Positions 1-64,000 of a stretch of 64,000 nucleotides of DNA are shown one piece after another. The stretch spans positions 1 to 64,000 of the forward strand of contig NZ_AUJB01000002.1 in NCBI RefSeq assembly GCF_000424005.1. Reading direction: 5' to 3'. The stretch is from Pseudobutyrivibrio ruminis CF1b. GTDB lineage: Bacteria > Bacillota > Clostridia > Lachnospirales > Lachnospiraceae. The translations under genes were made by a program, and so were the position numbers. The notes under the pieces were generated by a model. It ran no database searches and was not told where the DNA came from. It saw only the letters and a list, made by a program, of their open reading frames with translations. Numbering within the stretch: position 1 is the stretch's first letter; each line of letters begins with the position of its first letter.

Positions 1-62
1 CAAGCCTTTTAAAGCTATACTTCTGACAAAACTTTTCTTATATATAGTTTTCAAGACAGGCT

Positions 63-278
63 TTATCAATTTACAAGTATGTAACTCTGATACTTTCGTT
101 TTCTATTGATAATTATTTATTGATTGCAATATTAAAATTTCGATTATTATCAATAGATAACGTGTTTATGCGATTAGTAGAAGCTCCATTGATAAATATT
201 ATGATTTAGACATCTCAAGCTTAGTTATTTTATCAATGACAAGCGAAAACACTTGGTTTATAGCTTACAAATTGATAA
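63..278. repeat. Phased alternating octamer array (6 x ATTGATAA)
   Basis: Six exact copies of ATTGATAA or its complement TTATCAAT lie at 63-70 (complement), 105-112, 147-154 (complement), 188-195, 230-237 (complement) and 271-278. Orientation alternates strictly, and start-to-start distances are 42, 42, 41, 42 and 41 bp, about four helical turns. Flanks resemble each other in pairs: copies 1 and 6 share ATTGATAAAGC, and copies 2 and 3 form a near-perfect 20-bp inverted repeat (97-116 with 143-162, 18 of 20 matches). No gene is visible in 1-401. A protein-binding array is the simplest reading; the protein is unknown. Confidence 0.75.
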
Positions 279-289
279 AGCAATCTTAA

Positions 290-346
290 GGGACCTTGGT
301 TAGAGGTTGTGACTTGCCACAGTCCCAGTTTCAAGCAGGTTGAAAC
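290..346. other. Pair of short hairpins beside the octamer array
   Basis: GGGAC at 290-294 can pair with GTCCC at 322-326, enclosing a TGTG/CACA stem (308-311 with 318-321). A second hairpin follows at once, GTTTCAA (328-334) with TTGAAAC (340-346) around a 5-base loop. No reading frame covers it. It could be an RNA structure, a protein site or the edge of a mobile element; the sequence alone does not decide. Confidence 0.35.
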
Positions 347-349
347 AAA

Positions 350-383
350 TAAAAAGAGAAGCCGGTAAATATCGACTTCTCTT
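350..383 (-). terminator. Terminator of the que operon
   Basis: On the minus strand an 8-bp stem AAGAGAAG/CTTCTCTT (354-361 with 376-383) is followed by a run of T residues. It lies just after the queF stop codon. Confidence 0.8.
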
Positions 384-401
384 AATCAGATAAACTCATC
401 T

Positions 402-893
402 TTATCTATTATCCACTTTCTCAGGATACATATCATGATTTGCCATGCGGTTGAAGGCTACCTCTTCCCACTTTGTGCCTGGCTTGCCATAGTTGCAATA
501 TGGGTCGATTGAAATGCCTCCTCTTGGAGTGAATTTTCCCCATACCTCGATGTACTTTGGATCCATAAGCTTGATAAGATCCTTCATTATGATGTTTACG
601 CAATCCTCATGGAAATCACCGTGATTTCTGAAGCTGAAAAGGTAAAGCTTTAGTGACTTGCTCTCTACCATCTTCTCACCTGGAACATAAGAGATGATGA
701 TGTTTGCAAAATCTGGCTGACCAGTGATTGGGCAAAGTGATGTAAACTCTGGACAGTTAAACTTTACAAAGTAATCGTTCTCAGGATGCTTGTTTAAGAA
801 TGTCTGAAGCATCTCTGGTGCGTAGTTATCTGGATATGTGTTGTTCTTGTTTCCTAGAAGGGTTAATGTTCCCTCGTCTTTTCTATCTGCCAT
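402..893 (-). CDS. queF: NADPH-dependent 7-cyano-7-deazaguanine reductase QueF
   Basis: Reduces the nitrile of preQ0 to the aminomethyl group of preQ1 in the queuosine pathway; cytoplasmic. The 163-residue length fits the short, single-domain QueF type. Visible family marks are the catalytic Cys54 in a [11 protein letters not shown] context with Asp61, the NADPH-binding ESKSLK motif (78-83), and His95-Glu96. A GGAGG site lies 9 bases before the ATG. It is last of five co-directional que genes, 39 bases after queC, and is followed by a terminator. Identification is secure. Confidence 0.96.
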
Positions 894-932
894 AATTATT
901 TACCTCCATATTTCAATTCGTATATACGATAA

Positions 933-1619
933 TTAGTTTTCGTATTCAATTGGGTCTGTAACCCCGTTTAACTCAAATGCCGCCTTTCTGTCAATACATG
1001 TGCCACACTTGCCACAGGCCTTCTCGTGCCCCTCGTAGCAGCTCCATGTGAGCTCATAAGGAACACCAATCTCAAGTCCCTTCTTCACTACCTGTGACTT
1101 TGTAAGGCTTATAAATGGAGCAACAATTTCGAGCTGCTTTCCACTACCCTCATAAATAGCTGTGTTCATGGCATTGTTGAATGCCTCCGAGCAATCTGGG
1201 TAAGCATTGCCTGCTGCATCATCGCTGTGTGCTCCATAGTAAATCTTTGAACATCCCTTTGAAAGGGCAATGGCGCTGGCACTTGAAAGGAAAAGACCAT
1301 TTCTAAATGGCACATAAGTGCTCACTAGCTTTCCTTCTGTCTTTGCAAGCTGCTCAGCATATGACTCCTCTGGAATCTCTCCATCTGAGTGCTGTAAAAG
1401 TGTGCAGTCACTGAACTGGAACATTGTAGATAAATCAAGAGTGATGTGCTCTACATTATAGTGCTCGCAAACAGCATCTGCTGCCTTTATCTCCTTATCA
1501 TGACGCTGTCCGTAGAAGATTGAAAGACCTACTACATTCTCGCTTCCGTATTCTTTTACTGCCATTCCAAGGCAAGTGGTGGAATCTACACCACCACTGA
1601 CTAAAACTAATGCTTTCAT
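933..1619 (-). CDS. queC: 7-cyano-7-deazaguanine synthase QueC
   Basis: ATP-dependent conversion of 7-carboxy-7-deazaguanine plus ammonia to preQ0. The 228-residue protein has the PP-loop SGGVDST at residues 8-14 and the C-terminal zinc-binding cysteines Cys194, Cys202, Cys205 and Cys208, as expected for QueC. An AGGAG site precedes the ATG. It sits between folE and queF, 9 bases after folE, and is probably cotranscribed from the promoter upstream of queD. Confidence 0.96.
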   Translation of the reverse strand: MKALVLVSGGVDSTTCLGMAVKEYGSENVVGLSIFYGQRHDKEIKAADAVCEHYNVEHITLDLSTMFQFSDCTLLQHSDGEIPEESYAEQLAKTEGKLVSTYVPFRNGLFLSSASAIALSKGCSKIYYGAHSDDAAGNAYPDCSEAFNNAMNTAIYEGSGKQLEIVAPFISLTKSQVVKKGLEIGVPYELTWSCYEGHEKACGKCGTCIDRKAAFELNGVTDPIEYEN

Positions 1620-1628
1620 AAATATCTC

Positions 1629-2201
1629 CTAAAATAATCTCGCTAATAAATCTCTATCTGTCTTAAACTTTCCACGTAAAGTCTGGGTCTGAGTGCGGGC
1701 TCCTGCATTCTTGATGCCACGAGCTGTCATGCAAGAGTGGCTTGCTTCGATAAATACAGCCACATCCTCAGAACCTGTAACCATCTGAAGAATCTCAGCA
1801 ATATCATTTCCGATACGCTCCTGAAGCTGAAGACGCTTTGCAGCCATATCAGCGATACGTGCAATTTTGCTAAGGCCGATAACCTTTCCATTTGGAATAT
1901 ATGCCACGCTGACCTTCATGTCATACATAAGGGCAAGATGATGCTCGCAGTAGCTGAACACCTCGATATCCTTTACGAATACAAGGTCCTGGCTGTTCTC
2001 ATCATAATAGTCCTCGTCAAAGGTCTTGTTAAACATATCAGCAATCTCCTGATTGCTGTAATTCATTCCCTCGAAAACCTCCTCGTACATGCGGGCAACT
2101 CTGTCTGGAGTCTCAATAAGACCTGCTCTGTCAGGGTCGTCACCAAGAGCGATAATTATATTTCTAACGCTTTCCTTAATTAATTCCTTATTAATTGCCA
2201 T
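1629..2201 (-). CDS. folE: GTP cyclohydrolase I FolE
   Basis: Opens GTP to 7,8-dihydroneopterin triphosphate, the first step for both folate and 7-deazaguanine synthesis. I place the start at 2201 (190 residues) because AGAGGA lies directly upstream and the family homology begins at MAINKEL; the frame stays open to 2279 but overlaps queE. The zinc-site CEHH motif and the SHSCMTARG segment with the second zinc Cys are present. The start lies 13 bases after the queE stop. Its place among que genes suggests a dedicated supply of dihydroneopterin triphosphate for preQ0. Confidence 0.95.
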
Positions 2202-2214
2202 ACTGTCCTCTTTC

Positions 2215-2883
2215 TTACACTCCGCGCTTATCTGGATCCCAGATAAATTTGTGAAGCTGGAGCTGTAATCGAATATCATTACGCTTGTGTTCGATTAAAT
2301 AATTGACCATATCAGCTGGGTCAATACGTCCGAAAACTGGGCTGATTAGAACTGTGCATTTCATTGCCAGACCGTATGTATCAACAAGCTCACATACCTT
2401 ATCAAGCTCACTTACGTCTGAGCATACGAACTTAACAGTGTCCTTAGGCTGAAGGAATGCGAAGTTGGATAAATCCATCTTGTCCTCCATACCTGAGCCT
2501 GCCAGTTTATAATCAAGTGTAAATGCAGGTGCATTTGGAATAGCTGCAAATGGAACTATGTTAACACTTCCATTTGTCTCAATCTCCACCTTAAGGTCTG
2601 GCTCTGCTGCGAAAGCTCTCAAAAGATCCTTAATATCTCTAGCCTTAAGTGGCTCTCCACCTGTAAGTGTGACACGGTTAATACCTGTTGATTTTACATA
2701 ATCTATAATTTCAGTTTCAGTCATCTGCTCAGCTGGAGCCTCATAGCTACATGCCCATCTTGTATCGCAATAGCTACATGCCAAATTACAACCGCGAAGT
2801 CTGATGAATACTGCTAATTCACCTGCGTGCTGCCCCTCGCCATTAATACTGACGAACTTTTCTACTACAAAAAATACTGACAT
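2215..2883 (-). CDS. queE: 7-carboxy-7-deazaguanine synthase QueE
   Basis: Radical-SAM enzyme that contracts 6-carboxytetrahydropterin to 7-carboxy-7-deazaguanine. The 222-residue protein carries the CX3CX2C cluster motif at Cys32, Cys36 and Cys39, preceded by the typical [10 protein letters not shown] stretch, and a TGGEPL motif for SAM binding. The ATG is two bases past the queD stop with its GGAGG site inside the end of queD, so the two are probably translationally coupled. Confidence 0.95.
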
Positions 2884-2885
2884 AA

Positions 2886-3308
2886 TTAATCCTCCGAATA
2901 GCTTGCACAGTTATTTGGAGTCTCATATACTGTCACTTCTGCAACTGTAAAACCGTATTCCTTAAACTTATCAAAAAAGTACTTTGCAAAATTCTCTGCT
3001 GTAGGTCTAAAAGGCACTGCATGCATCTCGAAGTCCTCTGCCGTTAAAGCCGCTACTGTAGCCTCTTTAAGAGAACCTTCTTCATATATAAAGCTGTGGT
3101 CGAAAAAGTCTGTCTCCTTTTTAAGAGCATTCTTCACATCGCCGAAATCTACTACCATTCCGCGCTGCTGACCTTCTTTCTGCAGCTTATCTGTCTTAAT
3201 CTTTAAAATTACTCTCCAGCGATGACCATGTAAATTAGAACACTTTCCTTCATAGCCAGCTAAAAAGTGTGCTCCATCAAATGAAGCTTCTGCAGTTAAA
3301 TAATACAT
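2886..3308 (-). CDS. queD: 6-carboxy-5,6,7,8-tetrahydropterin synthase QueD
   Basis: Converts dihydroneopterin triphosphate to 6-carboxytetrahydropterin. At 140 residues it has the PTPS fold marks: zinc ligands His14, His27 and His29, catalytic Cys23, and the NLHGHRW motif. It is first in the five-gene que operon and lies downstream of a structured leader with its own terminator, so the whole operon is probably attenuated there. Confidence 0.95.
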   Translation of the reverse strand: MYYLTAEASFDGAHFLAGYEGKCSNLHGHRWRVILKIKTDKLQKEGQQRGMVVDFGDVKNALKKETDFFDHSFIYEEGSLKEATVAALTAEDFEMHAVPFRPTAENFAKYFFDKFKEYGFTVAEVTVYETPNNCASYSED

Positions 3309-3480
3309 TGAAAATCTCCTATGAACCCAGGACCTGATATACCAAAGAAATAAAAAAGACTGCGTCCAGCAGCCTCAAAATTACGTAAATAACTAATGTG
3401 AGTCCTGGTTTTGTTTATGGACAGGATGGTACTAATGAACTGTCCCTCACTCATATGAGTGAACTTCTATTTTTTAATTG
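3309..3480 (-). promoter_or_regulatory. Candidate riboswitch/attenuator leader of the que operon
   Basis: Reading the minus strand from 3480, the leader holds a perfect 16-bp palindrome (3447-3462), a GGACAG/CTGTCC hairpin enclosed by GTGAG/CTCAC, an intrinsic terminator (3352-3374), and then GTCCTGG, which complements the upstream CCAGGAC. Such mutually exclusive pairings before 7-deazaguanine genes suggest a preQ1-responsive riboswitch. I cannot match it to class I, II or III by eye, so the ligand is an inference. Confidence 0.5.
3352..3374 (-). terminator. Leader terminator upstream of queD
   Basis: Minus strand: GGCTGC (3369-3374) pairs with GCAGTC (3358-3363) around a 5-base loop, followed at once by six T residues (3352-3357). 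It lies between promoter and first gene, hence an attenuator rather than an end-of-operon signal. Confidence 0.7.
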
Positions 3481-3487
3481 CCAGCAT

Positions 3488-3516
3488 ATAATACACCCTA
3501 AAATCAAAAAATGCAA
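3488..3516 (-). promoter_or_regulatory. Promoter of the que operon
   Basis: Minus strand: -35 TTGCAT (3511-3516), 17-base spacer, -10 TATTAT (3488-3493). Transcription would start near 3481, giving a leader of about 170 bases before queD. Confidence 0.65.
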
Positions 3517-3529
3517 GAAAAATAACGAA

Positions 3530-3562
3530 GAGGTCGCAACAGCTTACGCCATTGCGACCTTC
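3530..3562 (-). terminator. Terminator after the GH5 gene
   Basis: AGGTCGCAA (3531-3539) pairs with TTGCGACCT (3552-3560). It lies downstream of the endoglucanase stop on the minus strand; the T-run after it is weak and interrupted. Confidence 0.55.
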
Positions 3563-3623
3563 TATATATATTAGGGAGTATAAAAATATGAAAAAGGTTG
3601 GGTTTTACGAAGTTATACAAACA

Positions 3624-5147
3624 TTAACGTAATTTAACATTTGTGAATGTAGCTTTGGAACCATCTTTCTTAGTTCCATTAAAGCCGAATGAAACAGATG
3701 AGCCAGCTTCTACTGTACCATTATAAGATTCGTTCGTAAGTACGTAGTGCTTACCCTTGTGTGAAGAAATCTTAGCATTCCAGATTGCTGTGATTTCAAC
3801 ATCACTATCGAACTCTACTGTCCATCCATTAAGGGTTTTGTTTGTGTTATTGTTTACTGTATTATTTGCTGAAAAGCCTGTGCCCCAATCAGATGGAATG
3901 TCAAAGGTAACACTTCCACCTGTTGTCTGTCCTGCCTCAGGAGTAGGAGTAGGGGTAGGTTTTGAGGTAGGTGTTGGGGTTGGCTTTGGTGTTGGCTTAA
4001 CTGTAGGCTTAGGGGTAGGTGTTGGTGTAGGCTTTGGAGTAGGGGTAGGGGTTGGGTTTACGCTACCACTGTTTCCATTAAGTGCCTTACATGTCTTTAC
4101 GAGCCACTTACCCGCCTCTGTAAGATCTGATTCTGTCCAGTTGCTTGTTTTGTTACATGATGATGAAATAACTGAAGCAGACTCATTCTTATTACATAAG
4201 CTCCATAATGCAAAACTGATGTTGTTCTCTTTGAAGAGCTTCATCCAATCATCAGCATTGCTGAAATCGTATCCACCGTTTCCAGAAGCATCGCATACAC
4301 CAAACTCTGTACAGATAACTGGTGTGCCTGCCTTAACGGCCTTTCTTACGTTTTCTTTAATATTGTCATAATGTGTTGCCGCGTAGAAATGAACTGTGTA
4401 CATGATGTTCTCAAAACCATCATTCTTAAGTGGCTTATCCGCAACCTGATCTACTCTCTGAGACCAGTCATTTGTACCACAGATGATGATGTTCTTAGCA
4501 CCTGTACCTCTGATGATGCCAGCAATTGTCTTGCTGTATGTGTATAAATCTTTTCCACTGCCGTCATACCAGTTTGTACCAGTAGGCTCATTTGCAATCT
4601 CGAAGATTACATTGTCAACATTCTTGTACTTTACCGCATATTTAGTAAAGAATGTCTTTGCAGCATCAATGTCCTCATTAGGGTTATAACTTAAAACGTG
4701 CCAATCGATGATTACATACATTCCTAAATCCTTAGCTGCTGAAACAGCTTCATCGATTTTCTTGTCCATTAAGTCCTTATTTCCCTGAGTATAGCCATTC
4801 TCCCTGGCATATACTGCAAGTCTTACAGTGTCGATTCCCCAATCATCCCTCAGGCTCCTAAAGCTATCCTTGCTTATGTACTGTGGAAACCATTGTACAC
4901 CGTGTGTACTAATTCCATGCAACTGTACCGGCTTACCATTCTTGTCTACGATAGTTGGTGCAGCATAACCATTTGTCTTTTTTACTGATAATGTACCATG
5001 CTGTCCAACCGGAGTCTGAGCTTTAGACACGGTGTTCGCCTGTACTGTAACGTTTGCAGCATTAACATTTGAAATGGAGGCGGGCCCGCTAACCCCCAAT
5101 GCCATAGCTAATGCGCATGAAGTAATAAGTCTTACTCTTCTTTTCAT
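3624..5147 (-). CDS. Secreted GH5 endo-beta-1,4-glucanase with CBM2
   Basis: Extracellular cellulase that should cut internal beta-1,4-glucan bonds. The 507-residue protein has a signal peptide (about 1-31), a GH5 catalytic domain (about 50-355) with acid/base Glu187 in IANEPTG and nucleophile Glu281 in ICTEFG, a proline/threonine linker (about 363-405), and a C-terminal CBM2-type cellulose-binding module whose end (GFNGTKKDGSKA region) resembles the CBM2 modules of the GH43 and GH10 proteins in this window. It is monocistronic, with its own promoter and terminator. GH5 membership is firm; exact substrate range (cellulose, lichenan, glucomannan) is not. Confidence 0.92.
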   Translation of the reverse strand: MKRRVRLITSCALAMALGVSGPASISNVNAANVTVQANTVSKAQTPVGQHGTLSVKKTNGYAAPTIVDKNGKPVQLHGISTHGVQWFPQYISKDSFRSLRDDWGIDTVRLAVYARENGYTQGNKDLMDKKIDEAVSAAKDLGMYVIIDWHVLSYNPNEDIDAAKTFFTKYAVKYKNVDNVIFEIANEPTGTNWYDGSGKDLYTYSKTIAGIIRGTGAKNIIICGTNDWSQRVDQVADKPLKNDGFENIMYTVHFYAATHYDNIKENVRKAVKAGTPVICTEFGVCDASGNGGYDFSNADDWMKLFKENNISFALWSLCNKNESASVISSSCNKTSNWTESDLTEAGKWLVKTCKALNGNSGSVNPTPTPTPKPTPTPTPKPTVKPTPKPTPTPTSKPTPTPTPEAGQTTGGSVTFDIPSDWGTGFSANNTVNNNTNKTLNGWTVEFDSDVEITAIWNAKISSHKGKHYVLTNESYNGTVEAGSSVSFGFNGTKKDGSKATFTNVKLR

Positions 5148-5217
5148 TACATATTCTGCCCTTTCTGATTATTAATAAACAATTTATAAAAAACTGTTTA
5201 TTTTCGCTTGCGAGTAC

Positions 5218-5292
5218 ACTATAACATAAGCCTCCATGAATGTAAACATTTTTGTAATATTTTTGTTATAAATATGAACTTTTTTGTAATAT
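5218..5292 (-). promoter_or_regulatory. GH5 gene promoter with upstream direct repeats
   Basis: Minus strand: -35 TTTACA (5241-5246), 17-base spacer, -10 TATAGT (5218-5223). On the plus strand, two copies of TTTTTGTAATAT lie just beyond the -35 box, near 5249-5260 and 5281-5292, about 32 bp (three helical turns) apart, and may be regulator sites. Confidence 0.6.
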
Positions 5293-5327
5293 ATTTTTCT
5301 GACAATTTCCATTTTTCCCAGTAAAAT

Positions 5328-5349
5328 AGGGACTTCCGAGGAAGTCCCT
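5328..5349 (-). terminator. Terminator after the permease gene
   Basis: A perfect 9-bp stem AGGGACTTC/GAAGTCCCT (5328-5336 with 5341-5349) with a CGAG loop lies 23 bases after the permease stop. The following minus-strand T-run is short. Confidence 0.6.
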
Positions 5350-5372
5350 GATAATAATTATTTTTTATTAAT

Positions 5373-6488
5373 TTACAATAAAATATAGATTAAACACATC
5401 ACAATTAAGAAAATGATATTTGCCAATGTGAAAACACCCATATATTTTTTCTTATCAGCTCCGTCAATATAGCTGTACTGTTTAAAAGAAATCAGGCTGG
5501 CCATGGATGCAATCAGCGTACCAAGTCCACCAAGATTCGTTCCAATAATCAACTTATCAACATTATTTGTGAATCCTGAACAGAGAATTGCTGCTGGGAC
5601 ATTGCTGATGAACTGGCTTAGGAAAATGGATACTCCCACCTCGTTAATCTGTAAAAAGCTACCTATAGCATCGGATAACGCTGGGATTCGCTTAATGTTT
5701 CCTATAAAAATAAATAAGAAAATAAATGTAAACAAAAGTGAGTAATCCGGCTTTCTAAGTACACGTCTATCAAATACCAAAGTAAGCACCACCACTATCG
5801 CTAATCCAATTCTATAATCTAAGGCTCTGGCTACTACAAGGATAGATACTAAAAACGTAAATACGTACATAGCTATCATATTCCTGTCGCGCTTGGTACG
5901 CTCATATATATGCTTTTCCGCCAACGTAACTGGAGCAGCCTTCACAAATACAAATCCACAGATAATCAAAAGAATAAGAGCTACTATGCTGTATGGCAAC
6001 ATGAGCTTTATGAATGCACCAAGACTCATGCCTGTCAGAGAATACAAATATAAATTTTGCGGATTTCCAAGAGGTGTAAGCATGCTGCCAAGGTTTGCAG
6101 CGATTGTCTCAAGAACAATTACAATAATGTATAAATCTCTGCGATTGGAAATAGACAAAGTAACAATTGAAAATGGCACAAAGGTAAGAAGTGCCACATC
6201 ATTTGTGATAAACATTGCAGAGAAAAAGCAAAGACCTATCAACACAAGCACAACTCCTCTGATAGAGCTCATCTTTGCCACAAGCAATTCTCCTATCTGT
6301 CTGAATACCTGAAGACGCTGAAGCCCTGCCATGGTAATCATCAAGGCAAGTAAAATGCTTAATGTTCTAAAATCAATGTAATCTATGTACTTGTTATCTG
6401 GGTGTACAACAAAGCTGGACACCACTGCCAAAACAAAGGCTACCACTAATACTATTTCATTTCTTATAAAGTTTTTTACTGCTTCCAT
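5373..6488 (-). CDS. SLC13/ArsB-type anion permease
   Basis: A 371-residue integral membrane protein with about ten hydrophobic segments, resembling the citrate/arsenite (CitMHS, ArsB, NhaD) ion-transporter superfamily. Conserved features include the FITNDVALLTFVPF segment and a second FISNVPAAIL segment, which mark the two inverted repeats of this fold. The substrate (dicarboxylate, sulfate, arsenite or sodium) cannot be read from the sequence. It follows proC on the same strand, but the hairpin between them suggests separate transcripts. Confidence 0.75.
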   Translation of the reverse strand: MEAVKNFIRNEIVLVVAFVLAVVSSFVVHPDNKYIDYIDFRTLSILLALMITMAGLQRLQVFRQIGELLVAKMSSIRGVVLVLIGLCFFSAMFITNDVALLTFVPFSIVTLSISNRRDLYIIVIVLETIAANLGSMLTPLGNPQNLYLYSLTGMSLGAFIKLMLPYSIVALILLIICGFVFVKAAPVTLAEKHIYERTKRDRNMIAMYVFTFLVSILVVARALDYRIGLAIVVVLTLVFDRRVLRKPDYSLLFTFIFLFIFIGNIKRIPALSDAIGSFLQINEVGVSIFLSQFISNVPAAILCSGFTNNVDKLIIGTNLGGLGTLIASMASLISFKQYSYIDGADKKKYMGVFTLANIIFLIVMCLIYILL

Positions 6489-6500
6489 TTATTTATACTC

Positions 6501-6533
6501 CAAAATTTAAGGCTTGGCACATGGCCAAGCCTT
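6501..6533 (-). terminator. Terminator after proC
   Basis: A 10-bp stem AAGGCTTGGC/GCCAAGCCTT (6509-6518 with 6524-6533) is followed on the minus strand by an AT-rich stretch. It lies between the proC stop and the permease start. Confidence 0.7.
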
Positions 6534-6539
6534 ATAATA

Positions 6540-7334
6540 CTACAAGTCTCTGGATTTTTCTATGCAGACACGCTCTGCTTCGATTACTGCATTTCTGAAA
6601 CCAAGGGCCTCAAGAGCTGCAACAGCCTCTATAGTGGTGCCACCTGGTGAGCAAACATTATCCTTTAGCACTCCTGGATGCTCTCCTGTTTCAAGAACCA
6701 TCTTTGCAGAACCAAGAACTGCCTGAGCCGCGAACTTATAAGCCTGTGCTCTTGGCATGCCCTCTGCAACTGCACCATCTGCAAGTGCCTCAATAAACAT
6801 ATATACATAAGCTGGAGATGATCCGCTGATACCAACAACTGCATCCTGCAATTTTTCAGGAACAATCTCAGCCTTTCCAAAGGATTCAAAAAGCTCAACA
6901 ACTATTTCAATATCCTCTTCAGTTACTAGCTCGTTTGGGCTTAAAGCACTCATTGCCTCTCCAACAAGAGCTGGTGTGTTAGGCATAACACGAATTAGCT
7001 TTAAATCCTTGCCAAATAATTCTTTCAAACGTGCAAGTGACTGTCCTGCAGCAATACTAACAACAACCTTGTCACTAAAATCCATATCCTTTATTCCACC
7101 AATTGCATCAGGAAGATACTGTGGTTTTACTGCAATAATAATGATGTCAGAAAAATCTACAACGTCCCTATTACTGATACTTGTATTTACACCAAGCTCA
7201 CCACTAAGCTCATCCAATGTAGCCTGGAAAATATCACTTGCCATTATGTCCTGTGCCTCAACTGTACCTGATGAGATGATTCCTCCCATCATGGAACTAC
7301 CCATGTTTCCAGCACCAATAAAACCTATCTTCAT
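6540..7334 (-). CDS. proC: Pyrroline-5-carboxylate reductase
   Basis: Last step of proline synthesis: NAD(P)H-dependent reduction of pyrroline-5-carboxylate. The 264-residue length is normal. The N-terminal Rossmann motif GFIGAGNMG (4-12), the VMPNTPALVGEAMSAL segment and the C-terminal LKDNVCSPGGTTIEA signature are all present. An AAGGAGG site lies before the ATG. No other proline gene is in the window. Confidence 0.95.
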   Translation of the reverse strand: MKIGFIGAGNMGSSMMGGIISSGTVEAQDIMASDIFQATLDELSGELGVNTSISNRDVVDFSDIIIIAVKPQYLPDAIGGIKDMDFSDKVVVSIAAGQSLARLKELFGKDLKLIRVMPNTPALVGEAMSALSPNELVTEEDIEIVVELFESFGKAEIVPEKLQDAVVGISGSSPAYVYMFIEALADGAVAEGMPRAQAYKFAAQAVLGSAKMVLETGEHPGVLKDNVCSPGGTTIEAVAALEALGFRNAVIEAERVCIEKSRDL

Positions 7335-7648
7335 GTTTTCCTCCTTGCAATCAAAAAAGCCCTATAACAACACACTAAGTGTATCATTTTAGAATTATTC
7401 TGTACATTCATTTTTCCTTGTTTCATGGCTGCTGGTAGTATAATGGGACAATATTTACTACCTAGAAAATCCCGCGGTTTTGTAGGTAGTAGAGCAAATC
7501 AAGTAGCAAAATATATAAAATTTCCATCCAAAAATTGGAATGCAATCATTGGTACTAATGGTAACACCACTTTTGGATTCCAGAGATCAGGTGAAATTGG
7601 CGATGTTATTGAATATCTTTTATATTCTTGCTCCCCCACTGGCACTAC

Positions 7649-7677
7649 TTGTAATCAAGCTTTTTATCAGATATAAT
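7649..7677 (+). promoter_or_regulatory. Promoter of the MFS gene
   Basis: -35 TTGTAA (7649-7654), 17-base spacer, perfect -10 TATAAT (7672-7677), 42 bases before the MFS start. The intergenic stretch 7335-7718 otherwise holds only one open frame of 83 codons (7425-7676), which has no ribosome site and ends inside this -10 box. Confidence 0.75.
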
Positions 7678-7718
7678 CCAATAAATATCGTAAATACGAA
7701 GCGCAAATAGGAGACAAG

Positions 7719-8951
7719 ATGAAATTATTCAGCCAATATAAGGGTTTAAATAGGGCCAACTACATATTATTTATAGGTCGAATTGTCACCAATATGGGTG
7801 CCATGATTTGGCCTATGCTAACACTTATTCTTAATAAGAAAATTGGGTTCAATGCCACTGAAACTGCGCTTTTTACTATTTTCTCTGGCATTTTATTTTT
7901 ACCTGCAAATCTTTTGGGTGGACATGTGGCTGACAGGTTCAATAAGAAGCATGTCATTATTTACTGTGACATTGTGTCTATTGTTTTATTTGTCATCAGT
8001 GGTTTCCTGCCTCTTTCAATATTCTCCATCTGCGTACTGTTGGTAGGCGCTTTTTTCCAGACTTTGGAAAGCCCTGCATATCAGGCTCTGGTTGCTGATA
8101 TTACACCTGCAGAAAAAAGAGAAAAAGCATTTTCTTTATTATATTTAGGAGCTAATATCGGACTTATCCTCTCGCCTACATTAGCTGGATTGCTTTTCAA
8201 TAATTATCTCTGGCTGTGTTTTGTAATCAGTGGTCTGTCTATCAGTGTATCAACAGTATTAATTGGACTGTTCGTAAAAGATGAAAAGCTGGAGGAAGCT
8301 CCTACAGAGGATGTAGAAGAATCCGCCGACGATGGCCTAAACATCTGGAGCATTATCAGAAATAGCGGTGCATTGATTGCATTTATTATTTCGTTGGCAT
8401 TTTATCAGGGCGCGTACTCTCAATTTGGATACCTTATGCCTTTAGACATAGCAAAAGCCTTTCCGGAGAAAGGCTCAGTAATTTATGGAACTATCACTAG
8501 TGTAAACTGTTTCTTAGTAGTTTTGTTTACACCTATTATCACTATGGTATTTGAAAAAGTAGATCTGACCAAAAAGTTTGCTTTTGGAGTGTTCCTTCAG
8601 GTCGTTAGCTTTGCAGCATTCCTATTATCATTTGGAATCATTGGCGGCTACTATGTTTCAATCGCCTTATTTACTTTTGGTGAAATCCTTACCACCATTA
8701 TGATGGGCGCATTCCTTGCAGAACGTGTACCTGAAAGCCATAGAGGTCGCATCTTTGGTGTGACAAACTTCGCCGGTGCTTTTATGCAGGGCATCACACA
8801 GTTCGGCAGTGGAAGAATGTTTGACACCTTCGGCCCTGCCTACGCCTGGGCCTTCTCTATTGCAATGACAATGGTCGCTGTCATCGCAGCACTGATGCTT
8901 GTATACCTGGACAAAAAAGAGTTTAGTCAGCTGTATGTACAGGCTGACTAA
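7719..8951 (+). CDS. MFS transporter, drug-efflux type
   Basis: A 410-residue protein with about twelve membrane segments. The loop motif A between segments 2 and 3 reads GGHVADRFNKKHV, typical of the MFS drug:H+ antiporter branch, and a second copy (ESHRGRIFG) lies in the C-terminal half. AGGAG precedes the ATG. It is a single gene divergent from proC. Its last bases form part of a long hairpin that ends transcription of the convergent gene. Substrate unknown. Confidence 0.85.
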   Translation: MKLFSQYKGLNRANYILFIGRIVTNMGAMIWPMLTLILNKKIGFNATETALFTIFSGILFLPANLLGGHVADRFNKKHVIIYCDIVSIVLFVISGFLPLSIFSICVLLVGAFFQTLESPAYQALVADITPAEKREKAFSLLYLGANIGLILSPTLAGLLFNNYLWLCFVISGLSISVSTVLIGLFVKDEKLEEAPTEDVEESADDGLNIWSIIRNSGALIAFIISLAFYQGAYSQFGYLMPLDIAKAFPEKGSVIYGTITSVNCFLVVLFTPIITMVFEKVDLTKKFAFGVFLQVVSFAAFLLSFGIIGGYYVSIALFTFGEILTTIMMGAFLAERVPESHRGRIFGVTNFAGAFMQGITQFGSGRMFDTFGPAYAWAFSIAMTMVAVIAALMLVYLDKKEFSQLYVQAD

Positions 8952-8955
8952 ACTC
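8913..8955 (-). terminator. Convergent terminator inside the MFS 3' end
   Basis: A perfect 13-bp stem (8919-8931 with 8943-8955) has an 11-base loop. On the minus strand it is followed by six T residues (8913-8918), so it ends the rarA-aspartate aminotransferase-reductase transcript. The hairpin lies within the last MFS codons. Confidence 0.85.
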
Positions 8956-8973
8956 ATCATCTTACGTATTTGA

Positions 8974-10011
8974 TTACTGCACTTTTCTATTTCCTGCAAG
9001 AACCTCTTTATAATCCTCCAGGTTCTTTCTTAGAAGTACAGGGATATTAAGCTCATATGGGCAGTGTGTCATGCATTTTCCGCATTCAATACAGTCGTTG
9101 ATTTTTTCCATTTCTGCCTGCCAGTGTTCGCTGAGCCATCCAGCACTAGGTGCTCTTCTAAGCATAAGAATCATTCTGTTACACTGGTTAATCTGGATAC
9201 CAACTGTGCAAGGCATGCAGTAGCCACATCCACGACAGAATTCTCCACTAAGCTCATTCTTCTCATCCGCAATAAACTTAGCTATTTCAGAATCATATTC
9301 TGGTGTATTATCCATATATGATAGCCATTCATCCAGCTCAGATTCCTTTTGTATTCCCCAGATTGGAACTGCTCCGTCAAACTGGCTGATGAAAGCCATA
9401 GCAGCCTTAGAATTTGTAATTAATCCTCCAGCCAAGCCCTTCATCCCAATGAAGCCCACATTGTTTTCATTACAAAGCTTTAGAAGCTCTATCTCCTTAT
9501 CTGATGCAAGATAGCTCATAGGGTATTGAACTGTTTCATATAATCCAGACTCAATAAGCTCTTTGGCAACACCAAGCTTATGTGCAGTTCCAGCAATATG
9601 GCGTATCTTTCCCTGGCGCTTAGCCTCTTCCATACACTCATACATACCAGTTCCATCTCCAGGCTTGTAGCACTGTCCCATCATATGAAACTGATAAATA
9701 TCAATGTAATCAGTTTTAAGATTTGTAAGGGATGTATCCAAATCCTTCCAAAAATCATCTGGAGTCTTTGCTGCTGTTTTTGTAGCAATTACGATTTCTT
9801 CCCTTTTAACAAAGCCTGTTCCAAAGGCCTCTCCCAGCTTTATCTCGCTATCGCTATATGCTCTGGCTGTATCGAAAAATCGCATACCTCCATCATAAGC
9901 TTTTCTGAGAATCCTTACTGCTTCTTCCACAGAAACTCTTTGGATTGGAAGTGCCCCAAAACCATTCTGTGGAACCTTAATACCAGTGCGTCCTAATGTG
10001 ACTTCTTTCAT
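8974..10011 (-). CDS. Aldo/keto reductase with C-terminal ferredoxin domain
   Basis: The N-terminal half is an AKR barrel with the tetrad Asp47, Tyr52, Lys78 and His109. The C-terminal third carries cysteine clusters, CRGCGYCMPC and then CIECGKCMTHCP (Cys307, 310, 313, 317), which should bind a 4Fe-4S cluster. Such fusions are common in Clostridia and may couple ferredoxin-like electron transfer to carbonyl reduction; the substrate is unknown. It is the last gene of an apparent three-gene unit, 9 bases after the aminotransferase. Confidence 0.88.
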   Translation of the reverse strand: MKEVTLGRTGIKVPQNGFGALPIQRVSVEEAVRILRKAYDGGMRFFDTARAYSDSEIKLGEAFGTGFVKREEIVIATKTAAKTPDDFWKDLDTSLTNLKTDYIDIYQFHMMGQCYKPGDGTGMYECMEEAKRQGKIRHIAGTAHKLGVAKELIESGLYETVQYPMSYLASDKEIELLKLCNENNVGFIGMKGLAGGLITNSKAAMAFISQFDGAVPIWGIQKESELDEWLSYMDNTPEYDSEIAKFIADEKNELSGEFCRGCGYCMPCTVGIQINQCNRMILMLRRAPSAGWLSEHWQAEMEKINDCIECGKCMTHCPYELNIPVLLRKNLEDYKEVLAGNRKVQ

Positions 10012-10020
10012 AGCAACACC

Positions 10021-11310
10021 TTATACAGCCTTCATATTGATAAGCTTCTCAAGATATGCGATACGTGCGCAAACTGTAAATACATCTGCTGCCTGCTCAA
10101 GCTCTTCGATTGGTGGAAGTGATGGAGCGAAGCGGATGATTGAATCGTTAGGGTCCATGTGATATGGGAATGGAGCGCCTGCTGGTGTAAGAACAACGCC
10201 TGCCTCCTTAGCCAAATCTACGATACGAGTAGCTGTACCCTTTGGAGCCTCAAATGTGATGAAGTATCCACCCTTTGGTGAAATCCAGCTACCACACTCT
10301 GGCTCAGCCAAATCTCTTTCCATTGTCTTGATTACAAGCTCAAACTTAGGACGAAGAATCTTAGCATGCTTCTCCATGTGCTTATCAACTGATTCTACAT
10401 CTGCAAAATATCTTGCGTGACGAATCATATTTACCTTATCGAATCCAATTGTCTGAACTGTAAGTGTCTTCTTAAGCTCCTCACGATTTCTATGATTGCA
10501 AGCGATAGCAGCGATTCCAGCCCCTGCAAATGTAATCTTTGAAGTAGATGCAAACTCAAATACTAAGTCTGGATTATCTGCTTCCTCACACTCGTGAAGA
10601 ATATTTAAAATCTTCTTCTTTTCCTTATATAAGTGATGTACCGCATATGCGTTATCCCAGAATACTCTGAAGTCCTTAGCTGCAGGCTTAAGATTAGCCA
10701 TACGTCTAACAACCTCATCAGAATATACGATACCCTGTGGATTAGAATACTTAGGTACACACCAGATACCCTTGATGCTGTCGTCTGCTGCAACTAAGCC
10801 TTCTACAACATCCATATCTGGACCGTCCTCGTTCATTGGGACGTTAATCATATCAAAACCAAAATGCTGTGTAATAGCGAAATGTCTGTCATAACCTGGT
10901 ACTGGGCATAACCATCTTACTCTTTCAAGCTTGCACCATGGTGTACATCCACCGAAACCAAACATGTAACCGCGAGCCACTGCATCAAACATAAGATTAA
11001 GTGATGAGTTTCCTCCTACGATAACCTGCTCTGGCTGGCAATCCATAATCTCTGCCATAAGATGCTGTGCTTCAACGATGCCCTCAAGCTGTCCGTAATT
11101 TCTAGTCTCTACTCCGTTCATGCACTTCATAAGAGACTTGCCGTCGAGAATATCTAAAAGAGGCATAGAAAGATTAAGCTGCTCTGTTGATGGCTTCCCT
11201 CTACTCATATCGAGCTTAAGGCCTTTTCGCTGCCAGTCTTTGTACTGACTAAAGAGCTGCTCCTTCTCTGCTTCTAATTCCTGTAATGACATTTCGCTGT
11301 ACTTTTTCAT
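10021..11310 (-). CDS. PLP-dependent aspartate aminotransferase (type Ic-like)
   Basis: A 429-residue fold-type I aminotransferase. The N-terminal LDMSRGKPSTEQLNLS segment and overall length fit the separate aspartate aminotransferase subgroup (Pfam Asp_aminotransf). PLP lysine is Lys258 in STSKITFAG; the cofactor-binding Asp219-Asn220-Ala-Tyr222 is present. It should interconvert aspartate/2-oxoglutarate and oxaloacetate/glutamate. It follows rarA by 27 bases and precedes the reductase by 9. Confidence 0.88.
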   Translation of the reverse strand: MKKYSEMSLQELEAEKEQLFSQYKDWQRKGLKLDMSRGKPSTEQLNLSMPLLDILDGKSLMKCMNGVETRNYGQLEGIVEAQHLMAEIMDCQPEQVIVGGNSSLNLMFDAVARGYMFGFGGCTPWCKLERVRWLCPVPGYDRHFAITQHFGFDMINVPMNEDGPDMDVVEGLVAADDSIKGIWCVPKYSNPQGIVYSDEVVRRMANLKPAAKDFRVFWDNAYAVHHLYKEKKKILNILHECEEADNPDLVFEFASTSKITFAGAGIAAIACNHRNREELKKTLTVQTIGFDKVNMIRHARYFADVESVDKHMEKHAKILRPKFELVIKTMERDLAEPECGSWISPKGGYFITFEAPKGTATRIVDLAKEAGVVLTPAGAPFPYHMDPNDSIIRFAPSLPPIEELEQAADVFTVCARIAYLEKLINMKAV

Positions 11311-11337
11311 TGCATGGTCCTTCCTTTATTACCTAAT

Positions 11338-12660
11338 TTATTTATCATTACGTACTTTATCCAAGTACTCATTGATAATCTGTTCATATCCCAGATTTCC
11401 TGGTCGATAGAAATCACCGATTTCCAAACCTTCAGGTAAGTAACGTTGATGTGAAAAGTGATTTGGAAAATCGTGTGCATATTCGTAGCCAATGCCGTGC
11501 CCCAGCTTTCCAGCTGATTTGTAGTGAGCATCCTGAAGGTGAGTAGGTATTGGTCGCGTGGTATTATTCTTCACCTCTGCCATAGCCAAATCAATAGCTC
11601 CGTAGGCTGAATTTGACTTTGGTGCGCAGGCTACATATGTGGCTGCGTGTGAAAGAATAATACGTGATTCTGGCATTCCGATTCTCTCAACTGCCAGAAA
11701 CGCATTTGTAGCAACTACAAGCGCCATAGGATCTGCATTTCCTACATCCTCAGATGCGCAGATGCAAATACGTCTGGCAATAAACTTTGGATCCTCTCCT
11801 GCGTATAGCATTCTAGCTAGATAATAAACTGCTGCATCAGGATCCGAGCCTCTCATACTCTTTATAAAAGCAGAGATGGTGTCATAATGGTTATCGCCAT
11901 CTTTGTCGTATTTTATAACTCTTCTCTGAATACATTCGCTGGCCACATCTATTGTAATATGAATTTTTCCATCTTCGGCTCTGTCTGTAGTGAGCACACC
12001 AAGCTCGATTGCTGTAAGGGCACTTCTGGCATCGCCATTGGCAATGTCTGCCAAGAAATCAAGTGCATCATCATCAATGACTGCATCATAGCTTCCCAGT
12101 CCCTTTTCGCTGTCGGTGATTGCTCGCATTATCAAAGTCTTAATGTCATCTGCCTCAAGTGGCTTCAGTTCGAAGATGATAGACCTTGATAGAAGAGCTC
12201 CGTTAACCTCGAAATAAGGGTTTTCTGTGGTGGCACCAATAAGGATGATGGTGCCATCTTCAACAAATGGAAGCAGGTAGTCCTGCTGCCCCTTGTTGAA
12301 TCTATGAATCTCATCTATAAACAAGATGGTCTTTTTGCCGTAAGCCCCGAGCGTTTGCTTTGCGGCCTCCACCACGGCCTCCATGTCCTTCTTTCCCGAT
12401 GTGGTGGCATTTATAGATGTAAATTCCGCTGCTGTAGTATGGGCAATAACCTGAGCAAGAGTAGTCTTGCCTGTGCCAGGAGGCCCATAAAATATGATAG
12501 AAGAAAGCTTGTCTGCCTTGATGGCACGATATAGGAGCTTATCCTTGCCAATGATGTGCTGCTGGCCTACTACCTCATCAAGTGTGGTAGGTCGAAGACG
12601 AGCTGCAAGTGGCGACTCCTTTTTCTTGGCTTCCTGCCTCATATAATCAAAAAGATCCAT
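11338..12660 (-). CDS. rarA: Replication-associated recombination protein RarA (MgsA)
   Basis: AAA+ ATPase acting at stalled replication forks. The 440-residue protein has Walker A GPPGTGKTT (59-67), Walker B with Asp116-Glu117 in LFIDEIHRF, and the C-terminal tetramerisation region with the PKSNSAYGAI and GYEYAHDFPNHF segments typical of RarA. It starts the three-gene minus-strand unit with the aminotransferase and reductase. Confidence 0.94.
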   Translation of the reverse strand: MDLFDYMRQEAKKKESPLAARLRPTTLDEVVGQQHIIGKDKLLYRAIKADKLSSIIFYGPPGTGKTTLAQVIAHTTAAEFTSINATTSGKKDMEAVVEAAKQTLGAYGKKTILFIDEIHRFNKGQQDYLLPFVEDGTIILIGATTENPYFEVNGALLSRSIIFELKPLEADDIKTLIMRAITDSEKGLGSYDAVIDDDALDFLADIANGDARSALTAIELGVLTTDRAEDGKIHITIDVASECIQRRVIKYDKDGDNHYDTISAFIKSMRGSDPDAAVYYLARMLYAGEDPKFIARRICICASEDVGNADPMALVVATNAFLAVERIGMPESRIILSHAATYVACAPKSNSAYGAIDLAMAEVKNNTTRPIPTHLQDAHYKSAGKLGHGIGYEYAHDFPNHFSHQRYLPEGLEIGDFYRPGNLGYEQIINEYLDKVRNDK

Positions 12661-12720
12661 GTGATACCTTCCTATTTTTTCGAATTATTAGCACAAACAT
12701 TATAGCACAAACGTTCTATT

Positions 12721-12786
12721 CATAAAATAAAAATAGTATCAAAAGCTTTCACTTTAGTAAGCTAAAGTAATCACCTTTGATACTAT
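12721..12786 (-). terminator. Two-stage terminator after fructokinase
   Basis: An outer 11-bp stem (12733-12743 with 12776-12786) encloses a second 7-bp stem (ACTTTAG 12751-12757 with CTAAAGT 12762-12768). The minus strand then runs into T-rich sequence. It ends the fructan uptake operon. Confidence 0.75.
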
Positions 12787-12871
12787 ACTATAATTCAATC
12801 CATATTACAATAAAAAGTTTGTCCCCGGGAGACATTTGTCCGTAGTGCACAAATTTTCATCTCTAATAATT

Positions 12872-13831
12872 CTATTTTGCATCTTTTATATAGTTATGTA
12901 TTTCCTCTACTGAAGGCATAACCCTAAGAGCTCCTCGTCGCGTAGTAATAAGAGAAGCAGCTGCATTTGCTGTTGTTAACATCTCTTTAAGAGAAGCCTC
13001 ATCATAATTGTCTATTCCAACCTCAAGAACAGAATTGATAACTGACCCCATGAATGTATCTCCTGCACCTGTTGTTTCAATAGTATTAGGATTTAAAAAT
13101 GGAGCACACTCTACAACAGTATCACCATACAAGGCATAGCTGCCATCTTTACCAAGTGTGGCACATACAAGCTTTATTCCATATTTTTCCTTAATAATCT
13201 GAGCCCCTTTAAGGATATCTGTCTCTCCAGTAAAGAACTCTATTTCATTATCAGAGATTTTAAGAATATCGCATTTACGGAATCCAAAATCCATTTTTTC
13301 TTTAGCGATTTCTAAATCTGACCAAAGTGGTGGTCTAAGATTAGGGTCAAAGCTTACTAAGATACCGCTTTCTTTTGCAGTATCCAAAGCCTTAATAGTT
13401 GCTTCTTCCACAGTCTTGTGTGTCATAGAAAGGGTACCGAAATGGAAAATCTTGGCACTCTTAATAAGGTCAGTATCTACCTCTTCAGCTGAAAGCATAA
13501 CATCTGCACCGGGATTTCTATAGAAAGAAAAGTCCCTGTCACCATCCTCATAGGTATGAACAAATGCAAGAGTAGTATGAACATCCTTGTCATACTTTAA
13601 TCCACTTACATTAATGCCAAGACCTGCTACAGTATTTGAAAGCATATGACCAAAATTATCATCTCCAACCTTACCTATAAAGGCTGTGGACTTGCCATAA
13701 TTTTGGAGCATTGCAAGCACATTACAAGGAGCTCCACCTGGATTTGCCTCCAACAGTGGATTTCCATGCTCACTTATGCCATTTTCAGTAAAGTCTATTA
13801 ATAGCTCTCCTAATGCAACTACATCAACCAT
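12872..13831 (-). CDS. Fructokinase (PfkB family)
   Basis: Phosphorylates fructose to fructose 6-phosphate. The 319-residue protein has the PfkB signatures GELLIDF (8-14), NPGGAPCNVLA (30-40) and the anion-hole/catalytic GAGDTF (255-260) with base Asp258. It lies 23 bases after the cytoplasmic GH32, which releases fructose, so fructokinase is the best call over ribokinase. Last gene of the operon. Confidence 0.92.
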   Translation of the reverse strand: MVDVVALGELLIDFTENGISEHGNPLLEANPGGAPCNVLAMLQNYGKSTAFIGKVGDDNFGHMLSNTVAGLGINVSGLKYDKDVHTTLAFVHTYEDGDRDFSFYRNPGADVMLSAEEVDTDLIKSAKIFHFGTLSMTHKTVEEATIKALDTAKESGILVSFDPNLRPPLWSDLEIAKEKMDFGFRKCDILKISDNEIEFFTGETDILKGAQIIKEKYGIKLVCATLGKDGSYALYGDTVVECAPFLNPNTIETTGAGDTFMGSVINSVLEVGIDNYDEASLKEMLTTANAAASLITTRRGALRVMPSVEEIHNYIKDAK

Positions 13832-13854
13832 TTATTAATCTCCCTAAGCGCTTT

Positions 13855-15378
13855 TTATAAATCGTATTTAACAATGTTAAGAATTGCATCTTCATTTGTA
13901 TTGAAGAAGATTCCATCGCATGATACATCTGTAGGAAGTGAAGCTGTCATTACATAAAGACCATCCTCAAAAAATACTTCCATACTGTATCTATCCATAA
14001 CAATTCTAAGCTTGATAGAATCCTTATTCCAAGGAATATGAGCTCTACGCTGGTGCACTATTGCTCGTCTGCTACCAGAGAACTTTCTATCGATTTTTGC
14101 GATATTCTCCTTAGGTCTAAGAACAATATCGGTATGATATTTTTCATCTGCTGCAATAGAAATGACAAACTTGTCAAACATTGCATCAACATCTTTTGGT
14201 CTTACTTCAAGCTCTAAATCTACACAACGACCATTGATTCCTTCAAGAGAAATTGCTCCGTCAATTGACTCACTATCTCTGTCCTTCAAATCTGTTGTTG
14301 CAGAAATTTCAAAGTCTTTGTACTCAACCTTGCCGCTTCTCATGTCCTCTAATTCTTTGATTGGCCACTGGCGTAATCTTCCATCTTTGATAGAGATTTC
14401 TCTTGGAAGAGCCATCTGTCCGAACCAAGGCTCTCTGGCGTCGTGAGCACCTGCTGTATCCCAGTTCTGCATCCAACCAATCATTACACGTCTGCCATCT
14501 ACCATTTCAACAGTCTGCATAGCGTAATAATCGATACCATAATCTACAGCCTGAACCTTTTCCTCTGTAAAGGAATCGGTAGCATCATCATATCCACCAA
14601 TAATGCAGATATTTCCATTACCATTATGGAATTCGAAGCCTTCTGGAAGCATATCCTGTGGGCTTGTAAGAAGAACCCCCTTGCCATCTAATTCAAAGAA
14701 ATCAGGGCATTCCCACATAAGACCATATCTCCCCTTATTAGACGCGAAAACCTTTTCAAATTCCCATTTAAAGCAATCGTTACTCTTGAATAATAAGAGC
14801 TGTCCGCTGCCATCTGCTGCACGGTTAGCAACTAATACTCTGTATGTGCCATCTTTTTTCTTCCAAATCTTTGGATCTCTGAAATCAGTTTTGCTAGATC
14901 CCTCTGGAATCAAATCAGCATTAATAACTGGGTTGTTTTCGTATTTTTCATAATCAATTCCATCACCAACAGCAACACACTGTGTCTGGAATTCTTTCAT
15001 CTGTCCATTTTCTACTGTGCGCTTCATAACACCTGTGTACATAAGAAGATGTCTACCATCCTCAAGTGTAATAGCGCTTCCAGAAAATACTCCATCCTTA
15101 TCATAGAATTCGTCTGGAGCTAAAGCTGCAGGAAGGAACTCCCAATGAAGTAAATCAGTACTTACTGCATGACCCCAGTGCATTGGGCCCCAGTGGGCAT
15201 CATATGGATGATACTGATAAAACATGTGATATTTGCCTTCATAATAGCAAAGACCATTTGGATCATTCATCCAACCAACACGTGGTGTTAAATGAAACTT
15301 TGGTCGGGTTTCTTTTGCAATAAGTTTTTCCTGTGCTTCTTCGTATTTTCTTGCTTCGCGAAGAGTCTGACTGTTCAT
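13855..15378 (-). CDS. Cytoplasmic GH32 beta-fructofuranosidase
   Basis: Hydrolyses sucrose, sucrose phosphate or short fructans. The 507-residue protein lacks a signal peptide. GH32 catalytic marks are complete: nucleophile Asp39 in WMNDPNG, transition-state Asp168 in FRDP, and acid/base Glu223 in WECPDFF; a GH32 C-terminal beta-sandwich follows. Since the linked importer is an ABC system without PTS genes, imported sugar is not phosphorylated, so a fructo-oligosaccharide hydrolase is more likely than sucrose-6-phosphate hydrolase. Confidence 0.92.
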   Translation of the reverse strand: MNSQTLREARKYEEAQEKLIAKETRPKFHLTPRVGWMNDPNGLCYYEGKYHMFYQYHPYDAHWGPMHWGHAVSTDLLHWEFLPAALAPDEFYDKDGVFSGSAITLEDGRHLLMYTGVMKRTVENGQMKEFQTQCVAVGDGIDYEKYENNPVINADLIPEGSSKTDFRDPKIWKKKDGTYRVLVANRAADGSGQLLLFKSNDCFKWEFEKVFASNKGRYGLMWECPDFFELDGKGVLLTSPQDMLPEGFEFHNGNGNICIIGGYDDATDSFTEEKVQAVDYGIDYYAMQTVEMVDGRRVMIGWMQNWDTAGAHDAREPWFGQMALPREISIKDGRLRQWPIKELEDMRSGKVEYKDFEISATTDLKDRDSESIDGAISLEGINGRCVDLELEVRPKDVDAMFDKFVISIAADEKYHTDIVLRPKENIAKIDRKFSGSRRAIVHQRRAHIPWNKDSIKLRIVMDRYSMEVFFEDGLYVMTASLPTDVSCDGIFFNTNEDAILNIVKYDL

Positions 15379-15411
15379 AGTTAATTAAATTCCTTCCTAA
15401 GTTATAGCTTG

Positions 15412-15453
15412 TTTATAAAAACTTTGTGGGCAACTTATAAAAGCGCCCACAAA
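15412..15453 (-). terminator. Intercistronic hairpin between binding protein and GH32
   Basis: A 9-bp stem TTTGTGGGC/GCCCACAAA (15423-15431 with 15445-15453) is followed on the minus strand by GTTTTTATA. It sits in the 81-base gap after the binding-protein gene. It probably acts as a partial terminator or 3' stabiliser that keeps binding-protein levels above those of the enzymes. Confidence 0.6.
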
Positions 15454-15459
15454 ATACTT

Positions 15460-17121
15460 TTAGTTAGCGTAGAAATCGTCAAAGTACTTCTGATAAATAT
15501 CAAGGTACTCTGCTACACCATAATCATCTACCTGCTTGAGGTAAGCATTCCAAGAATCATCTGTGATACCATCTCTGATGAACTCAGCCTTGCTTGAGTT
15601 AAGGTAGCTTACTAAGTCTGCCTGGATTGCTGAAAGCTTCTCTGTATCTTCAGAGTTCATAAATACACGTGGGTATACATACTTGCCGTGCATATCATCT
15701 GTATAGTAATCCTTAATCCAATCAAGACGATACTGAGCATCATCTGGGCAAGTTACATACTTTCCGTAGTACTCATCTAAGATTGCAAGAGGACCACCAA
15801 CACACTCAGCCTCACGTACTTCTACTGGAGAAGCATCGCCAAGTGGTGCATGCTTAAGCATCTTCTCGCCATCAGCGTTCTCGCCTAATTCAAAGATATC
15901 GAAATCATCGTCCTCACCATATGTTCCCCAGTTGTTCTGTGGAGACTGGAATGGATCGTACATCTTGTCAAGCCAAGCGCAAACGAATGCAGGATTCTTA
16001 CATACACTTGTGATTACGCAACGACCTCTGTCGAAACCTGATGTGAATGAACCGTTCTGTGGTGTAACGTTTACTGTATCAGCCTTTAAAGCCTTAAGTG
16101 GTACATAGTCTGTAATGTTATCGATGTTAGCAACATCCCAAGAGAAGCAAACACCATATCTGTGTGACTTACCCTTTGCTACGTATGTAGCCCAGTCCTG
16201 AGTAAAGCACTCTGGGTCGATGAGGCCTTCAGCGTAAAGCTTGTGGAGCCATTCTGTACCCTTTCTGAAACCATCTGTTGTTGCTGTACAAATAACCTTC
16301 TTGTCATCTGTTACTGCAATATGCTGACCCATATCTACATCACCGATACCATCGCCAAAACCGTTTGTAAGAAGGTTTGGATCCTGATCGTTTACGATGC
16401 AAGACATAGGAATGATGTCACCATCAATACCGAATTCCTTCTGAAGCTCTGAAGCGTGCTCCTGGAATGCTAAAAGTACCTGCTCGAACTCATCAACTGT
16501 TGTAGGTGTCTCAAGTCCAAGGAAGTCAAGCCACTTCTGGTTGATGAATGTCATGTTGTTACCAACTGTCTGGATAGCTGTCTTTTCGCTACCAAGCTGC
16601 TCGATCCAAGGAAGTGCCCAAATGTGTCCATCCTCATCCTCGCACATTGTTCTGTACTCTGGGTACTTATCAAATACTGCCTTAAGATTTGGCATGTTGT
16701 TGTCAATGTACTCTTCAACTGGAACGATAACGCCCTGATCTGCATATCTGATTAAGTCGTTGTCGCCAAAACCAGCGTTAAATACCATATCTGTAAGTGT
16801 GTTTACATTTGACATATTGAGGGAAATCTTATCACCCCACTGATCAGATGAGATTGCTGTCCAATCAACATGTACGTTTGTCTCTTCCTCAAGTCTCTTG
16901 AAGATTGTACGGTTGTTAGGATTCTCCTCTGTTCCTACAGGATAGCTGATTGTTCCTGTGATTGTTACCTGCTCTGCAAGTGGCCAAGTGATGTTGCTTG
17001 CATCTACCTTATCTGCATTGCTGGCACCGTTGCCACCCTTGCCACAGCCGACAAACATTGATGAAGCCATTGTCATCGCAAGAGCTGCAGCTACAATACG
17101 TTTTGCATTTCTCTTCTTCAT
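15460..17121 (-). CDS. Sugar ABC transporter solute-binding lipoprotein
   Basis: A 553-residue family-1 extracellular binding protein of the large LplA/YtcQ type. The N-terminus has a basic, hydrophobic signal ending at VGC (Cys26), which should be lipid-modified. Its place after two permease genes and before GH32 and fructokinase points to fructo-oligosaccharides or sucrose as ligand (inferred). An AGGAGG site precedes the ATG. Confidence 0.9.
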   Translation of the reverse strand: MKKRNAKRIVAAALAMTMASSMFVGCGKGGNGASNADKVDASNITWPLAEQVTITGTISYPVGTEENPNNRTIFKRLEEETNVHVDWTAISSDQWGDKISLNMSNVNTLTDMVFNAGFGDNDLIRYADQGVIVPVEEYIDNNMPNLKAVFDKYPEYRTMCEDEDGHIWALPWIEQLGSEKTAIQTVGNNMTFINQKWLDFLGLETPTTVDEFEQVLLAFQEHASELQKEFGIDGDIIPMSCIVNDQDPNLLTNGFGDGIGDVDMGQHIAVTDDKKVICTATTDGFRKGTEWLHKLYAEGLIDPECFTQDWATYVAKGKSHRYGVCFSWDVANIDNITDYVPLKALKADTVNVTPQNGSFTSGFDRGRCVITSVCKNPAFVCAWLDKMYDPFQSPQNNWGTYGEDDDFDIFELGENADGEKMLKHAPLGDASPVEVREAECVGGPLAILDEYYGKYVTCPDDAQYRLDWIKDYYTDDMHGKYVYPRVFMNSEDTEKLSAIQADLVSYLNSSKAEFIRDGITDDSWNAYLKQVDDYGVAEYLDIYQKYFDDFYAN

Positions 17122-17172
17122 TTTCTTGTTCTCCTCCTAATTTATATAACAGCTTTTGCTGCTATTTACTTA

Positions 17173-18081
17173 TTAACCCTTTACTGAACCAACCATGATA
17201 CCTGCATCGAAGTACTTCTGGAAGAATGGATACATTACTAAAAGTGGTAAACTTGAAATAATGATGGTTGCGTACTTAAGTAGTTCTGCCAATTGTGCTC
17301 TCTGAGCTGTCGACTGCATATCAGCAATCATTCCCGGATCTGGCTGATTTTGAATCAGTATAGATCTTAAAACCAACTGCAAAGGTTGTTTTGAAGCAGA
17401 ATTAAGATATATCATAGCGTCGAAATAACTATTCCACATTCCAACGAACTGCCATAGACAGAGAACAGCAATTACAGGAGCACAAACTGGCAAAAGGATT
17501 TTGAAGAAAAAGGTTAGTTCATTAGCTCCGTCTACTTCTGCAGCTTCTCTTAACTCTGAAGGAATACCTCTATAATATGTTCTGGCAATAATCATATTCC
17601 AAACTGAAAATGTTCCAGGAAGGATTACTGCCCACATGCTATCAAGCAAGCCCATTTTGCTTATCAACAAATATGTAGGAATCAATCCACCACCAAAGAA
17701 CATAGTAATCATAAAAATGGTGTTAAAGAATTTTCTTCCCTTGAACTCCTCCAATGACATTGGATAAGCACAAAGCATTGTGATAAACACAGATAAAAAT
17801 GTAAATAAAACTGAATATAGAATTGAGTTTTTAAATCCAACCCAAATCTGTGCATTTGAAATTACTCTTTCATAAGCGGTAAGTGTCCATTTTTCTAAAT
17901 CAAATGTAAGACCCTTGTTCTGAAGAGTGATTGGATCCATAAATGATGCGATAACGATGTAAATCATAGGTACAATAATCGCAAGAACGAATAGACCCAA
18001 AAGTATATATCCAATAAGTAAGAATGTCTTATCGCCTAGTGAATACTTGGCGAATTTACTTTTTTTCTTCTTTGTTTCCAT
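17173..18081 (-). CDS. Sugar ABC transporter permease, LplC/YtcP type
   Basis: Inner-membrane permease with six predicted segments and the EAA loop (ELREAAEVDGANELTFF) that docks the ATPase. I chose the second of two adjacent ATGs (18081) because GGAGG lies 5 bases before it; the open frame runs to a TTG at 18093. It begins 12 bases after the partner permease and 51 bases before the binding-protein gene. No ATPase gene is present, as is usual for CUT1 systems that share an MsmK-like ATPase. Confidence 0.9.
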   Translation of the reverse strand: METKKKKSKFAKYSLGDKTFLLIGYILLGLFVLAIIVPMIYIVIASFMDPITLQNKGLTFDLEKWTLTAYERVISNAQIWVGFKNSILYSVLFTFLSVFITMLCAYPMSLEEFKGRKFFNTIFMITMFFGGGLIPTYLLISKMGLLDSMWAVILPGTFSVWNMIIARTYYRGIPSELREAAEVDGANELTFFFKILLPVCAPVIAVLCLWQFVGMWNSYFDAMIYLNSASKQPLQLVLRSILIQNQPDPGMIADMQSTAQRAQLAELLKYATIIISSLPLLVMYPFFQKYFDAGIMVGSVKG

Positions 18082-18093
18082 CATAACCTCCAA

Positions 18094-19005
18094 TTAAAGT
18101 CCCTGTCCGTCATTCATCTTTTCAACCACCTTATTAACAACGATTAATAAGATAAGGTTGATAACAGTGTTGAACAAACCAACGGCTGTTGAATAACTAT
18201 AGTTTCCATCCAAAAGACCTTTCTTATATACATAGGTAGCAATGATTTCTGATGCACCTAAGTTCAAATCTGTCTGTAATGCGTATGCCTTTTCAAAGCC
18301 AAGGCTCATGATGTTTCCGGCCTGAAGAATAAACTGGATAACTACCATATCTTTAATTGCTGGCCACTCAACTGCTTTGATCTGCTGGAAGATGTTTGCT
18401 CCATCAATCTGAGCAGCTTCTTTAAGTTCCTGGCTGGCATTTGCAAGTGCTGCAGTGTACATAATTGATGCCCAACCTGCACCCTGCCAGATACCAGATA
18501 TAATGTAAATTGGTCTGAACGCTTCTGGTAATGTTAGGAAATTGATTGTAGTTCCAAGTAACATATTAAGTGGTCCTGTTACTGAAAGGAAAATTCTAAC
18601 CATACCGCAAAGTACGATAACTGAGATAAAGTTTGGCATATAGAGTACCAACTGAATCTTCTGTTTGATTCGTGCGCTCTCTATTCTATTAAGTAATAGT
18701 GCTAAGATAATTGGTACTGGGAATCCCCACAATAATCCGAACACACTAAGCTTCAAAGTGTTTACCAGATATGTCATAAAATCTGGTGATGTAAGAAATT
18801 GCTTGAAATATTCAAAACCAACCCACTCACTATTTAAGAATCCTTTGAATGGACTGTACTTTTCAAAAGCAATCAATATACCACCCATTGGTAAGTATCT
18901 GAAAATTATAGTCAGTAATAATGCTGGTCCTAAAAAGAACACATATAATCTCCAATGATGCATCACATACAACCAAGTGTTATGCATTTTCGCCTTCGTC
19001 TTCAT
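18094..19005 (-). CDS. Sugar ABC transporter permease, LplB type
   Basis: A 303-residue partner permease, with N-terminal segment LYVFFLGPALLLTIIFRYLP and EAA loop ELKEAAQIDGANIFQQ. First gene of the five-gene fructan/sucrose operon. Its promoter and a perfect LacI-type operator lie directly upstream, in the region shared with the divergent regulator gene. Confidence 0.9.
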   Translation of the reverse strand: MKTKAKMHNTWLYVMHHWRLYVFFLGPALLLTIIFRYLPMGGILIAFEKYSPFKGFLNSEWVGFEYFKQFLTSPDFMTYLVNTLKLSVFGLLWGFPVPIILALLLNRIESARIKQKIQLVLYMPNFISVIVLCGMVRIFLSVTGPLNMLLGTTINFLTLPEAFRPIYIISGIWQGAGWASIMYTAALANASQELKEAAQIDGANIFQQIKAVEWPAIKDMVVIQFILQAGNIMSLGFEKAYALQTDLNLGASEIIATYVYKKGLLDGNYSYSTAVGLFNTVINLILLIVVNKVVEKMNDGQGL

Positions 19006-19037
19006 TTCTCCTCCTTATGTTGCACTTGTTTGTGCAT

Positions 19038-19053
19038 TTGTGCATTTGCACAA
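19038..19053. promoter_or_regulatory. LacI-type operator of the uptake operon
   Basis: Inverted repeat TTGTGCA-TT-TGCACAA, preceded by further TGTGCA half-sites from 19031. It lies just downstream of the operon's -10 box, so a bound repressor would block transcription. A related sequence, GTTCAAATGTATCAT, lies at 19148-19162 near the regulator promoter. Confidence 0.75.
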
Positions 19054-19069
19054 GTTTTTCGATGTGTTA

Positions 19070-19098
19070 AATATAGCACATTTTTACATATGTCGCAA
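19070..19098 (-). promoter_or_regulatory. Promoter of the fructan uptake operon
   Basis: Minus strand: -35 TTGCGA (19093-19098), 17-base spacer, -10 TATATT (19070-19075). The start site would fall near 19063, with the operator at roughly +10 to +25. Confidence 0.65.
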
Positions 19099-19183
19099 TT
19101 GTTATTTCATGTTTGTGTAAAGTATACAGAATGGCCTGTTTACTTTTGTTCAAATGTATCATAATTTTTTCACATTTTTACAT

Positions 19184-19212
19184 TTGACAAAATGATTTTT
19201 ACATTTTATGAT
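19184..19212 (+). promoter_or_regulatory. Promoter of the first LacI-family gene
   Basis: Consensus -35 TTGACA (19184-19189), 17-base spacer, -10 TATGAT (19207-19212), about 40 bases before the start codon. Confidence 0.7.
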
Positions 19213-19252
19213 AGTTAGGACAATAAAAATCAACTACGTTTGGGGGATTATT

Positions 19253-20308
19253 ATGGCGAATAAAGTCACCATTCAAGATATTGCAGATGCCCTCGGGGTA
19301 TCTAGAAATACAGTTTCAAAGGCTATCAATAATACAGGTATCTTAGCAGATGCCACCAGAGAAAAGGTTTTGGCAAAAGCTGTTGAGATGGGATATAAGC
19401 AATTCTCATATGCTAATTCTATGGAAGATTTCCTAGATAAGGCCTCAGCAAAAAAACCTTTAGCAACTGGAGATATTGCTTTTTTCAGTGGCTCATTTCT
19501 AGACAATTCACATTTTGCATCTACTATGCTTGATAAATTTCAATATGAAATAACACAACTTGGCTATGGACTTACAATGCAGAGAATCACACCTGAGAAT
19601 GTTGAGGCACTTAGTTTACCAGCTAGCTTTAATAAGGAAAGAACTCAAGGCATCATCTGTGTCGAAATGTTTAATCAAAAGTACTGTGAAATGCTTTGCG
19701 AGTTAAACATTCCTATATTATTTGTAGATGCTCCCGTAGGAAGCTACACCCATCAGCTTGCTGGTGATGTTCTTCTTATGGACAACACCACTGGCATCTT
19801 CACTCTCATCTCTGAGATGAAAAAACGCGGTGTAAAAGAAATAGGATTCATAGGAGAATCAAATCACTGTCGATCTTTCTTTGAAAGATATGTAGCCTTT
19901 AGAAACGCCATGTTTTTAAATGGTCTTGAGATTGACGAGAAATACTGTCTCACAGATATCCATACGCATGGACCAGAATACTTTGCTTGTCTTTTCGAAA
20001 AGCTATCAAAGCTCGAGAAATTACCAGAGCTATTTATCTGCGCAAATGATTTCGTTGCTATCGATCTTGTAAACTGTCTCAAGATCCAAAAGCATTCATA
20101 CCCAGAGGATGTTATGATTTGTGGCTTCGATGATTCTGCAGAATCAAAAGTTATGACTCCTGCACTCACCACCTGCCACATTCATTCCCAGATTATGGGA
20201 TTTACTGCTGCAAATCTTTTAGTATCAAGAATTGAGCAGCCAGATTTGAACTATCGTACCGTATATACGGAGGCAAATCTTATTTTAAGAGGTTCCACTA
20301 AAGATTAA
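19253..20308 (+). CDS. LacI-family regulator of the fructan uptake operon
   Basis: A 351-residue repressor. The start is at 19253, where GGGGG lies 6 bases upstream and the helix-turn-helix begins at once (VTIQDIADALGVSRNTVSKA); the frame stays open back to 19208. A periplasmic-binding-like sensor domain fills the rest. Divergent from the importer, it should respond to an imported sugar. Its DNA-binding domain closely matches the second LacI gene at 35314. Confidence 0.9.
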   Translation: MANKVTIQDIADALGVSRNTVSKAINNTGILADATREKVLAKAVEMGYKQFSYANSMEDFLDKASAKKPLATGDIAFFSGSFLDNSHFASTMLDKFQYEITQLGYGLTMQRITPENVEALSLPASFNKERTQGIICVEMFNQKYCEMLCELNIPILFVDAPVGSYTHQLAGDVLLMDNTTGIFTLISEMKKRGVKEIGFIGESNHCRSFFERYVAFRNAMFLNGLEIDEKYCLTDIHTHGPEYFACLFEKLSKLEKLPELFICANDFVAIDLVNCLKIQKHSYPEDVMICGFDDSAESKVMTPALTTCHIHSQIMGFTAANLLVSRIEQPDLNYRTVYTEANLILRGSTKD

Positions 20309-20320
20309 TATTCACATAAC

Positions 20321-20358
20321 AAAAAAGGTTGTCCACTTGATAGTGATCAACCTTTTTT
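20321..20358. terminator. Bidirectional terminator after the first LacI gene
   Basis: An 11-bp stem AAAAAAGGTTG/CAACCTTTTTT (20321-20331 with 20348-20358) carries T-runs on both strands, 13 bases after the regulator stop. Confidence 0.85.
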
Positions 20359-20465
20359 GTTACTTTAGGCGGTAGTGGCGGTGCTGCCCTTCATTATTTT
20401 GAAGGTGGCAACCAAGTAGAATTTAAGGAATTTTCACTTTAAAATATCCCATCAAATCCTACTTC

Positions 20466-20489
20466 CCAAAAAGCCTTATTTTATAGGCT
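20466..20489 (-). terminator. Terminator after the XRE/TPR gene
   Basis: Minus strand: AGCCT (20485-20489) and AGGCT (20472-20476) form a short stem followed by TTTTTGG. The rest of 20359-20513 holds no gene that I can see. Confidence 0.6.
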
Positions 20490-20513
20490 CTGTGAGACTT
20501 AGTAATTTATCTT

Positions 20514-21614
20514 TTATTTAAAGTAATCTAGCATCTTACTAATTGATTCTTTTTCCGATTTATCAAAATCCATATTATCGCTTTGTACATAGTTCATAAT
20601 TATTGTTTGAAGTCCATTCAAGATGCTAACACCACCTATGTCATCATATGCAACAGGCTTATCACTCATCGGACCATATACAAACTTTGTGCCTGTATAT
20701 ATTTCAAAAACAGGATTTGAGTCAAATAGCTTAGCGTATTGTTTTGCCTGTTCCAAAGAAGAAATCATGTTTTCTTTATCTTTTAGCAAACAATAGTCGA
20801 GAGCTGTTTGCAAATGCATCATTGCCAGTGTGCGATGAAAATAACACACACTATTACCTTTTATCATCCCCTTGATTATTGAAACCAGCCATGATAGTAA
20901 TTCTATTGAATCGCCATATTTTTTCATTTTTATCAAATGCCCATTTAATTGGGCTACTGCACTATAAATATCAAACACGCCCAAATTGATTGCCTTATCA
21001 TAATAGTCCAGTGCTTCATCTTTTCTCCCCAGACTATAAAGTCTATCACCCACCAAATCATTAAATACACCTTTTACATTTATTGATTGTAGTAGCCAAA
21101 GGGCCTTCTCGTCATCCTTCTGAAGGTTTGCCATTTCCAGGATAATTTCACTTTCCTCTCTCCTGTTATCTGGCGAATTCTTTACGACCTCCAGGGCCTT
21201 CTCTAAATATTCAATCGCATTCAGTCTATATAAATCATCCTTGTCATCCATGTACATTATTTTGCATATCAATGCGCACTTCTGCAAAAGCTTCACATTT
21301 AAGGGATATCTTCTTGCCGCCTTCTCCGCCATATCCAAGGCTACCTCATTATTATGGTTGCTTAGCTCTTCCTGAATGCTTGTCAAAATATCATCTACTT
21401 TTTTAGAGGACAAGTCATACCCTACCAAAGTATCCATAGAAAGATTAAAAAAATCAGCCAAATCCATAATCATATTTATATCTGGAATACAGTTTCCATT
21501 TTCCCATTTTGAAACTGTGCCAACTGTAACTCCCATTGTCTCAGCCAACTGCTCCTGAGTTAACCCCATTTTCTTTCTGCATGATTTGATATTCTCTGGT
21601 AATCGATGTTGCAT
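20514..21614 (-). CDS. XRE-family regulator with TPR-like C-terminal domain
   Basis: A 366-residue protein. The N-terminal HTH (about 8-62) has NIKSCRKKMGLTQEQLA and TVSKWENGNCIPD, typical of XRE/Cro regulators. The remainder is alpha-helical and TPR-like (repeated ALDYYDKAINLG-type helices). It may sense a peptide or stress signal (known for RRNPP-like proteins; inferred here). Its ATG (AAGGAG, 7-base spacing) lies 74 bases inside the upstream MFS gene, so the two are coupled. Confidence 0.85.
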   Translation of the reverse strand: MQHRLPENIKSCRKKMGLTQEQLAETMGVTVGTVSKWENGNCIPDINMIMDLADFFNLSMDTLVGYDLSSKKVDDILTSIQEELSNHNNEVALDMAEKAARRYPLNVKLLQKCALICKIMYMDDKDDLYRLNAIEYLEKALEVVKNSPDNRREESEIILEMANLQKDDEKALWLLQSINVKGVFNDLVGDRLYSLGRKDEALDYYDKAINLGVFDIYSAVAQLNGHLIKMKKYGDSIELLSWLVSIIKGMIKGNSVCYFHRTLAMMHLQTALDYCLLKDKENMISSLEQAKQYAKLFDSNPVFEIYTGTKFVYGPMSDKPVAYDDIGGVSILNGLQTIIMNYVQSDNMDFDKSEKESISKMLDYFK

Positions 21615-22875
21615 AATTCTTCTCCTTATTTTTCTCTATGTACGCCAAAACCAGCAAGCCTCCAAAAAACATTCCACAAGCAATTCCTGAAAACTCTATA
21701 ATTTGTAAAGAATTGAATTTTAATGTAAAAAGGCTGACTATCCCTGAACCTATTGGCATTGATGCGCATGCAAATGCATTAAATACTGATGAGACCCTGG
21801 CCACATAATCCTGCTCAACATTAGTCGCAAATTCTATATTAAGCACTCCTGATGTAATTGAACCAAAGGTTCCAATCAAAACCATGGACGTCAATGCAAA
21901 AACAAATGGTGATAATCTTCCTACCCCTACACTTCCTCCAATGGCAAATAAAACTAGCGCAGCTCCAATAAACTCCCCGCTTATGGCATTCACTATTTTA
22001 AAACGATATTTCTTTGCTACCTTTGCAACAATTAACGAACCAACTATCGCCGCAGTCCAATTCCAACTCAAACAAAAGCTTTGAAAATCCGCATCTCTTT
22101 TATAGAAATCAATTATGTGTGGTGTAAGCAAACAATTATATGGCGACAAGAAAAAATTATATGCCACTGCAACAACACACAAATAGATAACCATCTTTTT
22201 TCTCTTAATGTACTTAAGCCCTTCCGCCAGCTTAGTCATATAGCTTTGCTCATTGATACTTTCATCATCAAATTCTCTCTGCTGATATTGGATGAAAAGG
22301 ATGATAAATCCACAGATGTAAAATGTGGCAACATCTATTAGCATTGCAACATTTACGCCAAGCTTCGCAATTATAACGCCTGCACTCGCTGTTGACATGA
22401 TTGTAGCCATTTGGCCCGCCACCATTCTTAAACTCTGCACAGTAGGATAGTATTCTCGACATACAAGCTCTCGTACGAAGGCTGATTCTGCTGGTTGATT
22501 TATAGACTCAACTGTGGTAATTAGCACAGTAAATAAAATCATCAAATACGGATTAGCTTTGCCAAGAAAAAACAAACAGACAAATCCTGCTATTATAAGG
22601 CCCCTAATAAAATCCGTATATACAATAATCTTTTTCTTGTTTCTACTTTCTACCCACGCTCCTGCAAAGGGCAAAAGCACCACTCCAGGCAATTGATTCA
22701 TTGCAAATATTACGGCAGTCCAAGTAGCGCTTCCCGTAATCTGATACACTAGCCATGTAAAAGCAATAGCATCTACACAATCACCAAATCGATTGATTAC
22801 AGATGAAATTAGCAATCGTCTTATATTTGTTTGCTTTAAAACTGTTAAGTAACTGATTTTTCCCTGTGTTTCCAT
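21541..22875 (-). CDS. MFS transporter, MdfA/macrolide-efflux-like
   Basis: A 444-residue, twelve-segment transporter of the type often annotated as macrolide or enterobactin exporter. Motif A-like AGAWVESRNKKKIIVYTD follows segment 2. The start is 22875, with GGAGG 8 bases upstream; the frame runs on to a TTG at 22890 that overlaps that ribosome site. The C-terminus overlaps the XRE regulator by 74 bases, suggesting that the regulator controls this exporter. Confidence 0.8.
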   Translation of the reverse strand: METQGKISYLTVLKQTNIRRLLISSVINRFGDCVDAIAFTWLVYQITGSATWTAVIFAMNQLPGVVLLPFAGAWVESRNKKKIIVYTDFIRGLIIAGFVCLFFLGKANPYLMILFTVLITTVESINQPAESAFVRELVCREYYPTVQSLRMVAGQMATIMSTASAGVIIAKLGVNVAMLIDVATFYICGFIILFIQYQQREFDDESINEQSYMTKLAEGLKYIKRKKMVIYLCVVAVAYNFFLSPYNCLLTPHIIDFYKRDADFQSFCLSWNWTAAIVGSLIVAKVAKKYRFKIVNAISGEFIGAALVLFAIGGSVGVGRLSPFVFALTSMVLIGTFGSITSGVLNIEFATNVEQDYVARVSSVFNAFACASMPIGSGIVSLFTLKFNSLQIIEFSGIACGMFFGGLLVLAYIEKNKEKNYATSITREYQIMQKENGVNSGAVG

Positions 22876-23080
22876 AATGCATTCCTCCAATTACTTTCTC
22901 CTGATAATAGCATTATAGAAACCTCTCTACTATTATATAATATACTATTTTTCTAGTTTCGAATAAATATATTTTCTTATTTGGAAACATTAGTCAATTG
23001 CTTGATTACATAATTAATCCATGCTAAAATATACTTAACAGATTATATGAGATATATTATTTTGTTAAGGCGGTGATTAT

Positions 23081-23704
23081 ATGATATACACATACTTAAC
23101 TGAACATTATAAAGAAGGAGAACCAATCTTCTTCTCAGACATTTACGATGGAACTATTTCAAAGCCTGCTTTGACTCAACAGCTAGCCACTCTTTGTAAG
23201 AAAGGAATGTTGGCTAAGTATGACAATGGCATTTATTATATTCCTAAAAAGACAAGACTGAAATCAGCTGTAGGTCCTACTGCTGATACTGTTGCTAAAT
23301 ACAGGTTCATTATGAAGAATGGAAAGATTGATGGCTTTTATGCAGGGAATACCTTTGCAAATCAGATAGGTATTTCGACACAGGTTCCATACGTGGTCGA
23401 AATTGTTAGTAACAATACCAACTCTGCCCCTAGGACAGTCACCATTGGCAGCAGAAAATTTAGCGTAAAAAAGCCTATAGTTTCAATAGATGAAAGCAAT
23501 GTTTATGTTCTTCAAATGCTTGATCTTCTTTCAGAATTAGATTCTTACTTAGATTACGATTACGAAGAAGCTAGGAAGTGTTTCATAAAGTTTATAGAAG
23601 CTCATAATATCAAGCGGAGCGATATTGATAAATATATTAGAAACTATCCACTTACAACATTTAAATACTATTATGAATTGAGGTTAGACAATGTACTTGC
23701 ATGA
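23081..23704 (+). CDS. AbiEi-like antitoxin
   Basis: A 207-residue protein with an N-terminal winged helix-turn-helix (LTQQLATLCKKGMLAKYDNGIYYIP) and a C-terminal domain as in DUF6088/AbiEi type IV antitoxins, which repress their operon and counter the nucleotidyltransferase toxin. The toxin gene follows with a 14-base overlap. Antitoxin role inferred from family and pairing. Confidence 0.85.
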   Translation: MIYTYLTEHYKEGEPIFFSDIYDGTISKPALTQQLATLCKKGMLAKYDNGIYYIPKKTRLKSAVGPTADTVAKYRFIMKNGKIDGFYAGNTFANQIGISTQVPYVVEIVSNNTNSAPRTVTIGSRKFSVKKPIVSIDESNVYVLQMLDLLSELDSYLDYDYEEARKCFIKFIEAHNIKRSDIDKYIRNYPLTTFKYYYELRLDNVLA

Positions 23705-24596
23705 AGATAAAGAACTATTTGCAGATGTTATCGCTCTCACTGCTGAGAGAACCGGGCAGGCTCAGGATATTATTGAAAAAGACTATTATGTAACAATCAT
23801 TCTTAAAGAACTTTCAGAAAGCGATTATCCAATTTGTTTCAAGGGCGGCACCTCGTTATCTAAAGCCTATGGTGTAATTGACCGCTTTTCTGAGGATATT
23901 GATATCACATTCACTGAGCACATAGGTGTTGCCAGAAGAAAGAAATTAAAATATGAGATTCTTGGACCTTTGGCAGATAAACTTGGCTTGAAAATTCTTA
24001 ACTGGGATGACATCGAGAGCAACAAAGAATATAACCATTATGATTATGGCTATGAATCAATTGTTGAGGACTCATTTTTGACTCCTTTTGTGAAACTTGA
24101 AACAGCTCTCATGTCCTATGCGTTCCCTACAGAAGAACAAATGTTAAGTAATTATATCTACGATGCTTTAAAAGATGATGAACCAGAACTTATCGCAGAT
24201 TACGACCTGGCACCTTTTTCTATGCAGGTGCAATCGCTAAAGCGAACTTTAATAGACAAAATCTTTGCCACTTGTGACTATTATCTTCAAGGTAAAGCTG
24301 CCAGAAATTCTCGTCATCTTTATGATATCTATAAATTGGCGCAGCATGTTGAAATCGATGATTCGTTTAAAGCGTTGATTCCAGAGGTGCGTAAACACAG
24401 ATTACAGATGAAAAATAATTTAGCCCCTTCAGCTGATATTAAATACAGTATTCCAGATTTAATCAAAGAATACTGTGATAAAGATTTTTATAAATCTGAT
24501 TATGAGCTTACTACGTTGAAATTGATAACAGATGCTATACCATACGATGAGACAAAAGACTTCGTATTAAAATTTACAAGAAAGCTTTTTAAATAA
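23691..24596 (+). CDS. AbiEii-type nucleotidyltransferase toxin
   Basis: A 301-residue nucleotidyltransferase-like protein (AbiEii/AbiGii family). Key motifs are GGTSLSKAY (52-60) and SEDIDITF with Asp69 and Asp71, which form the metal/NTP site; the KDYY motif (30-33) is also typical. Known relatives cause growth arrest by modifying tRNA and give phage abortive infection. It forms an operon with the AbiEi-like gene. The motifs look intact, so it should be active. Confidence 0.9.
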   Translation: MYLHEDKELFADVIALTAERTGQAQDIIEKDYYVTIILKELSESDYPICFKGGTSLSKAYGVIDRFSEDIDITFTEHIGVARRKKLKYEILGPLADKLGLKILNWDDIESNKEYNHYDYGYESIVEDSFLTPFVKLETALMSYAFPTEEQMLSNYIYDALKDDEPELIADYDLAPFSMQVQSLKRTLIDKIFATCDYYLQGKAARNSRHLYDIYKLAQHVEIDDSFKALIPEVRKHRLQMKNNLAPSADIKYSIPDLIKEYCDKDFYKSDYELTTLKLITDAIPYDETKDFVLKFTRKLFK

Positions 24597-24637
24597 TATA
24601 GATTAGAATTGTAAATTCTAAATGTGAATACAAATTT

Positions 24638-24662
24638 GAAGCACTAGGAATCCTAGTGCTTC
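24638..24662. terminator. Hairpin between AbiEii and the recombinase remnant
   Basis: A near-perfect 11-12 bp stem GAAGCACTAGG/CCTAGTGCTTC with a 3-base loop overlaps the last codons of the convergent remnant. T-runs are poor on both sides, so it may be a shared terminator or an old recombination edge. Confidence 0.5.
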
Positions 24663-25063
24663 TGTTCACTCTCAATATATTTCTTCAGTGTATTCCTAGA
24701 AATCCCATATTTTTTCATCAAATCAACCTGCTTAATTGAACGGTCATGCAGGTATGCTTGAATATCTGCTTTTAGCTCAGGTGTGAGCTTATCAAACTGC
24801 CCAAGCTTTCTTCCACTACGTTTATTACTTGCAGCAATACCATCCTTGATTGCTTTGGAAATATATAAGCGCTGCCGCTCTGCTCTATCCAGCTTCTGGA
24901 ACTGAGGTCTCTCAGTAAAATTCTTTGCAGACTTCTCTTCTGTAAACTCAACCAGATATTCTATGTCCTGCTCTTTTGCATAGCGACTCAAACATAGGTC
25001 GTTTTGTATTGTTATCACATTATCAGCTCTCTCAACCTTATTACTAAGATTAGGTGTTATCAC
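24653..25063 (-). pseudogene. Truncated serine recombinase (resolvase/invertase) remnant
   Basis: The 136-residue product matches two parts of a small serine recombinase but not the whole. Residues about 25-60 (RYAKEQDIEYL, FTEEKSAKNFTERPQFQKL) resemble the segment after the catalytic serine. Residues about 70-130 (ISKAIKDGIAASNKRSGRKLGQ, then the HTH IKQVDLMKKYGISRNTLKKYI) resemble the linker and DNA-binding end. The N-terminal strand with the serine and the middle of the catalytic domain are missing. It may still encode a DNA-binding protein. Confidence 0.65.
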
Positions 25064-25096
25064 ACATCTATTATTCTTTTATATGACTTACCATCT

Positions 25097-27829
25097 CTAA
25101 GACATTCCCACTTCTATAGCCGCTATAATCTTTTCACGTTCCCCACTTCCATTTGTAGGTAATCTAAGTAATGGCAAATCGCATTTCTCAAGAATAGAAT
25201 TCTTCTTGAGATCTCTCTCATGCTGAGCTGTACCTACTTTATGATAATTAAAACCATCAACTTCAATTGCAAGGAAAGGTTCTTTGCCTAGCTTTTTATA
25301 TAATAAAAAATCAAGATGAGTTCCTGGATTAAAAGCATATCTAGCCTCATCATCTGTGAGTTTTGAAATATCTTTAATAACCGTATAAAGATGAGTAAAG
25401 CAGCTAACATCTAAGAAAGTATAATCCTTTAAAATATCCTGCAGCAAAGCATACATGAGATTTTCAGAATCATACTGTGATATTTTCCTTCGATTCTTTA
25501 AGTATTGCCATCTCTGCTCAGCATATTGCTTATATAAATAATCAAATACCGAATAGACCTTGCTCTCTACTACTTCCATATTGTTGTACTGAATATACGA
25601 AACCAAGTCAGGTATATTTCCCGTCTTTGGCATTGTGTTTCCAGAAATAACAATCGCAAGATTATCTTTTGCTCTAGAAATAGCAACATTCAGAAGATCT
25701 GAATCTTCCATAAATCCCTGATTATAATCATCAACTACACAAATAATAATGGCATCTTTTTCTCTACCTTGATATTTATGCACTGTTGCCGCATCAATAC
25801 CAGGTATAGCTGCCTTCAAAGCATCTACCTGTTTATTATAAGGAGCCACTACACCAATATCTTTTAAATCCATGTTCAGTTCAGGAAGAACCTCTTCTTT
25901 GATTACATCTATTTGACGTTCATTGAGCAATCCACCTTCTCTTGTATGATTACCAGGAGTAGTTTTATAAACCTTTAAAGGCTTTCTAGCTCCATTATCT
26001 TCAGTCATGATTACCAGCTCATTATCATAGAATTTACGATTACAAAATTCTATGATTAATGGATTACACCTATAGTGTTCTCTTAGAAGCGTCGAAGGTA
26101 CATTTTTCAACAATCTTGTAACGGACTTCAGAAAACTGTTTTTTCCAAAATCATATGCTTCATTGATAGAATAACCTTCGAAAATTACATCTGATTGTTT
26201 GCTAACCTCTGGAGTTACGACATTGGATAATTGCTTAAGATCCCCGACAATTACCGCATTTTTTGCGCACGATAACGCTAAGGCACCTGTCGCAACATCT
26301 ACCTGCGATGCCTCATCCATTATCACATAATCATACTCAGTGGTTCTAGAATTCAAGCTATTCCTAGCCGAAAATGTCGTGCTAAGCACAATTGGGTACT
26401 CTCTCAGTACACTCTCCGAGTTCTTATACAAATCATCGGAATCAAACTGAACACGCGCTTTCTTCCAGTCGTACTTCTTTTCAATAAATGATTTTAGATA
26501 TTCTAATGACTGTTTCTCTAAAATATTTTCATCAGCAGCATTTGAATTTTCTAGTTCACGTTCTATATTGCTCAGTTCGTTTTCTAACTCTATTAGTTTG
26601 TTTTTGTAATATAGCCTCTGAAGAACAGAAATGATTTTAGATAAATCCTGCTTGTAAAAATCCCAATTAGCAATTCCATAAACAAAAACACTTCTTAACT
26701 TCTGGAATAATGACAGATTCTTTCCTCTATCTGCTCTGTCTTGAATCTCAAGCCACAGCATCATAACCTTTTCAGAAGGAATATTCCCGCGTATTTTTAT
26801 AGCATTGAAATCATCTACATTCTCATCGTAGAATTCTTCAAAATGCTTTGCCTCTAACTCAACATCGTGCTTTTCTAACTTGAGATTAGCTATATCCTCT
26901 TTTAACTGATAGACTTTCTGAAGCTGCGTAGCAATAAAATCTATCTCGCGCAACAAATTTCTATCTGATACATCTTTTCTCCATGAAGACAAATCAGGAT
27001 ACCTACCAGTCTGGCTCTCTATAAAAGCAGTCTTATTCTCTACACTTCCAAGAGCAGCAACTAAAAAATCCATACCGTACTTTTCTTTAGCAAGCTTCTC
27101 TAAAACATTGGCTGTTGCAGAATTATTATTTGAAACGACAATTATTGATTTATTTGCCAACAACAAATTGGCAATGATATTTAGAATTGTTTGAGTTTTT
27201 CCTGTGCCTGGCGGGCCTTGAATAACACTAATCTGATTTTCAAGAGCATTCCTAACTGCCTTGTATTGACTCTTATTACAGCCAAACGGAAATATGATAT
27301 GCTCCACGTTATATTTATTAAGATTATTATCTCCATTCAGATAATAGTAAAGCGCAGATGAATCACTTACGAAATTAATATTCTCGTAGTACTTTTTAAG
27401 TATTTTCCCCTCGCCCTCACTGCCTGGAAGCTTACTGAGACCGGACACATCTTTTAAATAATCAAATACTCTTGCAGTTTTTGGAGTTGCTAAACAGTTT
27501 TCCCTAACAATTAAATCTGATTTTTTATAACTATATTCATAGGTCTTAAATTCTATATGCCAGTACTTATCGTTGCCATCAGAAAATTCGTAAATCCAAT
27601 CAATATCAAAGAGTTCCTGACCATCAGTTGTCCATATGATAAAGTTTTCTGGCTTTAAAACTTTAGGTTCGCGCATAACAATAACATTACCCGGCAAATA
27701 TGAAAAAGTCTTTCCATTTGAAAAGGTAATGTCATGTTTATTCGTTGCTTTATTCCAATTGTAATTCGCGATTTGATTGGTTTTGATTTCATCTTTGATG
27801 ACAATCATCCATCTTTTTGCATCTAGCAT
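25097..27829 (-). CDS. SF1 helicase fused to DUF2726-like nuclease
   Basis: A 910-residue protein. Residues 20-190 are an unassigned N-terminal region. A UPF1/Dna2-like SF1 helicase follows: Walker A GPPGTGKT (205-212, Lys211), a helical insert (about 290-460), Walker B DEAS (505-508), GDLKQL (529-534), and motifs V/VI in KYQGREKD and NVAISRAKDN (about 685-725). The C-terminus (about 835-910) looks like a PD-(D/E)XK nuclease with Asp840, Glu856 and Lys874/875. Its place beside AbiE and a recombinase remnant suggests phage defence; the role is inferred. Confidence 0.82.
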   Translation of the reverse strand: MLDAKRWMIVIKDEIKTNQIANYNWNKATNKHDITFSNGKTFSYLPGNVIVMREPKVLKPENFIIWTTDGQELFDIDWIYEFSDGNDKYWHIEFKTYEYSYKKSDLIVRENCLATPKTARVFDYLKDVSGLSKLPGSEGEGKILKKYYENINFVSDSSALYYYLNGDNNLNKYNVEHIIFPFGCNKSQYKAVRNALENQISVIQGPPGTGKTQTILNIIANLLLANKSIIVVSNNNSATANVLEKLAKEKYGMDFLVAALGSVENKTAFIESQTGRYPDLSSWRKDVSDRNLLREIDFIATQLQKVYQLKEDIANLKLEKHDVELEAKHFEEFYDENVDDFNAIKIRGNIPSEKVMMLWLEIQDRADRGKNLSLFQKLRSVFVYGIANWDFYKQDLSKIISVLQRLYYKNKLIELENELSNIERELENSNAADENILEKQSLEYLKSFIEKKYDWKKARVQFDSDDLYKNSESVLREYPIVLSTTFSARNSLNSRTTEYDYVIMDEASQVDVATGALALSCAKNAVIVGDLKQLSNVVTPEVSKQSDVIFEGYSINEAYDFGKNSFLKSVTRLLKNVPSTLLREHYRCNPLIIEFCNRKFYDNELVIMTEDNGARKPLKVYKTTPGNHTREGGLLNERQIDVIKEEVLPELNMDLKDIGVVAPYNKQVDALKAAIPGIDAATVHKYQGREKDAIIICVVDDYNQGFMEDSDLLNVAISRAKDNLAIVISGNTMPKTGNIPDLVSYIQYNNMEVVESKVYSVFDYLYKQYAEQRWQYLKNRRKISQYDSENLMYALLQDILKDYTFLDVSCFTHLYTVIKDISKLTDDEARYAFNPGTHLDFLLYKKLGKEPFLAIEVDGFNYHKVGTAQHERDLKKNSILEKCDLPLLRLPTNGSGEREKIIAAIEVGMS

Positions 27830-27974
27830 GTGAATTCCTCTAAAACCCAGCTATTTTTTGTAGATGAATTATAGCATCACATTGTGACTAATCTGTACAC
27901 TCCACAATCTTTTCACAGCATTGCTACTCCAAACAACCCCCAAATTCTCGGTATAACTCCACGAACATAACCGT

Positions 27975-28020
27975 AAGAAAAAACAACCTCCATCCATTCA
28001 TCATGGGATAGAGGTTGTTT
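27975..28020 (-). terminator. Terminator after the methyltransferase gene
   Basis: A 10-bp stem AAACAACCTC/GAGGTTGTTT (27981-27990 with 28011-28020) is followed on the minus strand by six T residues. The rest of the 27830-28041 gap holds nothing that I recognise. Confidence 0.8.
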
Positions 28021-28041
28021 GTATGATATCAAGTTATCTGC

Positions 28042-28662
28042 CTAGGACTTCTGGATGGAAATGATTCCTGAGCAATAAGACTTTTGCTCAAAAGAAAGAG
28101 TTGGAAATGTTTTTCTTAGTTCATCAACTACGAAATATATTTCATCATCATCCCAATCGTCGCCTGCTTCTAATTTACATTTTTCAAGTTCATCTCTAGT
28201 ATTAAAAGCTACATCACCAATGATTAGCTTGCCGCCTTCATTTAGTTGATTTAATAAATTTGAAAAAAAGACCTTCTTTTGTTCATCTGATAAATGATGT
28301 AAAGAATAAGTCCCAATTACATAGTCAAACTTGCAGGTACTCAATTCAGGTACCAAGCCCTTGTTAAAGTCGCCTTGATATAAGTTTGCATTTGGCATTT
28401 TTGCTTTTGCAAGTTCTATCATTCTATTAGAGAAATCCTGACCATATATTTCACAACCGTTCTCATAAAGCTTTGTGGTAAGAGTTCCTGTACCAAAGCC
28501 AATATCTAAAACCTTTGCTTTTTCAATGGACAATATCTCTTGAAAAATCCCACCAAGAATGTCCTTGTATCCAGCAAATGGATATGCATTTGCCTCCTCT
28601 GAGATGCCTACTGCTTTATCATAACCATCTGCCCATAAATCAAATCCTTTATTATCTAACAT
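28042..28662 (-). CDS. Class I SAM-dependent methyltransferase
   Basis: A 206-residue protein with the SAM-binding motif VLDIGFGTGTL and the acidic loop after strand 2 (YGQDFSN), followed by a FDYVIGTYSLHH motif as in the UbiE/Methyltransf_25 group. Substrate unknown. It follows the GNAT gene by 21 bases with an AAGGAG site, so the two probably share a transcript. Confidence 0.82.
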   Translation of the reverse strand: MLDNKGFDLWADGYDKAVGISEEANAYPFAGYKDILGGIFQEILSIEKAKVLDIGFGTGTLTTKLYENGCEIYGQDFSNRMIELAKAKMPNANLYQGDFNKGLVPELSTCKFDYVIGTYSLHHLSDEQKKVFFSNLLNQLNEGGKLIIGDVAFNTRDELEKCKLEAGDDWDDDEIYFVVDELRKTFPTLSFEQKSYCSGIISIQKS

Positions 28663-28683
28663 TATGTCTACTCCTTCTTAAGC

Positions 28684-29196
28684 TTATAAAGCCAATTTAT
28701 AAAACTGTGAATCAAATACTACTTCACTGTTCCATTTTTTGTAACTTGCAACCTTGTACGATTCAAAATCAAACTTCTTAAGTAACTTAACTGAAGCTAT
28801 ATTTTCATCTGCCACCTCAGCAGTCAAAGTTCGTCCCCCTAACTCCCTGGCAAACTCTATAATAGCTTGAATTAACTCACTACCAAGACCTTTCCTCCAA
28901 AGGTGCTTGCTTATACAATACCCAATATCATAATTATCTTCTTCTGGAAACAGGCAACAAGTTCCTATCGCCGCTCCTGTTTCTTTATCAGTTGCGATTA
29001 AATAATAAGCATCGTCTTCATCTTCCATACCGTCAAAACATTTAATATATTTTTCATTCAAACAATCTACAGACGGGTCACTCATATATTTTCCATTTAC
29101 TGGGTCACACCATAGAGAAATACAAAACGCTCTATCATCGTCCTGATACGATCTAATAATCATTCTTGGGGTTTCAATGTCGCGTTCAACCTTCAT
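28684..29196 (-). CDS. GNAT-family N-acetyltransferase
   Basis: A 170-residue protein resembling RimJ/RimL-type acetyltransferases. It begins with ETPRMIIRSYQDDD, and the acetyl-CoA pyrophosphate loop is KHLWRKGLGSELIQA. The substrate could be a protein N-terminus, small amine or antibiotic; not decidable. A GGAGG site precedes the ATG. First gene of the pair with the methyltransferase. Confidence 0.82.
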   Translation of the reverse strand: MKVERDIETPRMIIRSYQDDDRAFCISLWCDPVNGKYMSDPSVDCLNEKYIKCFDGMEDEDDAYYLIATDKETGAAIGTCCLFPEEDNYDIGYCISKHLWRKGLGSELIQAIIEFARELGGRTLTAEVADENIASVKLLKKFDFESYKVASYKKWNSEVVFDSQFYKLAL

Positions 29197-29251
29197 ATCA
29201 CTTCGTTCCTCCTAAAAAACATATTATCTACTATATCTTTTTTCTGCGTAT

Positions 29252-29296
29252 AAAAAAAGCCTTGTGGAAGCATTTTTTCAAATATCTCCACAAGGC
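29252..29296. terminator. Bidirectional terminator
   Basis: A 10-bp stem GCCTTGTGGA/TCCACAAGGC (29259-29268 with 29287-29296) has T-runs on both strands. On the minus strand it backs up the terminator after the seven-module gene. Confidence 0.8.
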
Positions 29297-29376
29297 CGAT
29301 TTTTTACGTAATCATACGTCAAATTCGTGAAAGTTTTGTCACTGGAACGGTCCACCTTTTCTGAAGTTCCCATACA

Positions 29377-29416
29377 AAAAAAATACAATGCTTCAAGGCT
29401 GCCCTCAAAGCATTGT
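29377..29416 (-). terminator. Terminator after the seven-module gene
   Basis: ACAATGCTT (29385-29393) and AAGCATTGT (29408-29416) form a 9-bp stem; the minus strand continues with ATTTTTTTTG. It lies 20 bases after the stop. Confidence 0.85.
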
Positions 29417-29436
29417 AAATTCTTTTACTATAAATA

Positions 29437-32400
29437 CTATTCTTCTTCAGCCTTATCCTCAGAATCCTCATTAGTATTATCTTGGGATTCTTCGCCAGAT
29501 TCTTCCTCTGACTCACCGTCTGACTCACCCTCAGATTCTTCCTCAGACTCATCCTCAGACTTCTTATCAGAATCATCTGAATCAGGAGTGCCTGGTTCAT
29601 TTTCCTCAGAAGTATTTTCTTCTGATTCCTCAGGCACGTCTGCATCATAAATCTTTACTTCCAGACGTCCACCGTCATAGCTGTCGTTACCATCAGGGTC
29701 GATTGCAAACATTACAGAGTCACCCTTATGAACAGTATAAATTTCCTTGAAGGAAACTGTACGTTCCTCGCCAAAGTTACCCTGGATATCGCCACCTATC
29801 CACTTCTTTTCCTCTCCATTAATGAAGATTCTCATGCAAACACCATTTGCATTTGGATCTGCGCTGTTTGCAAATTTAGTGTAGCTTCCATCCACAACAA
29901 TTCTTCCATTTTTGGCAGCCATCCACATATAGGCTGCATTTCTGCCATTTCCTGGCTCTACAAAATCAGGCTTGAGTTCTGGCTTTCCGTTATTGTAGTA
30001 ACGATTGTTTTCCTCATCAAATGGAAGTCTTTCAAAATTCTTTCCATCCCAATCGCACATACCATAGTACCAGCCGTTTTCTCCCTGAACGCCGCTAAAG
30101 TCATCTGCAAGAGTTGTATTGTTTTCTCTAGCTTCCTCTTCTGGAATATCGCTTGCATCGTAAATGTTTACAGATAATCTACCGGCATCCCAGGCATTAT
30201 TATCCTTAGCATCAATTACAAAGGAAATCTTGTCTCCTCTAGATACATTAAGTCCCTCTAACATAAAGTTTACAGAGTTGTCATTTCCATCTCCCTGGAA
30301 TACCTCTACATCCTCTGTTACAAGAACAGTATCATTTACATAAACAAGAACCTTTACACCATCTGGCCAGCTTGGATTGCCATCGTTCTGTCCGTACTTC
30401 ACATAGTTTCCAAGAACGTCTATTTTGCCATCCTCATAGACAACCCACTGATAAATTGCTGCTGCATCCTTTGCTGGATGTACATAGTCCTTCTTCATCT
30501 CCAGTCCTTCATTCTTTGATGAAAGGAATGCTGAGCTGTCATCATTTGTCTTCATCAAGCATCTGGCTGAATCAATACTCTTTCCTTCAAGGAACCACCA
30601 GCCATCCTGGCCCTGTGCAAGTGGTGTTGTAAGCGCACCAAGTGATGTGTTGTTTGAACGCTCCTCATCTCCAACTGTCACTCTAAGCACATCAGAATCT
30701 GCTATATCGATATCAAGACAACCGCCGTCCCATGCACTGTTTTTATTGCAGCCAATATCAAAGGTAAGGATATCGCCAGCCTTTACAGCAAGCTTGTTGA
30801 ACTGAATGTTTTTAACAGTTCTATTCTTCTCACCTCTTGGACAAGTCACAACCTCTTTTAGAAGCTCGCTGTCATTTTTGTAAACCGAAACAACAACACC
30901 ATCTGGCCAATCCATGTTTGGATCTTCGTTACCATGTTTTGCATAGCTTCCGTTGATATCGATATTTCCATCAACAGCTACTACCCACTTATACATTGCA
31001 TGAGCGTTTAATCTAGGCTGTACATAATCTCTCTTTACTTCGAGCCATTTTGCCTTTCGCGAAACATAACCGCTTCCATCGTCAGTTTTCTTTGTAAGTA
31101 TTTCTGCCTTTTTAATAGAAGGTCCTTCTAAGTAATACCAGCCATTGTTGCCCTGCTCACCAAAATCAACCTTGAGGTTTGCATAGTTGCTACCACTATT
31201 ATTCACCATTTTTGTGGTCTTGTAATCAGCATCCTCAACAACGAATGTGTAATTTCCACCATCGTACGCAGTGTTTTCCTTGCCATCTACCATAAGTGAA
31301 ATGCAATCTCCAGCCTTAACCCAAAGACCTTCATAGCTCAAATCTTTTGTAACTTCCTTTGATACTTCAGGAGCAAACTCTTCCTTTTTGAGAACCTGTC
31401 CGTTCTTCATCAGGAAAACATTTACACCATCAGGCCACTCAGGATTTTTATCAAGATTCTTGTGCTTTGTATATGTAGTTAATACATCGACACTGCCCTC
31501 TTCTTTTGCAACCCATTTTACGATGGCTGAGCGCCCCTTGTTGCCAGGCATGATGTAGTCACGCTTAATTTCTACACCATCTTTTGTTGTGTACTTTTCA
31601 TTCTTGGCATAGGTTTCAAGATTTACTGCATAGCCAGGATCAAGATAATATCCCGACTGATAGCACAATCCGTTTGCTCCCTGTGAACCAAAATCTTCAA
31701 CTGTTGAGCAGTTGTTGCTTCTGCTATCTGAATAAGAAACAACATCCTTTTCTGTTTTACCGGTAAGTGGAGTGATTCCCTTAATTGAAAATTCAAACTT
31801 ACCAGCATCATAAGCATTGTTTTCTTTTGGATTTACAACCATTGTGATGAAATCATCTTTTGCTACAGCAACCTCTGCAACATCCAAACGCTTTGTCACT
31901 TCGTTTATACGATCTGGTGCAAATTCCTCTGAAACAAGAGGTGTATCATTATGGAAAATAGTTACCTTTGTTCCATCAGGCCAGCTAGGATTCTTATCTT
32001 CGTTCTTAAACTTTGTGTAAGAAGCATCGATTTTAACCTTTCCTGTTTGAGCCACCTTCCACTTGATTACAGCGGAACGTCCCTTACCTGTATTTACAAA
32101 ATCACGCTTAATTTCAAGATAGCTTTCATCAAAATATCTTTCTTCGTCTTTTTCGAAGTTTGTCATATTCAGAGTGTCTGTTGGGTCATCCTCGTAGCCT
32201 TCCTGATAGAACCAACCATTATTGCCCTGCTCACCGAAATCGTATTTTACATCGGCAAAATTCTGCCTTGTTTCGGTTTCATCAATTGCCACATCCTTCT
32301 CGGTGGAGATGCCTTTTCTATCTAAAATGTTAATATCAAAGGCACCACCATCATAGGATGCATTACCGTCAGCTGACACCATAAAATATAACTTATCCGC

Positions 32401-33564
32401 AGTCGTTACTTTTATGTCCTTATCACGGAACTTGATTTCATTAGTTCCTGATGAAGGAGCAGCTACTTTCTTTGTATATAAATTCTCCCCATTCTTATAA
32501 ACAGAGACGGTAACACCATCTGGATACTTAGGATTTCCATCGTTCTGCTCGAACTTTGAATATTTCATCCTAAGCTCTATATCTCCATCCACAGCTGGCT
32601 GCCAGCAAAGAATTGCATTGTCATTGATAGAAGGATGAATGAAGCCCTCACTCATTGTGAGATTTGGTGATGTAGCATTTAAATATTCTTTACCATTAAA
32701 TGTAGAAACAAGGCTTGCATCTTTAACGCTCTTACCGTGAAGATATGTCCAGCCTCTATGGCCCTCAGCACCAAAGTCCTCAAAATTATTAGCATTATTA
32801 TTTTTTCTTTCATTGTCAACAGTTGCCTGTAATCCCTTATTATCAACATCATTTATTGATACATAAAGTGAGCCACCATCATAAGCATTATTTGCCTTTG
32901 CATCTACTACAAAATAAAGGCTTTCAAGCTCTTTTACATCTAGCGCCTCAAGCTTTTGCTCAAGAACTTTTTCTGTTTCTGTGCTGACATCCACATCATA
33001 TCTTCCCAACATCTCGTCACCTTTATACGCATATACGGTAACGCCGTCAGGATATGATGGATTCTTATCGCCATTTACAGATTTTACATATGTAAGACTA
33101 ACATTTACTTTTCCATCCTTTGCAGCGCGCCACTCTAAAATAGGAGCAGCAGCTTCAGAAGTATGGATGAAATTATTTTTAACCTCAAGTCCACTTACAC
33201 CGCGCTGTGAATATTTCTCTCCATCAAAATTTTCCAGGCGCTGTGAGCGACTAGGATTTTGAGCAGAACCATATCGATAAAACCAGCCATTCTTTCCCTG
33301 CTCGCCAAAATCACTTACGTTGAATGCGTTATTTGTACGATTTGGAACATCCACAAATTCTGGCTCAACATATCCTTCTACATCAAAAACCTCTGGCCAT
33401 TTTGCGGATAAAAATGTAAGTCCTGTTTCCTCTAGCATTCCATCTTCGCTAAGATTCCCTGCCAAATGTATTCCCGCTGCTGCGCCGCCTCCTACAACAG
33501 CGACACCAGCCAAAGCTATAAGCGTCTTTTTTGTGATTAGCTTTTTAACCACATTATTAACCAT
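29437..33564 (-). CDS. Surface protein of seven tandem beta-type modules
   Basis: A 1375-residue protein. The basic N-terminus and hydrophobic segment (about 10-36) suggest a signal anchor. Seven repeats of about 175 residues follow (starting near 77, 251, 429, 606, 781, 956 and 1136). Each has an opening (E/S)QGxNGWxY motif, an aromatic-rich core, a PDGVxVxVYxN strand and a closing motif like NxAYDGGxLxxxI. The last 60-odd residues are almost all Glu, Asp and Ser. No catalytic motif or sortase signal is seen. The module resembles accessory sugar-binding domains in some CAZymes (impression only). It follows the surface GH32 by 12 bases, so a fructan-binding scaffold is the leading guess. Confidence 0.75.
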   Translation of the reverse strand: MVNNVVKKLITKKTLIALAGVAVVGGGAAAGIHLAGNLSEDGMLEETGLTFLSAKWPEVFDVEGYVEPEFVDVPNRTNNAFNVSDFGEQGKNGWFYRYGSAQNPSRSQRLENFDGEKYSQRGVSGLEVKNNFIHTSEAAAPILEWRAAKDGKVNVSLTYVKSVNGDKNPSYPDGVTVYAYKGDEMLGRYDVDVSTETEKVLEQKLEALDVKELESLYFVVDAKANNAYDGGSLYVSINDVDNKGLQATVDNERKNNNANNFEDFGAEGHRGWTYLHGKSVKDASLVSTFNGKEYLNATSPNLTMSEGFIHPSINDNAILCWQPAVDGDIELRMKYSKFEQNDGNPKYPDGVTVSVYKNGENLYTKKVAAPSSGTNEIKFRDKDIKVTTADKLYFMVSADGNASYDGGAFDINILDRKGISTEKDVAIDETETRQNFADVKYDFGEQGNNGWFYQEGYEDDPTDTLNMTNFEKDEERYFDESYLEIKRDFVNTGKGRSAVIKWKVAQTGKVKIDASYTKFKNEDKNPSWPDGTKVTIFHNDTPLVSEEFAPDRINEVTKRLDVAEVAVAKDDFITMVVNPKENNAYDAGKFEFSIKGITPLTGKTEKDVVSYSDSRSNNCSTVEDFGSQGANGLCYQSGYYLDPGYAVNLETYAKNEKYTTKDGVEIKRDYIMPGNKGRSAIVKWVAKEEGSVDVLTTYTKHKNLDKNPEWPDGVNVFLMKNGQVLKKEEFAPEVSKEVTKDLSYEGLWVKAGDCISLMVDGKENTAYDGGNYTFVVEDADYKTTKMVNNSGSNYANLKVDFGEQGNNGWYYLEGPSIKKAEILTKKTDDGSGYVSRKAKWLEVKRDYVQPRLNAHAMYKWVVAVDGNIDINGSYAKHGNEDPNMDWPDGVVVSVYKNDSELLKEVVTCPRGEKNRTVKNIQFNKLAVKAGDILTFDIGCNKNSAWDGGCLDIDIADSDVLRVTVGDEERSNNTSLGALTTPLAQGQDGWWFLEGKSIDSARCLMKTNDDSSAFLSSKNEGLEMKKDYVHPAKDAAAIYQWVVYEDGKIDVLGNYVKYGQNDGNPSWPDGVKVLVYVNDTVLVTEDVEVFQGDGNDNSVNFMLEGLNVSRGDKISFVIDAKDNNAWDAGRLSVNIYDASDIPEEEARENNTTLADDFSGVQGENGWYYGMCDWDGKNFERLPFDEENNRYYNNGKPELKPDFVEPGNGRNAAYMWMAAKNGRIVVDGSYTKFANSADPNANGVCMRIFINGEEKKWIGGDIQGNFGEERTVSFKEIYTVHKGDSVMFAIDPDGNDSYDGGRLEVKIYDADVPEESEENTSEENEPGTPDSDDSDKKSEDESEEESEGESDGESEEESGEESQDNTNEDSEDKAEEE

Positions 33565-33576
33565 TTCAATCCCCCC

Positions 33577-35082
33577 TTACTTATATACCTTCAAATCCTC
33601 CACAGAAACCTTTGATTTTACACTAAAGATGCCCCATTCCATTCCCTGTGAAAGATACATTCGCTCCGTAAATACGATATCGTTATTTACATACATTGAA
33701 ACAACACCATCGGCGATAACCATTTTTACATCAAGCTCATCCATTTTTCCAAAATCATAATCAACATATGATTGTGGAACCTCGGCCATGATATTGTCTG
33801 TGTTGTAAAATTCGATACGCTTGTTTGCAGCATTGAAAACGATATTAAGCTTGCCTACATTTTCGCTATCTAAATTAAAGGCAAATCCAAACATTCCGTT
33901 TTCATCAAAGTTCTTAAATTTGCCACTAACGATGTAGCTTCCAAGAAGTCTCTTGAAGCCTGCCACCTCGTATTCTTCTCCGGCAAAATTTAAAGTATTA
34001 TCATCAGACTTTATTGACTCAGTCATCTTTTCAGGAGCTACTGCAAGACTATTTGTCATGCTGGCTTCCACTTCATTTACCATAACAGGGCTAAGACTTC
34101 CATCCTTGGCCTGAATCAATTCATGTGTAACCATGTTGCCGCCCCAGTCGTATTCAGCATCATCAGCATGTCCTACCTTTGTGCCGTTCCAGCCAACAAC
34201 AAAAAGTCTCTCACCATCTGTTTCCATTCTTCCGGCATAGAAACCATTTCCATCAAAGAAATCTCTTTGTGGCTTCTTAAAGCCAGCCTTTAAATCATCT
34301 GTAAATCTGTAGTGAACAATTCTGTTTGGCCACTGATCAGAGAATGAAAGATACCATTTATTCTTATATTTAAGAAGTGTTGGGCACTCCATATTTGAAT
34401 CTGTATCCATATCGTTTTCAAAGAATACGCCATCATCATTCCAGGTCTTTAAATCCTTTGAAGTGTACTTTGCAATTACACCAGTATTGTTGCTTCTGGT
34501 AGTAACAAGCATCCAGTAACAATCCTCATCCTCCATATATAAAACGTATGGATCTCTGAAATCATTTTTTGCATAATTCTCGTTTGCGTAGAAAGTATCC
34601 TCAGGTACCTTCTCCCAATTTTCAAGGTCATCGCTAATGGCATGCATCACAGCTTCCTTTGGTTCATATGCATCATTGTGACCTGTATAGAAAGCGTGAT
34701 ACTTTCCATTTTTATCTTTGATTACACTACCTGTACCAAGTGCAATATCCTGGTCCTTAATAGTCTCTCCGTAATTAATTACAACTCCCTTGTCATCATA
34801 ATTAACAAAATCCTTTGTCTGCATCATTGCCCAAGGATGATATCCCTGCTTACCATTTCTTTGATCTGCCAGGTAAAAAATATTGTAGGTACCATCATCA
34901 TAAAATGGCATTGTATCACCTACGAATCCCTCGACTGATGCAGGAAAAACTACATGGTTATCTATGCTCTCTCCCAAATACTGTTCCTCCGATTCCTGTT
35001 TTGCTTCTGATGTCCCTGCAGAACAGCCAATACAGCTTAGGCTAAGGGTGCCAAGCAAAAGCATAACGATTATTCTCCTCAT
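33577..35082 (-). CDS. Surface GH32-like fructan hydrolase, probable lipoprotein
   Basis: The start at 35082 (501 residues) is set by AAGGAGG 4 bases upstream and by the signal peptide that begins there; the frame is open to 35154. The signal ends in CIGC (Cys20), a slightly irregular lipobox. A five-bladed GH32-like catalytic domain follows with likely nucleophile Asp56 in EGFVGDTMPF, Asp177 in FRDP and Glu232 in MECP, then a beta-sandwich. The nucleophile motif differs from the usual NDPNG, so levanase, inulinase or another fructoside activity cannot be chosen. Transcribed with the seven-module gene. Confidence 0.85.
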   Translation of the reverse strand: MRRIIVMLLLGTLSLSCIGCSAGTSEAKQESEEQYLGESIDNHVVFPASVEGFVGDTMPFYDDGTYNIFYLADQRNGKQGYHPWAMMQTKDFVNYDDKGVVINYGETIKDQDIALGTGSVIKDKNGKYHAFYTGHNDAYEPKEAVMHAISDDLENWEKVPEDTFYANENYAKNDFRDPYVLYMEDEDCYWMLVTTRSNNTGVIAKYTSKDLKTWNDDGVFFENDMDTDSNMECPTLLKYKNKWYLSFSDQWPNRIVHYRFTDDLKAGFKKPQRDFFDGNGFYAGRMETDGERLFVVGWNGTKVGHADDAEYDWGGNMVTHELIQAKDGSLSPVMVNEVEASMTNSLAVAPEKMTESIKSDDNTLNFAGEEYEVAGFKRLLGSYIVSGKFKNFDENGMFGFAFNLDSENVGKLNIVFNAANKRIEFYNTDNIMAEVPQSYVDYDFGKMDELDVKMVIADGVVSMYVNNDIVFTERMYLSQGMEWGIFSVKSKVSVEDLKVYK

Positions 35083-35125
35083 ATACCCTCCTTTTGGTGC
35101 TACTGCACCTTCGAATGTTACATTT

Positions 35126-35177
35126 ATACTATCATTATGGTGCATATGTATCAATTAGTTTGTGCAAATGTATCACA
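35126..35177 (-). promoter_or_regulatory. Promoter and operators of the surface GH32 operon
   Basis: Minus strand: -35 TTGATA (35149-35154), 17-base spacer, -10 TAGTAT (35126-35131). Operator-like GGTGCATATGTATCAA (35139-35154) overlaps the -35 box, and TGTGCAAATGTATCACA (35161-35177) lies just upstream. Both resemble the motif near the first LacI gene. Confidence 0.65.
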
Positions 35178-35245
35178 TTTTTGTAGAAACCATTGATTTT
35201 TCAAGGTTTGATTTTGTATAAAATGCACACTAGTATTTTTCAGAA

Positions 35246-35282
35246 TGGTGCATTTGACACATTTTTGATATTCCTGTACTAT
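35246..35282 (+). promoter_or_regulatory. Promoter and operator of the second LacI gene
   Basis: -35 TTGACA (35254-35259), 17-base spacer, -10 TACTAT (35277-35282). Operator-like TGGTGCATTTGACACA (35246-35261) overlaps the -35 box, suggesting autorepression. Confidence 0.65.
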
Positions 35283-35313
35283 AAATGTAACTAAAAATAC
35301 TTAGGAGAATATA

Positions 35314-36360
35314 ATGAGTAACCGTGTTACCCTTCAGGAAATTGCAGATTCACTTGGACTATCAAGAAATACTGTTTCAAGAGCTTTAAATAACACAGGC
35401 AATGTATCTGCCAACACCAGAAATAAAATCTGCCAGGCCGCACTTGCTATGGGCTACAAGCAGTTTGTATCAGCCGATTCAATTGCACCACTTTCAGAAT
35501 CACCAAGCCTTACACCTGGTGCCAAATCTGAAATTGCTTTATTCACACAGGCATTTCCAGGTAATTCCCATTCTGGAACAAAAATGCTAGAAGCCTTCCA
35601 TCACAAAATTGATGCATTAGGCTACAAGCTTTCTATAAACATAATTCGTGATTACGAAATAAGTAATCTATGCTTCCCAGCAAATATAAATTTAGAAAAC
35701 ATCGCAGGCATAATCTGTATGGAATTATTTTCAACTGAATACAGTGAGTTTCTATGCAAACAGGGTATTCCACTTCTTTTTGTAGATACGCCTATCGTGC
35801 AAAAATGTTCTATAGATGCAGATGTTTTGCTGATGGAAAATCTTTCAAGTGTATACCATATGTTGGATTCCTTGGTGGAAACAGGCAACAAAAAAATATC
35901 CTTTGTAGGTGATCGTTTCCACTGCCAGTCCTTCTACGAAAGATGGCAGGCCTATGTTTCTGTCCTTGCAGACAGAGGACTTACATTAGATACTGATTGT
36001 TGCATTCTTGCCGAAGACAGCGCACCATATTCTGATGCCAACTGGCTAAGCGAACAGATTGCAGCCCTGCCTTCTATGCCAGATTTATTTTTCTGTGCAA
36101 ACGATTTCCTTGCTATGTCAGTGCTTAAGGCACTTCGTTTACTTGGTAAAAATGTTCCAGAGGAAGTTCGTATATGCGGATTTGATGATGCACCAGAGTC
36201 CACTCTTACAGAGCCTAGTCTTACCACTGTAAAAATCCACAGCAGTTCTATGGGCTATACTGCTGCAGAGCTACTACTTTCACGTATTGCTAATCCACAT
36301 ATTCCTTTTAAGAAAACATATATCGAAACTGATATTATTTACAGGGATTCATCTAGATAA
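35314..36360 (+). CDS. LacI-family regulator of the surface fructan locus
   Basis: A 348-residue repressor with N-terminal HTH (VTLQEIADSLGLSRNTVSRA) and a periplasmic-binding-like sensor. Its first 60 residues closely match the LacI gene at 19253, including the recognition helix SRNTVS, so both may read the same operators. Divergent from the surface GH32 operon. AGGAG lies 7 bases before the ATG. Confidence 0.9.
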   Translation: MSNRVTLQEIADSLGLSRNTVSRALNNTGNVSANTRNKICQAALAMGYKQFVSADSIAPLSESPSLTPGAKSEIALFTQAFPGNSHSGTKMLEAFHHKIDALGYKLSINIIRDYEISNLCFPANINLENIAGIICMELFSTEYSEFLCKQGIPLLFVDTPIVQKCSIDADVLLMENLSSVYHMLDSLVETGNKKISFVGDRFHCQSFYERWQAYVSVLADRGLTLDTDCCILAEDSAPYSDANWLSEQIAALPSMPDLFFCANDFLAMSVLKALRLLGKNVPEEVRICGFDDAPESTLTEPSLTTVKIHSSSMGYTAAELLLSRIANPHIPFKKTYIETDIIYRDSSR

Positions 36361-36445
36361 TTATGTGATACAATGGAAGAACTGTTTTTTGTAGTCTGGT
36401 TTTCTACCGACTCACAAAAACTTAATGATAATAGGAGCTTTACTT

Positions 36446-37306
36446 ATGTTTGATTCAATAGAAGATATTTGCAAAATTGAAGAGGAATCTCATATTCCTT
36501 TTTGGAAAATAGTTCAGGAGGATGATTGCAAGGAGCGTGCCGTTTCCTTGGAGGAATCTTTTCAGGCTATGAAGGCTATGTACACAGCCATGAAGGAATC
36601 TGCCTTAAACTATGATTCGCATATACGAAGTAACAGTGGACTCGTAGGAGGCGAAGCTGGACTTCTTAGAAAATATTTAGATGAAGGTCAGCCTTTAGTT
36701 GGAGAATTCACAGGGCGTGTTATGGAGCTTGCACTTCGTGTAGCCGAGGGCAATGCCTGTATGAAGCGTATCGTTGCTGCACCAACAGCAGGTTCCTGCG
36801 GTGTTGTTCCTGCAGTTTTTATAGCCGCACAGGAAAAGCTTGGCCTATCAGATGAAAAAATGACCGAAGCACTTTTTGTTACAGCCGGTGTAGGTGCAGT
36901 CATTGCAAAACGTGCATCCCTTGCAGGTGCAGAAAGCGGCTGTCAGGCCGAAATTGGCTCAGCTTCCGCTATGGCAGCAGCCGGCCTTGTTTATCTAAAG
37001 GGAGGCTCTGGCAGACAATGTGCCAACGCGGCAGCCCTTGCCCTCAAGAATCTTTTGGGACTTGCCTGCGATCCAGTTGCAGGTCTTGTGGAGGTTCCTT
37101 GTGTAAAAAGAAATGTATGTGGCGCCATGAATGCAGTTACATCTGCAGAGCTTACTATGGCTGGAATCGAAAGCCGCATTCCTGCCGACGAAGTCTTTGA
37201 CGCAATGAGTGCCATCGGAAAAAGCATGAATCCCGACATAAAAGAAACCGGCACAGGTGGCGTAGCCGCCACACCTACCGGTTTAAAAATAGCTAATTCA
37301 ATCTAG
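36446..37306 (+). CDS. sdaAA: L-serine dehydratase, iron-sulfur, alpha subunit
   Basis: Deaminates L-serine to pyruvate with the beta subunit. The start at 36446 (286 residues) is preceded by AGGAG at 8 bases; the frame is open from 36425. Cluster-linked cysteines occur in AGSCGVVP, ESGCQAEIGSA and ACDPVAGLVEVPC. The beta subunit (40520-41179) lies 3.2 kb away on the other strand, with the pantothenate operon between them. Confidence 0.93.
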   Translation: MFDSIEDICKIEEESHIPFWKIVQEDDCKERAVSLEESFQAMKAMYTAMKESALNYDSHIRSNSGLVGGEAGLLRKYLDEGQPLVGEFTGRVMELALRVAEGNACMKRIVAAPTAGSCGVVPAVFIAAQEKLGLSDEKMTEALFVTAGVGAVIAKRASLAGAESGCQAEIGSASAMAAAGLVYLKGGSGRQCANAAALALKNLLGLACDPVAGLVEVPCVKRNVCGAMNAVTSAELTMAGIESRIPADEVFDAMSAIGKSMNPDIKETGTGGVAATPTGLKIANSI

Positions 37307-37314
37307 TATATGAA

Positions 37315-37704
37315 TTACTGCTCACCAAGTTTTCCATGCTTCTCGTAGTTTGTAATGCGAGAAGCTTTATTTTTGTCGTCTACGAAAACAACCTTTGGTT
37401 TGTGCTCCTTGGCTTCAGCGGCGTCTACGCTGCAATAGCACATGATGATTACATGGTCGTTTACTGATACGCAACGAGCTGCTGCACCATTGAGACAAAT
37501 AACACCGCTTCCGCGCTCACCTGCGATTGTGTAAGTCTCAAAACGATTTCCGTTTTCTACATCTACAATCTGTACCATCTCATATTCAAGGATGCCTGCC
37601 GCATCAAGCAAATCCTCGTCAATAGTGATGCTGCCTACGTAGTCAAGCTCTGCCTGTGTTACTGTTGCTCTGTGTATTTTGCCTTTAAGCATTGTTAAAT
37701 TCAT
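37315..37704 (-). CDS. panD: Aspartate 1-decarboxylase PanD
   Basis: Makes beta-alanine for pantothenate. The 129-residue proenzyme has the self-cleavage site Gly-Ser in DYVGSIT, which yields the pyruvoyl group, and the KIHRATVT start typical of PanD. Last gene of the pan unit, 16 bases after panC; it converges on sdaAA with only 8 bases between. Confidence 0.95.
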
Positions 37705-37720
37705 ATTCTTAATACCTTTC

Positions 37721-38578
37721 TTACTTTACTGCTTCTTCCACGATGAAGTTGTCAATCAAACGTACCTTGTCCCCAAAATAAACAGCTACTGCTGTAAGGA
37801 TAGGACCATCAATCTTATCAACCTTCTGAAGCTCGTTCCAGTCTACGATTTCCACATAATCAACTCTGGCAAGTGGCTCTGATTCGATAATATCTGTAAC
37901 AGCCTTCTTTACCACGTTTGCATCCTTCTCACCTGAGCGAACCATCTCTTCACCTACTGTAAGAGCCTTGTGAAGAACAAGCGCCTTCTCTCTTTCTTCC
38001 TCAGAAAGATATGTGTTACGTGAGCTCTTTGCAAGACCGCTTTCCTCACGGATGATTGGACATCCAACGATTTCGATGTTGAAGTTAAGATCACGAACCA
38101 TACGCTTTACGATTGCAAGCTGCTGAGCATCCTTCTGTCCGAAGTATGCCTTGTCAGCCTCTGTAATATTGAAAAGCTTGCTGACAACAGTACATACTCC
38201 ATTAAAGTGGATAGGACGACTCTTTCCACAAAGCTCTGTTGATAAGGTATCCACACCAACATAAGAATGGAATCCCTCAAGATACATCTCAGATGGTTCT
38301 GGATGGAAAATCAAATCAGTACCAAGACCTTCGCATAATTCACAGTCAGCGTCGAAATCCCTAGGATATGTAGCTAAATCTTCCTTTGGTCCAAACTGTA
38401 TCGGATTTACGAAGTCAGAAACTATTACCTTGTCACACTCCCCACGTGCGCGCTTAATAAGGCTTGCGTGCCCCTCATGTAAATACCCCATTGTAGGAAC
38501 AAGACCAATTGTTAAGCCCTGCTTCTTCCACTCTCTAACATTATCCTTAACTTCCTTAATTGTTGCTGCCTTAATCAT
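37721..38578 (-). CDS. panC: Pantothenate synthetase PanC
   Basis: Joins pantoate and beta-alanine using ATP. The 285-residue protein has the nucleotide-binding [14 protein letters not shown] (HIGH-like) and the SSRNTYLS motif. It follows panB by 2 bases. Confidence 0.96.
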
Positions 38579-38580
38579 AA

Positions 38581-39465
38581 TTATGCCTTTACCCTTTCAT
38601 CCTCAAGTGTTACTGTAAATTCCTTTGTGGCTGCAGCCTTGCGAACCTCTTCCATAACCTCTGAATCAATCTTGAAATTGTGCTCAGCTGATGGGAACGC
38701 CTTAGACTTAACCTCTGAATCATACTCCTTGAAAGCACGCTTCATTTCCTCACCGATATTAGCAAAATGCTTTACAAACTTTGGCTTAAATCCTGAGAAC
38801 ATTCCAAGCATATCCTGATATACAAGAACCTGACCATCACAGCCATTTCCTGCACCAATACCGATTGTAGGAATTGTAAGCTCCTGAGAAATAAGTGTTG
38901 CAAGCTCCTCTGGAACGCACTCAAGAGTAACCATGAATGCACCAGCCTCCTCTACTGCCTTTGCATCCTTAAGAATCTGGATTGCACGCTCTACATTCTT
39001 TCCCTGTACCTTGAAGCCACCAAAGGCGTTGATAGACTGTGGTGTAAGACCGATGTGTGCTACAACAGGAATATCCGCATTTACGATAGCACGAATCTGC
39101 TCACAAACTGATGCACCGCCCTCAAGCTTTACAGCCTGTGCATGGCCTTCCTTAATAAGACGTCCTGCATTTTTTACTGCATCATAAACTGATGTCTGAT
39201 AAGACATGAATGGCATATCTGCCACAAGAAATGTATCCTTAAGACCTCTTGAAACCGAAGCACAGTGATGAATAATATCATCAACTGTAACTGGAAGAGT
39301 GTCACTATATCCCATCATTGTCATTCCAAGGGAATCGCCGATAAGAATGGCATTAATACCTGATTCCTCCATAAGACATGCTGTTGAGTAATCATAACAG
39401 GTAAGCATGCTTATTTTTTCTCCGTCTTTCTTCATCTGCTGAAGAGTTGTTACTGTGTTTTTCAT
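38581..39465 (-). CDS. panB: Ketopantoate hydroxymethyltransferase PanB
   Basis: Adds the methylene-THF carbon to 2-ketoisovalerate. The start at 39465 (294 residues) has TAGGAG upstream; the frame is open to 39546 across the preceding gene. Family marks include [17 protein letters not shown] and the VKLEGG segment. It follows the PanG-like reductase by 7 bases. Confidence 0.95.
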
Positions 39466-39472
39466 TATTCTC

Positions 39473-40324
39473 CTAATCCTCCTGATTTTTAAGAAGAAGC
39501 TCCAATTCACTATAATCTGTTTCTGGATGCTTTTGCTTTGCCACATCTAAAGTCTTTAAAGACAGCGTTTTATAAACCTGCCTGTCGATTCTATCAAAGG
39601 TATTAAGATGATTTCCCACTGTCCTCACATCGTTTCGCTCGATAGGACCAGTTAATGCATCTTTTGTTCCAACCTTTAGAACCTTGTTTACGTTACCTGT
39701 CAAAAGTGGCGCAATAGCATCACTTAATAGTTCTTCTGAAAATCCGCATATGCGTAATTCATCCTCTGCCGCCTGTATAAGTGCAACCACAAGGTTTGAG
39801 CACATAACCGCTGCGCCATGGTAACGTGTTTTCACATCAGCATTTATTACTGAATATTTAAGACCACTTCCTTCTAAAAGTGACTTAATATCAGCGATGT
39901 GGGCTGCATCTCCTTCAATTGTAAATAATGCTTTTGGAAGCTCCTGGTATGATCTGTATCTATCTGATACAGCCAGTAGTGGATGGACCGAGAAACCGTA
40001 TGCGCCAGTCTCTTCAATATCCTTAAAGATGTTCGAAGATAAAGAACCGCTGCAATGACATATCATTTTTCCAGCAATAGACATGTGTTTTATGCTATCC
40101 CAAACTGTTGAAATAGAATCGTCTGGAACAGTGATAAACACCGTATCACATTCTTCAATTAATGTCTCTAAATTCTGAAAATGTTTTGATTTGGTAAAAT
40201 CCGCTGCACTTTCCGCGGATGAAGACGTGCGGCTGTAATAGCCTGCAAGATTGTGCTGTGTTGTTTCAAAAAGCATGCCAAGAGAACAGCCTACTTTTCC
40301 AGCACCTACAAATCCAACCTTCAT
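39473..40324 (-). CDS. Rossmann/DUF2520 reductase, PanG-type ketopantoate reductase candidate
   Basis: A 283-residue protein with the N-terminal dinucleotide motif [13 protein letters not shown] and a DUF2520-type helical C-terminal domain ([29 protein letters not shown]). The start at 40324 has GGAGG at 8 bases. First in panG-like-B-C-D. No classical panE is present, and PanG is, as I recall, a ketopantoate reductase of this domain type in other bacteria. The role is thus an inference from family memory and context. Confidence 0.75.
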
Positions 40325-40484
40325 GGGCAACACCTCCTTATTTATCCGGGGGTGATACAGTCTCGTTCAAAATGATACGAGCATGCCATCGGGCGCACCT
40401 TTTTTAAATTTAGAAGCTAAAAGGTATAGTTTCTTTCGAATACCATCCGAAGGACACTATAGCATTTGTGTGGTGCAAAGTAAA

Positions 40485-40516
40485 TAGTCCCAACCACAAA
40501 AATGTAGCTGGGACTG
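40485..40516 (-). terminator. Hairpin after sdaAB
   Basis: AGTCCCA (40486-40492) pairs with TGGGACT (40509-40515), with flanking complementarity. It lies just past the sdaAB stop. The T-run is poor. The rest of 40325-40519, the panG-like leader, holds nothing certain. Confidence 0.5.
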
Positions 40517-40519
40517 TAA

Positions 40520-41179
40520 TTACTTTGGTGAATAATACGAAACTTTCATTATACCTTCTTGGGCCTCAAGCTCCTGTCTTGTTTCCACTGGGACCTCATC
40601 ATCGCATTCGATTACCATGACAGCCTCGCCTCCACGATTTTTTCTGTGAAGCTGCATTGTAGCGATATTGATTCCCTGTTTTCCAAGAAGGCTTGTAACC
40701 TCAGTAATGTAGCCTGGTAGATCAATATTATGGACGATAAGGGTAGGGCTTTCACCTGAGAAGCTGACATCCACGCCATCCAGCTGACAAACCTCGATTC
40801 GTCCACCACCCAGGGATGCAGCAATTACCTCTACCACTGGCCCGCTAGCGCCCTGCATAACTATCTTGGCTGAATTAGGATGGGCATCACCTAAATCGAT
40901 TGTACTAATAGTAAAATCAAGACCATATTCCTTTGCCAGTTCAAAGCTGTCAGGAATGCGAATGTCATCTACATCCATTCCTATAAGCCCAGCAACCAGT
41001 GCTTTATCAGTACCGTGGCCTTTTCCTGTCTTAGCAAAAGAACCATGCAAATAAATCTCTGCCTTATCTATTTTTTCTCCCATAAGCTTGTGGCACACGT
41101 TGCCGATTTTGGCTGCACCTGCTGTATGAGAGCTGGATGGTCCTACCATAACTGGACCTATAATATCAAATAGATTCAT
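40520..41179 (-). CDS. sdaAB: L-serine dehydratase, iron-sulfur, beta subunit
   Basis: Partner of SdaAA. The 219-residue protein begins with the family motif MVGPSSSHTAGA and ends with an ACT domain (about 145-215; PTLIVHNIDLPGYI) that may sense serine. It is on the minus strand with its own end hairpin, so it is not cotranscribed with sdaAA. Confidence 0.94.
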   Translation of the reverse strand: MNLFDIIGPVMVGPSSSHTAGAAKIGNVCHKLMGEKIDKAEIYLHGSFAKTGKGHGTDKALVAGLIGMDVDDIRIPDSFELAKEYGLDFTISTIDLGDAHPNSAKIVMQGASGPVVEVIAASLGGGRIEVCQLDGVDVSFSGESPTLIVHNIDLPGYITEVTSLLGKQGINIATMQLHRKNRGGEAVMVIECDDEVPVETRQELEAQEGIMKVSYYSPK

Positions 41180-41202
41180 ATATTTAACACCTCATCAGTT
41201 AC

Positions 41203-41232
41203 AAAAAAATGGAGGAGCACTACGCTCCTCCA
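41203..41232 (-). terminator. Terminator after the GH43 gene
   Basis: A perfect 9-bp stem TGGAGGAGC/GCTCCTCCA (41210-41218 with 41224-41232) is followed on the minus strand by seven T residues. Confidence 0.88.
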
Positions 41233-41276
41233 CTCATTATACAATACAAATTACAATAAGTAACTATCCCTTATTT

Positions 41277-43631
41277 TTACTGAACATCAATGCTGATGCT
41301 TCCAACATTGCCTGAGCCGTTAAATCCAAATTCTACGCTTCCGCCATTTGGAATAGATGAGTTCCAATCTACTGGTGTAAGTACATAAGAATCGCCTGAT
41401 TCCTTTACATTTACATTCCAGCTAGAATCCATCTTTACTTCGCTCTTCTTAATCTTAAGTGTCCAACCATTTACAGTTTTTCCTGTATTGTTAGATACCT
41501 TAATGCTTGCTGTATAGCCGCTTCCCCAGCTGTTAACAGTAGCCTTAGCTGTAAGACCACTTTCTGTAGATGGCTGTGGTGCTGGTGTAGGTGTTGTAGT
41601 TGGCTGTGCTGTAGGAGCTGGAGTTGGTGTAGGTGTTGGCTGAGCCTGTGAACCACCATTTACCTTCTCAAACTGCCACTGCTGATTTGGATTTCCATAA
41701 TATGTCCACTGGCATACGTTTGTGCCGTCAGCTGTTTTGTGCTCATAAACATCAATGTACTTTGTACCAGCTGATGTCTTTGTAGCGATTGTGTATACAC
41801 CACTCTTGTTTGTATTCTTTACTACAAACTGTTGTGGGTCGTGTGCATATGCATTGTAAATCTGAAGATTTGCGCCATCCTCATCTTTACCATTTGCAAC
41901 GTCAAGCATGAAATCTCCAAGTCCTGACTTAAGTGAAATGTAACCATTTCCTAAGTTCTGAACATACCACTTCTGTCCATCAACACCTGTACCCTTTGAA
42001 ATACATACATTTGTAGCAGCCTTAGCTGAGTTGCCCTCAACTGTAAGGTACTTCTGTGAAAGTGTATTCTTGAGATAGTACCAACCATCTGCAATGTTTG
42101 CTGTAGTATTTGCATCTACATTCTGTGATGGTGTTGGTGTAGGTGTTGGTGTAGGCTGAGCTTCGCTTCCGCCGTTATCTGTGTTTGCCTTCCATCTATC
42201 AAATGCAAATGAGCCACGGAATACAAAAACGATATCCTTTGCTCCGTTTACATTTCTTACGTTAGCTGTGAAATCCTTGAAGGAACCACTTGTATTTGAA
42301 ACATTAATTGTTCCAAGTAATGTACCAGACTGTGAGCCCTCTCTTACCTCAATGCTTCCATTTCCGCCACTCTGAACAGTAGCTGTGATAGACTTAACAC
42401 CCTTAGAGAACTGTACACCCTTAACCTTTGTGAAATCACCATTGTTAATATCTGTTACCCATGCAGAACCATCGCCATTACCGCGAACCTTGATTCCAGC
42501 CTGTGTAAACATTGTCTCAGCCTGTACCCAGCTATATGGGTCTACTGAAGGGTTCATAGGTACACCTGACATTGTCTCCTTGATTGGCTGAATTCTTCCA
42601 TTTGATACATTAACCCTATCAATCTGAGTTGTTCTGTAACCAAGGTTGCTCATAACCTTATTCTGTACTGTCATTGTATGGTATGCAATGTAGTAGTTCC
42701 CCTTAAACTCAAAAATCTGGTGATGGTTATTACCTGTTGAACCACTGAAGAATTCACCTGGGTTTGCCATGATTTCACCCTGATGTGTGAATGGTCCCAT
42801 TGGGTTAGAGCTTGTCATAACGTGGATTGTAGCATTGCGATATCCGTTGCTGCAATTCCAGTTTGTACAATATGAATAATAATATGTGTTACCAATCTTG
42901 TTAATTCCAGAATCCTCGAAGAGATATGGAGCATCAATCATAGCAGCTGTGCCTGATGTGCTAATCATATCGCCTCCAAGCTTGATAACTCTTGCTGTTC
43001 TTGGGTGAGCAGCCTGTCCTGCTGGAACGCCACCACCAAAGTAAAGATATCCTGTTCCATTGCTATCTACTAAAACTGCTGGATCAAAAAGCCACTCTAC
43101 ATTACAGTTTGGAGTAGACTTTGTGATGAATGCACGTCCCAATGGATCTCTCCATGGACCTGTAGGGCTATCAGCTGTAAGTACGCCGATAGAGCTTGCA
43201 TTGTTTGCAAAGTATAAGAAGAACTTATCTCTGCCATTTATCTTCTTGCAGCAAATTGTTGGAGCCCATGAATTGCTTGCCCATTTTGCTGCGCCGTCGC
43301 GTCCTGCAACGTTAATCTGACCATGGTCAGTCCAGTTAACCATATCTGATGAAGAATAGCAGTTTAACTGGTTAATTTTTCCATATGTATTTTTGCCATG
43401 AGTAGCATCATACTCCTGGCTATCGTTTGTTGTATAAACGTAAATCCTATTGTTGTATACCAAAACTGCTGGATCTGCTCCATAGTTCTGAGTTACAAGA
43501 GGATTATTCTCATTATCTCCTTTAACATAGCTGCCGTTGATTACAGTAGCTGCTTCAGCACTAACCGCTGTACTGAAAAGCATTGTGCCAGTAATCGCAA
43601 GGCAAAAGAACTTCTTAATAAATTTATTCAT
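41277..43631 (-). CDS. Secreted GH43 with CBM6-like, CBM13-like and CBM2 modules
   Basis: A 784-residue secreted enzyme for arabinoxylan side chains or xylo-oligosaccharides. Order: signal peptide (1-27), GH43 propeller (about 45-345) with base Asp53 in GADPAVLV, the second Asp in LFDPAVLVD and acid Glu in YLFEDSG; a CBM6-like module (about 365-490); a ricin-type CBM13-like module (about 510-660); PT linker; CBM2 (about 690-784). The last 274 residues nearly match the GH10 protein upstream. GH43 subfamily not assigned. Confidence 0.9.
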   Translation of the reverse strand: MNKFIKKFFCLAITGTMLFSTAVSAEAATVINGSYVKGDNENNPLVTQNYGADPAVLVYNNRIYVYTTNDSQEYDATHGKNTYGKINQLNCYSSSDMVNWTDHGQINVAGRDGAAKWASNSWAPTICCKKINGRDKFFLYFANNASSIGVLTADSPTGPWRDPLGRAFITKSTPNCNVEWLFDPAVLVDSNGTGYLYFGGGVPAGQAAHPRTARVIKLGGDMISTSGTAAMIDAPYLFEDSGINKIGNTYYYSYCTNWNCSNGYRNATIHVMTSSNPMGPFTHQGEIMANPGEFFSGSTGNNHHQIFEFKGNYYIAYHTMTVQNKVMSNLGYRTTQIDRVNVSNGRIQPIKETMSGVPMNPSVDPYSWVQAETMFTQAGIKVRGNGDGSAWVTDINNGDFTKVKGVQFSKGVKSITATVQSGGNGSIEVREGSQSGTLLGTINVSNTSGSFKDFTANVRNVNGAKDIVFVFRGSFAFDRWKANTDNGGSEAQPTPTPTPTPSQNVDANTTANIADGWYYLKNTLSQKYLTVEGNSAKAATNVCISKGTGVDGQKWYVQNLGNGYISLKSGLGDFMLDVANGKDEDGANLQIYNAYAHDPQQFVVKNTNKSGVYTIATKTSAGTKYIDVYEHKTADGTNVCQWTYYGNPNQQWQFEKVNGGSQAQPTPTPTPAPTAQPTTTPTPAPQPSTESGLTAKATVNSWGSGYTASIKVSNNTGKTVNGWTLKIKKSEVKMDSSWNVNVKESGDSYVLTPVDWNSSIPNGGSVEFGFNGSGNVGSISIDVQ

Positions 43632-43712
43632 ACAATATCCCTCACGATATCACAATTATTTAATAGTTAGTACAAGCAGGGAAGATACTAATTATCTAGT
43701 TACTATTATTTA

Positions 43713-45785
43713 TTACTGAACATCAACGCTAATGCTTCCAACATTTCCTGAGCCGTTGAAGCCGAATTCTACGCTTCCACCGTTAGGAATAGATGAGTTC
43801 CAATCAACTGGTGTAAGTACATAAGAATCACCTGATTCCTTTACATTTACATTCCAGCTAGAATCCATCTTTACTTCGCTCTTCTTAAGCTTAAGTGTCC
43901 AACCATTTACAGTCTTTCCTGTGTTGTTAGAAACCTTAATGTTTGCTGTGTAACCGCTGCCCCAGCTGTTGATTGTAGCCTTTGCTGTAAGGCCTGCTCC
44001 TGTTGAAGGCTGTGGTGCTGGAGTTGGTGTTGGCTGTGGATTTGGAGTTGGTGTTGGTGTTGGCTGAGCCTGTGATCCACCATTTACCTTCTCAAACTGC
44101 CACTGCTGATTTGGATTTCCATAATATGTCCACTGGCATACGTTTGTGCCATCAGCTGTCTTGTGCTCGTAAACATCAACATACTTAGAACCATTAGATG
44201 TCTTTGTAGCGATTGTGTATACGCCGCTCTTGTTTGTATTCTTTACGATAAACTGCTGTGGATCATGAGCGTAAGCATTGTAAATCTGAAGGTTTGCACC
44301 ATCCTCATCCTTGCCATTAGCTACATCAAGCATGAAATCGCCAAGACCAGACTTAAGTGAGATGTATCCATTTCCAAGATTCTGAACATACCACTTCTGA
44401 CCATCAACGCCAGTGCCCTTTGAAATGCATACGTTTGTAGCAGCCTTAGCTGTGTTACCTTCAACTGTAAGGTACTTCTGTGAAAGTGTATTCTTGAGGT
44501 AGTACCATCCATCTGCAATATTTGCTGTAGAGTTCTTATCTACATTCTGTGATGGAGTTGGTGTTGGCTGTGGCTTTGGAGTTGGTGTTGGTGTTGGTCT
44601 AGTACCTGGGTTTGAACCTGGCTGACCAATTACATCTGTGTAAGCCTTGATTACACTGTTGTAAGACTGCTTAGCCTGACCTGGTCTAGAGAACAATAAT
44701 GGAGCAGAATTGCTAATCCATGTTGTCTGATCAGAAAGTCCCCACCAAGTAATACTTGTAATCTTGCCACCGTTCTTCTTAGCTGTGTTGATATTTTTGA
44801 AGAGCTGATAAGCATAATTTGCCATATCATTATCACCCTTGTTAGTAATATCCATCTCAGTAATCTGAACTTCGAAACCTGCTCTTAAGAATGAGTTAAG
44901 AGCTGTTGTATAGTAATCAACTGAAGGGAAGCCTGTTCCAAGGTGAGACTGCATACCTACACCTGCACAAACCTTTCTGCCCTGGTTGATATAGTTCACA
45001 AGTGTGATTACATCATTAACTTCCATATATGTGTTGTAATCGTTGTAGAAAAGCTTTACAGAATCTGTAAGCTTGAAATACTCAAGTGTGTCGTAAGCAT
45101 AGTTGAAAGCCTTCTTTACATAAGAAGCATTCTTTCTGTTATTTCCATAAACTGCTTCCCAACCTGAGTTATTTGCATGTAAAATCTCATTTGCTACGTC
45201 CCATGCATAAACAACACTACCATACTGGTTTGTGTATACATGGTTCATAACTGTCTTTACATACATTTCAAGACGTGCATCCATAACAGATGAATTAACA
45301 AAACCTGCTCCACCGCTATAGTTGCTACGGAAGAACCAAGAAGGTGTCTGTGAATGCCATACTAATGTATGAGCTCTCATCTTAAGGCCGTTGTTGTAGC
45401 AAATCTTCATAACTTCATCAACTGTGCTGAAGTTAATCTGTGGAACATACTGTTCTCTGTAATTATCTGGGATATAGTAGCCCTGATTCTTAGCCTGTGA
45501 AACTGAGATAAGTCTTGCTGAACCACCAAGTAAAGCATCTGGCTTCATCTCGTTTTCAAGAGTAATACTGTTGTAATGCTGCTTTAAGAAATTAAGCTGA
45601 CCTGCATCTCTAAGCTGATACAGGTTAATACATGTTCCTGAATAACCATATGTGCTTCCATAGGTATTAAGGAGTGTTGCCTGTGCTGCATTTGCAGTAA
45701 GGCTTGGTGCTGTGGCAAGCATTGTAAAAGCGCATGCGACAGCAAGGAGTTTCGATGCGAAACTCTTTAACAATTTTTTCTTCAT
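43713..45785 (-). CDS. Secreted GH10 endo-beta-1,4-xylanase with CBM13-like and CBM2 modules
   Basis: Cuts internal xylan bonds. The start at 45785 (690 residues) has GGGGGA upstream; the frame is open to 45800. Order: signal peptide (about 1-34), GH10 barrel (about 40-385) with acid/base Glu200 in WDVANEIL and nucleophile Glu310 in QITEMDI, PT linker, ricin-type CBM13-like module, PT linker, CBM2. It precedes the GH43 gene by 81 bases on the same strand; the pair forms a xylan-degrading unit. Confidence 0.94.
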   Translation of the reverse strand: MKKKLLKSFASKLLAVACAFTMLATAPSLTANAAQATLLNTYGSTYGYSGTCINLYQLRDAGQLNFLKQHYNSITLENEMKPDALLGGSARLISVSQAKNQGYYIPDNYREQYVPQINFSTVDEVMKICYNNGLKMRAHTLVWHSQTPSWFFRSNYSGGAGFVNSSVMDARLEMYVKTVMNHVYTNQYGSVVYAWDVANEILHANNSGWEAVYGNNRKNASYVKKAFNYAYDTLEYFKLTDSVKLFYNDYNTYMEVNDVITLVNYINQGRKVCAGVGMQSHLGTGFPSVDYYTTALNSFLRAGFEVQITEMDITNKGDNDMANYAYQLFKNINTAKKNGGKITSITWWGLSDQTTWISNSAPLLFSRPGQAKQSYNSVIKAYTDVIGQPGSNPGTRPTPTPTPKPQPTPTPSQNVDKNSTANIADGWYYLKNTLSQKYLTVEGNTAKAATNVCISKGTGVDGQKWYVQNLGNGYISLKSGLGDFMLDVANGKDEDGANLQIYNAYAHDPQQFIVKNTNKSGVYTIATKTSNGSKYVDVYEHKTADGTNVCQWTYYGNPNQQWQFEKVNGGSQAQPTPTPTPNPQPTPTPAPQPSTGAGLTAKATINSWGSGYTANIKVSNNTGKTVNGWTLKLKKSEVKMDSSWNVNVKESGDSYVLTPVDWNSSIPNGGSVEFGFNGSGNVGSISVDVQ

Positions 45786-45866
45786 TTCATTATCCCCCAT
45801 GAAATATTATTTAACTCTCTCCCCTGCTTGTAATAATATCGTAACATATTTAACAATTCCACACAT

Positions 45867-45895
45867 TATCAATTCTTGCGGTCTATTTATCAATT
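45867..45895 (-). promoter_or_regulatory. Direct repeat upstream of the xylanase gene
   Basis: Two copies of the minus-strand octamer ATTGATAA (45867-45874 and 45888-45895), 21 bp apart, each preceded by A. They lie 82 to 110 bases before the start codon, where no good -35 box is seen, as expected for activator sites; AraC-family half-sites are often 21 bp apart. The octamer is the one in the phased array at 63-278. Confidence 0.45.
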
Positions 45896-45909
45896 ATTGC
45901 CTTATCTAC

Positions 45910-45946
45910 ATAAAAATAGACTCTGTGGTAAAATATCCACAGAGTC
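45910..45946 (-). terminator. Terminator after clpB
   Basis: A 10-bp stem GACTCTGTGG/CCACAGAGTC (45919-45928 with 45937-45946) is followed on the minus strand by TATTTTTATG. Confidence 0.8.
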
Positions 45947-45972
45947 CATTGATTATATTTGTCAAATTGTCA

Positions 45973-48555
45973 CTATTTCGCTGTTAGCTGAGTTCCATCG
46001 CTATCAATTGTAATGGTACTTCCCTCATGAATATCTCCACCAAGGATGATTTTTGCAGCCATAGTTTCCACATTTTTTTGAATAAATCTACGAAGTGGAC
46101 GGGCTCCATATACTGGATCATAACCCTGATCTATTACAAATTTTTTAGCAGCTGGTGTAAGTTCAATCTTAAGCTGTCTGTCTTCAAGTCGGTTGTTAAG
46201 CTCTTCAAAAATAAGGTCTACGATGCCACCAATGTTATCCTTTGTAAGAGGCTTGAACATGATAATCTCATCAAGTCGATTCAGGAACTCTGGTCTGAAT
46301 GAATTTCTAAGCTCATTCATTACAAGCTCATTTGTAGCTTCAGTGATTTCACCTGTTGCCTCATCAATACCTTCTAATAAGTACTGTGAGCCAAGATTAG
46401 AAGTCATGATAATAATTGTATTTTTGAAATCAACTGTACGTCCCTGAGAGTCTGTGATACGACCATCATCAAGTACCTGTAAAAGTACGTTGAATACATC
46501 TGGATGAGCCTTTTCAACCTCATCGAAAAGTACTACAGAATATGGCTTACGTCTCACCGCTTCTGTCAATTGGCCACCCTCATCGTAGCCTACATATCCT
46601 GGAGGCGCTCCGATAAGTCTAGATACGCTAAACTTCTCCATGTACTCGGACATATCAAGACGAACCATTGCATTTTCATCATCGAAAAGTGCCTGAGCAA
46701 GCGTCTTTGCAAGCTCTGTTTTACCTACACCTGTAGGTCCTAAGAATAAGAATGAACCGATTGGCTTGCTTGGATCTTTGATACCAGCCTTTGATCGAAT
46801 GATTGCTTCTGAAACAAGCTTTACTGCATCATCCTGTCCCATTACTCTCTTATGTAATTCCTCATCAAGATGAAGAGTCTTACTTCGCTCTGTCTCATTT
46901 AATTTCGCAACAGGAATGCCTGTCCATCTAGAAATGATTCTGGCAATCTCGTCCTCAGAAACATTCTCATGAACCAAATTTGCATCTCTGCTCTTAAGTC
47001 TTTCTTCGGCGTCAGCAAGCTGAGCTTCCAATTCAGGAAGTCTTCCATATTGAAGCTTTGCTGCTTCCTCTAAGTCATATTTCTGTTGGGCAATCTTTAT
47101 CTGTCCCTGAACATCATCAAGCTCCTCGCGGATTTTTGTAACATCCTCTACTAGCTTTTTCTCGTTATCCCATGCAGCCTTCTTTGTGTTGTACTCATCT
47201 CGAAGTTCTGAGAGTTCCTTCTGAAGGTCAGCTAGTCTATCCTGAGAAAGCTTATCTGTCTCCTTTTTAAGAGCTGCCTCTTCAATCTCCAGCTGCATAA
47301 CTCGTCTGTTCATTTCATCCAGCTCTGCCGGCATTGAATCAAGCTCTGTCTTAATAAGTGCACAGGCTTCATCCACAAGGTCAATTGCCTTATCAGGAAG
47401 GAATCTGTCTGAGATGTATCTGTTTGAAAGCGTAGCTGCAGATACCAGCGCACCATCAGTAATCTTTACTCCATGGAATACCTCATAGCGCTCCTTAAGT
47501 CCACGAAGTATTGAAATGGTATCTTCTACTGTAGGCTCATCTACCATTACTGGCTGGAAACGACGCTCTAATGCAGCATCCTTTTCAATGTATTCTCTGT
47601 ATTCATCAAGTGTGGTAGCTCCGATACAGTGAAGCTCTCCACGGGCAAGCATAGGCTTTAACATGTTGCCTGCATCAAGTCCGCCACTGCCATTTTTACC
47701 TGCACCGATGATAGTGTGAAGCTCATCGATAAAGAGAATTATTTCACCGTCGGAATTTTTAATCTCATCAAGGACAGCTTTTAATCTCTCTTCAAACTCA
47801 CCCTGGTATTTTGCACCTGCAATCATTGAACCAATCTCAAGTGAGAATACCTTTTTATTCTTAAGTGCATCTGGCACATCACCACGGACAATACGCTGTG
47901 CCAAGCCCTCTACAACTGCTGTTTTACCAACACCTGGTTCACCGATAAGCACTGGATTATTCTTTGTCTTTCGGCTAAGGATACGGATTACATTTCTGAT
48001 TTCCTCATCACGGCCAATTACTGGATCAAGTTTGTTATCACGAGCTCGCTCCACAAGGTCATAACCATACTTCTCAAGTGTGTCATATGTAGCCTCTGGA
48101 TTATCCGTATTTACGGTTTGATTTCCACGGACTGTGGCAAGCACTGCAAGGAATGAATCTCTTGTAATTCCAAACTGCTTGAAAATGTTCTTGATAGGAG
48201 TGCTTGGCTTTTTAATCATGGCAAGCATGAGATGCTCCACTGAAACATAGCTGTCTCGCATAGCCTTAGCTTCATCCTCAGCATATGTAAGAACATAATT
48301 AAGCTGCTGTCCCACTCGAAGCTGTCCGCCCTGAACCTTTACTCTTGCATTTAAAGCGGCATCCACAGCATTTGTAAACTGCTGCAGGTCAATGTCCATC
48401 TTACCAATGAGGGATGGAATCAATCCATTCTCCTGACGAAGCAGCGCCATCAAAAGATGCTCCTGCTCCAACTCCTGGTTGCCATATTCCATTGCTATTT
48501 TTTCACAGCCATTAATGGCCTCTATAGATTTCTGGGTAAATTTCTGGATATTCAT
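45973..48555 (-). CDS. clpB: ATP-dependent disaggregase ClpB
   Basis: An 860-residue Hsp100 chaperone that rescues aggregated protein with DnaK. Features in order: N-terminal Clp repeats, first AAA+ domain (Walker A GEPGVGKT), coiled-coil middle domain (about 400-520), second AAA+ domain (Walker [10 protein letters not shown], preceded by the GQDDAV box) and a C-terminal cap. Length is normal. The promoter overlaps a CIRCE element, so HrcA repression is expected. Confidence 0.97.
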
Positions 48556-48596
48556 AAATCTTCTCCTTTCTCCCCTATTAGCCTTTCTATATTTAT

Positions 48597-48638
48597 GTTA
48601 TACAACAAAAATTAGCACTCCACAAGCGAGAGTGCTAA
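48597..48638 (-). promoter_or_regulatory. CIRCE element and promoter of clpB
   Basis: Canonical CIRCE: TTAGCACTC (48612-48620), 9 bases, GAGTGCTAA (48630-48638). On the minus strand a -35 TTGTGG (48620-48625) lies in its spacer and a -10 TATAAC (48597-48602) follows at 17 bases. HrcA bound here would block polymerase. Confidence 0.9.
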
Positions 48639-48772
48639 TAATTAATAAATATTTTATATTTACTGTCAAAAACGGCTCATTATTGGCAACTAAATTCATT
48701 TCTACAGGTATTATATTGTGTTAAACTTTTTGATGTATTTTTTTCGATTAGATTTAAGGGAGGAACAATCTT

Positions 48773-49621
48773 ATGAAAATAGTACTTGCTGGTGCTTATG
48801 GCAATCTTGGCGCCGACATCTTCAAAGAATTAATAAAAAATAATCATGAAGTAGTTGCTCTTGATATGATGCAGCGCGAACTCAACATAGAAGGCAACTA
48901 TTCTTTTACTCAGGTAGACGTTACAAAGCCTGAGACTTTAAAAGGCACCTGTGATAATGCAGATGTAGTCATTACAACTGTTGGTCTCACAAAGGGTTCT
49001 GCCACAATTTCCAACTATGAAATTGATTATCAGGGAAATCTTAATCTGCTCAATGAAGCTAAGGCAGCCGGTGTAAAGCAGTTTGTTTACGTTTCTGTTA
49101 TTAAGGCTGACATGGCTCCTGATGTTCCTATGGTTCACTCAAAATATCTTTTTGAGGGTGAGCTCAAAAAAAGCGGACTTTCATATGTAATTTTGCGTCC
49201 AACAGGATACTTCTACGACATCATAAAAGTATTCCGTCCAATGATTGAAAAGGGGGCTGTTACTCTTCTTGGGAAAAAGGCTGTTCATGCCAATGTTATT
49301 TCCACAGAAGATTTTGCAAACTTTATCGTAAAACACATGCTTGATGAAAATGCCATGTACGAAATCGGCGGTAAGGAAACATATTCATATGAAGAAATTG
49401 CCAGAATGTGCTTCGAAGCAGCAGGCAAAGAGCCAGTTATTAAGCAGGCTCCTGAGTGGTTATTTGATGTTCTTGCCTTTGTAAATAAGCTTAAGAAAAA
49501 TGGTAAGGAAGCCATCATACGCTTTTCAAAGTTCACTCTTTCCAACGATATGGTGGGTGAGACAAAATATGGTGAAATGAGCTTCGCCCAGTACATCAAA
49601 GACAGTTTTAAGTCTAACTAA
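48773..49621 (+). CDS. NmrA-like/atypical SDR NAD(P)-binding protein
   Basis: A 282-residue Rossmann protein with the motif GAYGNLGADIF at the N-terminus and the VYVSVIKAD segment typical of NmrA/YwnB-like atypical short-chain dehydrogenases. It may be an oxidoreductase or redox sensor; the substrate is unknown. First of four plus-strand genes with short gaps (13, 35 and 16 bases). An AAGGGAGG site lies upstream. Confidence 0.8.
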   Translation: MKIVLAGAYGNLGADIFKELIKNNHEVVALDMMQRELNIEGNYSFTQVDVTKPETLKGTCDNADVVITTVGLTKGSATISNYEIDYQGNLNLLNEAKAAGVKQFVYVSVIKADMAPDVPMVHSKYLFEGELKKSGLSYVILRPTGYFYDIIKVFRPMIEKGAVTLLGKKAVHANVISTEDFANFIVKHMLDENAMYEIGGKETYSYEEIARMCFEAAGKEPVIKQAPEWLFDVLAFVNKLKKNGKEAIIRFSKFTLSNDMVGETKYGEMSFAQYIKDSFKSN

Positions 49622-49634
49622 AGGAGTTATTTTT

Positions 49635-50450
49635 ATGTTTTGGAATTTTCTACTTATTATATTTATAGTTTGCGCTATTTTATGTGCCGTTGGTTTCTAT
49701 AGATTTGTTTATTTTCTTTCCATCGGTTATGGATTCGCTATTGTAGGCGGTGGTATCACTATTATGATTCTCAGCCTTGCAAATGGCTGGTCAGGAGAGC
49801 TTACATGGCTTCTTGTACTTCAGACTTTACTTTTTGTCATTTACGGAACAAGACTTTCAGGATTTCTTCTTTATAGAGAAATTAAGAATGCAGCTTATCG
49901 CAAGACACTTCGAGAAGCCACAGGCAACGATAAAAAGCTTCCTATTTTTGTCAGCATCACCATCTGGATCACAGTTGCCATTCTTTATACTGCTCAGGTG
50001 AGCCCTGTACTTTTCCGTTTTGCAAATGGTTCTACAGATTCTGTCATCCCTGTAATTGGCATTATTGTTTCCCTTGCAGGAATTATTCTTGAGTCAGTAG
50101 CTGACAAGCAAAAGAGCGAGCAGAAAAAAATTAATCCAGAAAAGGTTGCTACAGAAAAGCTTTACAAGATTGTTCGTTGTCCAAATTATTTTGGCGAGAT
50201 TGTTTTCTGGACTGGTATTTTCATCTCTGGACTTACAACTTACACAGGTATCGGACAGTGGATTACAGCCATCGCTGCTTACATCTCAATTGTCTATATC
50301 ATGTTCAACGGTGCACAGCGCCTTGAAAAACGTCAGATGGAAAGATATGGAAATGATAAAGAATACAATGAATATGCAAATTCAACACCTATCATCATTC
50401 CATTACTTCCTATTTATCATTTAAACAAGCAAGACCCTCTAGTGGGATAG
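49635..50450 (+). CDS. DUF1295 membrane protein (steroid 5-alpha-reductase-like)
   Basis: A 271-residue protein with about seven hydrophobic segments. The C-terminal region (KIVRCPNYFGEIVFWTG, then ERYGNDKEYNEYANSTPIIIP) has the motif order of the 3-oxo-5-alpha-steroid dehydrogenase/DUF1295 and isoprenylcysteine methyltransferase-like fold. It likely acts on a lipid-like substrate with NAD(P)H; the actual substrate is unknown. Confidence 0.8.
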   Translation: MFWNFLLIIFIVCAILCAVGFYRFVYFLSIGYGFAIVGGGITIMILSLANGWSGELTWLLVLQTLLFVIYGTRLSGFLLYREIKNAAYRKTLREATGNDKKLPIFVSITIWITVAILYTAQVSPVLFRFANGSTDSVIPVIGIIVSLAGIILESVADKQKSEQKKINPEKVATEKLYKIVRCPNYFGEIVFWTGIFISGLTTYTGIGQWITAIAAYISIVYIMFNGAQRLEKRQMERYGNDKEYNEYANSTPIIIPLLPIYHLNKQDPLVG

Positions 50451-50485
50451 CTACATCATCCTAATTAAGTTTTATCGGAGGATAT

Positions 50486-51106
50486 ATGAAAGAATTATCA
50501 GTAATAATGGCGCTTGTAGACTTTATTCCAGTTGCCTTTTTTGCTGTTGCAGCAATTGTACTTCAGCGCAATTTATATAATAAAATGAGCAAGGGTGCTT
50601 TCGCACTCTTTTCTATGGGAACCTTAGATATTGTCTTTGCAGGTTTTGCAAAAGCTCTTTACAAGCTTTTATATGGTGCCAGCATCTGTGATTTCCAGGC
50701 ACTTTCAGACATGTTTTTCCCTGTTCAGTCCATTGGATTTTTAATGGCAGGTGTTGCCGCAGTTGCGATGATTCATTACAACCAGTCATCAAAAACACTT
50801 TTTAGTGTGGCTCCACCTCTCTTTTCAGGCACTCTTATCTTTGTTTCATTCATGTGCCTGGGGCTTGGACTTCTTTATTATGCCTTATGCGTCATTGCCA
50901 TCAAAATGAAAAAGCCTATGCTAATCCTTGTATTTATCCTTTCATTTTTCATGTCCCTTTGTATGGGATATCTTTCCACAAAAGACTTTTCACTGGCCAT
51001 CTACAACTGGATTGCTCAGGGCGTAAACATCGTAGGTCAGGGTCTTCTTTTATGGGGCGCTCTCAGCCTTAGAAAAGCAGGTCTTTGGAACCTTAAATTA
51101 AAATAA
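50486..51106 (+). CDS. Multi-pass membrane protein, unknown
   Basis: A 206-residue hydrophobic protein with about six predicted membrane segments and no motif that I recognise. GGAGG lies 4 bases before the ATG. It is between the DUF1295 gene and a soluble protein of unknown role and is probably cotranscribed with both. Confidence 0.7.
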   Translation: MKELSVIMALVDFIPVAFFAVAAIVLQRNLYNKMSKGAFALFSMGTLDIVFAGFAKALYKLLYGASICDFQALSDMFFPVQSIGFLMAGVAAVAMIHYNQSSKTLFSVAPPLFSGTLIFVSFMCLGLGLLYYALCVIAIKMKKPMLILVFILSFFMSLCMGYLSTKDFSLAIYNWIAQGVNIVGQGLLLWGALSLRKAGLWNLKLK

Positions 51107-51122
51107 TTAAAACGGGAGAATT

Positions 51123-51776
51123 ATGAAAATGATTAATCTTTATGATTTATTAGATATTGTAAAAGCAAAGTACTCACTTACTCCTCTTGACACATCTTCA
51201 TGTGACAATTTAAAAGTAAGTGGCATGAAATTTGATATCAAAGCTTTTGAAGCTAAAGGGCTTGGTCACATTTCTCTAATGAGTGCAAAAGGTTTCTTTG
51301 GTCTCATGAAAATGGACACACTCATTATCACACCTACAGAGCTTGATTTACCTATCTATTCCTACGATAGAATCATGGCTATGGGAAACGACACTCTTAT
51401 CACTGAAATGTACGACACTATGGTAAGCAAGATTTCTTTTGATGAGGTAAAGAAGGTAGTAGAGAATTATTCGCAGCTTCCTCTTAGAGATCCTGGCGCT
51501 CATTGGTATGATGACATCAAGCTTCCTGAGAGCATTTCTTTCAAGGGCAAGAAAGCTGTTTCTGCTGATTTTGATGAGCTCTCAGCCCAGCATTTAAAAA
51601 GCTTCCTTAACACTCCAGCTCAGCAGGTAACTGACCAGGAGGCTAAGAAAGCCAGAAGTTTATATTATATTAATGGATTACTTGAGCACGGCGGCCCTTC
51701 CACTGATGTGTTTGTAAAAGCACTTGGCAAAGAAGCTACCGAAATGCTCTTCCACGATATTTTGTTTGGAATTTAA
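51123..51776 (+). CDS. Soluble protein of unknown function
   Basis: A 217-residue protein without signal peptide or membrane segment. I do not recognise a family with confidence. The pattern TPTELDLPIYSYDRIM in the middle and an end like LGKEATEMLFHDILFG recall ferredoxin-dependent bilin-reductase-like folds, but this is only a visual impression. Last gene of the four-gene unit; its stop lies one base from the end of the convergent dehydratase gene. Confidence 0.7.
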   Translation: MKMINLYDLLDIVKAKYSLTPLDTSSCDNLKVSGMKFDIKAFEAKGLGHISLMSAKGFFGLMKMDTLIITPTELDLPIYSYDRIMAMGNDTLITEMYDTMVSKISFDEVKKVVENYSQLPLRDPGAHWYDDIKLPESISFKGKKAVSADFDELSAQHLKSFLNTPAQQVTDQEAKKARSLYYINGLLEHGGPSTDVFVKALGKEATEMLFHDILFGI

Positions 51777-51777
51777 T

Positions 51778-53319
51778 TTACCAGCAAAGACTATCGTCAA
51801 AGTCTTCAAGACTTGGATCCACTGGCTCTTCCTTAAGGATGGTACGCATGTATCTGTTGACCTCTGTTCGCATGTCGCGACGGGTACCATCCAGCGGAAC
51901 CATAAGATTGTGATTTACCCAAATCCAGTGGATTCCACGTTTGCGGGCTTCTTCTTCAAATAATCCTGTATAACCTGACATGGCCTTACAGCCGATGTGA
52001 ACATACATGATTACCATATCTACATTCATCTGCTCGCATAATCTGAACAGATCCTCTACACCAGTTTCATATCCACCATTGGAACGATTTCTCATAATCA
52101 TATTTTCATAGAGATAACCTAAATCCAAAAGTGCCTGATGCTTATCAGTGGTGCTGACCATCTCTGTAGAAACACAGCAAAGCATATCATTGATTGGAAC
52201 GATTCCCCAACAGTTCATAAGCCAATTCGGAAATGCGGTATAGTATGCTGCCTGAACACCCCAGAGAATTGCACGATGTCTGTATTCCTTACAGGCCATT
52301 TCTTTATTCTGATAAGCCTTTGTGGCAAGGGCTGTAATCTTCTTATCGGTCTTAAGGAAAACTGGGCTACGGCCACCTGCTGCCATATAAACACCATAGC
52401 GGTAGAAACCAAGTGTGGCACCCAGAAGCTGTGGATAAGGTGTCTTGTTAATCTCAAGCCACTCTAAGAATTCTTTTGTCTCCTGATTGAAGCGGTCCAT
52501 ATTTTCAAAAAGGTAATCCCAGTCATATTTTTCACCTGTGTGTTCCTCAATGAAATGAATGGCATTAAGAATCTCTTCTCCAGCGTACTCCTGAACACTC
52601 TCCTGACGATGACGGATAGGTGCTGCAATCTGAAATGTAGGGATGCCCATGCTTCGAGCCATAAGACCACCACCCATAAGTGAACCGTCGCAGGTAGTGT
52701 TGCACTGAATAGCGCAGGCTCCAATCTTTGGCAAGTCATCCTCCAGGGCTGCACCAAGCTCTGCTGCCGGCATAGGACAGACATCATTTGGCACACCGTA
52801 TTCATGAGTCTTATCAACGTAATGCATTACGCCATCCTGACACATAAATGAGCTGGTGTAGATAGCAGGGACCTCATAGCTGACCCACTTAAGATTACGG
52901 AATCCACCCATGAGAGTACTCATCATATTCTCATCGAAAACAACCATCTTTTTGCTAAGCTCAGTGTCGTTTCCGATTTCTGGATCTGCTTTAAAAATAT
53001 CTGTGAGAGAAATGGTCATGTCGATAATGATAAGACCGATTCCCTCATGGGCAAGTCGAAGGGCTGTACCTCTTAACCCCTCTGTGTGGCGGTCCATAAA
53101 ATCTGGAACAGCCAGGTAGTTACTCATCCAACGATATCTAAAGAAGCCTTTGAAATTGTTAGGCTTCATCATAAACTTTGCAAGTATAAATAAGTAGTAA
53201 AGCCATCTGGTGTAATCGTACCAGGTGTCTTTTAATCCTCTCCACTCTCTACGTCTTCTAGGGCGCTTTCCTGAATAAAGAGTTGTTCCAAGTGGTTCAC
53301 TTCCAAGTGCTCTACCCAT
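51778..53319 (-). CDS. 2-hydroxyacyl-CoA dehydratase family protein, HgdB-like
   Basis: A 513-residue subunit of the 2-hydroxyacyl-CoA dehydratase/benzoyl-CoA reductase D-component family, which uses a 4Fe-4S cluster and a ketyl radical. It has the family motifs (CAIQCNTTCDGSLMGGG, SGYTGLFEEEARKRGI, and several Cys). It is longer than usual (about 380-430), with an extra basic N-terminal region. Its ATG overlaps the stop of the preceding subunit by one base. No activator ATPase is nearby. Substrate unknown. Confidence 0.82.
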   Translation of the reverse strand: MGRALGSEPLGTTLYSGKRPRRRREWRGLKDTWYDYTRWLYYLFILAKFMMKPNNFKGFFRYRWMSNYLAVPDFMDRHTEGLRGTALRLAHEGIGLIIIDMTISLTDIFKADPEIGNDTELSKKMVVFDENMMSTLMGGFRNLKWVSYEVPAIYTSSFMCQDGVMHYVDKTHEYGVPNDVCPMPAAELGAALEDDLPKIGACAIQCNTTCDGSLMGGGLMARSMGIPTFQIAAPIRHRQESVQEYAGEEILNAIHFIEEHTGEKYDWDYLFENMDRFNQETKEFLEWLEINKTPYPQLLGATLGFYRYGVYMAAGGRSPVFLKTDKKITALATKAYQNKEMACKEYRHRAILWGVQAAYYTAFPNWLMNCWGIVPINDMLCCVSTEMVSTTDKHQALLDLGYLYENMIMRNRSNGGYETGVEDLFRLCEQMNVDMVIMYVHIGCKAMSGYTGLFEEEARKRGIHWIWVNHNLMVPLDGTRRDMRTEVNRYMRTILKEEPVDPSLEDFDDSLCW

Positions 53320-54524
53320 TACTGTGCCCTCCTTTCTGCCTTAGCCTCTGCAAGCTTTTTCATTTCTACTCGCTCCACAAAAGCCTGAATTCTAGTACGA
53401 AGCTGTCCTGAGGAACGCACGGCATATGGTCTGTCTACAGAAAGAACTGGGTAACCATATTCCTCTTCCATAATATGGAATGCAGAAGCTCGCTCGTAGC
53501 CCCAGTAATCGCAGAATTTTATCTGCTCATAGATAAGACCGTCAGCATGATATTCCTTTGCCAGCTGATCCACGTAATCACGACGTTCCATAATCTTGTC
53601 CTGATTAAAGAAACGAGGACACTTGCCCCACTGAAGATAAGTGCGGCAAATCTGAGTAAGCACGTCTTCTTCATCATTTAAAATGATTTCCTGTCTGCCT
53701 GGCAATGAGCCAAAGCAGAATCTGTCAGCTACTACAAGAGCACCACACTCTTCTGCCAGCTGAATGAATTCTGGATCATCAATCTCCGAACCAACCATCA
53801 CTACGCGTATACGATATTTTCCTGCTGGGTCTGGCTCACGTGTTTTGAGCTCGTCTAATGTCTCCTGAAGCTTTTCCTTAAGAAGATATTTAGGGCAGCA
53901 GTAAGTTGCTAAACATAACACTGCAAACTCATATCCTGTAATTCTAGGTGATTCGTATTTACGATATTCTCCAATAGCAGTAATCAGTCTGCTAATCTCA
54001 TTTTGCTCCTCCACGGATTTACGAAGTGCCTCATCAGAAATGTCGATGCCAAAGTTTTTCTGCAGTGGCTCAAGCACTCTGATTCGCATCTGTTTTACAT
54101 AGTGTTTAAGTGCTGTCTCATCAGACTTCATAGGAACATCTGCATAGGTAACAAAGAATGAATCCTTAGGATTAGTCTTAAGTCTTTCTATATTTTCTAC
54201 GCAGCGGTTCATCTGAGCACAAGCATCTGGCGCCAATATACAATCCAGGAAATTAAAACCGCCCTCAATTGCTCTTTCTAAATAAGCACGACATGCTTCA
54301 CACAAAGTAGAGCTCATGTAGTATGTACCCATTTCAATGGAACCTGTGCGAGGTGCACGAAGACGAGTAGAAAAACAACCTGGCAAATTTAAAAGTGGCT
54401 CTGGAATCTGAAAGCAAACGTGTCCGATTGCCTTATAACCTTCAGCCTGAGCCTGTCTGCACAAGTCGTTATAAGAGTCCTCCAATAACTTTTCGAAATA
54501 ATATAAATGCTTTAAATCTTTCAC
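53319..54524 (-). CDS. 2-hydroxyacyl-CoA dehydratase family protein, HgdA-like
   Basis: The 401-residue partner subunit. It has the family's N-terminal GHVCFQIPEPLLNLPGC segment, the central SEIDDPEFIQLAEECGALVV segment and cluster-type cysteines (for example FCDYWGYERA near the end). First gene of the pair. An inverted repeat, AATACTA-AA-TAGTATT (54547-54562), lies just upstream and may be an operator. Confidence 0.82.
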   Translation of the reverse strand: MKDLKHLYYFEKLLEDSYNDLCRQAQAEGYKAIGHVCFQIPEPLLNLPGCFSTRLRAPRTGSIEMGTYYMSSTLCEACRAYLERAIEGGFNFLDCILAPDACAQMNRCVENIERLKTNPKDSFFVTYADVPMKSDETALKHYVKQMRIRVLEPLQKNFGIDISDEALRKSVEEQNEISRLITAIGEYRKYESPRITGYEFAVLCLATYCCPKYLLKEKLQETLDELKTREPDPAGKYRIRVVMVGSEIDDPEFIQLAEECGALVVADRFCFGSLPGRQEIILNDEEDVLTQICRTYLQWGKCPRFFNQDKIMERRDYVDQLAKEYHADGLIYEQIKFCDYWGYERASAFHIMEEEYGYPVLSVDRPYAVRSSGQLRTRIQAFVERVEMKKLAEAKAERRAQ

Positions 54525-54605
54525 AAACCTTCTCCAATACTATTTTAATACTAAATAGTATTGTAACAATAAACTAAATCACACACAATGAGTTTCTTGT
54601 TTGTA

Positions 54606-54640
54606 TAAAAAATGCCATACCCTTATTTAGGATATGGCAC
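54606..54640 (-). terminator. Terminator after the small TPR-like gene
   Basis: GCCATACC (54614-54621) pairs with GGATATGGC (54630-54638); the minus strand continues with TTTTTT. Confidence 0.75.
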
Positions 54641-54658
54641 CATGTTTTCTATTATCAA

Positions 54659-55000
54659 TTAAACTTCTATGCAGCGATAAGCTGATGGAAGATACATGTT
54701 AGATCTAAGGATTTGAATGTTTACACAATCCATGTAATCATTCTGCAAATCATTAATATCTGAAGCGATATCTATATACTCCTTTGCCTTTTCTGTGTCA
54801 CCTTTAAGCAACATAACATTTGCCATGTTAAGCAAAGTGCGACCGCAGCTTTTTTCCAGCCTCAAGGTTTCATAGGCACCAAGAATCTCCTGATAAATGG
54901 TAAAGGCCTCATCATAATCTTTGACAGCTACTGCTTTCTCTGCTCTCTGATCTAACTCGTGAATCAACTTGGAAATGCTTTGTATATCATCTTTATTCAT
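54659..55000 (-). CDS. Small TPR-like helical protein
   Basis: A 113-residue, all-helical protein. The segments AVKDYDEAFTIYQEILGAYE and LLNMANVMLLKGDTEKAKEY look like one and a half tetratricopeptide repeats. It is a single gene with its own terminator. Role unknown; a protein-protein adaptor is likely. Confidence 0.65.
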   Translation of the reverse strand: MNKDDIQSISKLIHELDQRAEKAVAVKDYDEAFTIYQEILGAYETLRLEKSCGRTLLNMANVMLLKGDTEKAKEYIDIASDINDLQNDYMDCVNIQILRSNMYLPSAYRCIEV

Positions 55001-55174
55001 GAACCCTTACCTCCTATCAATCAATCTCTACCATTAACTCATCTGTAATCTCGGGACCGTCAACGCAGGCAAGATATATAATACACTATTTCACCTCAGT
55101 TGAGTAGTTATTCACAGAATTTTCACATTTCTGCATAACAAAACTCATTCAATTTTAGTAGTTTTCAATAAATT

Positions 55175-55192
55175 ATCACTAAATATAGTGAT
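55175..55192. promoter_or_regulatory. Operator-like inverted repeat
   Basis: ATCACTA-AATA-TAGTGAT lies 60 bases before the gene at 55252. It may be a repressor site; no regulator is identified. Confidence 0.4.
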
Positions 55193-55251
55193 TATTCTGT
55201 TAGTTCGATACTAAATATGCTATTATTTAGCTAGTAGTGGAGGATAATTTT

Positions 55252-56058
55252 ATGGTTATTAATGATATTATGTTTAAAACTCAACTAAACTACCAAATTC
55301 AAGCTGCCATGGACGAGCTAGAAGACGACTCATTAAATATAGAAGATGTAAAGCACATTGATCTTCACAGATGTCTTTTTGCAGACTTTAAAAAGGCAAT
55401 GATATACATCAGGGAGAATAACCCAGACTACAATTATAGCGATTTCACAATCGACGCTGTAAAGCCTGCTCCTGCAGATTTCTCAGAAGGTAAGAAATAT
55501 GATTTTGTTGAGCTTACAGACTATGCCAAGCACACTGCCATCACTATCGGCAATATGACTCTTTTTAGCGAGCTTCAGAAAATTGCCAGTGCCGCTGAGC
55601 AGTTTAATTATCATGTAGCTGAGCCACATGAAAAAAAAGTAGGAAATGTTCTTTCTTTTCAGGACTATAACAACTACTTTGTAGCTGATACTCCTAACAC
55701 CTTTCAGGAAATCGGAAGCTGTGTTGTAGGCGGCGGCAATGCAGAGGCGGTAAAAATTGCTGCCACATTACATGCCAGCAGTACAGAGGAACGACCAATT
55801 GTTTCTGTCAGAGCATTCTCTCTGAACACAAACACTTACCTTCCTAATATTGATATTATTGATTTGAGTACAATCTATAAGGCAAATGCTTCTATGATGG
55901 AAGTATTTGCATACATGAGCTACCACGACCATCTAGGTGGAAAGTTCAATGATTCCTTTGATAAGCTTTTGTTTAGTGGCACTCTCCAGATTGAATCTCT
56001 GGAAGATATGTATTCCACACACTATGATTTAAGTACTTTCGATTATCTGAATAAGTAG
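55252..56058 (+). CDS. Hypothetical protein, 268 residues
   Basis: I do not recognise it. The start at 55252 has GGAGG about 8 bases upstream; the frame is open from a GTG at 55237. The protein is soluble, acidic and has no signal or membrane segment. Notable stretches are VGGGNAEAVKIAATLHAS and SMMEVFAYMSYHDHLGG in the second half. Base use matches the neighbourhood. It appears monocistronic. Confidence 0.7.
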   Translation: MVINDIMFKTQLNYQIQAAMDELEDDSLNIEDVKHIDLHRCLFADFKKAMIYIRENNPDYNYSDFTIDAVKPAPADFSEGKKYDFVELTDYAKHTAITIGNMTLFSELQKIASAAEQFNYHVAEPHEKKVGNVLSFQDYNNYFVADTPNTFQEIGSCVVGGGNAEAVKIAATLHASSTEERPIVSVRAFSLNTNTYLPNIDIIDLSTIYKANASMMEVFAYMSYHDHLGGKFNDSFDKLLFSGTLQIESLEDMYSTHYDLSTFDYLNK

Positions 56059-56218
56059 ATGATTGCTTGGCTAATTTGCCATATTGTACATAATCATTAT
56101 AATAAATTGTGCATATTGAATATTTATGTTAATTATAACTATTGTGTTATCATCTCTGACCTTGTAAAATACCCTTCGGTATCAAGCAATTATTATTTGT
56201 TTTAAGGAGAGGTCAGAA

Positions 56219-56425
56219 ATGTTAAACCTTATTGTATTAGTAGTTTTTTCCGCAGTTACATTATTTTTCGTTAATTATATTGTTTCAAGCGTTGCATATG
56301 CAAAGAGATCAGCTGAAATCGAAGATTCACACTGCCTTACAAGAGCAGTTGGCGCAATCATCGTAAGCGTTACTACACTCGTAGCTCTTTGGGCACAGGC
56401 TTTTTACTTATTCTTTTTTGCCTAA
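56219..56425 (+). CDS. Small two-segment membrane protein
   Basis: A 68-residue protein with hydrophobic segments at about 3-26 and 44-67 joined by a charged loop (AKRSAEIEDSHC). A strong AAGGAG site and a strong terminator support expression. No family recognised. Confidence 0.7.
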   Translation: MLNLIVLVVFSAVTLFFVNYIVSSVAYAKRSAEIEDSHCLTRAVGAIIVSVTTLVALWAQAFYLFFFA

Positions 56426-56435
56426 TATGCAAATT

Positions 56436-56465
56436 AAAAGGACTATCAAATTGATAGTCCTTTTT
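56436..56465. terminator. Bidirectional terminator
   Basis: A 14-bp stem (56436-56449 with 56451-56464) with a minimal loop has T-runs on both strands. It ends the small membrane gene and can serve hsp20 from the other side. Confidence 0.88.
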
Positions 56466-56474
56466 GTTTGCCAC

Positions 56475-56516
56475 GGCGCGCCCCATTGCCGAAGGCAATC
56501 ATTTATGGGCGCTGCC
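56475..56516. repeat. GC-rich palindromic element after hsp20
   Basis: GGCGCGCCCCAT (56475-56486) can fold onto ATGGGCGCTGCC (56505-56516), with an inner TTGCC/GGCAA stem. It is much richer in GC than its surroundings and may be a dispersed palindromic repeat or an RNA 3' hairpin. Confidence 0.5.
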
Positions 56517-56538
56517 TTCCCGTAGTTTTTTATATCAT

Positions 56539-56979
56539 TTAACCTTCAATAGCAATATACTTACTCTCCTCCTTCTCTGGAAGTGCTTCTTTCTTAGGAA
56601 TGCTAAGTGTAAGTACACCGTCCTTAAAGGCTGCATGAATGTCTTCCTGTGTTACGTTATCTCCTACGTAGAAGCTTCTGCTGCAAGAGCCTGTGTAACG
56701 CTCGCGGCGGATGTACTTACCGTCATCATCCTGCTCATCATTGTTCTGATTTGTCTCAGCCTTGATTGTAAGATAACCATCTTTCAATTCAGCTTTGATG
56801 TCTTCCTTTGCAAATCCTGGAAGGTTCATATCTACAGTGTAGTCATTCTCGTTTTCCTTAACATCTGTGGTCATCATTCTTGCGAAATCATTGTCGTAGT
56901 GGTGACCAAAACCTGTCATACGTGGTACTCCGAAGAAATCATCCATAAAATCATTTGATAAAATACTAGGCATTAACAT
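56539..56979 (-). CDS. Small heat-shock protein Hsp20
   Basis: A 146-residue alpha-crystallin-type holding chaperone. The conserved domain (about 38-130) has DMNLPGFAKEDIKAEL and ends with the family box FKDGVLTLSIPKKE. It is preceded by a leader of about 125 bases and a promoter overlapping CIRCE, so it should be heat-induced through HrcA. Confidence 0.94.
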   Translation of the reverse strand: MLMPSILSNDFMDDFFGVPRMTGFGHHYDNDFARMMTTDVKENENDYTVDMNLPGFAKEDIKAELKDGYLTIKAETNQNNDEQDDDGKYIRRERYTGSCSRSFYVGDNVTQEDIHAAFKDGVLTLSIPKKEALPEKEESKYIAIEG

Positions 56980-57111
56980 AATTACTACCTCCTCTTTATT
57001 ATATGAAATATAGTTTTAATCCCGGTTACTTTGCTGCTGCAAGCTTATCTTGTGCCTGCCCAGCCAGGTTGGTTTGGGAAGCTTTTCTTTTCCTTCCCTT
57101 GTTGTAATTAC

Positions 57112-57153
57112 GTTATACACCCGCAATTAGCACTCGTCAATAGAGAGTGCTAA
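57112..57153 (-). promoter_or_regulatory. CIRCE element and promoter of hsp20
   Basis: CIRCE: TTAGCACTC (57127-57135), 9 bases, GAGTGCTAA (57145-57153). On the minus strand -35 TTGACG (57135-57140) sits in its spacer and -10 TATAAC (57112-57117) follows at 17 bases, the same geometry as at clpB. Confidence 0.9.
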
Positions 57154-57179
57154 TAATTTATAATTATTTAATATTTAGT

Positions 57180-57452
57180 TTATAAATTTTCTGACTTATC
57201 CTTTTCAATCAGCTTCATCACTTCACCAAGCTGACCAGTGATTTCTTTATAATTCTCACGAAAATGAGGTCGCAGGCAATCTACACAGGATTTCACACCT
57301 GATTCTGTATATTTAAAATTTCCACCACATTTATCCCCAAGACAATAAAGAGGACAATAACAGAATAAACAGTTAAAGTCCTCTGGATTATCAGTTTTAT
57401 GACAAGGGAAATATTCACATTCCCTATTTTGAAAAAATTTGTAGTGTTCCAT
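57180..57452 (-). CDS. Cysteine-rich small-domain protein
   Basis: A 90-residue protein with nine cysteines in pairs (NRECEYFPC, NCLFCYCPLYC, DKCGG, SCVDC), as in the cysteine-rich small domain family (probably metal binding). Role unknown. It follows thiC by 49 bases. The start codon lies in one arm of an inverted repeat (57451-57459 with 57477-57485) and the AGAGG ribosome site lies in its loop, so translation may be controlled by a hairpin. Confidence 0.8.
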   Translation of the reverse strand: MEHYKFFQNRECEYFPCHKTDNPEDFNCLFCYCPLYCLGDKCGGNFKYTESGVKSCVDCLRPHFRENYKEITGQLGEVMKLIEKDKSENL

Positions 57453-57501
57453 GAGTTCACCTCTAATTACTCTTTATGAACTCATGATACCACAAAATCC
57501 A

Positions 57502-58809
57502 CTATCCTAGAATATCAATGTATTCTCCAGACAATGCCTTATTCATGCTTCGCACTGCGCAAAACTTTCCACACATTGAGCATGTGTCATCAAACTCTGG
57601 TGAACGGTCTGCACGAATTGATTTTGCTGTTTCTGGATCCAGTGAGCACTCCCACTGCATATCCCAATCGAAGACCTGACGAGCCTCAGCCATCTTATTA
57701 TCTATGTCCATTGCATGTGGAATATTCTTTGCGATATCAGCTGCATGTGCTGCAATTTTTGAAGCAATAATTCCCTGCTTTACATCCTCTACATTTGGAA
57801 GTGCAAGGTGCTCCGCTGGAGTGACATAGCAGAGGAAAGCTGCTCCGTTTTCAGCTGCGATGGCACCGCCAATGGCTGATGTGATGTGATCATAGCCTGG
57901 CGCAATGTCTGTGACAATTGGCCCAAGCACATAGAAAGGAGCGCCCATACAAATCTTCTGCTGAATCTTCATATTTGCTGCGATTTCATTCATTGGCATA
58001 TGTCCTGGTCCTTCTACCATTACCTGAACATCCTTCTCCCAAGCACGCTTTGTAAGCTCACCAAGGCGAACAAGCTCCTCAATCTGACAAACATCTGATG
58101 CATCTGCAAGACATCCTGGACGGCAGGCATCTCCTAATGAGATTGTCACATCATGCTCACGGCAAATCTCAAGAATCTCGTCATAATATTCATAGAAAGG
58201 ATTTTCCTCACCTGTCATTGTCATCCATGCGAAAACAAGTGAACCTCCACGGCTGACAATATTCATCTTACGCTTATGCTTTTTGATCTGCTCAATTGTC
58301 TTTCTTGTAATTCCGCAGTGAAGTGTAACAAAATCCACACCATCCTCAGCGTGAAGTCTTACCACATCAATGAAATCCTTTGCTGTAAGTGTGGCAAGGT
58401 CTCTCTGATAGTGAATGACACTGTCGTAGATTGGAACTGTTCCAAGCATAGCTGGGCATTCTGCCACAAGCTTCTGTCTAAATGGCTGTGTGTTACCGTG
58501 GCTTGATAAATCCATGATTGCCTCTGCCCCCATGTCTACTGCCGCCATAACCTTTTCCATCTCTATATTGTAATCCTTGCAATCGCGAGAAACACCAAGG
58601 TTTACATTAATCTTTGTGCGAAGCATGCTGCCTACGCCCTCTGGATTAATGCATTTGTGATGCTTATTTGCAGGGATGGCAACCTGTCCCTTTGCTACCA
58701 AATCACGAATCTCCTCAGGTGTGCGGTACTCCTTCAAAGCCACCTGCTTCATCTCTGGTGTAATAATCCCCTGTCTTGCTGCATCCATCTGTGTTGTGTA
58801 ATTGCTCAT
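57502..58809 (-). CDS. thiC: Phosphomethylpyrimidine synthase ThiC
   Basis: Rearranges aminoimidazole ribotide to HMP phosphate, the thiamine pyrimidine. The 435-residue protein is of the shorter ThiC type. The C-terminal cluster cysteines are Cys410, Cys413 and Cys417 (CSMCGKFC), one residue tighter than the CX2CX4C of the E. coli enzyme. It is the last clear thi gene of the operon, 28 bases after thiH. Confidence 0.96.
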
Positions 58810-58837
58810 TATAATCTCCTTTATAAAAAATCTAATT

Positions 58838-60091
58838 TTATCCTACATATACGTAGTCATTAAATACTGGCTGAAGTCCCTCTGCTGTAATGTCTGTATA
58901 CATGCTATCAAGGCTTCGTCCATCTGATATTTCAAACTGCTCATCACCTGACTCCTCTTCCTGAGAGCCAGTATATTTTTCCTCGTGGTCTCCAATTCCT
59001 GTGGATACTCCTGCTGAGACCTTTGTTGCTGCGATTTTCACAATGCCATTTCTAAATTCTGCTGTCTCTCTGGATGATACTGTGATTCCGCAGAATGGCA
59101 GGAAAATTCTGTATGCGCAGATAATCTGGCAAAGCTGCTTTTCTCCTACATCAAGAGGATTGATTGTATCATTATTGATGATAGGACGAAGTCTCGGACA
59201 TGAAAGGGACATCTCAGCATGTGGATATTTTCTCTGTAGGAAATACACATGAAGAGCTGATGCAAGAGCATCCTTTCTAAAATCTGAAAGACCTAAAAGT
59301 GCAGAAAAAGCCACACCTCTCATGCCCCCCATAAGGGCTCGCTCCTGTGAGTCAAATCTGTAAGGCCAGATTCTCTTATTTCCCATGAGATGCAATGTCT
59401 CGTATTTATCGCTGTCGTAAGTTTCCTGGAAAACTGTCACATAATCCACTCCGCATTCATGAAGATATTTGTAATCCTCCACATTTACAGGGTAGATTTC
59501 GATGCCCACCATCTTGAAATATTTGCGGGCAATTTTGCATGCCTCACCAATATATTTCACATCGGATTTTGTAGGACTCTCACCTGTTAGAATGAGAATT
59601 TCCTCCATACCGCTATCAGAAATGACCTTCATCTCATGCTCAATCTGCTCCATAGAAAGCTTTAATCTTTTTATTTTGTTGTAGCAATTGAAGCCGCAGT
59701 ACACGCAATAATTCTCACAATAATTTGCAATGTAAAGTGGTGTGAAAAGATATACCGTATTTCCGAAGTGCTTGCTTGTCTCCTTCTGAGCCTTCAGTGC
59801 CATCTGCTCCAAATAAGGTTCTGCTGCAGGTGAAAGAAGGGCTTTAAAATCTTCTATAGTACATCTGTCGCTCTCTAGGGCACGTCTTACATCTTTGGCT
59901 GTATATTTGCTGTAATCATAGGATTCAAAATGCTCCATTACGCATTTACGAACATCCGATTCTATTACATCCATCCCTGGAAGATATTCCATGTGATTGA
60001 TTCTGCTAGATGGGTCCGTCTCTATCTGATGCTTTCGCTCCAAGCCTGTCTTTGTGAGAAGGTCTGAGTCAATCAAAAAATTATTCTCCAT
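58838..60091 (-). CDS. thiH: 2-iminoacetate synthase ThiH
   Basis: Radical-SAM enzyme that splits tyrosine to dehydroglycine for the thiazole ring, the anaerobic alternative to ThiO. The 417-residue protein has the CX3CX2C motif in [13 protein letters not shown]. It lies 9 bases after thiG. Confidence 0.95.
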
Positions 60092-60100
60092 GACTGCCTC

Positions 60101-60868
60101 CTAATGTAAAAATCCAGTAAGAGGATCTGATGCTGCTGCACCTCTTGTAAGAACACGTCCAAGACCTGCAAGATAAGCCTTTCGTCCAGCCTCGATAGCA
60201 TCCTTGAAGGCTGATGCCATCATTGTTAAATCTCCTGCAGTAGCAAGGGCGGTATTTGCCATGATAGCAGCGGCTCCCATTTCCATTGCTTCACAAGCCT
60301 GAGACGGCTTTCCTATTCCAGCATCCACGATGATAGGAAGATCGATTTCATCTATCAAAATCTGGATAAACTCCTTTGTGGCAAGTCCCTTGTTTGAACC
60401 AATTGGAGAAGCAAGTGGCATGATTGTAGCTGCACCAACATTTTGAAGTTCTCTTGCCACATTTAAATCTGGGTACATATATGGCATTACCACAAAGCCT
60501 TCCTTTGCAAGTATTTCTGTAGCCTTGATTGTTTCATAATTATCTGGAAGGAGATATTTGCTATCTCTCATAATTTCAATTTTTACAAAATCACCACAGC
60601 CAAGCTCTCTTGCAAGGCGGGCGATTCTAACAGCTTCCTTTGCATCTCTTGCTCCGCTTGTGTTTGGAAGAAGTGTTACCCCATCTGGAATGTAATCCAA
60701 AATGTTTTCTTCCTCCTTAGTGTTTGTACGTCTTACTGCAAGAGTAATAATCTGCGCTCCTGCATCCTTCACTGCAGCTTCAATAAGCTTCATTGAATAT
60801 TTTCCTGAGCCAAGAATAAATCTTGAATCAAATTCTTTTCCACCGATTACCAGTTTGTCCTTTTCCAT
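60101..60868 (-). CDS. thiG: Thiazole synthase ThiG
   Basis: Forms the thiazole phosphate from deoxyxylulose phosphate, dehydroglycine and ThiS thiocarboxylate. The start at 60868 (255 residues) has AAAGGA upstream; an in-frame GTG lies at 60883. Typical segments are [18 protein letters not shown] and [11 protein letters not shown]. Confidence 0.95.
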
Positions 60869-60892
60869 TTTTAATCCTTTCACATTATTAAA

Positions 60893-61525
60893 CTAAGGCT
60901 GAGTCTCTCCCATCAATATCCTAAGAGCCATATGAGCCTCATGAGCCGCACATGCCATCACTCTTGATGATATAAGCCCAATGCCTGAATTCACATCACT
61001 TACCCCATCACCTGAGATGAAAAATCTGGATGTGATTTTCTTTGTCACTATCTCATTTGCACTTCCAAAGCCTGCCATACCAGAGCTGGATACCAGATAT
61101 TTATCGGGATAATTCGTAAATACGATATCCGCCAGCATTGCTTTGCATTCTGGCTTATCAAATGCTTCACAGATTACATCAGCATCCTTAATGAGTGATG
61201 GAGTGTTTTCCTCTGTGAGCTTTACCTGATGAATCTCTATTTTGATAAAGGGATTTATCTCCAAAAGATTTTCCTTTAGTGCATCAGTTTTTGGCGTTCC
61301 CACCTGATTAAATTTGTATTGCTGACGATGAAGATTAGTCACATCCACAGTGTCGAAATCTATCAAAATCAGTTTTCCTAAGCCCACTCTAGCAAGGCAT
61401 ATTGCTATGTTTGAACCAAGTCCTCCCAGACCGCAGATTGCCACGGTAGCATCATCAAATTTCTTTTGATTTTCTATACCATGCCTATTAGTCAGAGCCT
61501 GATAGAATTCTTCCTTTGTAACCAT
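60893..61525 (-). CDS. thiF: ThiS adenylyltransferase ThiF
   Basis: A 210-residue E1-like enzyme that adenylates the C-terminus of ThiS. It has the nucleotide-binding GLGGLGSNIA and the DFDTVDVTNLHRQQY segment. It is of the short type common in Firmicutes. It follows thiS by 3 bases. Confidence 0.93.
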   Translation of the reverse strand: MVTKEEFYQALTNRHGIENQKKFDDATVAICGLGGLGSNIAICLARVGLGKLILIDFDTVDVTNLHRQQYKFNQVGTPKTDALKENLLEINPFIKIEIHQVKLTEENTPSLIKDADVICEAFDKPECKAMLADIVFTNYPDKYLVSSSGMAGFGSANEIVTKKITSRFFISGDGVSDVNSGIGLISSRVMACAAHEAHMALRILMGETQP

Positions 61526-61528
61526 TTA

Positions 61529-61723
61529 TCAGCCCCCTCCAACAAAGCTAACAACCTCCAGCACATCTCCCTCCTTCAGTATCACCTGATCAAGGGTTGC
61601 CTTAGGAATTATTTCCTCATTTAGCTCCACAGCTATAGTTCTAAAGTCATACTCCAATTCCAGCAGAAGACTCTCTACAGTCCTCCCTGCTACTTCGTAT
61701 GCTTGTCCATTTACCTGAACCAT
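61529..61723 (-). CDS. thiS: Sulfur carrier protein ThiS
   Basis: A 64-residue ubiquitin-like protein that carries sulfur as a C-terminal thiocarboxylate; it ends in the required Gly-Gly. The start at 61723 has AAGGAG at 6 bases; an in-frame GTG lies at 61741. Its 5' end overlaps thiD by 77 bases in another frame. Confidence 0.93.
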   Translation of the reverse strand: MVQVNGQAYEVAGRTVESLLLELEYDFRTIAVELNEEIIPKATLDQVILKEGDVLEVVSFVGGG

Positions 61724-62522
61724 CTCTTTCTCCTTTTTCACTTTTTATTCCAACCATATGATTTAGCGGGCCAGAGCCCTGTCCTAAGTTCAAGCCTGCT
61801 GATATGGTAGCTGTAATATATTCCTTTGCACGCGCCACGGATTCCTTGAGGGTGTATCCTAAGGCAAGGTTTGATGCAATGGCACTTGATAATGTACAGC
61901 CTGTTCCATGGGTGTTGTCATTATCTATTTTTTCCCCTTCAAACCATGTAATTTCACCATTTTCATAGAGAACGTCACAAGCATCCTCCACGCTATGTCC
62001 GCCTTTGATAAGCACGCCGCAGCCATACTCATTTCCTAATTCTTTTGCAGCCTTTTCCATCCCTGCCTTATCAAAAATCTTGCACTCTACCAGACATTCT
62101 GCCTCCGGAATATTCGGAGTAATTACAGTGGCTATACCAAAAAGATTGTCCGCCATAACCTGCGATGTATTTTCTTCCATGAGTCTGCTTCCGCTTGTTG
62201 CCACCATTACAGGGTCTACGACGATATTTGAGACTCCGTACTCTTTTAGCTTTTTAGCTACCAGTCTCACCTGCTCTGGTGATGGAAGCATTCCGATTTT
62301 TACTGCATCGGCAGGGATATCTGTAAGGCAGGCATCAATCTGCTTTCCAAGGAATTCTGGGCTTGATTCCACAATGGCACTTACCCCTGTAGTGTTCTGG
62401 GCAGTCATGGCTGTGATTGCCGTCATACCGAACACGCCGTGGGCTGTCATTGTTTTTAGATCCGCCTGAATTCCTGCTCCACCGCTGCTATCACTACCTG
62501 CGATAGATAAAACGACTTTCAT
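61647..62522 (-). CDS. thiD: Hydroxymethylpyrimidine (phosphate) kinase ThiD
   Basis: Phosphorylates HMP and HMP phosphate. The start at 62522 (291 residues) has AAGGAG upstream; the frame is open to 62711 inside thiE. Family marks are SIAGSDSSGGAGIQADLK and DNTHGTGCTLSSAI. The last 30 or so residues after GSGPLNHM are hydrophilic, unlike normal ThiD ends, and come from reading into thiS. Confidence 0.94.
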   Translation of the reverse strand: MKVVLSIAGSDSSGGAGIQADLKTMTAHGVFGMTAITAMTAQNTTGVSAIVESSPEFLGKQIDACLTDIPADAVKIGMLPSPEQVRLVAKKLKEYGVSNIVVDPVMVATSGSRLMEENTSQVMADNLFGIATVITPNIPEAECLVECKIFDKAGMEKAAKELGNEYGCGVLIKGGHSVEDACDVLYENGEITWFEGEKIDNDNTHGTGCTLSSAIASNLALGYTLKESVARAKEYITATISAGLNLGQGSGPLNHMVGIKSEKGERDGSGKWTSIRSSREDCRESSAGIGV

Positions 62523-62533
62523 TTTTCTTCTCC

Positions 62534-63163
62534 TTATGCTCTTAATTCCACAAATTTTTTCTTCATTTCTGTGGCAGCCACCATAGGTGAATCTGCTTTC
62601 ATTATTGCTGACACTGCACAGACACCGGCAATAGGTATTCCTGCCAAGACATCCATATTTGAAGGATTTAGTCCACCGATGGCATTTACAGGAATTGGCA
62701 CCGCCTGGCAAATCTTATCCAGTGTCTCTGTGGATGTGATGATTGTCTTTACCTTTGTGGTAGTCGGATAAATAGCACCCACCCCCAAATAATCTGCGCC
62801 AGCCTCATAGGCTGCCTTTGCCACCTCCACAGTCTTAGCAGTAGCTCCAAGTATCTTATTAGGGCCAATGATTTTTCTTGCCAGGGCAAGAGGCATATCC
62901 TCCGCACCTACATGGACGCCCTCTGCATCCACAGCCAGCATTACATCCACCCTGTCATCAATAATCAGAGGCACATCATATTTTTTTGAGATTTCATGAA
63001 CTGCCTCAGCCAGCTCTATGTATTCTCTTGTGGTTCTGTTTTTCTCTCTCAGCTGCATGAGGGTCACGCCCCCCTTCAGCGCCTCCTCCACACGAAACAA
63101 AAACTCCTCCCTGTCGTATGGCGTACTATCTGTAATAAAGTACAATTCAGTATTAAATTCCAT
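62534..63163 (-). CDS. thiE: Thiamine-phosphate synthase ThiE
   Basis: Joins HMP pyrophosphate and thiazole phosphate. The start at 63163 (209 residues) has GGAGG upstream; an in-frame GTG is at 63175. Typical segments: TLMQLREKN, IDDRVDVMLAVDAEGVHVG and YLGVGAIYPTTTK. First gene of the operon, directly after the TPP riboswitch. Confidence 0.95.
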   Translation of the reverse strand: MEFNTELYFITDSTPYDREEFLFRVEEALKGGVTLMQLREKNRTTREYIELAEAVHEISKKYDVPLIIDDRVDVMLAVDAEGVHVGAEDMPLALARKIIGPNKILGATAKTVEVAKAAYEAGADYLGVGAIYPTTTKVKTIITSTETLDKICQAVPIPVNAIGGLNPSNMDVLAGIPIAGVCAVSAIMKADSPMVAATEMKKKFVELRA

Positions 63164-63190
63164 TATTCCCTCCACTCCGGCTGGTTACGC

Positions 63191-63228
63191 ATAAAAAAAA
63201 GGAGACCACCTGATTTCTCAAATGGTCT
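63191..63228 (-). terminator. Riboswitch-controlled terminator upstream of thiE
   Basis: Minus strand: GGAGACCA/TGGTCTCC stem (63199-63206 with 63221-63228) followed by eight T residues (63191-63198). AAATCAGGT in this hairpin (63206-63214) is exactly complementary to ACCTGATTT of the aptamer (63275-63283), so an antiterminator can form without ligand. Confidence 0.85.
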
Positions 63229-63248
63229 CCATGTAATTTACGTTACGC

Positions 63249-63332
63249 ACGGCATCCCTACGTTGGCATTATCCAAATCAGGTTCTCGGTCGAAGGTCAC
63301 ACCTTCCTCTCAGCCTGTCTACAAGCTCCCGT
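63249..63332 (-). ncRNA. TPP riboswitch aptamer (thi-box)
   Basis: Minus strand carries the conserved thi-box parts: GGCTGAGAGG, ACCTGATTTGGATAATGCCA and ACGTAGGGA, closed by ACGG/CCGT at the ends. Bound thiamine pyrophosphate should switch off the thi operon. Confidence 0.95.
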
Positions 63333-63349
63333 CTATTTAGTTCCCCAAT

Positions 63350-63378
63350 ATAATGCCCTATCTCTGTCTATTTTGCAA
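63350..63378 (-). promoter_or_regulatory. Promoter of the thi operon
   Basis: Minus strand: -35 TTGCAA (63373-63378), 17-base spacer, -10 CATTAT (63350-63355), just before the aptamer. Confidence 0.6.
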
Positions 63379-63539
63379 CAACTTTTTTAAAATTGAAGAA
63401 TTTTCTTTATCGCGGCATAGTTACGCCACACTTGTCCATTATTGCCAATTATCTTGACAACTCAACATTTTAGGTGTATTATCTCAAAGATTTTAACTAA
63501 ACATTTTTAACTAACAGTTTTCTAAACGGAGAATATGTC

Positions 63540-64000
63540 ATGGAAATCAATGGAAAAAAGTTAGCCCATGGGATAATACAAGGTGGAATGGGCGTCGGTG
63601 TATCGCTTTCAGAGCTTGCTGGAAATGTAGCAAAGCAGGGCTGCATGGGTGTTATCAGCTCAGTAAATATTGGTTTTAAAGAACCTGATTTTTTACAAAA
63701 TCCATTCGAGGCGAATATCAGAGCTTTGAAGGAGCATATTAGAAAAGCTAAGGAAATTGCTGGCGGCAATGGTCTTATTGGCGTAAATATAATGGTGGCT
63801 GTGAGCCACTACGAAGAGACTGTAAAGGCTGCTATCTCAGCCGGGGCAGATGCCATCATTTCAGGTGCTGGTCTGCCACTTAATCTTGCAGAGCTTGTGA
63901 AGGGAAGTAACACCTTGTACGCTCCTATAGTTTCAAGCGCAAAAGCAGCCATGCTCCTTTGTAGAACCTTTGCAAAAAAGGCTCAGTCTATACCGGATTT
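63540..64000 (+). CDS. Nitronate monooxygenase-like FMN protein (partial)
   Basis: The first 153 codons of a gene that runs off the right edge. The ATG at 63540 follows ACGGAG at 8 bases. The start HGIIQGGMGVGVSLSELAG and the later LIGVNIMVA and AGADAIISGAGLPL segments match the FMN-binding barrel of nitronate monooxygenase/FabK-like enzymes. It may oxidise alkyl nitronates or reduce an enoyl-ACP; the missing end would help decide. Confidence 0.85.
   Translation, partial: MEINGKKLAHGIIQGGMGVGVSLSELAGNVAKQGCMGVISSVNIGFKEPDFLQNPFEANIRALKEHIRKAKEIAGGNGLIGVNIMVAVSHYEETVKAAISAGADAIISGAGLPLNLAELVKGSNTLYAPIVSSAKAAMLLCRTFAKKAQSIPD

Follow-up and report, generated by a model that had tools for sequence, protein, structure and literature searches.

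The six alternating octamers at the left edge of the window belong to a class of arrays which are composed of recurrent units, are phased with the helical repeat of DNA, occur in numerous bacteria of the rumen and gut beside the genes of a predicted nuclease with which their sites co-vary, and are dispersed at many places that lack such a gene. The window is the whole 64,000-bp stretch analysed (G000:C11:1-64000), which starts from the first base of contig C11 in the 16-contig, 3.27-Mb assembly of the source genome, Pseudobutyrivibrio ruminis CF1b (G000). Our preferred reading, to which we would assign a probability of roughly 0.6, is that nuclease and arrays form a chromosomal system like that of REP sequences and RAYT transposases, based on an unrelated nuclease and on short helically phased sites, and that the window array is a non-autonomous member of it. 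The nuclease would bind the alternating inverted sites, several copies lying side by side on one helical face; the arrays bound would be those beside its own gene and those scattered between genes, and through its cutting activity arrays, and at times the gene as well, would now and then be copied to new places.

The window array and the six-copy repeat

The first-pass annotation had reported six copies of ATTGATAA at 63-278, in strict strand alternation and with start spacings of 42, 42, 41, 42 and 41 bp, all of which we confirm (Table 1). Exact octamers number 14 in the window as against 6.5 +/- 2.7 in shuffled sequence, where 14 was reached in one of 100 shuffles, and six of the 14 fall within the array. 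A TGACAA site, of another type than the octamers, extends the series to the left, so the array runs beyond the contig end and is truncated by it. The spacing of about 42 bp masks an arrangement of units and linkers which is evident in most other arrays, where distances of 44–46 bp stand against 28–30, 38–39 or 48–49 bp.

Table 1. Features at the left end of the window, positions counted from its first base
Feature	Position	Strand	Basis or remark
TGACAA site (other site type, TGACAAA/TTTGTCA)	24..29	+	start 39 bp before first TTATCA start
Array unit 1: TTTATCA ... TGATAAT, core ATACTTTCGTT at 90-100 (AACGAAAGTAT on minus strand)	62..113	-	model match C11:59-116
Octamer 1, ATTGATAA	63..70	-	
Octamer 2, ATTGATAA	105..112	+	
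Array unit 2: ATTATCA ... TGATAAA, core AACGTGTTTATGCG at 159-172	146..196	+	model match C11:143-199
Octamer 3, ATTGATAA	147..154	-	
Octamer 4, ATTGATAA	188..195	+	
Array unit 3: TTTATCA ... TGATAAA, core AAGCGAAAACACTTGG at 241-256	229..279	+	model match C11:226-282
Octamer 5, ATTGATAA	230..237	-	
Octamer 6, ATTGATAA	271..278	+	
End module: stem-loop 290-326 and remnant of long hairpin	290..350	.	alignment; fold of longer copy
Terminator-like inverted repeat, putatively facing transcripts that would come from queF	354..383	-	sequence
Repeat's outer end, which reads TAAACTNATCTTTA wherever this end type occurs (six copies), overlaps queF stop codon	384..404	.	alignment
queF-like host gene, neighbour, outside array	402..893	-	

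The flanks of the octamers had also been read as pairing into nested palindromes. Arms 2-3 (97-116/143-162) and 1-6 (60-77/264-281) do pair, being 90% and 89% complementary according to a repeat finder, and arms 4-5 pair in the fold only (301 nt folded as single-stranded DNA, z -4.8); because the site words and core recur in other arrays and the longer arms do not, the long palindromes are not a conserved feature. The neighbouring gene, queF-like by its sequence, is the first in a run (402-3308, minus strand) presumably belonging to the queuosine pathway (queF, queC, folE, queE, queD). Elsewhere in the window a TPP riboswitch (63238-63339, minus strand) and a pan motif (40355-40449, minus strand) scored just above the Rfam gathering scores.

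Stretches of the first 330 bases of the window are repeated at five other contig ends with 95–99% identity, giving six copies in all. Alignment shows that the right part of the array and the outer end TAAACTNATCTTTA, abutting the neighbour gene, are common to the six. Four of the other copies also share the stem-loop, the long hairpin, of which about 105 bp is missing from the window copy, and a nearly identical terminator-like repeat; the C3 copy has a diverged version, with a hairpin of different letters at the position of the terminator-like repeat. A regulator array serving a gene to the left of the window, as had been suggested, finds no support here, the left edge being a contig end inside this repeat.

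A second end type occurs at six further contig ends, five of which carry TTTGTCA/TGACAAA sites. The long hairpin and outer piece were likewise found in five of the six; the C8 end starts inside the hairpin, and the C9 end has neither hairpin nor outer piece. In the C3-end and C10-start copies the outer pieces of the two end types are alike (63 bp, 92%), a likeness which was not detected in the window copy. The two types probably represent opposite ends of a single repeat, the middle of which is unassembled. Flanks were listed for both end types, but end pairs could not be matched and no target-site duplication was established. Flanks of rRNA operons were considered and rejected, since the rRNA-bearing contig ends, as read from the sequence, are different ones (C2 and C9 start, C4 end; C3 and C8 start, C12 end); no 16S gene is assembled in G000, and upstream of the 16S copies in two relatives no alternating series was seen. 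Matches of 32 bp to the window in three other genomes of the genus (L011-L014) were likewise discarded, as they lie inside a coding gene. Beside an array of another species (L137 in G028, about 5640-5840) we noted by eye a long hairpin and a TGTGGCTTGCCACA stem-loop similar in shape to the end module, as in L006 of G000.

One might suppose that the six-copy repeat is an ordinary transposon with its own enzyme in the unassembled middle, the octamers being its end sites. The occurrence of each end type at six contig ends, a middle absent from the assembly, and the likeness of the C3-end and C10-start outer pieces are all in keeping with this. We nevertheless regard it as very improbable, given that gene-less arrays are assembled at C1, C4 and C9, that the same sites flank a nuclease gene, and that G000 has no match to a Y1 transposase, the only transposase family searched. 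What survives of the earlier proposal of a transposon end with phased transposase sites, or of a cooperative array, is a series of phased, putatively cooperative sites tied to a transposon-like enzyme, as indicated by the helical periods and by the arrays flanking a nuclease gene family.

At the queF site the array is found in only one of the 22 genus genomes with a queF match, namely G000 (downstream sequence amounted to 339–1169 bp in four of the 22, and remnants were sought by eye in the first 170 bases). Two others (G027, G012) have kept a piece resembling the outer end of the repeat, and in the remaining 19 neither array nor piece was seen. The window copy is therefore recent in G000 or has been lost elsewhere; among these 22 genomes a clean insertion, with an empty and a filled site, was not established. 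Conservation in close relatives, as envisaged in the first-pass annotation, thus fails for this place and holds for the array type, which recurs elsewhere in relatives.

Unit structure and dispersal

The unit of the window-type arrays measures 51–53 bp and consists of inverted sites, TTTATCA...TGATAAA, around an asymmetric core. Alignment of 20 units gives TTTATCA, 6 or 7 bp, a AACGAAAATATGCGG-like core, a further stretch and TGATAAA. Within units the site starts are a nearly constant 44–46 bp apart, while the linkers, mostly 28–30, 38–39 or 48–49 bp, differ by whole helical turns. Arrays assembled within contigs C8, C1 and C4 have identical sites and different spacer letters. At a place common to G000 and G028 (L052, L133) both sites of one unit align, with different letters in between.

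A relaxed three-site pattern (TGAYAA-N32..37-TTRTCA-N34..39-TGAYAA) has 22 matches in G000, nine forward and 13 reverse, against none for the reversed control. Across the genus it matched in four of 29 genomes, the matches in G022 and G025 looking like chance, and across the family in three of 299 (G000, G020, and G052, whose one match we attribute to chance). A covariance model of the unit (R1), for which up to 150 candidates per genome were scored, matched in 13 of the 29 genus genomes at E <=0.1, several of them with only one to three weak matches, and at least 58 times in G000. A family-wide model (R2), confined to the site type of the window and scored on up to 14 candidates per genome, matched in two of 397 genomes, both from the genus of G000. 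Among the matches listed, more than 20 places in G000 carry matching units, some of them single units. This does not agree with the earlier suggestion of a partition or origin site, for which one locus per replicon would be expected. Long tandem series also exist, for example 16 sites at a 73-bp period.

The sites of a unit change together: 13 cells were changed on both sides where shuffles averaged 3.7, and none of 500 shuffles attained the covariation score, in a set whose units were chosen for having both sites and whose related rows inflate the result.

A predicted nuclease beside the arrays

Comparison of the genes around arrays of different genomes gave one neighbour common to five loci, a protein of about 235 amino acids (about 235–260 in the family). 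In G000 (C6), G001 and G028 its gene has an array on either side, and in G000 (C8) and G009 on one side, so that arrays flank it in four genomes, in three of them on both sides. The five proteins have no Pfam match above cut-off, and for three of them NCBIfam gave none. The PADLOC candidate-defence models PDC-S68 match the C-terminal half of three proteins (E 2.8e-21 to 8.6e-25). In 16 diverse members E150, P179, D180, E195 and K212 are invariant, which is the E..PD..ExK pattern of the PD-(D/E)XK superfamily, K212 presumably acting as the ExK lysine; EH occupies the usual ExK place. Based upon its sequence the partner is predicted to be a PD-(D/E)XK-nuclease-like enzyme with an added N-terminal part.

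A weak profile likeness to T7 endonuclease I (E 0.011) is confined to a stretch of about 40 residues, RS..E..YE..PDF, in a protein of different architecture. In the AlphaFold2 model, which is confident (mean pLDDT 89, pTM 0.69), a helix pair and three-strand sheet are followed by a helical middle part and a C-terminal domain of alpha/beta type. Foldseek returned no match at E 0.001 or better for the whole model and no confident one for the N-terminal part. An AP2/integrase-like DNA-binding domain, suspected there from the three-strand sheet, was rejected, the best matches being prefoldin-like (E 0.08 and worse).

The family is represented in 28 of the 29 genus genomes, with one to 11 matches in each, many of them diverged. 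In G000 such arrays were found to adjoin just two nuclease genes (C8:85652 and C6:38570); the TGATAAA sites of the window match the array beside the former, and the TGACAAA sites of the presumed other end correspond to the array beside the latter. The arrays of G020 and G003 count against a tight bond between array and nuclease: they are of the TTTATC type, yet the best nuclease matches there score 142 and 156 bits, compared to 375–412 bits for the copies beside such arrays.

If the arrays belong to the nuclease, other subfamilies would be expected to have other arrays, and a blind search of their flanks for alternating 7-mers (the detector skips exact palindromes) found them. In the flanks of 30 copies, the best matches fetched, chains of at least five sites occurred in 16, block shuffles giving at most 3. 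The site types include TATCGCA, TGATAAA, TTGACAA, CTGTCAC(A), GGTATAA(C), ATGCATC and AACATGA, among others. A scan of 84,980 species, one genome each, yielded the closest 80 relatives of A5 among those listed, mostly from Lachnospiraceae and in part duplicating earlier loci, and 29 of these 80 loci had chains of at least four sites, as against none of 800 shuffles.

Together these samples, neither of which is random, amount to 110 fetched nuclease loci (30 and 80, some twice), of which 103 have the nuclease ORF by motif and 90, mostly from Lachnospiraceae, are distinct. An exact alternating 7-mer chain of at least four sites is present at 40 of the 90, in 39 cases no more than about 550 bp from the called gene; setting aside the discovery loci, five in number (L173-L176, L201), leaves 35 of 85. 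Such chains were absent from 20 control regions of 6.7 kb, set at arbitrary round coordinates in three genus genomes and not randomly drawn. When one mismatch was permitted and at least five sites within 900 bp were demanded, 57 of the 90 loci had a chain, compared to three of 90 shuffles and one of 40 genomic controls. Against our preferred reading we count the 50 loci without an exact chain and the 33 without a relaxed one. A further 47 fetched loci included ten with chains of at least four sites, all at places already known for arrays (contig ends, pattern or model matches). The association of arrays with the nuclease is strong, and the role we infer for the pair is that proposed above. At L195 (G017:C1, 2394-2988), 24 alternating AACATGA sites with a strict 51-bp period lie beside a nuclease.

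The same-orientation periods of the 40 arrays with exact chains fall into groups of 50–53, 62–63, 71–75, 79–84 and 91–96 bp, with none between the groups, and step by 10.2–10.5 bp. The Rayleigh statistic has its peak at 10.4–10.5 bp when every distinct period is counted and at 10.2 bp when each array contributes its median alone. In 20,000 uniform draws the observed value was never reached, either at 10.4 or at 10.5 bp, a figure which, like those of the permutations below, overstates independence because the arrays are partly related by descent. Helically stepped periods suggest that the arrays are read as DNA, by proteins lined along one face, which argues against RNA.

The site types track the enzyme. 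Similarity of consensus sites rises with nuclease identity over all 780 pairs (rho 0.31, 0/5000 permutations) and also when only the 705 pairs with less than 50% identity are taken (rho 0.19, 12/5000 permutations). Clustering of the proteins gives site blocks of CTGTCACA, TATCGCA, AGTAT and a broad (A)TRCCCA type, with exceptions. Domain-wise Mantel tests, for which 561 of the 780 pairs were usable, singled out no domain as tracking the site.

That the arrays are instead a structured RNA, repeated hairpins with TTTATCA/TGATAAA stems, seems to us scarcely credible. Covariation of the site pairs beyond all 500 shuffles and the good fold of the end module are what one would expect of it. Set against these are the quantisation of the periods by the DNA helical repeat and an A-C mismatch at the inner pair in 15 of 140 collected units (8 of 61 in a curated set). 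Nor is there an Rfam match to the arrays, on which ground a known RNA family was rejected: L003, L006, L007 and L010, searched at E up to 10, gave nothing above chance level, and in a further 11 loci, searched at E up to 0.1, the matches were a tRNA and a skipping-rope RNA, both outside the arrays.

Known systems and the place of the arrays in the genome

The best-known partnership between a resident bacterial enzyme and matching dispersed repeats is, to our knowledge, that of REP/BIME arrays with RAYT transposases (REPtrons). Several enzyme sites also lie near the ends of Tn7-like transposons, and in the sopC-type partition site of the F plasmid inverted sites are arrayed at intervals of about 43 bp. 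Unlike Tn7-like ends the arrays described here stand alone, and unlike sopC they are many and chromosomal, have a nuclease neighbour and show several periods. According to passages of two papers (PMC2817692, PMC3733652) the REP/RAYT repeats are alternating, regularly spaced and extragenic, flank the gene of the resident enzyme and are also scattered without it. The present arrays resemble them in each of these respects, being alternating, regularly spaced and extragenic, and occurring both next to the gene of a dedicated enzyme and at places without that gene. The enzyme differs, being PD-(D/E)XK-like and not an HUH/Y1 transposase, and so do the repeats, which are short words in place of imperfect palindromes of 20–40 bp with a GTAG or CGTC tag. 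The site word of the window is not self-complementary and has neither tag, although some words of other subfamilies are partly self-complementary (ATGCAT, TTTGACAAA). Furthermore, window-type units hold an asymmetric core, and the period is set in helical turns. Since Y1_Tnp has no match in G000 (G001, G028 and G020 have one, three and four) and no tagged 20–40-bp palindrome is present, we do not consider the system a member of the REP/RAYT family.

Whether these loci constitute a previously undescribed class of resident element, independent of REP/RAYT, in which a PD-(D/E)XK nuclease would recognise phased alternating arrays, co-evolve with them and spread non-autonomous arrays, we judge to be about an even bet. 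A literature search, in which few subscription papers and no preprints were covered, returned no nuclease-associated alternating arrays; prior description elsewhere is possible. If the proposal is true, partnerships of repeat and enzyme arose more than once, here on another nuclease fold. Nature offers many pairs of nuclease and site, with periods of 5, 6, 7, 8 and 9 helical turns, and these would make recognition and cooperative assembly directly testable.

BIMEs are thought to serve DNA topology or chromosome structure, and a host system of that kind might be considered here, the arrays being intergenic binding platforms and the nuclease a resident processing or junction-resolving enzyme and not a mover. 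The surroundings of the arrays are compatible with it. Twenty array places with a regular-expression chain (21 rows, two L098 rows being counted once, and with crude gene calls) comprise eight convergent, 12 tandem and no divergent gene pairs, and by eye several arrays are bracketed by terminator-like hairpins. The weak likeness to T7 endonuclease I, a junction resolvase, points the same way. Several nuclease loci have neighbours in common between species, a pattern suggestive of vertical retention more than of active jumping, and searches of 50,697 phage and 72,556 plasmid records gave no match covering 80% of the nuclease. Nevertheless one to 11 nuclease matches per genome, many diverged, and an array type of patchy occurrence (13 of 29 genomes) are unlike a core function, and the six copies of one end at 95–99% identity point to recent spread. 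We consider such a system unlikely, and retain the REP/RAYT-like reading.

The PDC-S68 matches raise another thought, that of a defence or addiction system in which the nuclease would be the effector, anti-phage or toxin-like, and the arrays would serve to titrate it, to control its gene or to mark self. The resemblance to PDC-S68 and other PD-(D/E)XK proteins lies in the C-terminal nuclease-type domain; of the roughly 1200 positions in the PDC-S68 models the match is confined to the C-terminal part, and we know of no array associated with them. The C-terminal part was also matched in three phage and five plasmid records, with two partial matches in IMG/VR, and the domain is found in plasmid genes annotated as AAA family ATPase. 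On the other hand, more than 20 unit places in G000 among the matches listed, as compared to two nuclease genes found beside such arrays, the persistence of arrays without a near nuclease, and recurrent neighbours of housekeeping type such as valS make this improbable, and more so than a topological role. A valS-like gene, which reads as valyl-tRNA synthetase, is present in 14 of the 110 nuclease loci in varied arrangements, some places being counted twice (L222, L225, L226, L236, L237, L243, L250, L251, L256, L266, L267, L282, L185 and L186). In five nuclease loci (L180, L183, L184, L203 and L211) the same large gene, which reads as hypF, is found; the L211 site is TTGAAAA, with a period of 50–51 bp, as against CTGTCACA types.
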